Of a stretch of 64,000 nucleotides of DNA, positions 1 to 64,000 are shown in pieces (position 1 is the stretch's first letter; each line of letters starts with the position of its first letter). The notes under the pieces are model-generated. The model did not search any database and had not been told where the DNA came from. It saw nothing but the letters and a program-made list of their open reading frames with translations. The DNA is from Deroplatys truncata (Eukaryota; Arthropoda; Insecta; Mantodea; Mantidae). The stretch lies in contig CM060979.1 of NCBI GenBank assembly GCA_030765065.1, forward strand, positions 103,094,350-103,158,349. Direction: 5' to 3'. Position numbers and translations under genes: made by a program.

Positions 1-77
1 GCATATGGAGAATAAGCGTTTATAAAAATAGTTTGTACAAGAGTAGAGAAAGTCATGTGAGTGTAACACATCAGAAT
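1..77 (-). repeat. Family A repeat, 5' end fragment
   Basis: Read on the minus strand, this is the 5' end of the family A repeat described at 52530-53434. It has the motif TCTGATGTGTTACACTCACA followed by ACTTTCTCTAC and the block that ends in the TTATTCTCC motif. The rest of the copy lies outside the window or is lost. Confidence 0.75.
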
Positions 78-102
78 TTTTTTATATAAACTCGTATTTT
101 TT

Positions 103-246
103 TTAAAGTTACCTTGTTCACATAGTTTATCATTACTGCGTTTTTGATGTTTTTCATTACCGCTTATTACCGCAGTTACACGTTCACACAAACACCCATC
201 CCCATGGCGTGACTCGAACCCGTTACCCTCAGCTTGGTGCCAATAA
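103..246 (-). mobile_element. SINE-1, tRNA-derived
   Basis: On the minus strand this starts with a tRNA-like head carrying a box B motif (GGGTTCGAGTCAC). The body contains GGGTGTTTGTGTG, then the AATAAGCGGTAATGA block, and ends in an A-rich tail. It matches the copies at 27598-27765 (minus) and 60117-60300 (plus). Such elements are transcribed by RNA polymerase III and moved by a LINE partner. The 5' head is truncated here. Confidence 0.7.
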
Positions 247-1244
247 TACGGGGTGAAATGCAGTAGTTTACGACCTATATTCGTATTATACAATATTATA
301 CCTCGATGTAGGCGCAGTTACACCAATAATTAAGCATCTTCAATCGAAGTTGCACGCAATTCTACATAAAAATCGTGGATATACCAAATTATGCGTAATC
401 AAGGATCTGTTGAAGGGAAACAGTCCAGCTGAGAATAACGAAGTATATGAAATGCACATAAGTATTTAAGGGTTGTCCGCATCACATCATGTGACCTCGA
501 ATGCAACTTTTGGGAATACAGGCGGTATTTAAATGAAACCCGCAGGAGATTTACTTTTGAGACATTTAGAAAATATATTGTAATGCTAATTATGCAACCA
601 TAAGAGCATACCATGAAGAAGCGGACCTATAAAAATACTTCGGTCAATGCACACGGTGTATTTCACAATTAACATTTTTATTTCTATGACGAATAGTATA
701 AACATAAATATGTTTTAAGTCTGTCACATCAAATGAAAGCACTTTTATTTGAAATATGCATATATATTATAAAGTGTAAATGTGTATCATTTCATATGTT
801 ATTTATACATATATATTTTGTCTCTGTATGAACGAATTATCCAACCAAAATAAGTGAGCCATGAAAATTACTGATTTTATGTTTGAAACCTATCGAAGCG
901 TGAACAGTGAGGTAGTACATCGAGTGTTGCGTCGCATTCATATTGGTTTGTTTTGACTTGCCGCTCCACTGCTGACCAAGACAACGCACGCACAGTAAAC
1001 AAACCGTACCTGTGGTATATTTATACCTAACCTGTTTCATCGGTAACCAAGTTTCGCTGTCTGCTGATGAATCTCATATACTTTATCAAGGAACAAAACA
1101 TTACCAGCACCCAAATAGTGCTTTAGTGAACCTTGAAACAATAATAACAGTGATAATCAATAACTAGGTTTAAATTCTCTATTTCGATATGTCGCGGTAA
1201 TCTGTTCCTGTTATCTTTTTTTACTTTGCGCCTGTTATTGTTTT
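247..1244. other. No recognisable feature
   Basis: AT-rich sequence with only short chance reading frames. I see no repeat shared with the rest of the window. Confidence 0.4.
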
Positions 1245-2067
1245 ACTATTTTGAATTTTGGGTTCTTTGTCCTCCGGCTAGCTATTATTACTCAGTTGAG
1301 CAAATATCTCTGATCAGGGCGTGTAAACGGAAAGGAGTTGTTACTAAAAATAACACTGATAAAAGAATTTGTTTTTACACTTTTATTGCCGTCACACTTA
1401 ATTAATTTCATATATTTAATCTTGATACATGCCTGACTGAAACTATTATATTTTCGAATGTAACTACAATCACTTATTTGCGGCGCACTATTAATTCGCG
1501 TATTTCACATTTTGTAACTAACTTTACGACGCCAGAGATTCTGTAGAATTGCGTAATGTGTACTTCGTGAATGCTTCCTTAGAACTGCCTGACGTGTAAC
1601 TCGCGAGAGAGATTTCTTAGAACTGCGCGACGTTTACCTCATGAATCATTCTGTTGAACTGCGCGATACTTGCCTTTGGCTCAAGAATTTATACTCCCTC
1701 ACCCTGATATGCCTAAACCTTATAATCGAGCTGCTACTGGTTACTAAATCGCGCCAACATTAGCGTCTATATTTTTTAACCAATCATAATTACTAAAACA
1801 TATGCTCTAGGCAAGATATTCCCTCCATTTCTAAAGAAAGGCACGCTACTCTGACGTCATTTGTTTGTCTCTTCTAATTGATAAACAACTCACCCCATCG
1901 CTTCATTGTTGCACACTCCTATTGTCAGTTTCAGTGAGGTCGTGTAAACTTATTTCCTAACAATGCTTATAGCTAACAAACATCTAAAAGCATTGTCATA
2001 CAATAATGTTAATTTGCACTACAATCACTCTGGCATTCACAGTGTTGTGATATAAAATACTGCCTCA
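1245..2067 (+). mobile_element. LTR-1, 5'-truncated or diverged copy
   Basis: This matches the solo LTR at 6083-7089 in blocks in the same order: CCTCCGGCTAGCTATTA, then GTGTAAACGGAAAGGA, then TGATATGCCTAAA, then CGCGCCAACATTAGCGT, then TATTGTCAGTTTCAGT. It ends in TACTGCCTCA, compared with TACTGCATCA in the better copy. The first 200 or so bases do not align clearly, so the 5' end is lost or diverged and no target duplication can be assigned. Around 1530-1680 there are degenerate repeats built on the motif AACTGCGCGA. Confidence 0.75.
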
Positions 2068-3056
2068 GATAACAAAATGCATACCCTTTCAAGAAAAATA
2101 TTACCAGAAAAAAAACTAGATCTGTACCTGGAAGAAAAAAGTTTGAAGTAATTGCAAACATAAAAATGCTAGACATTATTTTTGTCAGCAAATGTTCGTG
2201 TTTCCTCATATAAAATTCTTTGTGAATTTCTGCAAAAAAAAGAACTTTATAGTGCATGAACAAACCAGGCAAGATAAGAAACGTTATACCATTTCTTAAG
2301 AGGTATAATCAAGAGTAACAATGTTAATATCTTCCTTAATGTAAAAATAATGTATCAGTTATAAAATTCCAAAAGGTCATGATAAAATCAAGCAGATGAA
2401 ACGATAAAAAATAAATATTACAAAAAAGAATTCCTCTATTTCTACAATACCGACTAATTGTTGTTTAATGTGCGATTTAAATTGCGCTTTCTTCTTTACT
2501 TTATTAAAACTGTAAATGCCAATTTTTGGCTAATTTCAATTTTGGATGAATAATTGATCTTAACGTATTAGTTAATATCATTGGTCACACGTTTTGAAGC
2601 AAAAAATCGTATTTATAAAATGTTATTTCTGAATGTGCGTATATGTGCACGCGCGATCTCGCGATCTCTTTCATACAAGAATGAGCAAAGGGGTGTTATG
2701 AAACTTGGTATATGACATACTTTTGGTCTCATTTAAATTAGAAAATAGGCTATTAAGTATTTTAATTACTTGCCGTAAGTACTACTCAATTTTTTAAAAA
2801 ATATTAATTAACAAAGGTTTAAAACATAATTTTGGGGAAGTTCTTTATGTATATAAATTTTCGATGCTGAGTATTTCAAAAGCTACAGACATTTTTGTTG
2901 CCTATTGTTCATATACGAAAACGTTTACCAAGACAAGTTGTGAAGCAGTAATTTAATTTGTTTATATACTACTATAATAATCAGTGATGCTTTGGTTCAT
3001 AGTTACTAGGCAACAAAACCTATACTTTATGTTCTAACAAAATAAAAAATACGCTA
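2068..3056. other. AT-rich, no recognisable feature
   Basis: Low-complexity AT-rich sequence without an ORF or repeat that I can recognise. Confidence 0.4.
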
Positions 3057-3167
3057 TTAAAACAAAAAAATGCAGTTCCACAAAACGTAAAATACACACT
3101 TTAAAAATTCCTTTAATTTTCCAAACTTACTCATATCAATATTATCATTAATAAAAACAATTGATCT

Positions 3168-3415
3168 CGCCATGGAACCCGGTGGAGGGCGATGGATTTT
3201 TCCGGGCGTAAAAATCCTTCGCATGGCTTCCTTCGGAAGGGCAATAGAACCGGTGGCCTCGGTTGTAGATTTACGGACGTAAAAGAGCCTCATGCCTGAT
3301 AAAGAGGTCTCTGAGCAAAATTACCAGTCTTTTACGTCCAATATAGAATGGGACGCTAAGTACCACAGCAGTTAAAGAGCGCCCATAAATAAAACTCAAT
3401 TTAATTTAATTTTCA
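3168..3415 (+). mobile_element. SINE-2, 5'-truncated, inside the recombinase pseudogene
   Basis: This shares the SINE-2 body with 8608-8900: the GGGCGTAAAAATCCTT block, then TGGCTTCCTTCGGAAG, then CTGATAAAGAGG, then GACGCTAAG, ending in AACTCAATTTAATTTA. Most of the tRNA-like head is missing. It separates two halves of a recognisable protein domain, so it inserted into the gene on the opposite strand. Confidence 0.85.
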
Positions 3416-3418
3416 CCG

Positions 3419-3727
3419 TGGAATATTCACTACAAAGACTCGAAGCTTTAATACTTTTCGAAATTTCATAAAAATACGCCAACAGAGAATCTTCATTTAC
3501 GTCTTGTTCATTACCCACACTGCATTCCTTGAATTTCTATAACTACATAAATAAACTTTCCTTCACTTTTCTGGAATATTCACTCCAAAGACACGAAGCT
3601 TTAATACTTTTCGAACATTTCATAAAAATACGCCAACAAAGAATCTTCATTTACGTCTGCTTCATTATTCACACAGCAGTCCTTGAACTTCCATAACCAC
3701 ATAAATAAATTTTCCTTGACTTTTCTG
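3419..3727. repeat. 153-bp tandem duplication within the recombinase pseudogene
   Basis: Two adjacent units begin with GAATATTCACT (3421 and 3574) and share CGAAGCTTTAATACTTTTCG, AAAAATACGCCAACA and AATCTTCATTTACGTCT. They differ at several positions, so the duplication is not recent. It repeats the coding segment holding EDSLLAYFYE. Confidence 0.85.
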
Positions 3728-3902
3728 GAAGTGTATTAATAATTGCATCTTGGGCTGCATTTAAAATTTTTCCTGATGAATCGTAAAAATCCCCTTCTTC
3801 GCTCATATTTATTTTAAATTCACATATGAAACTAATACCCAAAATTGCAGAATATAACAACAAAGTTTGTTGATTTATCGTGTCTTTTATTCCAAAACCC
3901 AC

Positions 3903-5052
3903 ATTAGTCTTTCGCTAAACATATCATTTCTGCAATAAATAAATTTCTTTAAATGTACTAAATATAAAACATATACTAAAATACTCTGAACGTAGATAAA
4001 ATATTGCAGACAACACGTCACAAACTAGGTTTAGTAACTAGCTCTCTAAATAACTTTATTAGCAAGACCAAGGTAATATAGTTAATAATTTAAAATTTTA
4101 TAAACAATGGGTGATCCAGAGTTAGAATGAAGTTAAAAAGGTATGTAATTAGTATGAGCGCACTAAAGCCCATACTCTTTGTTATTTATTTGTTATATTT
4201 CCAATGTGATTTATTTTATGTATCACAGAACGTTGATACTAAATTCATGTGTACACATGCGATAATGACCCACAACAGTATATATTTCCACTATCAGGTT
4301 CATTTTGGCAAGTAAGGATTGTATAATTATTCCTTTAAGAAGATCAAGCACCGTCAATTATACGTAGCAACCACCAGCACCCAGTAGAAAATTCCATATA
4401 TAAAATATGTAGCCAATTTTAACATCAGTTCACTCCATATATGCACTGTTATTCGGAGTACAGTAAGACAATTTACCTAGTGCTGAAAGCGTCGTGCAAG
4501 AAGACGCGTGGAGGGAAACAAGACATTTTCTTTGGTATCAATACAAATATAATGCCATCCTCATTGGAACTTGGCCTTTATTCGATCTAAAATACTTAAT
4601 TCTAAAGGATGATAGTAAATATTGTGCGTATGTGTAGTTTAAAATAGCAGTATAAGTTCGCGGCAAGAAAATGATACAGATTTCAGTAAATTTTTTATAA
4701 ATACAAATTGCAAAATACAAACAACTTGGATAAAATAATATACATCATGCATTTATTTAAAACAATCCATCACTATTGTTTTCCGCAAGCCACGTCCTAA
4801 GAGAGAAGTGGGAGATCTCATCGCTCCGAGCATTGCTATGCAGCTGCAACGAAAATTAATATTTCAAAATAGCGCACAGCAGTTGCAATGTAATTCACAC
4901 TTAAATAATTTATATTTTAACTGTGTAGCTCCGATAAGTCGGAGACACAATTCTGGTACTGTCAAACTCTTTATTCAATTAATTTTTATGGCCACCCCAG
5001 AAAAAACAGTTTTATTTGTGGTTTTCAAAACACCACATCGCTTGCACATTAC
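3903..5052. other. No recognisable feature
   Basis: AT-rich sequence. The ORFs at 4127-4315 and 4808-5164 have no recognisable domain, and the latter ends inside the purine-rich repeat. Confidence 0.35.
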
Positions 5053-5402
5053 AAAGAGAGAGTGTGAAAAGCCAGCAGAGGGAGAGAGTGAGAATAGACG
5101 ATGGAATGAAAACAGAGAGAGAGGGAGAAAGAAAGGGGAAGAGAAAGACGGATTGAGTGGGTAAAAGGAAGTGGGAGACGTTGACAAAATGAGAGAAGGA
5201 ACCGCATGGAGTAGAATCTCTTACAAAAAGAGAGAGGGATGGTGAAAAGGCAGGAGAGGGAGAGAGTGCGAAGGAGACGGAATGAAAAGGGAGAGAGAGG
5301 GAGAAAGAAGGTTTGAGAGGGAGAGAAAGATGGATTGAGGGGGAAAGAGGAAGTGGAAGACATTGAGAAAATGAGAGAGGGAGCGGCATAGAGTAGAATC
5401 TC
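5053..5402 (+). repeat. Purine-rich (GA) tandem duplication, about 180-bp units
   Basis: Almost all purine on the plus strand. Two units follow one another, each opening with a GAGAGAGGGA/GAGAGAGTGTGA run and closing with GAGTAGAATCTC (near 5208-5219 and 5391-5402). Long reading frames on the minus strand here are serine/leucine/proline-rich products of the CT repeat, not genes. Confidence 0.85.
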
Positions 5403-5782
5403 CGCATTTGACGCAATAAACCGAACAGGGCTAGTTTTGCTAATATGTATTATTTAAAAAAAGCACTAGGTAGATACAGTGCGGTCGTTTTTTGATGACA
5501 CCACGGGCTGCGCTTATGCGTGCTCAGCACACTGTTTATTATACTGGGGTTTTTCGTTCCGTAACTCCCGGACTGCTTACTCATGAGTGACAGTAACATG
5601 CACTATGATGCGTACTAACCTTGTTTTAAGTAGCGTATATAACACATATACACTATGTGATCAAAAGTATCTGACACCTCACAAACATACGTTTTTCATC
5701 TTAGGTGCGTTGTGTTGCCACCTACTGCCTGGCACTCAATATCCGCGACCTCAGTAGTCATTAGACATCGTGAAACAGCAGA

Positions 5783-7817
5783 ATGGAACGCTCCGTGGAA
5801 TTCACGGACTTCGAACGTGGTGAGGTGATTGGGTGTCACTTGTGTCAGAAGTCTGTACGCGAGATTTCCACACTCGTAAACATCCCTAGGTCCACTGTTT
5901 CTGATGTGATAGTGAAGTGGAAACGTGAAGGGACATGTATAGCACAAAAGCGTACAGGTCGACCTCGTCTGTTGACTGACAGGGACCGCCGACATTTGAA
6001 GAGGGTAGTAAAGAGTAATATGCAGACATCTATCCAGACCATAACACAGGAATTCCAAACTGCATCAGGATCCACTCCAAGTTGCGATGGTATTATGATT
6101 GTTTTGTTAGCCCCACGTTTGGGTAGCCAATTTGCTGGTGTATTACTTATAATGTTTGTGTATTTGTGTTTACTTCACGCGTTGAAGCCATCTTGTGACG
6201 TGATTCATTTGTTAGGTTTATTAGCTCCATCTGGTGTTAGCAATTTGCGGCAGTATTAGTTTTTGTTTGAAAGAATTTTACTTTTATTTTTTATTTAATT
6301 CTGTTTCACTGTCCTCCGGCTAGCTATTATCTTATTTTGGGTCGAGCACTTCTCTTTATACAGGTTGTGTAAACGGAAAGGAATCTTTTATCCAAAGAGA
6401 ACACTGATGAAGAAATTTGCTTTACACTTTTATTGTCGAACACGTTAACTATCACATTTATACATTGATCTTAACACTCGCCAAACTGAAACTGTTATAA
6501 CAACTTCTTACTAATCACTTTTAATCCACGTACTTCAACCTTTTATATAATTAACTTTACCATACTTGAGAATTTTCATAACTCTGTTACGCGTAACCTG
6601 CAAATTGATATCCGAAGTGTGCCGTACAAATACTTTCGAGAACTGATGGGAATGCGACGTGTAGTGTACAAAGAATGTTGATGAACTGACGGACTTTACC
6701 TCTAACCTACCCTATTTATACTCCTACACACCGATATGCCTAAAGATTATAACTGAACTGCAATTGGCTAATAAAACGCGCCAACATTAGCGTGTATTTT
6801 TATATCCAATGAAAATTATGAATACATATGCTCTAGGGAAACGTTCCAGAAGATTCTCAAGGAAAAACGCGCCAACATTACTTCCTCGTTTCCAATAATG
6901 ATAAACAGCTTACCCCCTCGCTGCATTATTGCGCGCTATTATTGTCAGTTTCAGTAAGGCAGTATAAACTTACTTCCCAACAATAATTACAATCAATAAA
7001 CATCTCAAATCAATGTCACATAAAAATGCATATTCATATTACAATCATTATTTACATTTAAGTAATTTGTGATACAAATTACTGCATCAAAGTACTAGGA
7101 CAATTAGGCGTGAAGTGAGAAACCTTGGATTCCATGGTCGAGCGGCTGCTCATAAGCCACACATCACGCAGGAAAATGCCAAACGACGCCTCGCTTGGTG
7201 TAAGGAGCGTCAACATTACACGATTGAACAGTGGCAAAACGTTGTGTGGAGTGACGAATCACGATACACAATGTGGGGATCCGATGGCAGGATGTGGGTA
7301 TGGCGAATGCCCGGTGAACGTCATCTGTCAGCGTGTGTAGTGCCAACAGTGAAATTCGGAGGTGGTGGTCTTATGGTGTGGTCGTGTTTTTCCTGGAGGG
7401 GGCTTGCACCCCATGTTGTTTTGCGTGACATGATCACAGCGCAGACCTACATTGATATTTTAAGCACCTTCTTGCTTCCCACTGTTGAAGAGCAATTCGG
7501 GGATGGCGATTGCATCTTTCAACACGATCAAGCACCTGTTCATACTGCACGGGCTGTAGTGGAGTGGTTACACGACAATAACATCTCTGTAATGTACTGG
7601 CCTGCACAGAGTTCTGACTTGAATCCTATAGAACACTTTTGGGATGTTTTGGAACGGCGACTTCGCGACAGGCCTCACCGACCTACATCGATACTTCTCC
7701 TCAGTTCCGCACTCGTGAAGAATGGGCTGTCAAGAAACCTTCCAGCACCTGACTGAAATTATGCCTGCGAGAGTGAACGCTGTCATCAAGGCTAGGGGTA
7801 GGCCAACACCATATTGA
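5783..7817 (+). pseudogene. Tc1-like DD34E transposase, split by a solo LTR and frameshifted
   Basis: This enzyme would cut and paste the surrounding element. The N-terminal half (5783-6082) starts MERSVEFTDFERGEVIG and carries the paired helix-turn-helix DNA-binding region, with the linker motif GRPRLLTDRD. The C-terminal half (from 7091) carries the DDE catalytic domain: D in WSDESRY, D in QHDQAPVH, and E in SDLNPIEHFW, with exactly 34 residues between the second D and the E. The codon interrupted by the LTR is restored in frame if the LTR and one copy of its AAGT duplication are ignored. A frameshift near 7690-7740 moves the end into another frame, where FQHLTEIMPARVNAVIKAR leads to the stop at 7815-7817. 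The copy is inactive because of the LTR and the frameshift. Confidence 0.93.
6083..7089 (+). mobile_element. Solo LTR (LTR-1) with 4-bp target duplication AAGT
   Basis: The insert begins TGCGATGG and ends TGCATCA, the TG...CA ends of long terminal repeats. AAGT flanks both sides (6079-6082 and 7090-7093). No internal retrotransposon sequence remains, so it is a solo LTR left by recombination between two LTRs. A 4-bp duplication fits Ty3/Gypsy-type integration, though the clade cannot be proven. A related copy lies at 1245-2067. Orientation is arbitrary, set by the TG end. Confidence 0.9.
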
Positions 7818-7939
7818 CTTCCAGCATTACCGATGGAGGGCGCGACGGACTTGTACGTCATTTTCAGCCAGGTGTCGGGATACTTTTGATCACGTAGTGT
7901 AGCTGGTCAGTGACCTTACCTTCAAACGATCACATTGTA

Positions 7940-8545
7940 GTTTTCCATTTACATCACTGAAAATTATGTTCAGATTTATCTTTAAGAATAAATATAAACA
8001 TTCCTCTATATTCGAGGAATAGAATGAATTTTAACTAACTTATTTAATTTATAGCAGTGAATAATTTGGTTAAGAGTACTATTATTTTCACCAAAATTAT
8101 AAGGCTTCTCATTCATTTGGATGTCCGTATAATTTATTGGGCATGACTATTTCTTAGTTGTAATATTTACGGTTTTCGCAATTTCTATGCACAATATGTG
8201 GAACAGATGTATATACAGTGCGATTGCAAAGTGATGTCAATACCTTGAAGATTAAAAGTACGAAATGTAGCAAGGAGAATCTGCCATAAAGCGTTGCTCT
8301 GCAAATGGAAGCTTTCTAAATAGCATTTCTTGCTGTTCAAGTTCACTAATTACGCGGTTATCTGTACGAATCAAGAATTAGTCTGAGGCAGACAGCAACT
8401 ACTTCAGTCTGCAAAGTGGGCAGTATCTCAGTGGTACGGAGTTCTCATCCATTATACACTTGTTTGCACTAATAATAATGCCGGGTAAAGATTTATTATC
8501 GTTGTGGTGCTTCGGGGTGTATGCGACTGCGTTTTAAATCTTATT

Positions 8546-8547
<2 letters not shown>
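7940..8547. other. No recognisable feature
   Basis: AT-rich spacer without an ORF or a repeat seen elsewhere in the window. Confidence 0.35.

Positions 8548-8583
<36 letters not shown>
8548..8583 (+). repeat. (GT)n microsatellite
   Basis: About 18 uninterrupted GT units just upstream of a SINE-2 copy. Confidence 0.97.
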
Positions 8584-8586
<3 letters not shown>

Positions 8587-8607
8587 TATGCATCTATGTA
8601 CGTATAT

Positions 8608-8900
8608 TCGTCCTCCGTGGACTAATGGTACCGTGCTGGCCTCTAGTTCCCAAGGCCGCGTGTTCAAACCCGGGCAATGGATTTTTTCGGGCGTAAAAAT
8701 CCTTAGCATGGCTTCCTTCGGAAGAGAAGTAAAGCCGGTGGTCCAGTGTCGTAGATTTACGGCACGTAAAAGAACCTCAAGCCTGATAAAGAGGCCTCTG
8801 AACAAAATTACCGGTCTTTCACGCCCAATATAGAATGGGATGCTAAGGACCATAGTAGTTAAAGAGCGTCCATAAATAAAAACTCAATTTAATTTATTTA
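8608..8900 (+). mobile_element. SINE-2, full-length with 12-bp target duplication
   Basis: The tRNA-like head TCGTCCTCCGTGGACTAATG carries a box A-like region and a box B motif (GTGTTCAAACCCG near 8662). The body GGGCGTAAAAATCCTT...GGCTTCCTTCGGAAG follows, and the tail ends AACTCAATTTAATTTATTTA. ATGTACGTATAT flanks both sides (8596-8607 and 8901-8912), consistent with LINE-mediated insertion. The flank is low-complexity, which weakens the duplication slightly. This is the best copy of four: 3168-3415, 35172-35385 and 46240-46526 are the others. Confidence 0.9.
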
Positions 8901-8912
8901 ATGTACGTATAT

Positions 8913-9579
8913 ATGTATGTATGCTATGTATATATGTACGTTATACATATATGTATTATGTGTCATTTTTGCAAACCAGTAACACAGATTAGGAATACAC
9001 TCTGGGAAAGAAAGAAATAGTAACTAAAAAACAAGAAATATATAAAAATTCTTATGTGCAAAAGTCAAGGCACGTATTATGTCCTGTGGTAATCCCCAAC
9101 TATCGTTTATACATTTTACATTATTAATATTCTAGTGATAACAGACTCTTCTCTGCCCTTAAGCTTAATTGCGATAAAAGGTTATGTAGAAATCCTATCA
9201 TATTAGCAATACCGACTTGATTAAATAAAATACATAAGCAGCAACTGATCATATTATAATTAACTAAACACAAAAAAAGAATCTAACGTGGTTATCAATT
9301 CAGACTTCAGCTTGGAAAGGTTTAAATAGTATACATTAACACATGTTTTTTAGAAAAAGCTACACTACAAAAATCCCCTGAATTAAATTGTATGCTTTGA
9401 TACCTTCTACATTATCCCCGTAGTTTTTCTATATATGTTATTGTTTCCAGTTCTAGAAAATTCAAAAGAGTGAAAAGAATTTCACATATTATTTACAGAA
9501 AATGAAGTATATACATTTCTTTGTCAGATAACTATCTTAAATATGCGATATTTGAATCAATGTCGTTGTAAGATATTTA
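8913..9579. other. TATGTA-rich stretch and AT-rich spacer
   Basis: 8900-8965 is an imperfect TATGTA/ACGTAT repeat. The rest shows nothing recognisable. Confidence 0.4.
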
Positions 9580-10412
9580 CTTTTTCTACCACGTACATAG
9601 TAGGTAGAGAAGGTATTGCATTCCACCCAAAATTCGATATCGAGTATCCAAATGAAGTATTTTTTAGAAAAATGTCTGTGTGTCTGTGCCTGTGTATCTA
9701 TGAACAACATAACTGAAAAATAAAAAGTTGAATAAATACCCAACTTGGTATTTAGATTCAGAATCTTTCAAAGATGCGACACAGAGATTTTCAAGAAAAT
9801 CCCCCACCCTAAACTACCCTTTACATGGAATTTTTTTTTGAAATTCCTGATTTTCTAAAAAATTGCTCTAATGAGTTTAATTAAAATACCGCATGTAAAA
9901 TATATTTATTTGTGAAATAAAATGTATGTCTTGAATTTTCTGGGGATAACCTATTTAGTCTTCTTCATTCGGAAGTAATTATGTAATTGGAAAACGTTAA
10001 GTGATAGACCAAAACTACTGCACAAAAAATGTGAATCTCTTTAAAACACAATTTATTCAAATAAGAATTGTTTTGTGATGGGCTATTTCTGAGATATGCG
10101 TTATTAAAGGTTCGAATTGTTCATTTCTTGGTCATTCTCTTAAGTCCTGTCAACATTCAGTTGTTTGTCAGGATCGCATGGAAACGGTATGGAATTTTAA
10201 GGTTAACATGTAGCGTTCAGTTCTCAAACATTTGACTAGCGCTGTTCCCAATGTATCTATAACAAAATGTGTAATGTAGCTATTTCTGCAAAGGTTTGTT
10301 TGTATTAGAATGAAGTAAAAAATAAGCTATAGTAAGAATAGTTTGTGTACCCACTAATAAACTATAGAAGGTAGAGAATGCCATGTGAATGTATTACATC
10401 AGAGTCTTGTGA
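9580..10412 (-). repeat. Family A repeat, diverged full-length copy
   Basis: The minus strand holds the family's parts in order: a 5' end (CACATGGCATTCTCTACC near 10380-10400), the central block, a shrunken CA-rich microsatellite (9675-9700) and the TGGAATGCAATACC...TCTCTACC 3' end at 9580-9630. Divergence from the younger copies is high. A small related fragment (TTTTGGGTGGAATGCAATAC) lies at 10688-10710. Confidence 0.7.
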
Positions 10413-10794
10413 GAAATAAGACTATAAGCGAAATATTTAAGGTACTGAGAATATTTAATAAATTTTCACCTTGTAATCTCCAAAGGTCTCTGACTTAGCT
10501 ATGAAATTTGAGGCTTAATCTACTTTGTTATTAAGTTATTCTGTTTGTAGATAAACTTACTCACAAGACATATAAAACTAGGCATACACAAAACATGGCA
10601 TACACATTCACGAACCTGTTTCTAAAAATGACTTCTTTTCCCGTGGGACCTCAAAACGTGTATTTCCATTAAACCTTCTATATCTAATTTTGGGTGGAAT
10701 GCAATACTTGCTTTATATCATATGTAAGCGATAGAGAAAGTGCAAAGCCCGGATGCTGTATTTTAATGTATAAAGAGATAAGAAATCTAACGTA

Positions 10795-11470
10795 GACTCT
10801 CTCTCCTCGTGTAACATGATCTGCACTGCAATTAGGATACCACTCTCTTTCCCTATCGTCTCACCTGCAGCTAGGATACGTCTCTCTCTCCTCGTCTCAC
10901 ATGATCTGCACTGAGTTAGGATACCACTCTCTCTCCCTCCCGTCTCACCTGCAGCTAGGATACGTCTCTCTCTCCTCGTGTCACATGATCTGCACGGAGT
11001 TAGGATACCACTCTCTCTCTCCTCGTCTTACATGATCTGCACTGTAGTTATGATACCAGTCTCTCTCTCTCTCTCTCTCCTTCTTGTCTCACATGTTCTG
11101 CACTGCAATTAGGATACCACTCTCTCTCTCCTCGTCTTACATGATCTGCACTGTAGTTATGATACCAGTCTCTCTCTCTCTCCTCGTCTCACATGATCTG
11201 CAGAGTTAGGATACCACTCTCTCTCTCCTCGTCTTACATGATCTGCACTGTAGTTATGATACCAGTCTCTCTCTCTCTCTCCTTCTTGTCTCACATGTTC
11301 TGCACTGCAATTAGGATACCATTTTCTTTCCTTCTCGCCTCACATCTTCTGCTCTGTAGTTACGATACCATTCTCTTTCCTTCTCGTCTCACTCGTTATG
11401 CAATGCAGTTAGGATACCATCTCTCTCCTTCTTGTTTCACATGTTCTGCATTCAGTTAGGATACCACCTC
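10795..11470 (+). repeat. CT-rich minisatellite, about 14 units of 37-62 bp
   Basis: Each unit combines a run of CTCTCTCT with CCTCGTCTCACATGATCTGC, then ACTGCAGTTAGGATACCA. Unit length varies mainly with the CT run and with a deletion of ATGATCTGC in some units. Units alternate in type: GATCTGCACTGTAGTTATGATACCAG recurs as every second unit near 11030, 11145 and 11240, giving a higher-order dimer of about 100 bp. Units near the right end are more diverged. The reading frame at 11193-11459 is a by-product. Confidence 0.95.
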
Positions 11471-12365
11471 TCATACAGCCGAAGGGTTTCGCGCAAACTT
11501 GGTTGCTTCACTAATGAATACAAGCAATGTTTTGAATGCCTAATGCTTGTATTTGTACACATTTTTCGTATTCGTAAGCATTATCCATCACTTTGGAACT
11601 ATGTCGCATAATCATAATTGCAATTTTTTCATCTGGGCCTCACCCCTATGTCAAAAGATTCTTTGATTTACGGATCATTTGACTCATTTCTGTAAATATT
11701 ACAACTCAGAAGTCTGTCTTACGCTAAATTTTATCCACGTTCTTGTCAACTCTCCATAAAATTCTACGTGGAAAACTGCGCAAAACCTTAAATTTTCAAA
11801 ATGCCGTTTTACTTCCCAAAACTTCGAGGGGTAATATATTTTATGGCCTCTTGGATTATAAATATTCAGGAAATTGTTAGGATATGCATCCGCAGGTCTG
11901 AAATGTAATAGTCAAAAACGAATAGTCGGACATACCGAAGTTCGTACTTAAGTAAGGTATCCTTTAAGGATGCGAGGCGAAGAGTTTCAGGGCATTCCAC
12001 TTACATCAAACATCTCTTTAAGTGGACTATTTTCCGTTCCATTTTGCTATCTCAGAAATTGTTTTAAATGATTTTATTTACTATGCAATATAGTTAGTAT
12101 AATTCTATGATAAACCGAATATTTTGAAGTCATATTCAATAGCTAGTCTTCTCGTTTTAATGAATTTATAACAGGGGAAACAGTAAAAGTTAGGATAGAA
12201 ATAGAACTCATTAAAACATACCTTTTGAATGAAATTAAATCTCTGTGGCAATTATTTATGAGAAAATTTCACAGGTATTCGTTTAGAGTCTCTACGTTTC
12301 AGCGGTTTCTCTAAAATGTGGAGCGCTCGTATGTTGTTTTTCTAGTTTTTTTAGAATTATTCAAC
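11471..12365. other. No recognisable feature
   Basis: AT-rich sequence; no ORF or shared repeat that I recognise with confidence. Confidence 0.35.
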
Positions 12366-12605
12366 GTACTTACTACATATCTACCACAGGTTGCAGACAC
12401 TGATGGTGCATAAAATTAAATGATACTTGGGAAAGTAAACTTAAGAAGAAACGTTACAGGCGCATGTTTTGGATACCTCCCCGGCAATTGCCAGTTATGA
12501 GGACTAAGGAAAATAAGAACTCACTCAGGGAAGATAGTCTTGGCGTGATTTGAACCGCGGACTCATCGTTTATGAGTGTGTTCCCTTATTCCCTTTGGCA
12601 ACCGG
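12366..12605 (-). mobile_element. SINE-3, tRNA-derived
   Basis: The minus-strand head contains a box B-like GCGGTTCAAATCACG. The body includes a CTTCCCTGAGTGAG block, a CCGGGGAGGTATCC block and the CAGTGTCTGCAACC 3' region. Related copies lie at 34893-34985, 40385-40580 and 51228-51492, all on the minus strand. Confidence 0.75.
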
Positions 12606-12689
12606 GTCGATTTTCTTATGGCTAATTAGCGGTTTGCCTTTTAAACAGTTGCCTATCGCCACAGCCTCCTAGATGCAGTAAATTATGTA

Positions 12690-13130
12690 TTTCGTAGTTA
12701 GGACTAGTCAGACAGAGGGCTCCCTATTAACTGGAGCAAAGCACCGTACATAGCCTATAGTGGGCCCTTTGTGCTTCCAACATGATCCCTGGGAGGAAGA
12801 GATGAAGGGGAGACCCGAAGAGCAACTAGTCCCGGACAATAATATGCGCCAGCACCCTAACAATTCCAAAACAATACCAACCCTGAAATCGGCCTAGCCC
12901 TGCCTTAGCCACCCGCAACCTGAGGTCCTAGGAGTAGAAGAGACAACTCTCAGGAAAGAAGGGACCCGGTAGTCCCGCGAAGCGCCACGGAGAAATATCT
13001 TCATAACGCAAATTCCACCGTCCCGCCCAACTAACCACCGTCACCTGACTCTACAGCCCTTTGGGGAGAAAAAGATGAAAGGAGATGATGGATAGGAAAT
13101 TCGTGGTAGAATGATTTCATTATTCGCTTC
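12690..13130 (-). mobile_element. SINE-5-like body, diverged
   Basis: This shares TAGTCAGACAGAGG, CCTTTGTGCTTCC, GGGAGGAAGAGATGAAG, CGCAACCTGAGG and AAAGGAGATGATGGA with 14540-15065. No clear tRNA-like head is attached. Confidence 0.6.
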
Positions 13131-13685
13131 ATCAGTTCGGTTCTTTGTTACTATTGTTATTGAAACCGAAACATTTTAAATTGTTGTAAAATATGAAATT
13201 TGAATATAAATTAGAAGTTTATAGTTAAATATGGTGTTATTTTTCGAATATTTTGCTGTTGTACTTCTCGATTTTTCCAGCTTGGGTATAAATGTTACAG
13301 GATCGATAGTTCTTTTGCTTATATTGGCTTACTTTATAAAGGGTTAACTCTTTACTCAAACTCCTTTATACAAGAAAGTGACCATCATCTAATTGACAGC
13401 ATTCCTAAGCAAGCACTTAACTGATTAGTATGTGGAGGATAGAAAACTGTTACTCTCTATGTATAATATGTAGAATTTCCACAAAATAATTATAGATTTT
13501 GAAAGTTGGTGGTTGTCACTTATTGTACTTTTTACGTTTCTACCGTTCTCTATAATGTTATTGATAAACAATATCATATTTCGCCTACATTTCTTTTTTT
13601 CTTTTGTTATCTTAGTAGTTTTGAATTGTATTTTAAGACAAACACATTTTGGTAAATATTTAGCATAGATCGTATACAGGGTTAA
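13131..13685. other. AT-rich, no recognisable feature
   Basis: The 87-residue ORF at 13425-13688 (minus) is lysine/asparagine/isoleucine-rich with no known domain, as expected for chance ORFs in AT-rich DNA. Confidence 0.35.
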
Positions 13686-14001
13686 CACCTCCTAGGACTT
13701 ACAACCGTGCCTAGGGTCAGAGGCCTTTAGAGGAGCAGACGAACATTGAATCAGAGAATGAAGTACGGGGGATCATCGGCTCGTATGAGAGTGAGAGAAG
13801 AAGATGATATGAAATGAAGGCGAAAGGGATGAACGGAAGGTGATGATTGAACAATTGTTGGAATTAACGGCGGAGGAAACTGGAGAAAATTCGCCCAGAC
13901 GCCGCTTCGTCCATTACAAATCCCACATGTGGTCTCCAGCGATCAAACCTGGGCCCCTTGGTGGGAGGCGAGAGGTCTAATCACTCGGCGACGGGGCAGC
14001 C
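13686..14001 (-). mobile_element. SINE-4, tRNA-derived
   Basis: The head on the minus strand has a box A-like region (CGAGTGATTAGACC) and box B GGTTTGATCGCT. The body includes CATATCATCTTC and ends in the TAGGCACGGTTGTAAGTCCT motif. It matches 45955-46565, which is split by a SINE-2. Confidence 0.75.
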
Positions 14002-14539
14002 GCGTAAATCTTTATGTAACCAAATATAGGCTGAAAGTTCTCATTATACGTATTAAAATGTCAGATGAACTACAACTACACAGGTAACCCATTGCCACAG
14101 GTCTTATTAGATCTGTTGTTAAATAAGAGATTCATATACACACTACATACTTCTAAACATATCATTTTAGAGCAAAAAATATAAATATATTGCATTGGTA
14201 ACCGAAAATAAATATCAGTTAAGCGTTTTTGAAGGTTTGGAAAATTCAAAGCCAGAGACGATACTCGAAAAACGAATTTTCTACTTTCTTTGTGGCCAAA
14301 TTGTTTTGGAAGTTTACCGGGCTACATGAATAAGATGAGAAAGATTTAATGGACATCGAATAGGTCTTGTCACAGAGGAACACATCATCAAAGAAAGCCT
14401 AAGGTTTATGATTCGAATCACGGCCGTGGCATTGTGCTTTCAAAGCTTGTTCAACCCTCAAAACAAAAACAAAGCGAACAGCCTCTGTGGTCAAAGATCA
14501 GCGTTCTGTCTTCGCAAACCAGAAATCCTGGTTTCAGCA
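14002..14539. other. No recognisable feature
   Basis: AT-rich sequence. The ORF at 14434-14655 runs into the SINE-5 copy and has no domain of its own. Confidence 0.35.
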
Positions 14540-15065
14540 CTTGGCTAGAAGATGCTAGAAGTAGTCAGACGGAGGTGCCACAGAGCACAGCACTGCATGT
14601 AGACTATAGAGGGTCCTTTGTGCTTTTAAAAAATATACGTGGGAGGAAGAGATGAAGGACGACGATGTACACTAGCAAGGACGGGATTCCCAACGATTCC
14701 ATCATGACACCAATCCAGCCTCGAGCTGCCGCGGTTAGACCTGCCTTTGCCATCCGCAACCTGGAGGGTCCAGCAGTCCCGCCAAACACCAGGAGCGAGT
14801 CTTTCCAAAGCCGCCCTGCCGCAACACACCATTACAACTCTGAAACAATTGAGGTGAAACAGATGAAAGGAAATGATGGAGACAATAAATGATAGACAGA
14901 AAATTCCTGATAGTAGAGAAGCTACTCCAGCATTCGCACCTGAGGAAACCACGAAAACAAACGAAGGGCAGAAAGGCCTGTCCGATAGGAATCAAAACCT
15001 GGACCTCCGAAATCCTAACCTCACACGTTACCGCGGAGCCATCTCGCTCGGTCTGGATGGTATTC
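14540..15065 (-). mobile_element. SINE-5, tRNA-derived, long
   Basis: The head on the minus strand carries a box A-like GATGGCTCCGCGGTAACG and a box B-like CCAGGTTTTGATTCC (near 14985-15055). The long body contains GCGAATGCTGGAG, CATTTCCTTTCATC, the GGTTGCGGATGGC block and CTTCATCTCTTCCTCCCA. All overlapping ORFs here lie within the SINE and are not genes. Related copies are at 12690-13130, 23585-24645 and 41345-41818. Confidence 0.7.
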
Positions 15066-15954
15066 CCTATCCTCCGCAGCGCCTGGAACTATGCATCTGA
15101 ATGTAAGTGCATTCCACCGCAAAAGGTTAATATAACAAACACGAACCTGCAGTTTAATCCGTCACTAACATCATGAGTTCTTTCTCAAACAGATATATCC
15201 GGATATGAAATAGGTTATTAATAACAAGAGGAGAAAACGAACTTTAAGGATAAATAATGAACGATGTTCAGGATTTCATGGATATGACTATGACTGTGAC
15301 TGGCTGCTGGCAGGCTAAGTTTTAGCCCGAGTGAATTTTTCTGCGTGCCCACCCTGAGGGTTTAACCTCAGGATGACTATTTTCAGAGGAAATGATGATT
15401 AAGGATGACGGTTTGTGTTTAGGTAGTAATGATAGAAAGGAGGAAGCATATAGCTCCTCGAGCTGCCTGTTAGGGTGCAGCGGCCCTTCTGCACCCTGGT
15501 GTGTGTGTTTATCAATTTATTTATCAATTTCCTTGATTGGGATTGAATTTTGAGACCAATCATCTCTTGGGTAGGAGGATATGGCTATATTATTTACCGA
15601 AAGAAGATATATGGTTTGTGGTAAAACTGAATAGGATGCGCTATTCTTTCAAATCTGATAACAATCTCAGGGGCTGGGTGTTGATATTCAGATTGTTTAT
15701 ATGTTAAACATAATGAATTGGGGAATTCGTGGAGAGGAACTATGTAAGCAGGCATATGCTTTTCGAAATATAACTGACTTTGTTTTAAAACAAACAAAGT
15801 GTACTAACATTATATTCAAGCAGCAGTGTATAATTTGAAGAAAACGGCTAATGAAAACTAAATGTATGTTCAATAAATCCCTTTATATTTCTTTGCTGAA
15901 GTAACAAATTGTAATTTTATGTTCTTAATTCTTAGGTATAATCCATTAAATTTT
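15066..15954. other. Spacer with two small hairpins
   Basis: Perfect short stems occur at 15353-15372 (CCTGAGG...CCTCAGG) and 15472-15497 (AGGGTGCAG...CTGCACCCT, 9-bp stem, 8-nt loop). They lie in a moderately GC-rich patch at 15280-15500 that looks like a repeat fragment without a tRNA head. No gene is seen. Confidence 0.5.
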
Positions 15955-17012
15955 AACAAGATGGTAACAAATAAAGAGCTGATAGAACAACTAAATAATC
16001 AAGAAGATTGCTACACTTGAACATTTACATAATGAATTCCCGGAAACAAAGTGGCTTAGAATTTATACAGATGGTTCTGCAGATAAATTGTGATACATTG
16101 CCTAGACAATCCACAAATTTTGATGGTGAGGTTGTTGCAATAAACGAACATAAAACAGATATACTACAGGATTGATATAAAAGAAAATAATGTAGTTGTT
16201 CTCACAGACTCAGTTTCTGCCATTCAAGCAATAGAACGATATGATAGTTCAGATGAATCTTATAATATTAAGGATGTGAGATCTTATTATAGATTACACA
16301 AACAAAATTTCAACGGGTAATATTACTGTGGATACCAGCACATGTGAGAGTGAATGATAACGAGACAGCATACTTTCTGGCCAAAAAGGGTGCAGTGTTA
16401 TATTCAAAACCTATAAAGTCTTGTGGACTAGATATGAAACTAAAAAATGTCAAAATTAATATATAAAAGAAATACAATATAATATTTAAAAGGAAATTAC
16501 TAACAACAATTACTCCAAAATAAAAGAAATAGTACAAAAAATAAAAAATGTCCCGAGGAAAGGAGCCGTTGCTCACTTCAGATTAGCCACTAGACATGAC
16601 TATCTGGCGGAACATCTACATAGATTTGGTTTTATGAATGACAAAGCATGTAAAATTTGCAATGCTGGCAAGATTTTAAATGGAGAACACCTACTAGAAT
16701 GCCCAGAATTAAGGAAAGCTGTACCAGATGGGAAGATACACAATTTATATTGGCTAGCAAGGGAAAAATTGATGGATTAAAATCCTGCACATTAAATCAA
16801 CAACAACATGTTCTTAATTAATGCATTTGGATTGATTCATTGTTACCATTTACCTCTAACATTACAAAGATATAAAAATAATTGTACCAGAAAGTAACAT
16901 AAAACCTAACGCTTAACCTACAATGTAGAAAAAGTAATCATGTTGTTGATGAGCGATTGCTCCAAAATAAAAGCCGCCGATATGACGGCCATATAAACGA
17001 GAAAAAGAATCA
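15955..17012 (+). pseudogene. Non-LTR retrotransposon 3' part: RNase H and C-terminal zinc-finger region
   Basis: Around 16045-16080 the frame reads IYTDGSADK, the first RNase H motif. Around 16196-16240 it reads VVVLTDSVSAIQAIE with the next catalytic D. Around 16325-16390, in another frame, comes the motif for IPAHVRVNDNETAYFLAKKG. From about 16545 to 16777 an open segment encodes GAVAHFRLATRHDYLAEHLHRFG, then CKICNAGKILNGEHLLECPE, the C-terminal cysteine/histidine motif of Jockey/R1-type elements, ending in LMD-stop. The 3' region (16960-17012) has AAAGCCGCCGATATGACGGC and the short tail AATCAAATCAAAT. Several frameshifts and stops show it is dead. The reverse transcriptase domain is not present. 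Confidence 0.85.
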
Positions 17013-17089
17013 AATCAAATTATGTGTTATAGTCATGTATCTTTCACACTTTTCTAAACATTATTATTGTACGTTGCATGTGTAGTAAA

Positions 17090-17215
17090 AGGATTTCTGC
17101 AAACGTTTATCTCGATTAACAAGAAGTATGATAGAAAAGTAAAGTAGTCTGAAGAAAAGATAGAAGTAACCGAAAGTGGATAGAAAATGCCATGTAAATA
17201 TAACACATAAGACTT
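17090..17215 (-). repeat. Family A repeat, partial 5' portion
   Basis: It contains GCAAACGTTTATCTCGATTAACA, then, toward the right, AGAAAATGCCATGTAAATATAACACAT, the 5' end of family A on the minus strand. Confidence 0.6.
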
Positions 17216-17264
17216 TTATATTTCACAACAAGAAAGGAAATGTTTATGAGCGTTTAACAAATTC

Positions 17265-17265
<1 letters not shown>

Positions 17266-17298
<33 letters not shown>

Positions 17299-17318
17299 TA
17301 CTACTACTACTACTACTA
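17266..17318 (+). repeat. (ATT)n-(ACT)n compound microsatellite
   Basis: ATT units switch to ACT units without interruption. Confidence 0.97.
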
Positions 17319-18039
17319 TCATCACTAGCCCATCCTTTGTTGATTTCTACAAGGCAGAGAAGTTTAGGATTTCAAAGTAAATGGTATCAGAGCATACAAG
17401 GATAGTTCTACGATCATCACAAATGAATAATGTGTACAGTGAAACAATTTTACAACAGCTGTTTAGGGTCCAGATCGTTTTCATTTATCTCTATACTAAT
17501 TAAAGGATTTAGAAATACAAGGTACTGTTTTAGAGAATGTAGAAGAAAAATTGATTTCTGCTTTAATTGAATTTGTAGTATTTGCTTTTTAGGATACATG
17601 TAATCCTATATTCCCATTTTATTTATATCATACGTTTTATAAAATGTTATTCTTTGAGTTTTAATAAACGAGTCCTAATTTTGCGCACCTGTATTTTTTA
17701 CAAGGAATAGCGTGTAAAATTCTTACTGGAACACAAATCTAGTTTGATCTTTCACTCTTTAGTTAGTTAAACAAATAAACTACAAGTAAATTAAAAGTAA
17801 ATATGTAAACGAGCTTTTGTTCCAAATCTAAGACTCCTAGTACACATATTTCTTTGAAAACTAATTTTTCCTTTCGGAAAAATTTTTAATAGCACGCCAA
17901 AATTAATCGTCTAACAATCATAGCAGCGACGATATTTTTCCCAATTTCCTCCGTGATTATAAACTAATAGCAATAAACTGCGAACATTTTTTTTATTATA
18001 AACCAAATCTGTTCCTTGCTCCTTCCATACGTTAACTTT
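17319..18039. other. AT-rich, no recognisable feature
   Basis: No ORF or shared repeat recognised. Confidence 0.35.
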
Positions 18040-18902
18040 TTATACTTTGTCTACTACGTATAGTAAGTAGGGGAAGTATAGTATTCCACCCAAAAATTCA
18101 ATACCGAGATTTCACCGGAAATACATGTTTTGAGATCCCCTGAATTCAAAAAAAGCATTTTTGGAAACATGCCCGTGTGTGTGTCTGTCTGTGAACAGCA
18201 TAACTCAGAAACGAACAGTCGGATAAACACCAAACTTGGTATTTAGGTTCAGTATCTTCCAGAGCTGCGACACGAAGGTTTTCAAGATAATCCCCACCCC
18301 AGATTACCCTTTACATGGAACATTTTTCGAACATTTTAATTTTCTCAAGAATGGCTCTAACGATTTTGATTAAAATATCATATGTTTAAGATATTTTCAT
18401 GACAAATAAAATGTATATCTTGAATTTTCTGGGAATGTCTCCAAAAGTATTCTTCATTGTAAACGACTTTTGCATAACTGGTACACCATAAGAGATAGAC
18501 AAAATTTTACTACACAAAAAATGTAGATCGCGTTAAAATACACAATTTATGTCAGATACATTTTTTTGTTGAGTGAACCATTTTCGAGATATTGCTTGTT
18601 ATTCCCTTAAATTTTTCAATACTTATTTTCTCAAATGGGAATTCGTTATTCATTTTTTGTCTTGGATATGCAAAGAGTATTAATCTGTGGCAAAGGGAGT
18701 GGTGCTGCACCTAGCAACCAGCTATTAAGAGATACGTATGTGCTTAAAGGCTGCTGTATTTCTATATTGTCCTTGTAAATATATATTCCCCTTACATCTA
18801 CAAGAAACGAGTCTGCAAATGTTTATCTCGATTAACATGAAGTAGATGGAGATTGAGCGTTTGTAAAAATAGTTTTACAAGAGTAGAGAAAGTCATGTGA
18901 AT
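18040..18902 (-). repeat. Family A repeat, near full-length copy
   Basis: This is a minus-strand copy of the element described at 52530-53434. The 3' end is at the left (CTACTACGTATAGTAAGTAG, 18051-18070) and the 5' end at the right (AGTAGAGAAAGTCATGTGAA). The internal CA microsatellite is short here (18175-18195). Its youngest parts are highly similar to the plus-strand copies at 25327, 33562 and 52530. Confidence 0.88.
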
Positions 18903-19001
18903 CATTGTCCCACTCTTCCATTAGACGACATCCAAAATTAGTGTAAAATATAATTGAATATTGGGGGCTTATCACGTATGTAACAGGGAAGTAGAATGGT
19001 A

Positions 19002-19845
19002 CAGTAGAACCCTGCTTAAGCGACTAATGTGAACAGAGTCCTTTCGGATAGCCCTTTTTTCGATAATCGATGGTAACGATTTTAAGCAGCGGAAGGAAAA
19101 AATAATTGTGTCCAAATGTAATAATTTTTAATAAAAACTACTACTATGTACAGAATTAGAATATACATTACGGTATTTAGAAGGACTATTTCATAAAATC
19201 AGTAATTTTTTCAGAACTTTCTTCTCGCAACGCTTATGAGCAGCTGTATCACGTCACCATTGTATAAGCATTATATCTGTTGGTGTTTATTCACTGCTTT
19301 GTTTTGCGAACGCAAGGCAACCTAAAAACAAAACGTTTTGTATTATTGACAGTGCGTAATTCAATATTCCCCGTTAAGATTTGAGTACGAATTTGTAGTC
19401 CTTACTTCTAATGATTTGAATCCTTCGTCACTGTCACTCTGATCTCTTACTGTCACTGAAACTCTTAGAGTTTCTGTTCAATGCTTATTACAGATATTTT
19501 CTTTTTGCTGACATCTTAAACACCAATAAAACACCAACACCGCCGTAAAATAGTAGGGGCCTCCGCACTGACAGCCTGTGCAAGCAGTTAACACTTGTTA
19601 GAAACGTACAATATTGGGGTAGTGGGTGAGTATTAATTGCGTACAATATCATGTACCTGCATTAGAAGTCAGTGTTGAGCAAAAGAACGTTGCCAATTGT
19701 CCCAGCAACGCTGCCAGAGCGATTTTGAGCACCTCGTATTTTTTTATTTATTCTTTATTACTTTCTTTTCCTTCATTCTTTCTCTGTTTTTTCCTTCCTT
19801 TCCCAGATTTCGGTTAAGCGCATTCGATTAAGCGGGGTTTTAATG
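19002..19845 (-). mobile_element. Pogo/Tigger-like transposon relic
   Basis: The left end CAGTAGAACCCTGCTTAAGC (19002) and the right end, read in reverse as CATTAAAACCCCGCTTAATC (19845), are terminal inverted repeats of the pattern typical of Tigger/pogo elements. TA precedes the left end. The right flank has mutated to CA. On the minus strand near 19430 a short acidic stretch (SDSDEGFKS) resembles the acidic tail of pogo-type transposases. No open transposase frame remains. Length is 844 bp, so it is a deleted or decayed derivative. Confidence 0.7.
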
Positions 19846-19847
19846 CA

Positions 19848-21449
19848 TTGAAATTTGAGGATGACTTTCCCAGTGTTCCGCAGCAGAATTTATTTCACTC
19901 TTGAGTATCAAGTAACAGAAACATTTTGCAATAAATATTCTGTATTAGAGAGGAATCATACGATTTTCTGAACGCACGAACAAGGGATATCTTGACTAAT
20001 AAGGCTTGTAAACCCGGACCAACCGATCCTCCTAATTGAAACGGCGCTGCGGATTAGTTCTCATAGCTTTACAGAATAGCTGGGAAAAAAAGAAGTGTGG
20101 TCCAGCCACAGAAACTCATCTTCGCCTCTCAGCATTCCATTGAAATGGGATACAACATCCCAAACCCGGGGGCGTGACCTCCCCGCATTCCGAGACCAAA
20201 CCGATGTTATAACAGCGATAAAAAAGAGAGACTTTGCACTGGTCTCGCTTTCGACAAGCCTGACCCCTCCCCCCTCTCCTGCTCTCATGCTACTTACACA
20301 CATATCCTGAGAGCACGCTGTGCTTGCTGTTGGATTTTCAGTAAAATCTCTCGTCGAAGCTTTTCGCTGGGAAAAAAAGTGAGAGGAAAAAGGAGCTTGA
20401 GCTCAAGTGATGCTTGATATTGAAATCTGTGAAACATCGGGCCTCGCCTTGGCCGGGTCTGTAGCCCGCAGGAGCACGAGAGAACGAGAGAGACAAAAAA
20501 CTGCAAAATATTTGAAGCTAGGGGACAGACGACCCTGCTGCTGAGAATGAATATACATGAGTTGTCAGCCAGCAGGGCAAGGGAGGGGATATGACACCAA
20601 TTATGAAGCATTTGGTGAATTGATAAGAGAAGGAAAGAGAGGACCAGGGATGGAAGAAGAGAGGGGGGGATATTTCAATTCACACCGTGTGTGTGTATGT
20701 CCACTCCACCAAGCCCTCGTTCGTCTCGGCCGGACTCAACAGTTTCATTTCTGGAAGCATTTTTCTCTATTTTAATTCCTTTTTTTCATTGTTTTTGCTT
20801 CTCATATCTCTAGGGATATGTACTTTAACGAGATGGGTCTATGTATATCATCGGATCTTGTGAGATTTTCGTCGAGGCGAGGGAATTTCTTGCTGTGACC
20901 TCAATTTCTCTCCTAAGGATTCTACACCAAACATCTACGAAGGAAAATCTGATCTGTTCAAACCTCCCTTGCCACTAAATCTATTTCGAAGGTAGGAGGA
21001 CTAGTTTTCATTACATTAATACGTCATCATTATCGACATAAACAATAAACAAAAGGCTATACAGTCTCTAAACAGCCTTCTCCTGTCGCGTAGGACTAAC
21101 TCCAATGAACTCATAAAGTGAACAAGTCCTTAGAAGCATATTTTCCTAATGCGTTTAGTTTGTCTATTGGCAAATGCTGGCATATCCTTTTTCTTTCTTA
21201 TAATTAACTAAACTCTAAGAGGATTTATTTCCACATCACTATGTTTTGCCATTCTAAGACAATATATACAATAGTATAGCAGCCAACCAGCTTTTTATAT
21301 TCTTGGAACCCATCATAAATTTCGGCGAAAGCAGCTAATGCTCCATTTTTGTATACAAGCTAAAAACTCCACATACTAATTACCTATTAGAATTAAGCAT
21401 CACTTTTACATCTACCAGAGGTGGCTTATGGTATTAGCAGCGGCACTTA
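19848..21449. other. Mostly unique sequence including a GC-rich block (20000-20720)
   Basis: 20000-20720 is visibly richer in G and C than its surroundings and contains none of the repeats seen elsewhere. ORFs on both strands (20061-20303, 20294-20611, 20557-20775) are short and show no known domain. It could be an old unique sequence such as a regulatory region or exon remnant, or the body of an unknown repeat. 20721-21449 shows nothing recognisable. Confidence 0.35.
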
Positions 21450-21451
21450 TA

Positions 21452-22260
21452 CAGTGCGGTCATTTTATGTTGAGGCCACGGATCGCTCATATGCGTGCTC
21501 TGTTCAGTGTCTATTACAAGGTTTTTTTCGTTTCGTAACTCCCGCGTTAGTGATATTAACATGCATTTTAATGAGAACTAACCTTATTATAAGTGGTGTC
21601 GGAAGTAGTGTCCATTTCCCGGCATCTTCGTATGAAATTTCCATTCACTCGCATAAATTCTTCTTGCGGAATATTCATATGTTATGTTTTTATATTGTCC
21701 TTAACTTCATCTATGGTATGGAGATTGTTCCTATAAACTTTACTTTTTAGGGTTCCGCACAAATACATGTAGCAATTTCGTCAACATTTTCCTCCGTTAG
21801 AAGATTTCGTTTTCGTTTCTTAGGTGTAGCGCTTAGCAATCCCGTTGTCCTAAGCTTATTAACTAGAAATCTAACAATTTCTCTATCTGAAACTGGAATA
21901 CCAGAAAATTTCTCCAGAAATGTCTATGCATCTGTCTAAATCATTCGGTTTTTACGTATGTATAGTACATGGAAATTCGTTTATCAATTCATTGATAAAT
22001 TTGTCGGCAGCATTGCAGTGGACTAATAATACGACATTAACACTCTTAAGAAAATCATGCACAACACAGATGTCTTGAATGAACTTTCAGCTTTGAGATG
22101 CACAACTCTCTTTGCAGCACAAACACAAAGCAATAACTGAAGTACAGCTGGTAACGATAACCTTGAACCAGTTGTGCATAGGAAAAGTACCGAAGTCACT
22201 GCAATACAGCATGCTACGCATATAGCCGGTCTGCGGCCTCACCTTAAAACGACCGCACTG
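21452..22260 (-). mobile_element. Mariner-like transposon, internally deleted (family of MITE-B)
   Basis: Ends are CAGTGCGGTCATTTT (21452) and, in reverse, CAGTGCGGTCGTTTT (22260), with TA flanks (21450-21451 and 22261-22262). The subterminal bases also mirror each other (GTTGAGGCC / GGTGAGGCC). It keeps parts of a transposase on the minus strand. The shorter element at 5477-7937 shares both ends. Confidence 0.85.
21590..21915 (-). pseudogene. Mariner-like transposase remnants
   Basis: The minus strand near 21780-21910 reads EKFSGIPVSDREIVRFLVNK, then TPKKRKRNLLTEENVDEIA, which fits the N-terminal helix-turn-helix region of a widespread arthropod transposase family. Immediately after, near 21610-21720, comes IPQEEFMRVNGNFIRRCRK, which fits that family's extreme C-terminus. 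The DDE catalytic core between them is missing, so this is an internal deletion product. Stops and frame changes are also present. Confidence 0.75.
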
Positions 22261-22262
22261 TA

Positions 22263-23584
22263 TTATCAAGCTACAGTTGTGAACTCAAAAGTTGCTTGGG
22301 CCTCAAGGCTGTAGATTCTTTTTCTGCCCTATAAGTTTTAAAATGAAAGTACAGTATTTGATTCTGAACTTGTGTTGAAATGATTTCCACCTCTGGGTGA
22401 GTTTTGCATTAAATAAACCTGCTTTAAACTGCATCAACAGATTATGTTCTTTTATTTCTCCTTAAGGCTTAACGCCTCAAGATTTTTTTTAATATACACA
22501 TCTTCATGTAGGTCTAAATTTTGTGTTCTTCTCTACAAAACTGCTATGCAGTCAGAGTTTTGTTTATATAATTAATTATTGTGTTTTATTGTGTAATGGA
22601 TAATATAAATATTGCATTTAAAGGACTCAAAAACAACAGGTTAATCAGTTAGGGACTGCCTGTATTTAGCAGATTATTTTTAAGTATAATTTACATAGAA
22701 ACCCAATCATAGTTCTCCATGACATCTTATTTAACATACTCTGATATAGTAAGTCAACTGTGAGATATGTAAAAGAAGTTTGTATTATTAATAATTTATT
22801 AACCTAATAATAGATTACTATTATTATTATTATTATTACTATTATTACGTATTTGTTGCTGGATACTGAAAGCAACGAAGGTTACAAAACATGTTACTAC
22901 TAATTTAAAACGACATAATTACCAAAGGTAATAACAGTTTGGGACATGTATTACTCAAATGATAAAGCAAACGAATGTTCATATAAAAATATCTTTATAA
23001 TACCTACACTCTATAACGCTCAAAGAGAAATGTATGAACAGAAATCTAAGCTTGTGAAGGATGCCTGAGTGTGCATCAGGTAAGTGATCATTTGGCAAAA
23101 ACATTAAGAGTTTTAGGACAGCCTATCAGAATGAAGCATTGATTGTCACAATGTTCTTAATACTGCGCTTTACTTTGATGTACAGCTCTTTGAAACTCAT
23201 TCTCCTAATTGCGACATTATTACTTCAAACCCATGCCTGCGATTGTCTAAAAATAAATGAACACTCAGTATAAGTGTGCAGTTACTTCCAAATTCAATAT
23301 AATGTTCTTAATGCCCATACAATCTTAGAAGCCATATTTACTTAAAAATTTCTGGAGCTAGATATTCTTATCTTGGGATCACTATTGTTACAATGTGGCC
23401 TCTCTTAATCTTGGATCTTAATCTCTTAACCCAATGTTTCAAATTTGAACATAAATACTACGAATGTACTCTAAATAAAACTAAAGTATGAATTAAGAGT
23501 AATAAATATGAGGTCTTTTTAATCTTTATACATTGAAAATACATATTAACTGTCAATAAGTAGTAATATTTCGACTAAGCCATA
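22263..23584. other. AT-rich spacer with an ATT microsatellite
   Basis: An (ATT)n tract lies at 22812-22843. No gene or shared repeat is seen. Confidence 0.45.
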
Positions 23585-24645
23585 TACTTACAATATAGAC
23601 CATATAGGGGGCACATCGGCACAGCGACCTTCAGAGGTCCAATGTGCCTACAACGTCCCAGGGGAAGAGATGAAATGAAAGAACCACACGAGGCTACAGG
23701 CCATAGGCAGACGTTCCACAGAGAGCGCGGAAATCCTAACATTCCCAAACTTGCAGACCCGTCGGAGTCGTCGCAGAGAGGGCGATGAACGACCCACCAG
23801 TCGAGCAGCCCTCTGGTGTCCACGGGAAGTATTCTTTTCAGTAAGCATGCATCCGTGCCATCTGTCCAGCACCGCCATACACCACGATATCTACAGGCAC
23901 ACCTGAAAGACGAGAAGGAAACGGAATGAAAGGGAAATAACGAAAATGAAGTCGTGGTAGAAAATAAACCACCCCAGCACTCGCTTATTGAGAAACGTGT
24001 TTGTTGCTTCACGTATGGTAAGCTAATTTGAAGTAGGTTGTATTATATTTCGAATGTTGGGGAGCCGAACTTGAAGTAGTTGCAACCGCACGTATGGTAC
24101 CCAGTTTCCGGTAGCCTTCGCCCCTGATTGGTTAAACCTACTCCAATAGAATACTTTTATTTAACTTAAGTTTTTTTTTTGGTTGGTGATTGGCTATTTA
24201 TAAACTGTCTCAAAAAGTACATTATTGCTGCTCCAAGAATTACCAGTAGCATTATTAAACCTTCTAATTCACTATTGCCTCAAGGTTACCTCATTGTTAG
24301 CAAACTTTAACCTATTATTCTCACAGCTCCTGCATTATTAAATTACGTAATACATTCACATAACATTATTGAACATGTACATAATAATATAAACATTAAT
24401 ACAATGACTTACATGCATTTTATATATTATATTATACACATATTGCTTTAAGGCGGGCTGTTATTGAACTTATATATTATATAATTAGACTGAAATCATT
24501 TAAGTGTTAAAAATACTGCCTTATTGTCGACTCGGGTAAACCATATAAATCCATGGGTCAGAGAGCGCGGTTGCCGGGAATCGAATCCGGGACTCGCGAA
24601 TGCGGGCCACAGACATTGCCGCCTGAGCCATCCCGTTCAGTATTT
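23585..24645 (-). mobile_element. SINE-5 split by a solo LTR
   Basis: The body (23585-23988) ends with CCCCAGCACTCGCTTAT. The tRNA-like head (24549-24645), on the minus strand, has a box A-like GATGGCTCAGGCGGCAATG and box B GGATTCGATTCCC. The copy at 41345-41818 has the two parts joined (CCAGCATTCGCTTAGCTCA then the head), so the LTR-2 inserted between them. Confidence 0.8.
23989..24520 (-). mobile_element. Solo LTR (LTR-2), shortened copy inside SINE-5
   Basis: The minus strand aligns with the LTR-2 copies at 28421-29457 and 57282-58261, starting at GGCAGTATTTTTAACAC and ending AACACGTTTCTCA. TTAT flanks both sides (23985-23988 and 24521-24524). The first three bases of the LTR seem lost, and about 450 bp of the middle is missing compared with the other copies. 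Confidence 0.75.
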
Positions 24646-25326
24646 TGATTATAGAACGGAAAAAAATCTTGAATTAAACTAAGGTGTTGTTGTCTGTGTC
24701 TACAAAATATTTTGTATTAATGTATAGTTTTTATTTTATAAATTGGAGAAGATAATCGAAATACAATGGCTGGTCGTAGATCAGCTTAGGGGTAACGCTG
24801 GTGCTTTCATCAGTTTAACAGATAGCTACCTTTTAAAGCTATTGTATCATCATTTAACTACAATTAACTCCTTTTCTGTTTTTATTTATGCTGCCTTTGG
24901 AAGTTTCTGTAAGGTTTTCTTAAGTTTAAGATTAGACTTGCTTTCATTTCCATGTTTTCATTACCTCACTGCCACGAAACGATTTAGTTTTAAGCAACAA
25001 AATGTCTCTCTGAAAGTGAGCAACAATTTTGATACTTTATTTGGTAGTAAAATGTGCAATTTTCTCAATTCTCAGCATTTTCTAATTATTCTTGATCATG
25101 GGTGTATAATAATAGTAATATTAAATACATAATGGACTACCCTGAAACTAAACATTGTATTTTTCACGTTCTTATTTGTATGTTTGTAATGTATGTATGT
25201 TCATTGTTTTTTTCACGCAAGAATGATGATGCAGATTATGAAATTTGATTTGTAACACACCTTAGGTCCCACTTAAAAATTGCCTTTCACTAAGTGGGAG
25301 ATTCTAATGAAGTGCAAAATAAACAC
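24646..25326. other. No recognisable feature
   Basis: It holds a 129-residue plus-strand ORF (24743-25132) without a recognisable domain. Composition is typical of chance frames. Confidence 0.3.
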
Positions 25327-26557
25327 TCTGATGTGTTACACTCACATGACTTTCTCTACTCTTGTACAAACTATTTTTACAAACGCTTATTCTCCATATG
25401 CTTCATGTTAAACGAGATATCGAGATGTCAATCTTATTGCTAATTTTCTTGTAGATGCAAGGGGAATTGGTAGGCTTTAAGCTATAGTCATATCTTTCAA
25501 GCGCATTCCATTCTCTTTTCATGTCCAGGACAAAAAAAATCTGATGTGTTACACTCACATGACTTTCTCTACTCTTGTACAAATAATTTTTACAAACGCT
25601 TACTCTCCCTCTACTTCATGTTCATCGAGATAAACATTTGCAGACTCTATCTTATTACTACTTTTCTTGTAGATGTAAGGGGAATATATATTTACAAGGA
25701 CAGTACTCTTGTACAAACTATTTTTACAAACGCTTACTCTCCCTCTACTTCATGTTAATCGAGATAAACATTTGCAGACTCTATCTTATTACTACTTTTC
25801 TTGTAGATGTAAGGGGAATATATATTTACAAGGGCAGTATCGAAATAAAGTAGCCTTTAAGCACATACAATTCTCTTAATAGCTGGTTGCTAGGTGCAGC
25901 ACCATTCCCTTTCCCACAGATTAATACTCTTTGCATATCCAAGACAAAAAAATGAATAACGAATTCCCATTTGAGAAAATAAGTATTGAAAAATTTAAGG
26001 GAATAACAAGTAATATCTCGAAAATGGTTCACTCAACAAAAAAATGTATGACATAAATTGTGTATTTTAACGCGATCTACATTTTTGTGTAGTAAAAGTT
26101 TGTCTATCTCTTATGGTTTACGAGTTATGCAAAAGTCGTTCACAATAAAGAATACTTTTGGAGACATTCCCAGGAAATTCATGATATACATTTTATTTGT
26201 CATAAAAATATCTTAAACATATGATATTTTAATCAAAATCGTTAGAGCCATTTTTGAGAAAATTAAAAGTTTCGAAAAATTTTCCATGTAAAGGGTACTC
26301 TGGGGTAGAGGATTTTGTTGAAAACCTTCCTGTCGAATCTCTGGAAGATACTGAACCTAAATACCAAGTTTGGTGTTTATCCGACTGTTCGTTTCTGAGT
26401 TATGCTGTTCACAGACACACACGGACATGTTTCCAAAAATGCTTTTTTTGGATTCAGGGGATCTCAAAACATGTATTTTCGGTGAAATCTCGGTATCGAA
26501 TTTTTGGGTGGAATACAATACTTCCCCTACTTACTATACGTAGTAGAGAAAGTAAAA
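25327..26557 (+). repeat. Family A repeat with triplicated 5' end
   Basis: Three successive 5' ends are joined to one body. The first begins TCTGATGTGTTACACTCACA at 25327. The second begins at about 25541. The third begins inside the motif at CTCTTGTACAAACTATTTTT near 25708. The segment from there to the ATTTACAAGG motif is nearly identical in the second and third. The body then runs through the block beginning ATGAATAACGAATTCC (25951), a short CA stretch (26413-26430) and the 3' hairpin, to GTAGAGAAAGTAAAAA at 26557. ORFs here are by-products. Confidence 0.9.
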
Positions 26558-26796
26558 ATGAATAACGAATTTGCGAAAAAGCATAAGTATTAGAAAATTT
26601 AAGGAAATACCAAGCAATATCTCGAAAATGGTTCACTCAACAAAAAAAACGTATATGACATAAATTGTGTATCTTAACGCGATCTACATTGTTTATGTAA
26701 TAAAATTTTGTGTATCTCTTATGGTTTACCAGTTATGCAATGTCATCACAATGAAGAATACTTTTGCTTCCTCTACTTACAGTAGAGGAAGCAAAA
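26558..26796 (+). repeat. Family A, truncated second tandem unit ending in a palindrome
   Basis: The unit restarts at ATGAATAACGAATTTG, the same internal point at which the second unit of the 52530-54095 array starts. It stops early and closes with a perfect 16-bp inverted repeat, TTTTGCTTCCTCTACT (26762-26777) and its complement (26781-26796), separated by TAC. Confidence 0.85.
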
Positions 26797-27296
26797 ATAA
26801 CAATATTTGATAGAAAAAGCTACATAATAAACCTGTAATTATAACGTTTCTAAGAAGTTTATTTACAACAGTTCCATAAGATAAATACTCAACAAGTTAT
26901 TTTTCGTTTAGTCACCTTTTTGGCGTGGGAAAAGTGTGTTAAGCTGGTTTGGTTTTCTAGAAAACATTTCTTGTTTTCTCTTGTACTCTGACGACTAGTG
27001 TTGGGCAAACTCCAAGCTCTATGGACCTCAGCTCATTTGAGCGTTATTTTACATATCATTCACTCGCCATGTGATATAACCTACCCTTTTAAAGAGTTAA
27101 ACCCACAAAGTAAATTCGTTACTATTATTCGTGTATATGAACTGATTATTACAAGAAACTATGTCCGATCGCATTGCATCATGAGGAAGAGACATAAATT
27201 TGTTTGCCTTTTACTTATGTATTAATTTTTATTAACGCCCAGTAAAAGCAGTTTTATTACCGTTTTTTCAACCACACGATATGTAAGTTATTCACA
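26797..27296. other. No recognisable feature
   Basis: AT-rich spacer. Confidence 0.35.
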
Positions 27297-27442
27297 GGGG
27301 AGAGGGCGGTGAGAGCGATGGAGGGCGAGTATGAGAAAGTGGAAAGGCAGAAGTAGATAATGACAGATAGAGAGGTATAGAGACGAGTGAGGGAGGGGGA
27401 GAGGGAGAGGGATGAAGAATGAGAATAAAGAGAAAGATCACC
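27297..27442 (+). repeat. Purine-rich (GA) tract
   Basis: Imperfect GAGAGGGAG repeats, similar in composition to 5053-5402 but without the same unit structure. Confidence 0.85.
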
Positions 27443-27597
27443 ATAACGGGAGCAGAGCTGCAGATTTTCTGTTATTTATGCACTTTGCTATTATATTTAA
27501 GCATTTGATAAAATTAATAGAAGTAAATTGTGGGTTATTATGAAAATGAGTAAACACCCAGCATGCATTACAGAAGTAATTAAAAGCTTGTATCTAT

Positions 27598-27765
27598 TTT
27601 TTTAAGTTTCCTTATTTTACCCAGTTTATGATACTGTGTTTTTTACTGTTTTCGCTACCGCTTATCACCGCAATTACACAACACAAAAACACCCATGCCC
27701 ATGGCAGGACTCGAACCCGCGACCCTCAGCTTGGCGTAGCACCGAAGCTATACACTCCATTATCT
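27598..27765 (-). mobile_element. SINE-1, tRNA-derived
   Basis: The minus-strand head has box B GGGTTCGAGTCCTG (27704-27717 region). The body reads GGGTGTTTTTGTGTTGTGTA, then GCGGTGATAAGCGG. The tail is CATAAACTGGGTAAAATAAGG, matching 60117-60300 closely. Confidence 0.85.
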
Positions 27766-27904
27766 TAATACGTATATAAGTATTGACAAGGGAACAATGG
27801 AAAGTCGCTTAACAGAATACTTGTATGGAAACCAAGGTGCTAAAACAAAGATGTCGTTGTCTCCAACTCTTTTTAACACACACACACACACACACACGAC
27901 CATG

Positions 27905-29724
27905 TCAAAGAATGTCAAGAAATGCTAACAGTAGATTTTAAAATTGATAATGTCCCGTTTAATACTGTCCTATTTGCAGATGATCAGGCAGCTTTTAGCA
28001 CTTCGGAAAATGATCTCCAAAGAGTCACTTATCAACTTGATAAAATAGGAAAATAGAATAACCTGAATATCTTAGCCTCTAAAGCTAAAGTAATAGCATT
28101 CCAGGGCTAAATCATCTCAAGATGTAAAATAGTAGCCAATGGTAGAAGTATGGATCAAGTAAACAACTTCAATTACCTAGGTTTCTATACTTCATACTTC
28201 CAGAAAAATTACCTCAACATAAAGTTTCAGAAATTTAAAAAAAATGTGTGGTACCATAAAAAGAACATCGAGACACAAAACAAGACAGGAAGCACAACTG
28301 AAATTTCACAAAGTAATGGCAGTCTTACAACAACATATGGGTGTGAAAACTGAGTCCTAAGTAAGAAGATAGGAGAAGAATCATGACCGCCGAAATGAGA
28401 TTTCTTAGACCACTGGCTGGTGAGGCAGTATTTTTAACACTTAAATGATTTCAGTCAAATTATATAATATAAATATAATAACAGCCCGCCTTAAAGCAAT
28501 ATGTGTATGTAACAATATATAAAAAGTGTATATTACTGTCATTATATACGTTTATATTATTGTATACATGTTCAATAATGTTATGTGAATGTATTACGTA
28601 ATTTAATAATGTAGGAGCTGTGAGAATAATAGGTTAAAAGTTACTAACAATGAGGTAACCTTTAGGCAATAATGAGTAAGAAAGTGTAATAATGCTACTA
28701 GTCATTCTTGGAACAACAGTAATGCAATTTTTGTGACAGTTTATAAAATATCCAACCAACAAGCAGAAAAAAGCTTAAGTTAAATAAAAGTATTCTATTG
28801 GATTAGGAATAACCAATCAGAGACTTGAAATACAGAAATCTACAAATTTAGGCGTTTGAAATCAATTCAGTTGCTTGTAGACAGCGCTCATAACTGGACG
28901 TGTTGGTTGTAGACAGCGTTACTAACCAGACGCGAGACACGTCCTCGAGAAATTTAATACGTATTCGTGTGAGACGAAAATATTTTACGTATTACAAAGT
29001 GCAAGTAATTAATTAATAAAACAATCTTACAGCTCTCTATATCAGTGTTGTGTTATTTAAATTGTGTCAAGAATTAATAAAAAGGAGTGAAGTAAAATTA
29101 TAATCTGTGTAAGCCTACATTCTTCAGCCGCACTACGCCCTGCTAAGACCTCCATGTCTCTAACAAAATACTGACGCAGCCGAGGCAAACATAAATATAT
29201 AATATTTAAAGAAACAGTCAAATTACAAAGTTAATATTGTTTAAGCATTTGGGGCAAAGGCCGCCGGGAAGTACATTTGGGGTGAAGGCTACCGGACACC
29301 GGGTACCATATGTGCGGTTACAACTACTTCAAGTTCGGCTCCTCAACAGTAAAAACATAATATAACTCCTTCAATACAACCTATTTCAAATTGATGCCCA
29401 AAGCGTGGTGCAAATAATTTAAAAATAACAATGATCTCCAAACAACCATCTATTTCACTAGTTACTCTATCCTGAATACGAAAAGAAATATAGAAATAAG
29501 AGATGAATTACACGTATTTTATTTACTATAAAGGAGAGAAGAAAAGAGGAGAAACTGGCAAGAACTCTAAGACGAATACCACCAGAGCAGATGCCAAAAA
29601 TAATTCATTCATATAATCCAGGTGATTTCCGAAGTTAAGGCAGATTCTCCACTAGATGGAGGGAGCAATTCTCCTGAAGCCGGAACAGGTCAATAGGTCT
29701 AATACTTGTCTGGATTATTTTTAC

Positions 29725-29770
<46 letters not shown>
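27905..29770 (+). pseudogene. Non-LTR retrotransposon (RTE-like) 3' part, split by a solo LTR
   Basis: Near 27975 the frame reads TVLFADDQAAFS, the FADD version of the reverse transcriptase catalytic motif. Then follow NNFNYLGFY (about 28165) and, before the insert, TAEMRFLRPLAG (about 28385-28420). After the LTR-2 it resumes YSILNTKRNIEIRDELH (29462 onward), then MPKIIHSYNPGD and TRWREQF. It ends in a (TTA)n microsatellite (29723-29770), a tail type known for RTE-clade elements. The part at 54942-56195 is a relative on the other strand. Multiple stops and frameshifts make it inactive. Confidence 0.85.
28421..29457 (+). mobile_element. Solo LTR (LTR-2), 1,037 bp, inside the retrotransposon
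   Basis: It begins TGAGGCAGTATTTTTAACAC and ends CATCTATTTCA. The flanks are CTGG (28417-28420) and CTAG (29458-29461), a 4-bp target duplication with one change. The interrupted protein (RPLAG then YSILNTKR) independently confirms the boundaries. No internal coding region remains. Confidence 0.85.
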
Positions 29771-30054
29771 GAGTTTTACTATGGGATAGGCAGCTGATTA
29801 GTTTTCACTTTTGTCCTTTGAATGCTGATTTCCTTTTCATCAGTAAACCTCTGCATTGCAATGTAACAAATATCATAAGTAGGTTATTTTCACCATATTC
29901 AAGTTAGGTTTTTCCAATTCCTAGCACTCCAAACTGAGCAGTTTAGGAACTCAACTTGCGGCTGAAAGTATCAATAAAGGAAAATACATTTAGTATATTT
30001 AACATACATTTGATGTCATATTCACATGGCTTTCAGTAGCCATTGTACTTTATT

Positions 30055-30830
30055 TTAAAATCGAATGCAAAAGCTTGTTTTTCTATCTACTTCGTGTTAA
30101 CAGAATAAACGTTTACAAAAATAGTTTTAGGTTGTAGGCTCAAGGGAATAGTCTTTAAAAAGCGGGTCGCTATATGAAGGCTTTGAAACTCCATACTCTT
30201 TCCAAGTAACAACTGAATAGTGACATCCCTTCAAAAAATATAAAGTATTGAAAAATTGAAATACCAATAACAATAAATATCTTGGAAATGCCACATGTCA
30301 CAAAAAATGTATTTGAAATAAATTCTCTGTAAAAAGCTCCTAGCTCTTTTTCTACTGTCTTATGGTTTCCAGTTGTACAAAATTATACAAAACTAATTCC
30401 AAATGAAGTGGATTACAGAGGCTATTTAGAAAATATTCAGGATCTAAATATTGAATTTAATCAAAATTCTTAAGAGCCCTTTTTGAGAAAATCAAAAATA
30501 AGGATTCTTTTTCATGTAAACGTAAATTGTTGCGCAGGTCTTTTCTTTGAAATCTTGGAGTCATATCTGGGAACATCCTGAACTTAAACCCCAAGTTTGG
30601 TATTTATCCGACTTTTCTACTTTGAGTTTGCTATTCACACACACACATATGCAGGAATAGTGTTTAGTCTGCAGAAAAGCTCTTTACACAGATGTAAATA
30701 TTTTCTGGATTAAGGGGATCTCAAAACATGAATTTTAGAAGAAATCGGGGTATCAAATTTTAGGGTGGAGTGGAACATTTCTCTAACATCTACTATAAGC
30801 ACGTGCTAGAGAAAGTTAAAATGTAATCTT
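30055..30830 (+). repeat. Family A repeat, diverged copy
   Basis: Family landmarks in order: TTCGTGTTAACAGAATAAAC, the GGAAATGCC...CAAAAAATGTATTTGAAATAAATT block, CATGTAAACG, a CA stretch (30637-30650), and the end AGGGTGGAGTGGAACATTTC...GCTAGAGAAAGTTAAAATG. Confidence 0.7.
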
Positions 30831-31221
30831 GGGTACAATTTCTCCAATCTATGTGAAAAATGTTAAGTTATATAAGCTTTTACTCCAATTCATGAAATTC
30901 TTCATGAGTGAATTATTATGTCTTTATGTCTTCTGATGTTAACAATTAATATTCGTTTTAATGTATTTATTGGTAATGTGCAATTATTGCATGTTTATAT
31001 TTACCTTTATGTCATGTTCGATTTGTATCCTGTCTTTCTGAAATAAATCAAATCCCCTCTAAAAGCGCAGCATTTCTAAGAAACATTTAAATTATAAGTT
31101 ATAGAGAACATTAAGTTTTTTTGTTCGTTCTGTGTAGTCACACAACTGCTCGTTTTAAAACAAATGGTTTAAAAGTGTTTCCAGAAATTCCAATATATCA
31201 GTAAAGCAATGTAATAAAGTA

Positions 31222-31500
31222 GGCTCTACCTCCGTGATGTTCTAGTTATAGTATCCTACCTATATCTTCGAATCTCAGTTAGAGTGGTTCACCTGGCTAA
31301 GTTTTGTTTTGCAGGTTTTTCCTACCTTAAGAAGACAGAGCTCGGATAGCTCTATAATCTTTAAGGTCCTGTGTTCATGGATAATTTTACCCATTTTATG
31401 TCTGCATCCGTTCACACACTCATTAATAAATTCATTCGTTCATACAGGGCCTGGTATAATCTATTCGTTTAAAGCAGCTAATCGTTCCATTTATACCCCG
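31222..31500 (+). mobile_element. SINE-6, tRNA-derived, diverged
   Basis: Matches 44825-45062 in order: CTCTACCTCCGTGATG, then CTTCGAATCTCAGTTAG (box B-like), AGGTTTTTCCTACCTTAAGA, AGACAGAGCTCGGATAGC, then ATTCATTCGTTC. The head is eroded. Confidence 0.7.
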
Positions 31501-31654
31501 CCTTCAACTACAATGGTGTTATCTACGCCCTTTCCTTTGTAATATATTATTGCATATAGGCAATGATATTAACTCGTATTCGCTTATCGTTGGATTTCTG
31601 GTAAACTTTGGATTTTATGCAATAAATCACACACATTCACACTCTCACTATACT

Positions 31655-31757
31655 TCCAGACTCTAGGGAGAATAGCGAAAAATTCCTCAGCCAGGAATCG
31701 AACTCGGCACCCTTCATAGAGCAGGCAGGTTCTCTTCCGACTGAACTACGAGGCAGG
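31655..31757 (-). mobile_element. tRNA-derived SINE head (SINE-7)
   Basis: The minus strand reads CGTAGTTCAGTCGGAAGAG (box A-like), then GCCGAGTTCGATTCCTGGC (box B). The acceptor-stem halves do not pair over seven bases, so it is a SINE head, not a tRNA gene. The following bases (CTCCCTAGAGTCTGG) may be the body. Confidence 0.6.
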
Positions 31758-33411
31758 GCAGCTAATCTTAAACAAAGATATGGGAACTCTTAACGAAAGT
31801 GTGGTCTTTAACCTCAAAATTTTTATATATGGTGATTACAATCAGATTTTGAATATTAATCACGACGTTAGTTTTTCCCAGTTTTAATACACGTTTATTA
31901 GTGATTTTTCAGTTTTGCAGGAATTTCTGTCCGGGGCAAGCAGAATTTGCAGGTGGTATTTTTTTACAAACATAATTTTTAAAATATCAGTAAAATAATA
32001 TAGAAAAACAATTCCAAATCCGTACACATTGCTACGTTATTCCCAAAATCCCACCGAAACACATAAGCATAAATTCATAAAACGTTCAGCAGACACTATG
32101 GAACTTTTTAAATAACTTATATTAACAAGCTATTTTACAATTTGGTTAAATCAGATACTTCTCCATGAACCTTAAAATCATAAATAAACGTTCATATAGC
32201 TACAATTTTAAAATGTTGGTCTTACTAATCTATATTAATATCTACTACTTTATATATTTCGCTTCTCCTTTCTCACAATACAGTGTTATATTTTACTACA
32301 ATAATAATAATAACAATAATTTCTTATTATTATTTTATAAGATTTTTTGTACGGTTGCCATAAACTCAACTCTATGCAAGCTTTCTTTTTTTAATTTTTA
32401 GCATCCGAAGATAGAAAAATATCTAATTTCTTATCTTATTATAGTAACTCAAATTACTTAGGAAAAACAATGGCATATATCAGTACCAAACACACACTAA
32501 AATTTCACATAAATATGTGTTAAAATCTGCTGAAAGAAATATTTTGTATTTTCAGTTGAGGAAACCCTCTTAGTTATTCCAAACATAAGAAAATAATTTT
32601 AATGTTGCTTTTTAAGAAAACACTAATATCCATCTTCCATCTGTATTTGTAAAATACAGCGTATTTTAGTGAACTAACAACTTTCATTTAATTTGAGGCA
32701 TTTGATTCCATGATATACGAGTATCTTATATGATTTTAATGGTCTTTAAAACTGCAAACAGCTTTCAATAAGAAGCACTAAACAGTCATTCTCAGGCATG
32801 CATTTATTGAATTATTTTCATTATATGCTGACAATTTGGTTCACTAAACACACCTGTCAACAATTTACAGACTTAAGATAGTTTTTCTTCTATATAGCTT
32901 TTCCTACTCATCTTTCATCATGATTTTCCCCTCTTTTTCCCTCCCCCAAACCTTCTAGCTGTTCAAACAACCAATAATTCTTAACTCAAGGACAGCGATT
33001 ATTAATAAAACGCTCACAGTTTGTTGTTGTAGTGGGATGACAAGAAGGAATCAGTTTTCACTAGTAGCGAGGAAAATTTATTACTTCAGATTAGTTTTAA
33101 AAATGTCCTTCCTTCCACCCTCCCTCCCACGCCGTTGTCATATCCACCAAGACGCTGTGCTATGCGATGCGGTTTGTATGTAGCTTCTAATATTGAGCTT
33201 CTTGTGAACGTCACCATTGCACTGCTGGATCCCTTTCTGCGGTTATGTTGCGACTCTATACCCGGTATCTTACTGTGCGTGTGGTACAGCAATGTGTACA
33301 ATGCTAAATTTCGAAATATTGGTTGTCTTACGCCCTTTACCACGCGTGTTACCTAGATAAAGTACTGTATTGCATACAGGGAATTTTGGAATCCCCCGAA
33401 TCTGCTATTGT
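31758..33411. other. AT-rich spacer, no recognisable feature
   Basis: There is a short AAT tract near 32301-32320. The overlapping ORFs at 33086-33356 lie on opposite strands and show no known domain. Otherwise I see nothing. Confidence 0.35.
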
Positions 33412-33561
33412 ACTCACATGACTTTCTCTACTGACAATTATTCCAACTATTCTTACAATAAATTACTCATATCTATTTCTTGTTAATACAGATAAACTTC
33501 CACATTAACATGCATAACTCGCAAACGTTAAGCGATAAACGAAAGCGTACTACACAAAAAA
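33412..33561 (+). repeat. Family A repeat, 5' fragment
   Basis: Starts ACTCACATGACTTTCTCTAC and continues through an eroded head. It ends in CTACACAAAAAA, directly where the younger copy at 33562 starts. Confidence 0.65.
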
Positions 33562-34482
33562 TCTGATGTGTTACACTCACATGACTTTCTCTACTCTTGT
33601 ACAAACTATTTTTACAAACGCTTATTCTCCATCTACTTCATGTTAATCGAGATAAATATTTGAGGACTGTATCTTATTGCTAATTTTCTTGTAGATTTAA
33701 GGGGAGTATATATCTACAAGGGCAGTATCGAAATACAGTAGCCTTTAAGCACATACATATCTCTTAATAGCTGGTTGCTAGGTGCAGCACTATTCCCTTT
33801 TCCACAGATTAATACTCTTTGCATATCCAAGACAAAAAAAATGAATAACTCCCATTTGAGAAAACAAGTATTGAAAAATTTAAGGGAATAACAAGCAATA
33901 TCTCGAAAATGGTTCGCTCAACAACAAAAATGTATATGACATAAATTGTGTATTTTAACGCGATCTACATCTTTTGTGTAGTAAACTTTTGTCTATCTCT
34001 TATGGTTTACCAGTTATGCAAAAGTCGTTCACAATGAAGAATACTTTTGGAGACATTCCCAGAAAATTCAAGATATACATTTTATTTGTCATAAAAATAT
34101 CCTAAACATATGATATTTTAATCAAAATCGTTAGAGCCATTTTTGAGAAAATTAAAATTTTCGAAAAATGTTCAATGTAAAGGGTAATCTGGGGTGGGGG
34201 TACTTTCTTTAAAATTCGTGTCGCATCTCTGGAAGATACTGAACCTAAATACCAAGTTTGGTGTTTATCAGACTGTTCGTTTCTGAGTTATGCTGATCAC
34301 AGACAGACAGACAGACACGCAGACAGACACACAGACCCACACATGGACATGTTTCCAAAAATGCTTTTTTTTTGGATTCAGGGGATCTCAAAACATGTAT
34401 TTCCGGTGAAATCTCGGTATCGAATTTTTGGGTGGAATACAATATTTCCCCTACTTACTATACGTAGTAGAGAAAGTAAAAA
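33562..34482 (+). repeat. Family A repeat, full-length copy
   Basis: A 921-bp copy from TCTGATGTGTTACACTCACA to AGTAGAGAAAGTAAAAA. It carries the ACTTTCTCTACT / AGTAGAGAAAGT inverted repeats near its ends, a CAGA/CA microsatellite (34297-34345) and the 3' hairpin CTACTTACTATACGTAGTAG. It inserted at the A-run of an older copy of the same family. Confidence 0.92.
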
Positions 34483-34858
34483 TGTAGATCAAATTAAAAC
34501 ACACAATTTATTTTAAATAAGTTTTTTGTTGAATAAGCCATTTCTGAGATATCCGTTATTAAAGGTTCAAATCCTTCATTTCTTGGTCACTCTCTTAAAA
34601 TTCCTTTCAACATTCAGGTGTTTCTCTCGATTGCATGGGATCAGTGTGGAATGTTAAGGTCGGCAAATAGCGTCCAGTTCTTAAACATTTGATTATCGCT
34701 GTTCTCTGTATCAATAACAAAATTTGTAATGTAGCTATTTCTATAAAGGTTTGTTTGGATTAAAATGTAGTAAATAGAAAAATAAGCTTTAGTAAGATTA
34801 GTTTGCATACCCATGATAAACGATAGGGGGTAGAGAAGGTCATGTGAATGTATCACAT
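34483..34858 (-). repeat. Family A repeat, inverted 5' half
   Basis: The minus strand gives the 5' end (rightmost: GTCATGTGAATGTATCACATCAG) and the first half of the repeat. It is placed head-to-tail inverted against the plus copy at 33562-34482. Confidence 0.75.
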
Positions 34859-34892
34859 CAGATTTTTTAAAATTTTGTTAATGATATTTAAC

Positions 34893-34985
34893 GCCCGATC
34901 CTACTATATGGCACCACAGGCGGCGGACACTGATGATACATGAAATGAAAGATAATTGGGAAAGAAAATTTAGGAAGAAAAAGTT
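34893..34985 (-). mobile_element. SINE-3 3' fragment
   Basis: Shares TTTAACGCC...CACCACAGGCGGCGGACACT and GATACATGAAATGAAA with 51228-51492. The tRNA-like head is absent. Confidence 0.7.
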
Positions 34986-35171
34986 ACAGATCTAAATTTT
35001 CTAATATTTACACTTTTTCAGGTGAAAAGTACCTAGGTATTCGTTATTTCTCGTGGTTATGCAAGGAGCATACAATTTGAAAGCGATAATTAGCGAATTG
35101 CTTTTTAAAAATCTAACAATCCCTTTAGCTTGTTGTATTCTATACAACTGTATACTCGTACTGAAAACTGG

Positions 35172-35385
35172 GCTTTATTTATGGACGCTCTTTAACTACT
35201 CTGGCTCCTAGCGTCCATTCTCTAAAGAAATTTTGCTCAGAGACCTCCTTATCAGGCTTGAGGTGCGGTAAATCTACGACACGGAACCACCGAGTTTAAT
35301 ACCCTTCCAAAGGAAGGTATGCTAACAATGTTTACGCCCAAAAAATATCCATCGCCCGGGATTGAACCCATGACCATGTATACTC
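35172..35385 (-). mobile_element. SINE-2, head eroded
   Basis: The minus strand contains GGGCGTAAACATTG, CCTTCCTTTGGAAGG, GTCGTAGATTTACC, GCCTGATAAGGAGG and the A-rich tail (CATAAATAAAGCCC). Box B survives as GGTTCAATCCCGG. Confidence 0.8.
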
Positions 35386-35751
35386 GTACCTACATCAAAA
35401 TGCATAGTGAAGGTTTATCTCTATTAAAAGGAAGTAGACAGAGTAGTAATCTTTTGTAAGAATGGTTTGTAGAAGAACGAGTAGAGACAGTCTATAATGT
35501 TGCACAGACTTTCTCAAACGCTAAGTTGCGTTTCGTTTCTTTCTCGTTCTCATGCAAAGAGAACAGACTTTTAAAGGCATCACATACCGACCCGCATAGT
35601 GACTATCACACAAGCATAATAAATTCTCCTTGTACTTACAATGAAATATGTAGTAAAAACATTTCTGCAAAATACGTTTGTCAGATAAAAGAATAAACTT
35701 TGTAAGAGTTTGTAGAGAAAGTCATATGAATATAACACAAATTTTAATTTT

Positions 35752-37072
35752 TCTACCACGTACCTATCAGGTAGAGTAATCGCTGCACTTGACTCAAAAT
35801 TCGATATCGAGGTTTCACCGCAAACACATACTTTGAGGGCTCCTGGTTAAAAAAAAAAGCTATTCTTATATTAAACGATGGTTTTCAAGAAAATCGTCCC
35901 ACCCCAAATGGAAAATTTTATTCTCCTAAGAGTGGCTCTAGCTTTATTGATTAAAATACCATTATTTAAGATACGAGGCGTGTTTTTAAGGTAGTATGGT
36001 TTTAATATTTTGCCACTCAGCGCTGCAGTCACAATTTTGAGTATGCGCGATCACTTCCTCCGTTCCGTAGGAAGCCCAACGGAGCTATGAGCGATCGTCA
36101 CTTTGTGTCTTCCTGTTGTTAGAGCGTTTCAAAACAATCTAACGACCTGATGGCTGTGAAGTCAAATCTGTGATTCGTTTTTTGAATGTGTGAAATTTTA
36201 CGCAGCAAACGTTCATCGCCAAGGGTGTGAAGCTTATGGGGAAACAATAATGACAATGGCCACACATAGACAAACAAACTCAAGATCTGGTCGCGTCATT
36301 TGGCTGGGAACAGTTCAATCACAGTCCGGATTTGTCACCAATCGATTTAATCTCTTTATTCATCTGAAGAAATTCCTTGTTGGAAAACATTTTAACGAGT
36401 TCTGGCTTGGCTTTCAACTAGTTTCCCGTTACGATAAGTGCCGGAATAACGGCGGTGACTCTGTGGAGAAGTAGTGTACGGTGTACGGAAATGAATGATG
36501 ATAACGTATTTGGAAAATAAGGTTCTGTTATTTTTAAGCAAATATCAGTACTTACCTTAAAAACACGCCCAGTATTTGCATGAGAAATAAAATTATTTCT
36601 GAACTATTCTGCAAGTAACAAGTGAAGTCCTGTTATTTTGAATGAATTTTGTATAACACAAGAGTTAAACAAAAACTTAGACACAAAAAATGCGAAACGT
36701 TTTAAATATACAATTTCTTTCAAATAACTTAATGTGACCTAAGCCATTTCCGGGATATTCTTTATTAATGATTTCAGTTTATCAGCATTTATCTTATTTT
36801 GAAATATTGTTATAATTCAGTTATTTCTAGTGATGTCATGGAAAGAGTATGGAACTACAAGGCCAGCATATGCAATCCGCTTTTTCAACACCTGACTATC
36901 GCCTCAATCTCTAGTATTCCCCCTTGTACCTGTAACAATGTTTCTGCAAACGCATCTCGATCAACATGAAGTAGATAGGAAATTAAGTTTTTGCTAGATT
37001 AGTTTGTAGAATCAATATAAGCATAAACGATAGTGGTTAGAGAAAGTCACGTGAATGGAACCCCTCAGGTTG
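35752..37072 (-). repeat. Family A repeat, interrupted by a mariner
   Basis: The 3' end lies at 35752-35800 (CTACCACGTACCTATCAGGTAG). The 5' end lies at about 37040-37072 (AGAAAGTCACGTGAATGGAA). The mariner at 35974-36572 splits the ATTTAAGATA...TTTGCATGAGAAATAAAAT block. Smaller fragments of the same family occur at 35440-35500 and 35640-35740. Confidence 0.7.
35974..36572 (+). mobile_element. Mariner relic with transposase C-terminus
   Basis: Ends are CGAGGCGTGTTTTTAAGGTA (35974) and, in reverse, CTGGGCGTGTTTTTAAGGTA (36572), with TA on both sides, typical of mariner elements. The ORF at 36190-36474 contains, after damaged N-terminal codons, the stretch NLFIHLKKFLVGKHFNEFW and RYDKCRNNGGDSVEK-stop, which matches the C-terminal end of mariner transposases. 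The central catalytic part is deleted: HRQGCEAYGE from the N-terminus is followed at once by C-terminal motifs. At 599 bp it is about half the normal length and cannot move itself. Confidence 0.88.
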
Positions 37073-37344
37073 TTTAAGTCTTGTAACCGTTCAGTTGTTT
37101 CTCACGATGTCATGGAAACGCCAGTATATAGCGACACGTTTTTTCGCTTATATCTTCTGTATCCCCTTTGTACCTATAACGAAATATGTAGTGTATTTCC
37201 CAAACGTTTATCTTGATTAACATATAGTAGATATAAAAATAAACTTTTGCAACAATAGTTTGTAGAGGCTATATAAAAATAAATTCCTAATGGCTAGTGA
37301 AAGTCACGTGAATTGTACAACAAAAGATTTAGTTTAGTTTCTCT

Positions 37345-37830
37345 AGTAGTCACTTTAGTAGGTAGGTAGAGAAGGTTATTGCAGTCCACCCAAAAATTTC
37401 TTATGGAAATTTCACCGAATGTGCGTGTTTTGAGATCTCCTTTATAAGAAAAAAGTTGTTAGAAAATTGTCCTTGAGCTTGTGTGTTTGTGTGTGTGTGT
37501 GTGTGTGTGCGCGCGCGCGCGCGCGTGCTTGTCTTTATGTCCATGAAAAGAATAACTCAAAAAGCAAACTTCGATAAATGTGTACTTCGGATATATGTTC
37601 AGCATCTTCCAAGAATTATGTGATGCGAAGATTTTCAAGAAAATATCCCACTCCAAAATACCCTCATGAAAATTATTTTTTTTTATTTCTTTTTTTTCAG
37701 AAATTCCTGAAACGGTTTTGATTAGACACTCTATGTTTAAAAAATGTACATAATTTATAAAATTTGTATCTTGAACTATTTGCCTTCTTCATTCGGAATG
37801 AATTTTGTGCAATTTTGTACCGTGATAGTG
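37345..37830 (-). repeat. Family A repeat, diverged 3' half with long TG/CG microsatellite
   Basis: Begins (minus 3' end) near AGGTAGGTAGAGAAGG. It includes GTCCACCCAAAAATTTC, the expanded microsatellite at 37481-37528, and continues to the ATTCGGAATGAATTTTGTGCAA block. Confidence 0.7.
37481..37528 (+). repeat. (TG)n(CG)n alternating tract
   Basis: About 20 bases of GT alternation continue without interruption into GCGCGCGC. Such purine-pyrimidine alternation is a classic Z-DNA-prone sequence. Confidence 0.97.
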
Positions 37831-38270
37831 TGACGTGTTGATAGCACTGGGGATGCTAGTGTTGGCAACACGGCATTGTAGGTTGGTAACACGGACAGGA
37901 TGTGACATGCCGTAAAGGGAGGGGTTAACTTGATAATCGCGGCGAGGCCAGTAGGTGCCTTACTCTTTCTGCAAGGCAACTGGAGATGTAACACGTGTTA
38001 GGACATGGCGGTCCACGTTGAAACAATAAGGTAAAGTAATCTGTAAATTTCTGTGTAATATAGTGGCCATCCAAAGGTAAAATGGTTTGATTATTGGAAT
38101 AGGTAGCCTTATCTCCTAATCCCCTATAAATTAAATATAATTACATATATTTTAATGAATATTTAGGCTCGCCCCTGTCGGCCTCGTGATGATTGTAAAA
38201 GGATATAAAGTTCCCGGGATCCTTTCTGCTCTACCATCTTGAAATTTAAATGAAATTAATATGTGAGGTA
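37831..38270. other. GC-richer insert between family A pieces, unassigned
   Basis: Family A similarity stops here and resumes near 38271. The insert has GATAGCACTGGGGATGC, GGCATTGTAGG and a tRNA-like patch (GTCGGCCTCGTGATGATTG) near 38179. I recognise no element. Confidence 0.35.
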
Positions 38271-39115
38271 TAATACAAACTTACTACACGAACAAATGTA
38301 GAACCCTTTAAAACACACACTTTATTCCCATTAACTTTTATGCATTAGGAAATTTCTGAGATATTCTTTGCTATTGTTTGAGTTTGTCAATACGCTGTTT
38401 TTACTCTCTCTACTAGAAGGAGGACGAATCTCATTACATCAAAAAATTTGATATCCAAATATCACCTCATATATCCGGGTTTGGATTCCCTGAACTCAAA
38501 GAAGGCATTTTAGAAAAAGGTGCGTCTGTATGTATGTATATGTGTGTGTGCAATTGTTTTTAAAGCTAATGTTGGATTTGTATTTTCATCGATTAAATAT
38601 AAAATTCGAAGAGATGGTAGTGCAATAAAAATTGAGTATTCTAGAATTTTATTTATGAGTGTATTAATATGTATTATCATTCTTGGTTCAATTTAAATTC
38701 ATTTATGTTTTATTTAAAATTAATTTTATTGTTTTATGTGTGTGTGAATGTTACTCAAAAACGAAATTTCGATTAAATACCAACTTAGTGGTTCATTTCA
38801 GTGTCTTCTCGTGATATAATATGAAAATTTTAAGAAAATACCTCAAACCGAAGCTACCCGTTACATCAAAAGTTTTCCTTATCTTTTATTTTCTCAAAAA
38901 TTACTCTATCCATTTTTAGTAATGTATCTATGTTTAATATACTAACATGAGTAATAAGAAGTATATCTTGAATTTTCTGTGAATGTTTGGTCAACTTCCC
39001 TTCATTCCCTTTTGTGCAATTTGGTATAAAAGTAAATCTGAGGCAAAACTTAACACAGGAAAAATCTAGAATTCATAAAAATGCACAATTTGTACCAAAT
39101 AAATGTCTCGATTAC
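38271..39115 (-). repeat. Family A repeat, highly diverged
   Basis: Landmarks include CTCTCTACTAGAAGGAGG, ATCTTGAATTTTCTGTGAAT and ACAATTTGTACCAAATAAATG. Similarity is patchy. Confidence 0.5.
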
Positions 39116-40384
39116 TTCCATGTTGGAAATTTATACCATTCCTAAGCGTTACTTAAGTAAAATAACACATTATTGTACACTCCATATTGCGTAAACCCTC
39201 CCATTTGAATACCCTAAGATTAGTTTTCTTTGGCAATGCTGTTTCTGAATTGCTTAAATACTAAAATGGATCCACAAGACTTGGATATTAGAACACAAAC
39301 AACTATCAGTCGCAATAGAAGATACTTTAAAGCTTTTTTAAAGAAGTCTGTAACTCCCGTTCCTACCAGATACGGCAACACATGTTAAAGACGTTTATCG
39401 AGACCCAGGAGAGAAAATAGTAATAATAATAATAATAATATACGATCGAAATCCAACATAACGACAAAAATGTGCTGAAAAGAGATAAAGGGTATAAAGA
39501 GAGTCAATTTATAAACAAAGACGCCCGCTCTGTAAATTCATACTAGAAAGGGGTTTTGTTGAAAAGGCAGAAAAACAATTTTTTTTCCTCGAAAGGAAAG
39601 CAGATGTACCTGCTATCGGCAACAAGAAGTCTACCGGAAGTTTCGCTTTTGTACTTTAGCTCGGACGTAAAGTTAACAATGGTCTCAACACTTAGCAGGG
39701 TCAGAAAGCATACGTGTCTTATCTCCGATCTAAGAATATTCGTGGGAAGATTTTGAACTCAAAAAAATTGTAAGAAGCGGACATAAAAGTTGTCAAAGTG
39801 GGGTTAGCAAATAATAAAATCATGAAACGAAAATGATAGCCAATCAAAGATCACCTATACATCATATGATACGTTGAACTTAAAACGGAACCAAACATTA
39901 GAAAGGTGGGGGAAATTCTAAGTTTTGCAAAAGGCGTGAAAAAAGAAAAGAAACGTCGAGCCACATTCGGATAAAAACTAACCACGAGGACGGTTGATGA
40001 AACAAAATAAGAAGAAAATAATCAGAAAGTTTGAAGTGTGAAATGAAATTGTGAAATCTAGGCAATTCGAGGGGTAGTCGGAGGAACACATAAGTAGCGA
40101 CTTCGAAAGTGATGACAATAATAACAGTGGCTTGACGACGAAGGTGGCGGTTCGACCAGTTAGGAATATTCGCAACAAAATAAAGAAATAATAACTCAAT
40201 CTTCGCCGGCAGCATTATTTATAGCATCACGGCAGTGTCACCACCCCTGAAAACCAGAACCTCAGCTCTACCACAACGAATTCCTAATCCCTGCCATCCA
40301 ACAATCGAAACCAGGACTCTGAGTCTCCTGAAGTGACAGCAAGAAACAACACAGATGTGTGAAACGTCAGCGTCAATCTATAAA
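39116..40384. other. Spacer without recognisable gene
   Basis: There is an AAT tract at 39418-39440. The ORFs at 39556-39756 and 39898-40215 show no known domain. Confidence 0.35.
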
Positions 40385-40580
40385 GGGCACATATGATACA
40401 TCAAATGAAATTATATTTGGGAAGGAAACGTTCCAGGCCTAACTGCAGGGTACCACCCCGGCTAGTTATGACTGAAGAAAACCTGGAAAAACTCTCAGGG
40501 AAGAGGATCCTCACGGGAATGAAACCGCGGATCTCCCTTCACGAATCCATACCTTAACGACCTCGGCCATCCGTGTCGTA
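40385..40580 (-). mobile_element. SINE-3, tRNA-derived
   Basis: The minus-strand head GAGGTCGTTAAGGTATGG (box A-like) precedes GCGGTTTCATTCCCG (box B-like). The body includes CTTCCCTGAGAG, AGCCGGGGTGGTACC and CTGGAACGTTTCC. Confidence 0.8.
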
Positions 40581-41158
40581 CCTTTTAATGTGAGTTTTTA
40601 AGTAATAGATTTACATGTTCTCCATGGTGAACGGAGCGATCACTCAGCAAACTCTACCCTGAAAACGAGAAGGATAGGCAATCTCGAAATATCGATATTT
40701 CACGAATTGAGGATCTGGCTGAAGCCTAAGAACGCTTGAATCAAAACATAGATCTGTAATTCCTATTACAAGCAATTTAGGTGCTCACAGTGTAACTACT
40801 AAGACAGAAAAAGCAATTGAAATGCTAAATTCCTCTTATAGCTGTTAGATATGTCAAAAGCTTTTTAAAGTACAAGCACGACAAATAGATCACTATGGTA
40901 TAAGGTTGTCTCAATTCACCAATCAGCGCTCGGAGATGTAGACGCAATCATTTACTACGGTAAAGAAGCATATTATATTTGGCTTAACATATGGAAATTC
41001 ACTATCGGTCTTGTATATTCCTAAGTTTAACTCAGTAAATTTGTTTTAATTCTACGGAACAGGAGTTATTTGCATTGACTTATACCAAGTGGCCCAACTG
41101 CGCCGTATTTGACGTGTGTAGATAACACTTCATACCTTAAATGAGTTTCAGAACTCAA
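40581..41158. other. No recognisable feature
   Basis: Spacer sequence without ORFs of note. Confidence 0.35.
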
Positions 41159-41173
41159 CTACTACTACTACTA

Positions 41174-41264
<91 letters not shown>

Positions 41265-41269
41265 TACTA
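41159..41269 (+). repeat. (CTA)n microsatellite, about 110 bp
   Basis: About 36 CTA units with only a few interruptions, the longest trinucleotide array in the window. Confidence 0.97.
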
Positions 41270-41294
41270 CCGCACTAGCGGTTCTCAGAAACGT

Positions 41295-41343
41295 CCATTT
41301 TGGCACAAAACGGACATAAGTAGCCCGTTTTGTGCCAAAATGG
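41295..41343. repeat. Perfect 19-bp inverted repeat (hairpin)
   Basis: CCATTTTGGCACAAAACGG (41295-41313) is exactly complementary to CCGTTTTGTGCCAAAATGG (41325-41343). The loop is 11 bases. It lies between the CTA array and a SINE-5 copy and belongs to neither as far as I can see. Confidence 0.95.
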
Positions 41344-41344
41344 G

Positions 41345-41818
41345 TACTACCGGGAGGGAGGGGTGAGGTGAGAGGAGACAGAGGGCGGCCGGACCAGGAG
41401 GTACCAATGCAGAGGGCAGATTTCCTAACTTTTACACACAGAAACTCCCCGAATGACAGCTGGTGCTAGCGGCTCCCCTCCCCTCTGCAGGCTTGCACAT
41501 TCCACTGGGGGATCCGGGCCTGAGAGACCACCCCCATTCGGGGGGACGAAGGGTTACAGAGAGCATTCCTTTTCCCCTGTCATGCAACGCCGAGATTCCC
41601 TCATACCCTTTGACCTTGAAACAGACCAAGCAGATGAATGGTGAAGTAAAATGAGAATGGAGGTAAAATGGAGGAACTGAAAATTCGGGGCATATAATGC
41701 ACCTTCCCAGCATTCGCTTAGCTCAGTCAGGGTCAGGAAGGTTGGTCGTCGGAATCGAACCCACGTCCTCCCGAATGTGGGCCACAGACATTACCACCTG
41801 AGCCATCCTGCTTGTAAC
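41345..41818 (-). mobile_element. SINE-5, tRNA-derived, complete
   Basis: The minus-strand head is GATGGCTCAGGTGGTAATG (box A-like) followed by GTGGGTTCGATTCCG (box B). The body includes GCTAAGCGAATGCTGG and CTCCATTTTACCTCC. ORFs on both strands here are internal to the SINE. Confidence 0.8.
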
Positions 41819-41999
41819 TTGTCATTAGCCCAAAGACCAAAATGCGACGAATAATAAATATATATGCCATGCTTTTGCTGAAATCCGTAATCTCACGAAG
41901 ATTCTAGGCAGATCATGAAAAGCCGGCGTGTAGCGTAACTTCATTCTATACACAATCTGACGGAGCCTCTAAAAGCCGGCAGATTGCGAAAGGTTAAAT

Positions 42000-42668
42000 T
42001 AAGTTAGGTTAGGTTAGAGTTACACTATACTTATGCCTTTCATACAGAACCGCGGCTGGAGGTGTTCTAGTTCTAGTTTGAAAAGGGGTGGGTTTTATGC
42101 CCAAGCACTGCGAACTTAAGATCTATTGCGCATCCCCCTTTCATCATTTAAGTAGTCTGTTGCTCGATATGAACTTAACCAGACTGCTAACTGAGGCTTT
42201 CGGTAGTTCATTTGTCTTTGGAAAGTGATTGCCAAAAATACTTGCTTTTTGATTCGCAGTCTCATCTCCTTCTAGACATCTACTACAGATAGGGTTGTTA
42301 AACAATCCCATTCTGTGTAGATTAAACTTAAGGGCACAGTGTCCTGTAATGAATCCTGTTGCCCATGCAAGTCTTCTTCTACTAAGACCGCGCAAGTATT
42401 TTGCCCGGCTGTTATCCAGGTCTGTAATAAACAACTTGGAATGTCTGCAACCCTCAATGGAGTTCCAGTACTTCTTGTGTTCTGCTTGAGCCCAGCACTT
42501 AATAGCCTGTTTCACTGATCTGTAGGACACTCCCAGTACAGGATCCGGACCAAAAAACGGGATTTCACTGCCAATCTTGGCTGCTTCATCTGTTTTCTCA
42601 TTGCCTGGTATACCTAGTGTCCTGGCACCCACATAGGCTGAAGGTGCACTTTCGCATGTTTTCAGCAT
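42000..42668 (-). pseudogene. Jockey-like non-LTR retrotransposon: RNase H end and C-terminus
   Basis: The 174-residue minus-strand frame contains GIPGNEKTDEAAKIGSE, the last RNase H motif of Jockey-type elements. Then come KYWNSIEGCRHSKLFI, SRRRLAWATGFITGHCALKF and CSRCLEGDETA, the start of the terminal cysteine/histidine motif. The H-x4-C partner is missing because the frame drifts. The upstream RNase H motifs and the reverse transcriptase are absent. The 3' end near 42135 has GATGAAAGGGGG. This is a 5'-truncated copy of a kind common for LINEs. It would have encoded part of the replication machinery but is now inactive. Confidence 0.88.
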
Positions 42669-44139
42669 ACGCCGACGAAATGATGGGTTTCAGCGAAAGC
42701 CTGCGACACATAATTTAGTTAATATTGGCAAAACGTCTTTCCGTAAAAATGAACCATTATCTTGAAATAATATTTCCAAACCAGCCAGCAAATAAGCAAG
42801 AAAAAATTGTTCAGTACAAACCACAAACGAACTTAGCAGAGAGCAGTGTTTCCAAGTGGGTGAGAGCGGTAGGTTGTAAATAGAGGCATCTGGCCAATAT
42901 TCAATATTCTTTTGTGATTAAACCTTTCCCCCTTTTATATTCTAGGTGTAAATCGGCCAATAAAACCCTCCAAAGGGCATCGTCACGGATCTGAAAAGAA
43001 TGTGTGACATTTACATGATAAAGCTGTTGAGACATTTAGAGACATTAACACCTGCCAATATCATATCAGCCACACCAGTGTAATTAACTCCTTTCAGCAT
43101 GGGTTCTTTTATATAACAATATTGATGAGATTGTCAGATCCATTTTTATCGAACCTATGACTTTCAGCAAAGGCAGCTAGCCTTGAACCGCTTAAGCCAA
43201 TGTGAGTTATATTATTTCCACTATTATGGGACGTAGTTTTGACATTTAGAAAGGAAGTGCTCACCTCCGGTAGAGGGACAGCTGTAATGTAGGCAAATTG
43301 ACAACAATGTCTATCTCCACTAAACAACCAATTCAAAAGGGGTCTACTAGTGTGCAAGCATTTGCTCCGCCTTATTAAACCGAGCAGGTCGTTACGCTCA
43401 AATCAACTGCAACTGATGACCACATTCGCCAAACCTGGCAGCACATATGGACCGGGGAGTCGCACAAAATGCATACCATATCAACTAGGGAAAAGCGAGG
43501 GGACCACACAGAGAAAAAAGAAAACAACAACGCACCTATGAATTTTGCATGTCTTTAGAATTTCTATGAACTGCTTCTACATTATCAAGGCTATTAGGAT
43601 TCCCCTGTGGAGCATTTGTAATGATTAAAGGCAGCAATTCAACGTAAATCTCGCTGCAACATTTTATATACGAGTATCATTGCACTTCCAATGCGTCCAC
43701 TTGATTCAGAAACAAGAAACCTGACACTGAAGGAAAAGTAAAGTGGAGAATTACAGTGATAATGTAGTCTTAGAAATATTCTACATTGATTGTCCTCGCA
43801 CGCTATTAATCCACTTTGTATTCGCAAGCAACGATTATGCTTAATAAAACGAGGAAAAACAGATGATATTTCAACGTAAATAGTGGTTAAATACTTCAAA
43901 AAATATTACTACACTGGAAGGTTTTGGCATCCGCAAACTTCATTGCATACATCTATAGAATTAGAATAAATATTATTCAACTGCTCTATTTGGTAAATGA
44001 CAATAAAGAAATAACTATAATATACAATTCGTACCGCAATAAACAGAACCGATGGTGGCTTTTTAAGTCCTATCATCTTTTTGCTGAAGTGTTACATCAT
44101 GGATATCTGTGTATATTTATTTGAATAAACACTAACCGG
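42669..44139. other. No recognisable feature
   Basis: ORFs at 43109-43357, 43350-43541 and 43639-43899 are short and without known domains. No shared repeats are seen. Confidence 0.3.
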
Positions 44140-44228
44140 CTTTTGTTTTTACATGCATTCTCTACGGAGTACAGTAACTAATTGACTTTTGTTTTTACAC
44201 GCACTCCTTGTGGAGTAGAGCAATTATT
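44140..44228 (+). repeat. 46-bp tandem duplication
   Basis: Two units start CTTTTGTTTTTACA (44140 and 44186) and share the CATTCTCTACGGAGTA / CACTCCTTGTGGAGTA block. Confidence 0.85.
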
Positions 44229-44456
44229 TTCTCTCCATGACATTCACAATAAAGACATTGTACATCCTTTTTTTAGTATTTTAGTAATTAATGAATTGGA
44301 ATTAGAAGGTGTTTTATATCTCATGTCCGTCAGAAAGAATAGGGTCTCTAAATGTTGAAATAATATCAAAACCGGTTGAGCGTTTTTTTTAGATTACTCT
44401 CCATAATATATACTGCATACATGCACACATATAAACATACATACATACATACACAC

Positions 44457-44600
44457 ATTTTCTCTACCCAATACCGTTTATTTTTATATAGCATCTACTA
44501 ATTACAGTATTCTTACAAAAGAAGAATGTTCTGTCCACTTCGTGTTAATCGAGATAAATATTGGCAGAAATAAATTTGGTTGTAGGTGCAAGGAGGATAA
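44457..44600 (+). repeat. Family A repeat, 5' fragment
   Basis: Contains TTTTCTCTACCC, then CACTTCGTGTTAATCGAGAT and TGTAGGTGCAAGGAGG. A CATA-type microsatellite (44430-44455) precedes it. Confidence 0.65.
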
Positions 44601-44824
44601 AAAAACCCGAATCAATAATCAGATGACGTGACTAAAGCATAACTTCTTTCGAGTCTAAATCTGTTTAAAAAAAAGTAGAGTCTATGTTTACGTATTATTA
44701 TAGATATTTGCAATCCTGTATTCACATTTTCATGCTGTTGTAGAGGAAGGAATTTTATTTTAGTTTTATACATGATTGAATTTAAAGAAATGCAGTTCCA
44801 TCTCGAAACGAATCGATTATGTCT

Positions 44825-45062
44825 ACCTCAGTGATGTGGGGGTAGCGCGTCTGCCTTACATTCAAAGGTCTCAAGTTCGAATCTCGGTTAGTATAAGTTA
44901 CTTGGTTAAGGTTTTTCCGGCTTTCCCTTATCCTGAGAAGACAAATGTCGGGTAACTCTGAGCTCTAGAAAACCCGGGTTCATCCGAGAATAATTTCACA
45001 ATTTCATTCATTCACCGTCGGATATTACCTAGTCGGTTAAATGACAAACTACAAAAGAAAAG
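44825..45062 (+). mobile_element. SINE-6, tRNA-derived
   Basis: The head has TGGGGGTAGCGCGTCTG (box A-like) and CAAGTTCGAATCTCGG (box B). The body includes AGGTTTTTCCGGCTTTCCC, TTATCCTGAGAAGAC and ATTCATTCATTCACCG, and ends in A-rich sequence. Better preserved than the copy at 31222-31500. Confidence 0.85.
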
Positions 45063-45079
45063 AAAACAACCAGTCAGTG

Positions 45080-45521
45080 TATACTGGCTTTGAAATTCCA
45101 CACTGCCCCCATGACATCGTGAGAAACGCCTGAAGAGTGACAGCACTTTAAAAAATAACTATTGAAAAATTCAAACCAATAATAACGGTTATTCGAAAAT
45201 ATCTCCTCAGGCAAGTTATTTGAATTAAATTGCGTGTTTTAATGTAATCTATATTTTTTGACAATCTCTTAGATTTACCCATTATTCAAAATTCATTCCA
45301 CATTTAAAGAACTTAAAAGGCTCTTACCGGAAAAATCAAGATATGCATGTTATTTTAAATGAAAACGTCTTAAATATGTGGTACTTTAACCAAAATCGTT
45401 AAAGCCATTTTGGAGAAAGTAAAAAATATGAAATATTTTTCCATGGAAAGGATAATTTGATCTGAGGGGTATTTCAGCTTTTGAAGTGAACTTAAATATC
45501 AAATTTCATATTTATCCGACT

Positions 45522-45562
<41 letters not shown>

Positions 45563-45870
45563 TACACACATACACACATACACATGGATAGTTTGCATGC
45601 TATAAATGGACGCCAAATAAAATGTATATATTGCATTTTACCTGAAGTTACTTTAAAGTCTTCTTCATTCTGAATTTGTTGTGTCATTTTGTATAGCTGT
45701 AAACCATAAGAGAGAGAGAGAGAGAGAGAGAGAGATAAATGCTTACTGCATGAAAATGATGATCTGATTAAAATACAAAATTTATTTCGAATAACATTTT
45801 TATAACAGTAGTCGTTTTCGAAATATTCGTTGTTATCCTTTCACATTTTATCAAGTTAAGCTGTTATGCG
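45080..45870 (+). repeat. Family A repeat, diverged, with long CA and GA microsatellites
   Basis: Landmarks are ACTATTGAAAAATTC, the GAAAATATCTCC...AATTAAATTGCGTGTTTTAA block, AAAATCGTTAAAGCCATTTT, CCATGGAAAGG and the CA tract (45526-45585). An (AG)n tract at 45709-45735 follows. After it the sequence re-enters family A in reverse orientation. Confidence 0.6.
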
Positions 45871-45954
45871 GTAGCTATAAACCGTCTTACGCAACTCTTC
45901 TTTTTCCCCACATGGGTTCATTATTAAAACCTTGCTTACTTGGTTACTTACTTA

Positions 45955-46565
45955 GTCGACTTGGCACTCCTCGCATGTAGGGCTTGCACCCCTAGGACTT
46001 ACAACCGCGCCTAGGGTCAGGTCAGGAATGAAGAACCAATGGGGATCGGCTATAGCCAGGTATGAGGGTGAGGAAGATGATATGAAATGAAGGCGAAATG
46101 GATGAGAGGAAAGGCGATGATGGAGCTTTTGCTGAAATGAATGGCGGGGGAAGTCGAAGAACTCGGAGAAAACCCACCCAGACGCCGGTTCATCCGCCAC
46201 AAAGCCACATGCGGGCCCCTGGGTTTGAATACATGATGGAAAAAAATAAATTGAGTTTTATTTATGGATGCTCTTTAATTGCTGTGCTCCTTAGCGTCCC
46301 ATTCTATATTGGACATGGAAGACTGGTAATTTTGCTCAGAGGCCTCTTTATCAGGCTTCAGGTTTCTTTTACGTGCCGTAAATCTACGACACGGGACCAC
46401 CGGCTTTACTTCCCTTCCAAAAGAAGCCATGCTAAGGATTTTTACGCCCGAAACAATCCATCGCCCTCCGCCGGAATTGAATCTGCAACCTCGGGTTGAT
46501 GGTAACCACTACACCACGGAAGACGACCCTTGGTGGCAGGCGAGCGGTCTAACTACTTGGCCTTA
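45955..46565 (-). mobile_element. SINE-4, split by a SINE-2
   Basis: Matches 13686-14001. The body lies at 45985-46228 (CCCCTAGGACTTACAACCGC, GATGATATGAAATGAAGGC, ACCCAGACGCCGG). The head segment (CCTTGGTGGCAGGCGAGCGG) resumes only after the SINE-2, at 46528. Confidence 0.8.
46240..46526 (-). mobile_element. SINE-2 inserted in SINE-4
   Basis: Complete minus-strand copy from the head (TCGTCTTCCGTGG at its right end) to the tail (AAACTCAATTTATTTT at its left end). I could not define a target duplication. Confidence 0.88.
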
Positions 46566-47829
46566 GTAAAAAGTATCTGTTTAGGATATGTAAACAGTGG
46601 TATAATACTAAGACTTAAAGGTGCATTTACTTTATTTATAACTTTGAAGGATATTAGTTTAATTTAACTTCAAATCTTAATAAATTATTAAGATAAGAGT
46701 GCAAATTGATAAACCAAAAACAAGAATATATAAGAAAAGAGATATTGCTTTGATTTAATTTTTCGTAACATGAATACTGCCAAGTCCATGTTGCTGAATT
46801 TAAATTACTTCTAATGAATTTATCGTGAGAAATGTAATGTGAATATAAGGATAATTTCTAATGAACACTGTAATATACAAGGATTATGTAAGGTCGTAAA
46901 TGTGTAGAGAAAGTCGTGTGAGTATGACCCATTAGACTTTTCTCATATTTTGCCGTGTCTAAGAATTTTATTTTCTCTTTTGTTCCTGGAAGAGTGGAAA
47001 CGTTTCTTGGTGTCTATGTGTACAGTTTACCATAACTTTCTAAGCCCGTTAGCACTTCTAGGTGCTTAGCTGTTATTACCATATGAATGCACAGCTATTT
47101 TATTGGACAGACGAAAAGCTAATATTCCCAAGCCAAAACGAAACATTGTAGTTCTATAAATATAGTCTTCCCACAAAATTATAATTCTATTCACGAATCC
47201 CACCTTGTAAAGGAAAGGATGTTTCGGCGTGTCTGGTTGACATCGGTAGCCATCACAAACAATTGCGTGTACATAAACATCTGTAGAGCTGTTTGGCACT
47301 GTTGGGGATATGAATGGAAAGCATTCGCTGATGTGTTGTTATTTTTTAGTTTAAGTATATGTATAAAAACTAATGATAATCTGCACACTTTAATGGACAT
47401 TTAACAGCTCAGACAGAATTTTTAAACATAAGTGTATTTGCTACAGACTTACATCAACGGCAGGAGACAAATAATTCAAACACAAATTTTACCAAGTATT
47501 GAGTGAATGGGAGCAAAATAATCCGACTCGGACATTCATATGACTTTCCCTACCCATGAAATATTTAAATATAGTATAGTATTTATACAAAAGGTGATTT
47601 TTAATTCTCATTAAGTTATTCACCCTGCATTTTTGCATAGAAATGATTTCAAATTAAGCAATAAGTGAATATCTATATAAAACATCAGGAGAAAAACATT
47701 AAAATAGTTAGCCGTGTTAACGGGATTGGGTCTTATGAAAGAAAAAAGAGTAATTTAAAACCTTCAAGCATATCTGTCAAATGACATACGAAAGTGTAAA
47801 TATGAATTATAGAATATATTACATCACGA
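46566..47829. other. Spacer with small family A fragments
   Basis: Fragments of the family A 5' end occur at 46905-46945 (minus, AGAGAAAGTCGTGTGAG) and 47530-47555 (plus, TCATATGACTTTCCCTAC). ORFs at 47066-47400 overlap on both strands and show no domain. Confidence 0.4.
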
Positions 47830-48400
47830 AAATATTATTTGTGTTCTTCGTTTTTCCTAGATTAAGATGTTTCTGTCTATTTTGCAGCTCTAGCTTTGCA
47901 AAATTCTACAAAGTTTAGTGAGTATGAAGAAAAAATCGAGAGTTATTCTTAGAATATTTTATATAAACTTCAGTAACCAGCCAAACATATATTTTAAACT
48001 TAGAGTATTTTGATCAAAATCGTTAGAAGCGTTTTTAATGAAATAAAAGATTAAGAACGATTTATATGTAAAAAGTATTATAGGTTTTTATCTTGAAAAT
48101 CTTTGTGCCATATCCTTGGAAGACGTTGAACTGAAAAAGTTTGGTATTTTTCCAAATTTTCTTTTTTGAATTATCTATTCTCAAAAAAAACACACACAAA
48201 AGCTTTTCTAAATCAAATTAATATATAAACTCCAGAAAACAATTTTCTAAAAGACATACATCTTTACAACCTTTTTTTCATTTATTTTTATTTGTTTACT
48301 CAGCGTTAAATTGCGTATTGACAATGAAATCCTATTATTGAATTTTTGAATGGAATATAGTAGTTTATCCACTTCCTAGGTTGGCGGTAGAGGATGTAAT
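47830..48400 (+). repeat. Family A repeat, diverged 3' half
   Basis: Contains TTTTGATCAAAATCGTTAGA, TTATATGTAAAAAGT and CATATCCTTGGAAGACGTTGAA. It ends near TGGAATATAGTAG...TAGAGGATGT, with an A/C-rich remnant where the microsatellite should be. Confidence 0.6.
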
Positions 48401-48590
48401 AAGCTTAAAAATGTGCGCACAGCGTTACATTTCAGGTGGGTTTGTAACTGAACTTGAAGTGTAAAGTATTACGTGAAGTTATAAAGAACTTCAACTCTGT
48501 ATATGCAGCCTACCACCAATAAATAATTATTTTGCATCAATGTGTACAAAAAGTTTAAATGTTTCAGCTGATGTTTCTAAAAGACATATA
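48401..48590. other. No recognisable feature
   Basis: Short AT-rich spacer before the Tc1 element. Confidence 0.35.
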
Positions 48591-49988
48591 CACCCGTCGT
48601 TTGTGAAAATTGCAACGCCAAGAAAGAAACGCATGAATTCAATTAATTTAATACCACCGGTTAAGTAACAAATGATAATCTTTTCAAATCTATACATGAC
48701 CTTTGAGCCCTAATACTCAGTATTTGTGTGGCCTCCATTCGCTGCAATTATAGCTGCTATACGCCGTGGTATTGAATCAAAAAAATTCTGAATAACTTCC
48801 TGAGGGATTTCCCTCCACGCAGTTTGTATTGGAGCCCACAAATCCGTGACACTGGTTACTGGAGGACCGTGACGCACCAGGTGCCGACTAACCATATTCC
48901 AGACATGTTCGATGGGCGACATGTCAGGCGAACGTGCAGGCCAGGGAAGCAATGTCACCCGTCGCTCTTCAAAGAAGGCTTGTACATTCCTCGCAATATG
49001 TGGCCGGGCATTGTCCTGTTGAAATGTGGCCTGTAGAGATGCCTGAAGCAGGGGGAGTACCTCGAGTACCTCAGGCTCTACAGCCACCTTAGGTACCGCT
49101 TGCTGTTCAAAGTGCCCTCAATTTGTAGGAGGCTAGATCGGTTGTTGTAACCAATGGCGCCCCAAACCATCACACCTGGTGTTTGTCCGCTATGCCGCTC
49201 AACAATGCAACCTCCAGGTTCGCTCACCACGGTACCGCCGTACACTATGCGGCCATCACTATAGGACACGTTGAAGCGGAACTCGTCCGAAAGGACTACA
49301 TTTTGCCACTCAGCACCCCAGTGACGGTGTTCACGTGCCCATTGCAGTCGGAGGAGTTTGTGGTTTCTGGAAAATTGAAGCCAACGTAATGGCATGCACA
49401 ATCATTCCAACCTTCAGCAGACGGCAACGAACCGTTGATGCAGACAAGTTCACACCTGTTGCAGTGCTCCAGCGTCGAGCCAACACTGTAGATGAAGCTG
49501 TACGGTCCGTTATGGCCATGCGGACAAGTTGACGGTCATTGTGTGCTGTGGTTATGTTCCGTGGTCCAATATTCGCTCTTCGCTGTGTACGACCTTCATC
49601 TACCCACTGCTTCCACACACGCATCACTGTCGTAGCAGCATGCCTTGTACGAGCCGAAATGTCACGGTATGACAAACCCGCTTCCCGGAGACCGATCATT
49701 CTTCCTCGTTCGAACTCACTCACATGCCGATATGACCCCCTGTATCGTTGACGAGGCATACTGGCACTCACCTTATTGCTTCCACCTTGTTTAACAGCTC
49801 TGCACTGACTACACAGAGCGCAACACTAAGCTTGTCGGATCGACACGAGAGAACTCTGCTCGGCCTACGTGTACCCTATCTCTCTGCAAATCTAATCAGT
49901 TTTTGCTTGTACACTCTTCTACACTTCCACCAAGTTTGGAGTTATTCGGGAAATTCTTTTTTGGTGTTGCAATTTTCACAAACGGCAG
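48591..49988 (-). mobile_element. Tc1-like transposon, second family, nearly full length
   Basis: Both ends carry GTTTGTGAAAATTGCAAC (left at about 48599, right in reverse from about 49983), flanked by TA (48589-48590 and 49989-49990). The outermost bases differ slightly between the ends (CACCCGTC versus CTGCC). Length is 1,398 bp. It is not closely similar to the Tc1 at 5651-7899. Confidence 0.9.
48710..49771 (-). pseudogene. Tc1-like DD34E transposase with frameshifts
   Basis: The N-terminal frame starts at 49771 (MSASMPRQRYRGSYRHVSEF). It holds the helix-turn-helix DNA-binding region (SYRDISARTRHAATTVMRVW) and a second helical part ending near LSASTVRCRLLKVG. A shift near 49400 moves to a frame with LSDEFRFNVSYSDGR, the first catalytic D, and GVMVWGAIGYNNRS. 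Another shift near 49080 leads to the last frame with QQDNARPHIARNVQAFFEE, the second D, and SPDMSPIEHVW, with 34 residues between that D and the catalytic E. It stops after GGHTNTEY. All catalytic residues survive, and only a few indels separate it from an open gene, so this copy is younger than most others here. Confidence 0.93.
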
Positions 49989-49990
49989 TA

Positions 49991-51227
49991 TATAAAACCT
50001 CACTACGCATGTGCAAGTTCGTGAATTTTTCAGGCATACAAAGGACATGTGGCAATGGACCAAGCTATGCGGGTAATTTGAGCTCCGAAATCGTCTAAAA
50101 CACGGTGTTTTTTTTCATGTATTGCCTATTAAAGCATTCATGATATGATTTTTTAATAATGATTTTAACATTTCCGGGCAAATTATCGGAACTGTGTGTT
50201 TCGTACCATCTGAAGCTGTAACAGTAAGTTAAGCAACGGCTATAAGATTTAGTAAGCTATCATAGAAATCCTCACAATTAATTTCAAATGCATAGAAATA
50301 TAAATTGAGAGGAAAATAAATTATATCAGAAATGGACTTGAATTTGTTGGTTGATATTTTGATGTTGATGATAATGATCATGATGAGAGTAACAATAGTT
50401 GTATTCTATTGCAAGAAATTAACATAAACAAAACGGGATTGTGCAATAGATGTTCCAGACTCCACCTTATGAATTAAGTCTTTGATTATTTCGTCTGTAA
50501 CTCTTCAGCAAAGGAAAGGAAAGTTCGAAATTCATTGCTATCGCTTTCTGCACACTTTACCACATTCTAAAATTTAGGAAAAAATATATCATTTTCCTCC
50601 CTCACAGACTGTAGCATGCCTTTTTTTCTTTTCTTTCTTTCTCTTTCTCTTCCCTCCCCCTACCCAAGGGAACTCTGTCGCGGGCGAATGTTTGGATGAA
50701 GAAATTAAGTGTTCAAGCACACACGATGGGAGGAGGCAACTGTGAGGCACTATTTTCCGTATGCGTACGCGTTTTGGGCCTTTCTGACTACTGGACATTC
50801 AGAAAGAAGGAATGCGATAGGTAACCCACAGGTTAGCCAGACCAGAAAGGTCGAGTTCTAGTGCAGACGGGGTCCCTAACTTTTACAAACGTAACATCCT
50901 TACCGAGAATGACACTGTGAGCGTTATCCCCAATGTCATTCCCTAGGCCTGTGTCGACGACGGCACTTAATTCCTTATACTGCGTGCGAGGGGAAAACTT
51001 AGTACACCACTGTGTGTGCTAGAGACATTCATAATAGGAAATATAGGCTGTCCTCGACAGAAATAGTTCCGTAGAGCAAATTCATCAGCCCAGTTTGGGA
51101 TGTCAGTATAAAAACTCCTCTACCATATGCTGCACATCATTATCTCATGCCGCCTGACCTCGATACTGAAATATTAGTTATTTACAGAATTACTCAAGAA
51201 AGTGATGCATACGAGTGAGGAGCTGTT
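49991..51227. other. Spacer with a SINE-5-like fragment
   Basis: 50840-50960 shares CCTAACTTTTACA, CGAGAATGACA and nearby words with the SINE-5 at 41345-41818. A CT-rich tract lies at 50620-50665. The ORF at 50589-50798 translates it in reverse. Otherwise nothing. Confidence 0.45.
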
Positions 51228-51492
51228 TAGTTTAGTAATGTTTAACGCCTGTTCTTACTTCATACATCACCACAGGTGGTGGACACTGATGGTTCCTGAA
51301 ATGAAATGATGATTAAGAAAAGAATTTTGAGAAGGAAATGTTTCAGGTCTAAGTTTAAGGTACCTCCCCGTTTGGCATTTATGGGGTAAATCTGGAAAAA
51401 GCTTCATACAGGGAGGACGATCCTGGCAGGATTTAAACCTCAGCCTCCCGTTCACAAGTCCGTGCCTTAACGATCTTGGTCACCCATGCTGG
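51228..51492 (-). mobile_element. SINE-3, tRNA-derived, best copy
   Basis: The minus-strand head has CCAAGATCGTTAAGGCACGG (box A-like), then GAGGTTTAAATCCTGCC (box B-like). The body includes CGGGGAGGTACC and ACCTGAAACATTTCC. The 3' end has CAGTGTCCACCACCTG and a GCGTTAAACATTACTAAAC tail. Confidence 0.85.
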
Positions 51493-52019
51493 TATGAGAC
51501 GTTGACAATAGTCATAGGTGAGGTCGTAAGCAAATACCAATAAGCAAATCATACTTTCTTAGTGATTGACCGGTATATTTAGTTCCATATTTAGTAGAAA
51601 TTTACTTTTTGGAAACTAAAAGCATTATGGAAAACGAGGTGTTGAAGCTGCCATTTGCCCGTCAAAGCAGCAGAGGTACAGCTGCTATGCACATGCCTCG
51701 TAGACATGTGACGAAGTTAAGATGGTGTGGTGCAGGAATTAGAACTAGAAGGTTAACTGCCCGCCACACACCTATCCACGAGGTATCGCGATCCGTGGTG
51801 ATATAACCACATAGCACATGTAACCGCGACGTAAAATAAACAGAGGGAAAAAAGTAAATAACTATTTAAACATATAGTAAATGAGACTAAGAACTATACT
51901 GTGTTATTTTTATTTAAATACAAAGGAAATAAAAACGACGAACAGTGATAGAAACAATATTTTATAGAAGAAACGAACACCCGATAGCGATTGGGCGAAA
52001 GATACCTTATCTGTGTAAG

Positions 52020-52022
<3 letters not shown>
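51493..52022. other. No recognisable feature
   Basis: The ORF at 51609-51806 has no recognisable domain. Confidence 0.3.

Positions 52023-52079
<57 letters not shown>
52023..52079 (+). repeat. (GT)n microsatellite, 57 bp
   Basis: About 28 uninterrupted units. Not inside a family A copy. Confidence 0.98.
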
Positions 52080-52083
<4 letters not shown>

Positions 52084-52529
52084 CAGTTATTCAGTCGCGT
52101 ATGTGCAGTATAAATTACGATTTGTTCAAAACAAAAGTGCTAAAATGTGCTAAGCGAGGTGCTTAAGGAGAAAGGGAAAATAAAAACTATACTATGAAAT
52201 ACTTCAATAAGTCTTACCTTAATCGTTTCATTGGTGAATTACAATGCGGTGTAACGTGCTGAAATAAGCCTTCAAAGGCCAAATGATGCTATAATATCAC
52301 TTTTAACAGAAAAATACCCCTTCCACTCAATATATGCAGTCCCAAAGCACACAGTCTGATATAAAGCTAGACATTTAAAATATTTTATTAGTTAACATTT
52401 AAAGTGCAGTTTAAAAATCTGTTTTTTTTCTAAAACTAAAAGACATGCAATATAGGATAAATGATATAAGTTTAAGAAAGAAAAAATTCATATTATATGT
52501 ACATTTTAGATTTATTATAAATAAAAAAA
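52080..52529. other. No recognisable feature
   Basis: AT-rich spacer. Confidence 0.35.
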
Positions 52530-53434
52530 TCTGATGTGTTACACTCACATAACTTTCCCTACTCTTGTACAAACTATTTTTACAAACGCTTATTCTCCAT
52601 CTAGTTCATGTTAATCGAGATAAACTTTTGCAGACCCTATCATATTGCTAATTTTCTTGTAGATGTAGGGGAAAATATATTTACAAGGGCAATATAGAAA
52701 AACAGTAGCCTTTAAGCACATATATATCTCTTAATAGCTGGTTGCTAGGTGCAGCACCATTCCCTTTGCCACAGATTATAACTCTTTGCATATCCAAGAC
52801 AAAAAATGAATAACGAATTCCCATTTGAGAAAATAAGTATTGAAAAATTTAAGGGAATAACAAGTAATATCTCGAAAATGGTTCACTCAACAAAAAAATG
52901 TATATGACATAAATTGTGTATTTTAACGCGATCTATATTTTTTGTGTAGTACCATTTTGTCTATCTCTTATGGTTTACCAGTTATGCAAAAGTCGTTCAC
53001 AATAAAGAATACTTTTGGAGACATTCCCAGAAAATTCAAGATATACATTTTATTTGCCATAAAAATATCTTAAACATATGATATTTTAATCACAATCGTT
53101 AGAGCCATTTTTGAGAAAATTAAAATTTTCGAAAAATCTTCCATGTAAAGGGTACTCTGGGGTGGGGGGATTTTCTTGAAAACCTTCGTGTCGCATCCTT
53201 GGAAGATACTGAACCCAAATACCAAGTTTGGTGTTTATCCGACTGTTCGTTTCTGAGTTATGCTGTTCACAGACACACACACAGACACACAGACACACAC
53301 ACGGACATGTTTCAAAAAATGCTTTTTTTGGATTCAGGGGGTCTCAAAACATGTATTTCCGGTGAAATCTCGGTATCGAAATTTTGGGTGGAATACAATA
53401 CTTCCCCTACTTACTATACGTAGTAGAGAAGGTA
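52530..53434 (+). repeat. Family A repeat, reference copy (first unit of tandem array)
   Basis: Structure in order: start TCTGATGTGTTACACTCACA, the outer inverted repeat ACTTTCCCTACT, head block CAAACTATTTTTACAAACGC...GTTAATCGAGATAAAC, CTCTTAATAGCTGGTTGCTAG, internal restart point ATGAATAACG (52806), TATCTCGAAAATGGTTCACT, AAAATCGTTAGAGCCATTTT, CA microsatellite (53270-53302), GTGAAATCTCGGTATCG, the near-palindrome CTACTTACTATACGTAGTAG, and the closing AGTAGAGAAGGTAAAAA. No coding capacity is apparent. Inverted repeats near the ends, an internal microsatellite, a 3' hairpin and tandem copies recall HINE/DINE-1-type (Helentron) elements. Confidence 0.9.
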
Positions 53435-54095
53435 AAAATGAATAACGCATTTGAGAAAAAGTATAAGTATTGGAAAATTTAAGGAAATAACAAGCAATAT
53501 CTCGAAAACGGTTCCCTCAACAAAAAAATGTATATGACATAAGATGTGTATTTTAACGCGATCTACATTTTTTGTGTAGTGAAATTTTGTCTATCTCTTA
53601 TGGTTTACCAGTTATGCAAAAGTCGTTCACAATGAAGAATACTTTTGGAGACATTCCCAGAAAATTCGAGATATACATTTCATTTCTCATGACATTATCT
53701 TAAAGATATGATATTTTCATCAAAATCGTTAGAGCCATTTTTGAGAAAATTAAAATTTTCGAAAAATCTTACATGTAAAGGGTAGTCTGGGGTGGGGGGA
53801 TTTTCTTGAAAACCTTCGTGTCGCATCTCTGGAAGATACTGAACCTAAATACCAAGTTTGGTGCTTATCCGACTGTTCGTTTTTGAGTTATGCTGTTCAC
53901 AGACACACACACAGACACACTCACACACACACAAACACACACACACAGACACACACACGGACATGTTTCCAAAAATGCTTTTTTTTGGATTCAGGAGGTC
54001 TCAAAACATGTATTTCCGGCGAAATCTCGGTATCGAATTTTTGGGTGGAATGCAATACTTCCCCTACTTACTATACGTAGTAGAGAAAGTAAAAA
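53435..54095 (+). repeat. Family A repeat, second tandem unit
   Basis: Repeats the block from ATGAATAACG (53438) to the AGTAGAGAAAGTAAAAA end, so the array period is 632 bp at the start point. The CA microsatellite is longer here (53899-53960). The 5' head (52530-52805) is not repeated. ORFs in both units translate the microsatellite into histidine/threonine runs. Confidence 0.92.
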
Positions 54096-54379
54096 GTTAA
54101 TGAATTATTTGGCTCAAGCCCCGACACGTTTTCACCTAAATAGAAAGGAAATAAAAACTAATAACTATACGAAAAATGTAAAGTGTAGCTATTTTTATAG
54201 AGATGTTAGATGTTGAGAAATGATTACTTTTGTGTTTCTGCAACTTCTGAGCATTCTTCAGTTCTCTTAATTTAGTATTTTAGAATAGAATTATTTATAC
54301 CAGGCAACGGTAATTACACCACTTTTGAGCGAAGGACAGCTTGCCGATGCAGTAGGTTTTCAACGATTCAAAGTGGATA

Positions 54380-54935
54380 TATAATCTTGTGTTCCTTACT
54401 GATTTGACTTTGCATTTGAATGCGCTTAATGTATATCTACAAGGAAAACAATAGATTATAGCACAAATGTGGGATAAAATAAAGGCCTTCAAAATGAAAC
54501 TTCAAATGTGGGAACGTCAACTTGCAAATAACAATACCTCCCCCTCTCTTCTTGAAGTTGATGTTCAGCATAGCTTTAAAGAGTATGCAGACGTCCTGAA
54601 TGCATTTCAGGTACAATTTCAAATGCGATTCCGGGGCTTGAAAAGTCTAAAACCACAATTCGATATATTTTCTAACCCATTTTGATTCAGCTACTGCAAA
54701 CTCACTGTTGATTTTGAGCAATCTTTTCCTCGTTTACGGTTTCCTCGCCTAAAATGCAGCTTCAACCTTGTGCATGTTCGGTACCACTTATGTATGTAAG
54801 CAGTTCTTCTGCGTTTTGAATTCAGCAAAGTAACCTGTTTGAGAAAATTGGAACGCAGTTCTCAGAATCAAGGCAGCACAAAATATCACCCCAGATATTC
54901 ACAGGCTGGTCAAGGGAAAACTAAGCAACAAAAAT
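54380..54935 (+). pseudogene. hAT transposase-like gene, C-terminal part
   Basis: The frame reads LTLHLNALNVYLQGKQ, then after one stop AQMWDKIKAFKMKLQMWERQ (54460-54525) and FQMRFRGLKSLKPQFDIFSN (to about 54685). After a frameshift comes FGTTYVCKQFFCVLNSAK (about 54775-54830), with NISPDIHRLVKGKL just beyond. This order, with a dimerisation domain resembling the hATC region, fits the ZBED/GTF2IRD2/EPM2AIP1-like branch of hAT transposases. The N-terminal zinc finger and first catalytic residues are not visible. It ends where the retrotransposon tail at 54942 begins. Confidence 0.75.
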
Positions 54936-54941
54936 CATCAC

Positions 54942-56195
54942 CTTCTTCTTCTTCTTCTTCTTCTTCTTCTTCTGCAATAATCAATTCTCAAAAGGCTTGT
55001 TCCGGTCTCATGAGTTACATTTTTGCGGTGACCATGCTTTCCTCAGTCCTCCAATGTTTCCGTTACCTGTAGATTTATAATTTAATGCCAATTTTGGGAT
55101 GCCGTAATCTTCCCTTTGTCCACATGTTCTTTCCAGTTAGTTCTGCTTCAGAGTATCTGTTCTATTAACTTAAAATTTCCGACTTCCTTTCTTATCTCGT
55201 CATTTCTCTTTCTATCTAATATAATTTAGTTTGCGAAGCTACTCATAAATCTCATTTCTGCTGCTTTTATTTTTCTTTTTTCATTTTTGCGAAGTGTCCA
55301 ACATTCTGAACCATACAACAATTGGGCACAACCATTACTTTATAAAAATTTAGTTTAGTTTCTTTCCTAGTACTTTTAAGGTTCGTTTTATTGTACCACA
55401 TATATAACTGAATTTACAGATTTTATTTGTTACATCTTGGTTTTTAATATATGAAACATTGCAGCCTAAGTAGTTGAAGTTATTCACCTGTTCTACCATT
55501 TCTCCTTCTAAAAGGTTTTTGCTCTAATTGCATGGTACCTTTGAAATGCAAACATTTTTGTTTTAGTAGTAAACATATTTAGTGAATATTTTTATATAAA
55601 TTATTTGATTGGTATATGGCTTTCGGTAACTTTTCCTCTGAGTTGCATATTAGAACCTGGTCATCTGCAAATAAAATTGCAATTGTATCTAAAAACGCAT
55701 TCTTAATTTCAAAATGACTTCCTAAATTTTTATGCCATTTGCTAATGACACCATCCAGGTATATGTTAAAAAACAGTGGCGAAAGGGGTAACCTTGCCTT
55801 ACTCCTTTCTTAATTGTTATATCATTAGTCTTTATTCCTGTTGCTATTTTGTTTTTTACGTATAAACTTATTATTGCCATTAAATGTTCAGATATACCTT
55901 TTTATTCCATAATTCGCCTAGTTTATTTCTGTTGACCTTATCAAAGCCTTTTTCGAAGTCTATAAACGCCATATTCGTAGGTGTGTTATACTTGCTATGT
56001 TTTTCGCTTATTTGATTAGTGCTAAATATGCAGTCTGTACAAACTCTTCCTTTACGTAATCCATGTTGGGTTTCTGATATTATGTTAGCCCTTATCCGAT
56101 TCTTTATTATAGATGCATATAATTTATCACACGAGTTTAAAATACTTATTCCTCTATAATTATTACGATTGTTCTTCTCAATAAGAAACACAACG
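54942..56195 (-). pseudogene. Non-LTR retrotransposon (RTE-like), 5'-truncated, with (GAA)n tail
   Basis: The minus strand starts within the reverse transcriptase fingers: NNYRGISILN (near 56140) and AFIDFEKGFDKVNRNKLG with the first catalytic D. After a frameshift near 55800 it reads GVRQG(Y), then ILFADDQVLI, the FADD box (about 55660). Then come FNYLGCNVSY, LYGSECWTLRKNEKRKIKAA and EMRFMSSFA (55250-55310), and LDRKRNDEIRKEVG. The last part is NWKEHVDKGKI and GLRKAWSPQKC. It ends in a (GAA)n tail, seen as (TTC)n at 54942-54973. Several stops make it dead. It is a relative of 27905-29770. Confidence 0.9.
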
Positions 56196-56919
56196 TTTAT
56201 TTCAAGGTAGTTTCATTTTATTACAGTTACCTATACATAACGTTGTTAACAATTCGAAAATTATTTCGCGAAATAAAAGGAATAAGACAGCAACGAAATA
56301 TGTCAACATTATCAATTTTATGTGCATAATAATGCGAATTCACGGTGCTTGCCTGGCGACTTCTCGCTAGAGTTGGCAACACTGCATCACAGTTTACAAG
56401 ATCAACTTGTTCTCCCACTTCATCACCTTGGCTCATGTGCGTGCGTCATTCTGCTTAAGAAGCTGGTCAGTAATAGTTTGCTAAGCATTGTTGTTTTCTT
56501 TCTGTGTTCTGTTATGTTTAGTATTTTGCCCAAGGTGAGCGTTAGTGCAAAGGAAAGGGCCCTTGAATTTAAAAATGACGATTATATGCATATGACTCCA
56601 AAACCATGTGTCAGTACTGAACTGTACGAGAAAAGATATGTGTACCAAGCATATGCGAAGTGAGAAACACCAATGACTGAAGAGGTCATCTACAGCCAGT
56701 ACATCCTCTTGTCATAAGACGCAAAAGAATATTGTAGTGTAATTTTGCTGCAAACAAGAGAGTTATTGCAAGAGATAATTTTGCCAAGAGGACTACGGAG
56801 TCTTTTCTTAAAGCGAATATACCACTAGATAAATTGGAGCACTCTGCTACTAAAGAAAGGATGAATAAATTTATTGAAGGTGTGTTGTATAGATCGCTGC
56901 CGAAATCATATTATTCTTA

Positions 56920-56977
<58 letters not shown>
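56920..56977 (+). repeat. (ATT)n microsatellite inside the hAT relic
   Basis: About 18 units between YRSLPKSYYSY-type coding remains and the next coding block. Confidence 0.97.
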
Positions 56978-57281
56978 TGTCACTTCAGAAACGGAACTTT
57001 ATAGCATTAATTTCTAACATCCTTTTTTTAACATGTTCTGGAAATTTGCCGCAAGTTAGATTGTTAAGAGGGAAGTATATCCCACTCTGAGAGATGAAAG
57101 AGATCAACAAGTGAAAGAAGGAGTCTGTGGCCAGGAGGTTATATTATTATGTGACGAAATGACACATCGGTTCGGTCGATGCGTATTTATCAAGTTATTT
57201 CACCCTCTTGAACCAAAAATAGAGCAGGAGTTGTATGTTACTGATGCACATATTCTGGAAGCAGTTGATCCAAATCATGCA

Positions 57282-57829
57282 TGAGGCAGTATTTTTAACA
57301 CTCAAATGATTTCAGTCTAATTATATAATATATATATATATTAAATAACAGCCCGCCTTAAAGCAATATGTGTATGTAAAAATATATAAGAAGTGTATAT
57401 TACAGTAATTGTACATGTTTATATTATTGTATACATGTTTAATAATGTTATGTGAATGTATTATGTAATTTAATAATGTAGGAGCTGTGCGAGTAATAGT
57501 TGCTAACAATGAGGTAACCTTGAGGCAATAATGAATTGGAAGGTTTAATAATGCTACTAGTCATTCTTGGAAACAATAATGTAATTTTTGTGACAGTTTA
57601 TAAAATAGTCAAAAAAGCTTTAGTTAAATGAAGGCGTTCTATTGGACTAGGATTAGCCCATCAGAAACTAAAATGGAGCAAAATTTACAAATTCAGAAGT
57701 CGATTGCTTGTAGACAGCGTTTCTAACCGGACGCGAGATGCGTCCTCGAGAAATGTAATAAATATTTTGTGAGAGACAAAAAATAGTTTACGAGTTAAAA
57801 AGTACAAGTAATTAAAAAAAAAATCTCAC

Positions 57830-57886
<57 letters not shown>

Positions 57887-58261
57887 CATATCAGTGAAGT
57901 GTTATTTAAATCGTGTCAAGCATTAATAAATTGAGTGAAGTAAAATAATAAGCTGTGTAAGCCTACATTCATCAGTCGCACCACTCCCTGCTAAGACATC
58001 CATGTCTCTAAAAAATAAATACTGATGCAGCCGAGGCAAACATAAATATATAATATTTAAAGAAACAGTCAAATTACAAAGTTAATATTTTTAAACATTT
58101 GGGGCAAAGGCCACCGGAAAGTGCATTTAGGGCGAAGGCTACCGGAAACTTTTTACCATACGTGCGGTTGTAACTACTTCAAGTTCGGCTCCCAACAGTC
58201 GAAATATAATAGATCTTCTTCAAACTGGCTTTCCATACGTAGCAGCAACAAACCTTCTTCA
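57282..58261 (+). mobile_element. Solo LTR (LTR-2), 980 bp, with TGCA duplication
   Basis: It begins TGAGGCAGTATTTTTAACAC and ends AACCTTCTTCA, with TGCA on both sides (57278-57281 and 58262-58265). It interrupts the hAT coding frame. It is collinear with 28421-29457 over nearly the whole length, including GCAAACATAAATATATAATA and GGGGCAAAGGCC. Confidence 0.92.
57831..57886 (+). repeat. (CT)n(TA)n compound microsatellite within LTR-2
   Basis: CT units change to TA units. The sister copy at 28421-29457 has only CTCTCTATATC at this point, so the expansion happened after the two copies separated. Confidence 0.95.
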
Positions 58262-59370
58262 TGCAGCACGGCAAAATACTTAATTCTGTGCAGAAGTACT
58301 CTATATTAACTATGACAATATCTTGGGACTGGTAAGCGACAGTACAAAATACATAAAGTGCTTCAGTCCCTGACTGTCTTCCTCGAAAAGGATGCAGTTC
58401 ACATTCAGTGTTAGGCACACCGCCTGAATTTGGTGGGATGCATATTCTCGAAAGAAGTGACGAAACTTAATGCAGCGGTCGCTAAGGTTATTGTTTCTCA
58501 ATACGAGAAAGAGAAAACACCTGTAGTTCGATTTCTCAAAGAAAAGTATCCGTCTGAGAAATCTATACTGCTTCCGGTACTAGTACTGACAAGATGGGAT
58601 ACTTGGTTCGAGACCGTTTTCTACGTTGAGAAGCAGCTTTGTGATATAATTTAGTTGGTGCAGTTAAAAGATCTGGACTCTGTCAGTAATGCTGGTATCG
58701 ATTTCATGAAATCACTGACGCATGATGATGTAAATATAATTTCATCAGAGGCAACATTCGTCAAGGAACATGCCAATGATTTAGTGGAATAAACACTGAA
58801 CTAGAAGGATCATCATACCCAACAAGCCCTACACTTTATGGAGAACTCAGGAAAGTATTGAAAAATTTCGAAGTAGCAAAAAAAGATAATTTTATAGTGA
58901 AACAGAAGGGAAGCTAAATTGCGTCAGAAGCTCAGATGTTGAGGAAGATGTTAGGTTAACTGTGAAAAATACTGCAGCAATACTGATGTTTGAAGACCCT
59001 GCTAATAAATTGTATTCAGTCCTTGAAGTGTTTAGTATAGTATTCATATTAACAGTAATGTCCATTGAGCACTAATGAAAAAGTGAAATCTATTCTATTC
59101 TTTAAAAATAAGAGTGATTCAGTGATCACAAAAGGGAACAGTGAACTTCAAGAGCAAATCAATAAAATTATGTTGCGAGATGGAAAAATAAATATTTTGA
59201 AAGCTCTGAGTAGTTTGCTTGACAATCATTCTGAATTTAGTGACAGAACTCTCCAGTCAGTGTGATATCCATGTGCTAATCTTGACTGTGACTGTTTCTT
59301 TTCTTGCTACTCAGGAGTTTTGAACGACTTGCGTTGCAACAGGATAGTGAAAATGTTCTCCTTTGCCAGT

Positions 59371-60116
59371 CATAAAAAAGAAATATTATATATTCTTCTT
59401 TAAACTTATGCCTTCTTCAGTGATAATTGAATGATAAAAATTTGCGATTTTAATTACAAATCCATATAGTTGTTCAATAATTTGTTTACATGAAAAAATA
59501 CTTTAAAATCCTAAAATATGATAATAAAATTAGTAAAAAGAACGCGAGGTTCTGAAAAAATAATACGACATTCTTAAAAAATAACTCTTATTTCCACCAA
59601 AATGTAAAACAAAAAAAAAACTCAGCTGCCTACTTATTAGTTATATGTGATCATATATTTTAAATTTTTATGTTTCTATTACCTGTCTTTGGTTTTTATT
59701 CTGAAATATAATGTTGATCCTTTTAGGTTAAACGTGTAATCATTGTTTCTGTTTTATTCCATCTGATTAAGTTGCTATACATATACGTATAAAATAATTA
59801 TGTTGATCAACTAGATAAACAGAAAGAAATTTTTCTCTGTAAGTGTAACGTAGAACAATGTGTGATAACAATGTTCTCACAAATTGTAACAAATGTCTGT
59901 AAACCCATGCATTTACTTCTTAATGCTATAAATGTAGAATGTTTGTTCACTATTATTAGACTTTCACGTTAGATAATTTTACCTGCTGTGTGTTTAGTTC
60001 ACTATCGATAAACCACGCCACTGAGGCAACCCAAGGGTCGGGTTGAGCAAGAGCGAGCTCGATAGGTGCCGGTGTCTGATCTATGCTACATATAACAAGC
60101 AAACTGTTTTAATAAG
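59371..60116. other. No recognisable feature
   Basis: AT-rich, without ORFs of note. Confidence 0.35.
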
Positions 60117-60300
60117 CCGGCCCTCGTAGCCGTGGTCGCTGGTGTGTATAGCTCCGGCGCTCCGCCAAGCTAAGGGTCGCGGGTTCGAGTCCGGGTATGG
60201 GTGTTTGTGTGTTGTGTAATTGCAGAAATAAGCGGTAACGAAACCAGTAAAAACACAGTAATATAAACTGGGTAAAACAAGGAAACTTTAAAAAAAATCA
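60117..60300 (+). mobile_element. SINE-1, tRNA-derived, best copy
   Basis: The head GCCCTCGTAGCCGTGGTCGC (box A-like) is followed by GCGGGTTCGAGTCCGGG (box B). The body is GTATGGGTGTTTGTGTGTTG, ATTGCAGAAATAAGCGGTAA and ATAAACTGGGTAAAACAAGG, ending in an A-run. Its RNA polymerase III boxes are nearly canonical, so this copy is relatively young. Confidence 0.88.
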
Positions 60301-61080
60301 TTACTTATAGTAGTAAGGATGTTTGATTGAATACAGAGGAATACAATTTTCAAAGATGAAAAACAAGTACCTTAGGAGCTCGAAAAAGGTAACCAGGCTG
60401 CGCTATGCCTGAAACGCGGCACCGGATAAGCTAATAATATAATAAAGAGTAAAAATGCAATTATTAGTTTGTAGAATTAGCAGGCTAATGTAATCTAAGT
60501 GTAGAAGAACCTGAAGAATACGAAGAAGAATTCTACAAGTTTAATCTTGTTCCAAAGAACATGAGATGATTTACTCTGAAATACCGAGCATTAAAATAAT
60601 ACGCGGTAAAAACAACCGCAGATCTCTGCCATACTGCTTAGGGCATTAAAGGCAAAATATTAACAGAGAAATGGTTACATAGTTCACATTTAATAGGTAT
60701 CGTGAAAAATCAAATTCTGGCATTTATTATCTGTGCATCAAAACTAACTGGGGCTAACAGATACCTTCCGTTTAACTCTGTGCGCCATTATCGCTATCAT
60801 AAAAAAAGTGGGAGCATAGCGTTTCTTCGTCCGCTGTTTTCTGCAGTGGAGTTAGACGGTGATATTAGTTAAAGAAGCGTTCGCCGATCCTTTGTGTGCA
60901 TCAACTTTCTTCTTCTAGTTTCCCCCTTGCTCCCTTCCCCTTCTCTTCTTCAGAAGAAGATCGAGTTTTTGATACAATGGTAGCGGGAGCTTATGTAAAA
61001 ATGTTGCAACATTATCACGCTCTTCCCACGGGATATTAGTCCGCCTTCTCCGACTCCGGGTAAGAAGAAAGGAGAGGGGG
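60301..61080. other. No recognisable gene; pyrimidine-rich patch
   Basis: 60905-60960 is pyrimidine-rich and followed by its purine-rich partner (CTTCTTCAGAAGAAG, a 15-base palindrome near 60947). The ORF at 60915-61112 is not recognisable. Confidence 0.4.
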
Positions 61081-61144
61081 GGAGGGAATCGAACACCATC
61101 GCAGCACGTCAATCCGTTACTACCCGGATTATAGGAGCGGCGTC
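61081..61144 (-). mobile_element. tRNA-like SINE head, unassigned family
   Basis: The minus strand carries TAATCCGGGTAGTAACGG (box A-like) and GGTGTTCGATTCCCTCC (box B). The bases that follow (61020-61080) may be its body. I find no second copy in the window. Confidence 0.5.
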
Positions 61145-61736
61145 AAATTTCTTCCTTCCCTTGATGAACTTCATCTTCTAAAACTCTGGAGACGTTCAAT
61201 CTGTGGCCACCAGCGAAAGCAAATTTCGGAAATGATTTATCAACACATCCTTGACCTACTCTTTTGGTCCCATATTTCCCTTTTGTTTCCACGCAAGGCG
61301 AGCACAATTTACAGTAGCAGGGGTGACCAGAGTGCTTCGAAGTGTGTGCTCGGAAATGTCGTGCTTAAGGCATATGTTACCTGCTCCACCAATTTCATGC
61401 ATCATCCCTGAGAGAGCACGACCATCGTCATCAGGTTTCTCAGTTCTCGAGCACTAAATTCAGTTTAAAAAGGAAAATAGATTCTACATAAACCGAATGG
61501 CTATTTGTTAAAAATCCGCTTGAATCACAAATTTTTCAACGGGAACAAAAAACTATTTTTAACCTTTTCTATCTGTAATATGAATTTGAAATTCGTAAGT
61601 AATAGTGTTTATAAGAATAGAAAGTATATTCGCCAAGTATCACACATGAAATATGCACAGTTTTAGTACTATTATTCTTAAGATTTTTTCGGACAGGATA
61701 CGTCTTGCTATTATACAAATAAGAGGCATTCACTGA
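61145..61736. other. No recognisable feature
   Basis: The ORF at 61251-61457 has no known domain. Confidence 0.3.
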
Positions 61737-62540
61737 TCACAACAAAATAGATAGATAAGGTATCTTTATTGGTTTAAAATTATTGAAGTTCTTACACAAG
61801 TATTTAGTGCATGGGTCATTGATCGTACATGCATATTTAAGATACAAGTATGGTGACAAAATAAACAACAGAAAAAGAAAATAAAACAAAAAAGAAAATA
61901 GAGATAAATTACCTTTGTTAACTGAACAAATTTGACCTAGCTTCTCGCACATTAGCCAAGAAATTGCTCATGTTTTGCCAGTTCCTCTGGTCAGCCAATA
62001 GCTCCCAACTTGTCAATCTCTATCTTGAGGGACTTAAGAATTCTTCTTTGAGTTTAATTGTTCGCTGATTCTTCCACTGTGCACATTCCGCCAAATATGT
62101 ACTCAGTCCTCATCCAAATCACAGAATGGGCAGATTCTCCTGCCAGAATCGTCAATCCTTTTCTGTGCCCTCCAGCCCCCCAGTTTAAACTATTCCTGAT
62201 CTTTCCTTTCTTCCTAAGTTAAGTATATATGTCTCTTTATTCCAATGCAATTTTATTTCATTTGCTGGACTTAGAGAAGGTTTAATTTTACAACCCGATT
62301 CTATTTCCTGTTAGTTGATGTCTCTTTGTCTTCTTTTGACTCCTTTCCATATGTTTTTGTCATTTGTTTCAGCTCTTTGCCACACTGACCCCATACCTAT
62401 TCTCGTCAAACTGCTTCCCAAATCAGCTGCCCAAAACTCAGGAGACAGGTTTTCTCGCTGGTATTTATAACATTTGGATCGTAATGTGTAATTATCCCCC
62501 TGCATCAGCCTCAGCCAGTACTTCACTGCTCTTATTTTTC
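61737..62540 (-). pseudogene. Non-LTR retrotransposon 3' end with terminal cysteine motif
   Basis: The minus strand reads LRLMQGDNYTLRSKCYKYQR and GMGSVWQRAETNDKNIWKGV (62310-62526), then after the stop QEIESGCKIKPSLSP and LHWNKETYILNLGRKERSG. Further on it reads RIDDSGRRICPFCDLDED and AECAQWKNQRTIKLKEEFL (62030-62170), the terminal cysteine-rich motif, then NFLANVREARSN. The 3' end has an AATAAAG polyadenylation-like signal and an ATCTATCTATT tail at about 61745. This is a 5'-truncated LINE remnant of a family distinct from the RTE-like and Jockey-like ones here. Stops between the blocks show decay. Confidence 0.75.
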
Positions 62541-63322
62541 AGTGTGTCAATATACCTGTTACACAATTCTAGACAAATAACCCAAATAGCGATAGTCGCA
62601 ATCCTTTAAAAAAGAAAGTGTCAAAATTTGTCTCTAAGTAGCCCAAAAAGTTAAAATATCGTCCAATCTGATAACCGATGTAAATGTAATATCCCCGATG
62701 ATAATAGCATGACCACTCTATCTATATTATTTTCATCTTTCAGCATGTTAGAATAGATAGTTTGACGTGTATTTTCTGCTTAAGATTTCCAGATTTTAAT
62801 AAATATTAATAATATTAACTCATATGGATGATTGTGAAGACGGAACAGGCGTTAAGTCTAAGTCAGAAGAAGAACTCCTTATATTTACGATGGTTAATAT
62901 TATTAACGGAAAATTAACTTTTAGATCAGCATTCATAGCCGTCGACACATTTGCACAAGGATGACTCAATAAAGTTGTACGTGTTGGCTTAATTCAAACT
63001 TAAGCGTTTGTGGTATTCACAGTACTCTTTGAAGTTCTGCTTTATTAAGTCAGACTTTGTAATAATTGTATAGCCATTTTTGCAAAAATCGAATTTGTTG
63101 CATCTTTCTATTCTTTCCTCTTTTGTTTACACAGATCATGAAGTAACGTGGAGGTTTTACTCTACGATGTGCATTTTAAGTGAATACAAACAATTAAATA
63201 TCTTCTGCAGGAAGGCAAGAATAATGTAAAGGAAATAAATTGAATCGTTTTATTTGTATTGGAGGTAGACGCTTTGGTATGCAAATCCCAGAAGCATCTC
63301 ACCATTACAAATTCACACAAAC

Positions 63323-63324
<2 letters not shown>
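62541..63324. other. No recognisable feature
   Basis: AT-rich spacer. Confidence 0.35.

Positions 63325-63368
<44 letters not shown>
63325..63368 (+). repeat. (TA)n microsatellite
   Basis: About 20 uninterrupted TA units. Confidence 0.98.
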
Positions 63369-63370
<2 letters not shown>

Positions 63371-63731
63371 GTGATTATTTTATTTACTTTACATTGTAAA
63401 GGGCAATAACCACCCCATAATCACACTAATATAATAACATATATAACACTAGTATGCATTTTAAAACCTTTTTTCAGATGATTTCTTAAAAGTAGGTTTT
63501 TTTGAATCACGTTTTCATGCTGATCCAGAAATAACTTCCGTTTTTTTTCTATCACGTCAGGTTTTTACACAAAATAAGTAATGTTTTGACCATTTTACTA
63601 ATGAACGTAGAAAAGTATTCAAATACCAAGGTAAGTTTTTATTCAAGAAACATCTTAAGAATACTCTCAAAAACTCCCCTAATTTATTTCATGACTACAT
63701 TGTAACAAAAAAAGAAGTCTAAGTGTTTCAG
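63369..63731. other. No recognisable feature
   Basis: AT-rich sequence directly downstream of the pseudogene at the right edge. Confidence 0.35.
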
Positions 63732-64000
63732 TTAATTTTTTTGAAACTTTCTCTTCTTTGACTTCCTTGCAGATCCTTGAAGACGACTGTCCCTCCTCAA
63801 CATCCAACAGTAGTTGGCGGTCATAGTTTCATTCCATCCTCTCCATTTCCTTAATATGTTGATGAAAGCGTTCACCCTGCTCTTCACAATATTGTCGCAG
63901 ATTTTCCGGAAAGTAGTCGATATGTGAATGCAGAAAATGCACCTTTACACCCATGTTACAACCCATCTTCTTGAAATTTTCCAACATTGTTTCGACAATG
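63732..64000 (-). pseudogene. C-terminal end of an uncharacterised, repeatedly copied arthropod gene family
   Basis: From the window edge the minus strand reads VETMLENFKKMGCNMGVKVH, FLHSHIDYFPENLRQYCEEQ and GERFHQHIKEMERM. A small deletion then shifts the frame, and the next frame continues WNETMTANYCWMLRRDSRLQ and ARKSKKRKFQKN, with a stop at 63732-63734. The motif set HFLHSH...PEN...GERFHQ...CW.LRRD matches a protein family I know only from many unannotated arthropod genomic copies, with no experimentally known role that I can name. The basic C-terminal run RKSKKRK is a plausible nuclear signal. The gene continues beyond 64000. The frameshift suggests a pseudogene or a dead repeat copy. 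Confidence 0.6.

Follow-up and report, generated by a model that had tools for sequence, protein, structure and literature searches.

A DINE-1-like non-coding repeat family in the mantis Deroplatys truncata: strand, anatomy and nested copies

DINE-1 elements, as portrayed in PMC2374699 and PMC4067079, carry an inverted repeat beside the 5′ subTIR and a block A with a microsatellite near the 5′ end, and the former source adds an internal 3′ subTIR followed by a stem-loop, the lack of an ORF and T-rich targets. Canonical Helitrons are described in PMC2374699 as being without subTIRs and as having CTRR at the 3′ terminus. Here we describe a repeat family from a 64,000-nucleotide stretch of Deroplatys truncata (GCA_030765065.1, contig CM060979.1, positions 103,094,350 to 103,158,349), hereafter the window, which judged by its anatomy is a HINE family of DINE-1 type and would be an added family if it is unnamed. 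Like DINE-1/INE-1 of Drosophila, as described in PMC2374699, the repeat combines a 5′ subTIR and an adjacent partial inverted repeat with a 5′ microsatellite block, an internal 3′ subTIR, a putative stem-loop past the 3′ subTIR, no ORF and T-rich targets, a likeness of layout and core words rather than of alignment to full DINE-1 or the 90-bp core. It differs in its subTIR, the 12-bp ACTTTCTCTACT as against the 13-bp ATACCCGTTACTC and others of Table 1 in that paper, in a weaker 3′ stem of 5 bp (published, 7-11) and in a TG/TCTG microsatellite. With the HINEs of Metaseiulus occidentalis and Culex, as PMC4067079 presents them, it shares subTIRs, a candidate 3′ palindrome and no clear target modification, and with HINEs in the same text it shares flanking Ts whose count varies among copies; unlike here, the subTIRs of those HINEs are themselves palindromic. 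The mite HINE families, in the portion of PMC4067079 that covers them, are without the core and the separate inverted repeat, and their 3′ subTIR lies 38-60 bp from the end, compared with 22 here. The same paper cites DINE-1-like elements from Lepidoptera and Hemiptera, which by description are likewise non-coding and in some cases contain microsatellites.

The earlier note on this DNA had called the repeat abundant, with about fifteen copies of very different ages, and this description is borne out. A profile built from five copies, that at 52530-53433 included, returned 31 nhmmer segments at a cut-off of E 0.01, which cover 11,440 bases (11.4 kb) of the window and merge by hand into approximately 20 copies, so that "about fifteen" was a fair count. 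ACTTTCTCTACT occurs 43 times with up to two mismatches, every match in the window being counted whether inside or outside the family, against 7.99 expected, and none of 100 shuffles reaches 43. The young full or near-full copies (18043-18902, 25540-26553, 33562-34477 and 52530-53433) measure 860-1014 bp, and over ungapped columns their mutual identity is 93.3-95.1%. Older stretches are mostly about 60-78% identical to the query, with some short older stretches and the copy at 25317-25466 at about 85%, and old full copies are present at 9578-10402 and 30014-30816. Two-copy tandem repeats of 154 and 182 bp, at 3419-3730 and 5064-5402, have no match to the family profile, and an imperfect, CTCTCTC-rich tandem array with units of about 47-49 bp and longer periods of 84, 97, 154 and 202 lies at 10797-11472.

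Layout of the 52.5-54.1 kb locus and strand of the element

The locus consists of one full copy and one partial copy, head to tail, and its layout, given below, is observed directly. The tandem arrangement had been seen in the earlier note, as had inverted 12-mers near the ends, which are present as ACTTTCCCTACT at 52552 (one mismatch) with the exact inverse at 54079.

52530..53433, minus strand: full-length DINE-1/HINE-like copy, 904 bp, 5′ end at 53433 and 3′ end at 52530; nhmmer 1100.8 bits (from a model that this copy, as one of five sequences, helped to build), model positions 3-907
53434..54090, minus strand: 5′ part of a second copy, 657 bp; nhmmer model positions 275-907
54057..54090, minus strand: 5′ subTIR ACTTTCTCTACT and inverted partner AGTAGGGGAAGT, a hairpin, of the partial copy
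53400..53433, minus strand: 5′ subTIR ACCTTCTCTACT and inverted partner of the full copy
53253..53309, minus strand: core CATGTCCG-(TG/TCTG)n-TGAACAGCATAACTCAG with microsatellite, near the true 5′ end; compared with INE-1 primers in PMC5624886 (primer text)
52552..52563, minus strand: 3′ subTIR AGTAGGGAAAGT, one change from the consensus
52530..52551, minus strand: 22-nt 3′ terminal stretch with the small hairpin ATGTG-AGTGTAA-CACAT and the end CAGA
52523..52529, minus strand: 3′ flanking T-run (A7 on the plus strand)

The element belongs on the minus strand, and the 5′ and 3′ ends assigned in the earlier note have to be exchanged. This reading follows from the terminal 5′ subTIR with its partner, the internal 3′ 12-mer, the 5′ core and flanks that are T-runs and not A-runs. 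Just one end, the right one in the plus-strand reading, has ACTTTCTCTACT at its terminus, followed there by the inverted partner AGTAGGGGAAGT; in young copies the 5′ subTIR is terminal and the 3′ subTIR internal. All 12 of the 5′ ends could be aligned, as could 10 of 13 3′ ends, those at 18902, 33408 and 37314 standing outside the alignment with their hairpin stretch cut or altered. By eye, 22 nt lie outside the 3′ subTIR in nine of the ten aligned 3′ ends, and in young copies this stretch contains ATGTG-AGTGTAA-CACAT. The palindromic segment that the earlier note placed at the 3′ end is thus real but is not 3′: it is the 5′ subTIR with its inverted partner, and the 3′ hairpin stands at what was there the left end.

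Compared with 200 shuffles each, the fold of the 5′ hairpin is better than 193 (z -2.44), and in an old copy the homologous stretch is better than 197 (z -2.95). Over the 12 aligned ends 83.5% of cells in the 5′ stem are paired, against 41-57% when the stem is slid; neither this share nor the covariation exceeds shuffles of the 3′ letters, 64 of 500 having as high a share and 73 of 500 reaching the covariation score, and covariation was dropped as proof of the stem on the latter count. The 3′ hairpin, with a 5-bp stem, occupies the position of the DINE-1 3′ stem-loop; 88 of 200 shuffles fold as well, against 7 of 200 for that of an old copy.

Reading on the minus strand places the core words CATGTCCG, the repeat, TGAAC and CTCAG near the 5′ end, like block A. 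A CA-type microsatellite, also listed in the earlier note, is present at 53268-53307 and 53898-53958, its unit being mainly TG/TCTG and not strictly GTCY. The INE-1 primers printed in PMC5624886 read GGCCATGTCCGTCTGTCC and TATGAACGCGTCGATCTCAG and have the words CATGTCCG, TGAAC and CTCAG in common with the family core; in open-licence PMC text the core stretches, as printed, match only these primers. The strict core pattern, which as one picked after viewing both sequences is support and not a blind test, occurs in 0 of 20,000 random sequences of equal composition. When one change at most is allowed per anchor, it is found in five of five young copies, and the relaxed pattern is found in no older copy of the window and in one chance match outside the family.

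Flanking T-runs and target sites

The T-runs that border the element, and its insertions at T-runs within relatives, are read directly from the window. The three intact young copies have T5 ahead of the 5′ end and T6-T8 past the 3′ end. Inspected by eye, T5 stands directly at five of 12 5′ ends (26554, 34478, 38403, 53434 and 54091) and T6-T8 directly at four of 13 3′ ends (25541, 33563, 34861 and 52531), with Ts after one intervening base at two further 3′ ends; the clean-ended copies at 25328 and 10402 lack a T-run on the 3′ side. T-runs are thus usual in young intact copies without being a strict rule. The copies that bear most on the target sites are as follows.

25540..26553, minus strand: full copy lying inside a same-orientation copy, at an internal T-run of the latter, outer parts 25328-25537 and 26554-26766
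33562..34477, minus strand: full copy at a T-run of an older opposite-orientation copy, outer parts 34478-34861 and 33511-33566
18043..18902, plus strand: near-full copy without most of the 3′ hairpin
9578..10402, plus strand: old full copy nested in an old opposite-orientation copy, outer parts 9353-9567 and 10496-10741

The copy at 33562-34477 interrupts its older relative, the two sides reading GATCTACATTTTT and TTTTTTGTGTAG; at this place the intact copy 18043-18902 has GATCTACATTTTTTGTGTAG. That at 25540-26553 interrupts another copy at CGTTATTCATTTTT / TTTTTTTTGTCC, and intact copies have T6 to T8 there. Both of these nested insertions are bordered by T5 at one side and by T6 or T8 at the opposite one, which exceeds the intact kin by about 5-7 Ts. 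The extra Ts are either borne by the element or a T-only duplication, and homopolymers fit either. No mixed-sequence target duplication was seen by eye in the five two-ended copies (9578, 25540, 30014, 33562 and 52530), whose flanks are Ts or unlike bases. Consistent target duplications of 2-9 bp, which the earlier note had named as the mark of a classical inverted-repeat transposon, were not seen in these five copies, although a T-only duplication would still fit.

Class of the family and coding capacity

We consider it very probable that the family is a non-autonomous, DINE-1-like one (HINE), moved in trans by a Helentron-type Rep-helicase encoded elsewhere. The class proposed in the earlier note, DINE-1/HINE or non-autonomous Helentron, fits the anatomy, and what failed was its direction, the element having been read backwards. 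In this scheme a Rep-helicase partner of Helentron type elsewhere in the genome would act in trans, and rolling-circle copying would start at ACTTTCTC, end past the 3′ hairpin and insert the copy between Ts; both the partner and the single-strand rolling-circle copying are steps that we infer.

A MITE, here a short DNA transposon that moves by cut and paste, has inverted repeats and duplicates only Ts at its target, would account for the inverted 12-mers near both ends and for the surplus Ts at both nested insertions, which are as a T-only duplication would give. We regard it as unlikely, in that only one of the inverted repeats is terminal, the other lying inside the end by the 22 nt noted above in nine of ten aligned 3′ ends, no mixed-sequence duplicate flanks the five two-ended copies on inspection by eye, and neither a 5′ inverted partner nor a DINE-1-like core would be expected of such an element. 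The plus-strand orientation of the earlier note would suit a derivative of a canonical Helitron, with a TC start and a hairpin near the right end, and indeed the left end so read begins TCTGATG and the palindrome stands near the right end; the right end, however, is GTAGAGAAAGT and not CTRR, neither orientation has both TC and CTRR, and subTIRs such as those seen here are absent from canonical Helitrons. Canonical Helitrons target an A-T step, whereas the targets here are A/T homopolymers, and we hold this derivation to be very improbable. In the same orientation several copies end in an A-run, with five As after GT at the right end of young copies (after AT in one), as a SINE or other retrocopy might. 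In the three intact young copies, though, A-runs stand on both sides and the left end is precise, the element ends are related by inversion and ARAGORN, which detects intact genes only, found no tRNA in the window, so that a retrocopy is hardly credible. The SINE and canonical Helitron readings were both set aside. The DINE-1-like reading would add one family with the DINE-1 layout and leave the picture of Helentron biology unchanged; its orientation, now fixed, is needed for finding the Rep-helicase partner and for correct annotation.

The absence of coding capacity, also claimed in the earlier note, holds at the locus: the longest stop-to-stop frames that overlap it are 108 and 109 aa, run through the microsatellite and in the second case extend past the element, and there is no stop-to-stop frame of at least 120 aa. 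Seventeen stop-to-stop frames of at least 120 aa occur in the window, frames open at its ends being excluded, and in all 17 no Rep-helicase Pfam domain was found at E 0.01; Tc1/mariner-type transposase fragments are among them. An autonomous element with the family ends was not seen in the window. The exact 21-base 5′-end pattern had no match in viral_contigs and the 35-base core pattern none in genome_contigs, and blastn of 52800-54100 against phages and of 52530-53440 against plasmids gave none either; few matches were to be expected from collections made up of prokaryotes, phages, plasmids and viral contigs. In open-licence PMC text the 12-mers, as printed, retrieved only papers unrelated by title, and Helentron together with cockroach retrieved nothing. 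Broken Tc1/mariner-type transposase frames lie at 5774-7756 (plus strand) and 48710-49825 (minus strand), both with DDE_3 above the Pfam cut-off; HTH_Tnp_Tc3_2 is above the cut-off in the former and just below it in the latter, and the Sleeping Beauty-type HTH is below the cut-off in frames of this type.

Nested copies, clusters and the paired copy

Seven of the 12 identifiable 5′ ends adjoin kin: five (9578, 26554, 34478, 38403 and 53434) stand against internal stretches of a family member, and two (35748, by eye, and 37339) directly against the 3′ end of a different copy. Set against the 86 of 420 A/T-runs of at least five that lie in other family copies, at least seven of 12 has a P of 0.0045, a rough figure in that the rule was set post hoc, ancestry may be shared, not all targets are runs of five and old copies faced a different background. 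The nested copies show that T-runs borne by the elements can make them targets of one another, and with such runs both inside and at the ends of family members, nested and head-to-tail clusters would result. Old head-to-tail junctions, 3′ to 5′ across a short T-rich stretch, are found at 35748 and 37314-37339. It is possible, if doubtful, that the clusters stem not from insertion at T-runs but from local tandem duplication or from missed rolling-circle termination, the latter being discussed for Helitrons in PMC4067079, and this would be compatible with the DINE-1-like reading. The junctions at 35748 and 37339, where the 3′ end of one copy meets the next 5′ end with little between, speak for it. 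At 25540-26553, 33562-34477 and 9578-10402, however, both parts of the outer copy flank the inner one, twice in opposite orientation, and the presence of both outer parts at these three sites means insertion and not duplication.

At 52.5-54.1 kb the partial copy 53434-54090 stops at its own internal T-run, where the full copy starts, and the outer copy at 25.5 kb is broken at this same T-run. The outer copy does not resume beyond the full copy, where a T-run is followed by unrelated sequence. The best reading of the pair is that an inner copy sits in the T-run of an outer one and that the two may have moved together. Copying of 52530-54090 would have begun at the outer 5′ end and stopped at the 3′ end reached first, which belongs to the inner copy, and the outer 3′ part would have been lost because copying ended there. 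The outcome would look no different had the outer 3′ part been deleted, and one favoured T-run may also have been hit by two independent insertions. The two partial outer copies, at 52.5-54.1 kb and 25.5-26.8 kb, have subfamily differences in common and are 90.1% alike; over the same columns the partial copy 53434-54090 is 88.6-90.6% identical to the four full copies and the piece at 26.6 kb 85.2-87.7%, so that the 90.1% does not separate the outer copies from the full ones and descent from the 25.5-kb locus is left unsettled by the identities.

On the reading of the pair as a carried inner copy, we tentatively suggest that the family could spread in part by composite transposition, through a mobile dimer such as 52530-54090. 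An inner copy would land in a relative, at a favoured T-run inside it, and a new mobile dimer would then arise by rolling-circle copying that starts at the outer 5′ end and finishes at the inner 3′ end. At 25.5-26.8 kb the same outer subfamily is broken at that T-run too, and a similar but older junction is present at 38.4 kb. If this suggestion is true, self-targeting would be a built-in route to tandem arrays of such elements. Finally, the 3′ part of the copy at 25540-26553 contains a 134-bp tandem duplication with 97% matches (25570-25839) that may resemble the central repeats found in some DINE-1 elements.
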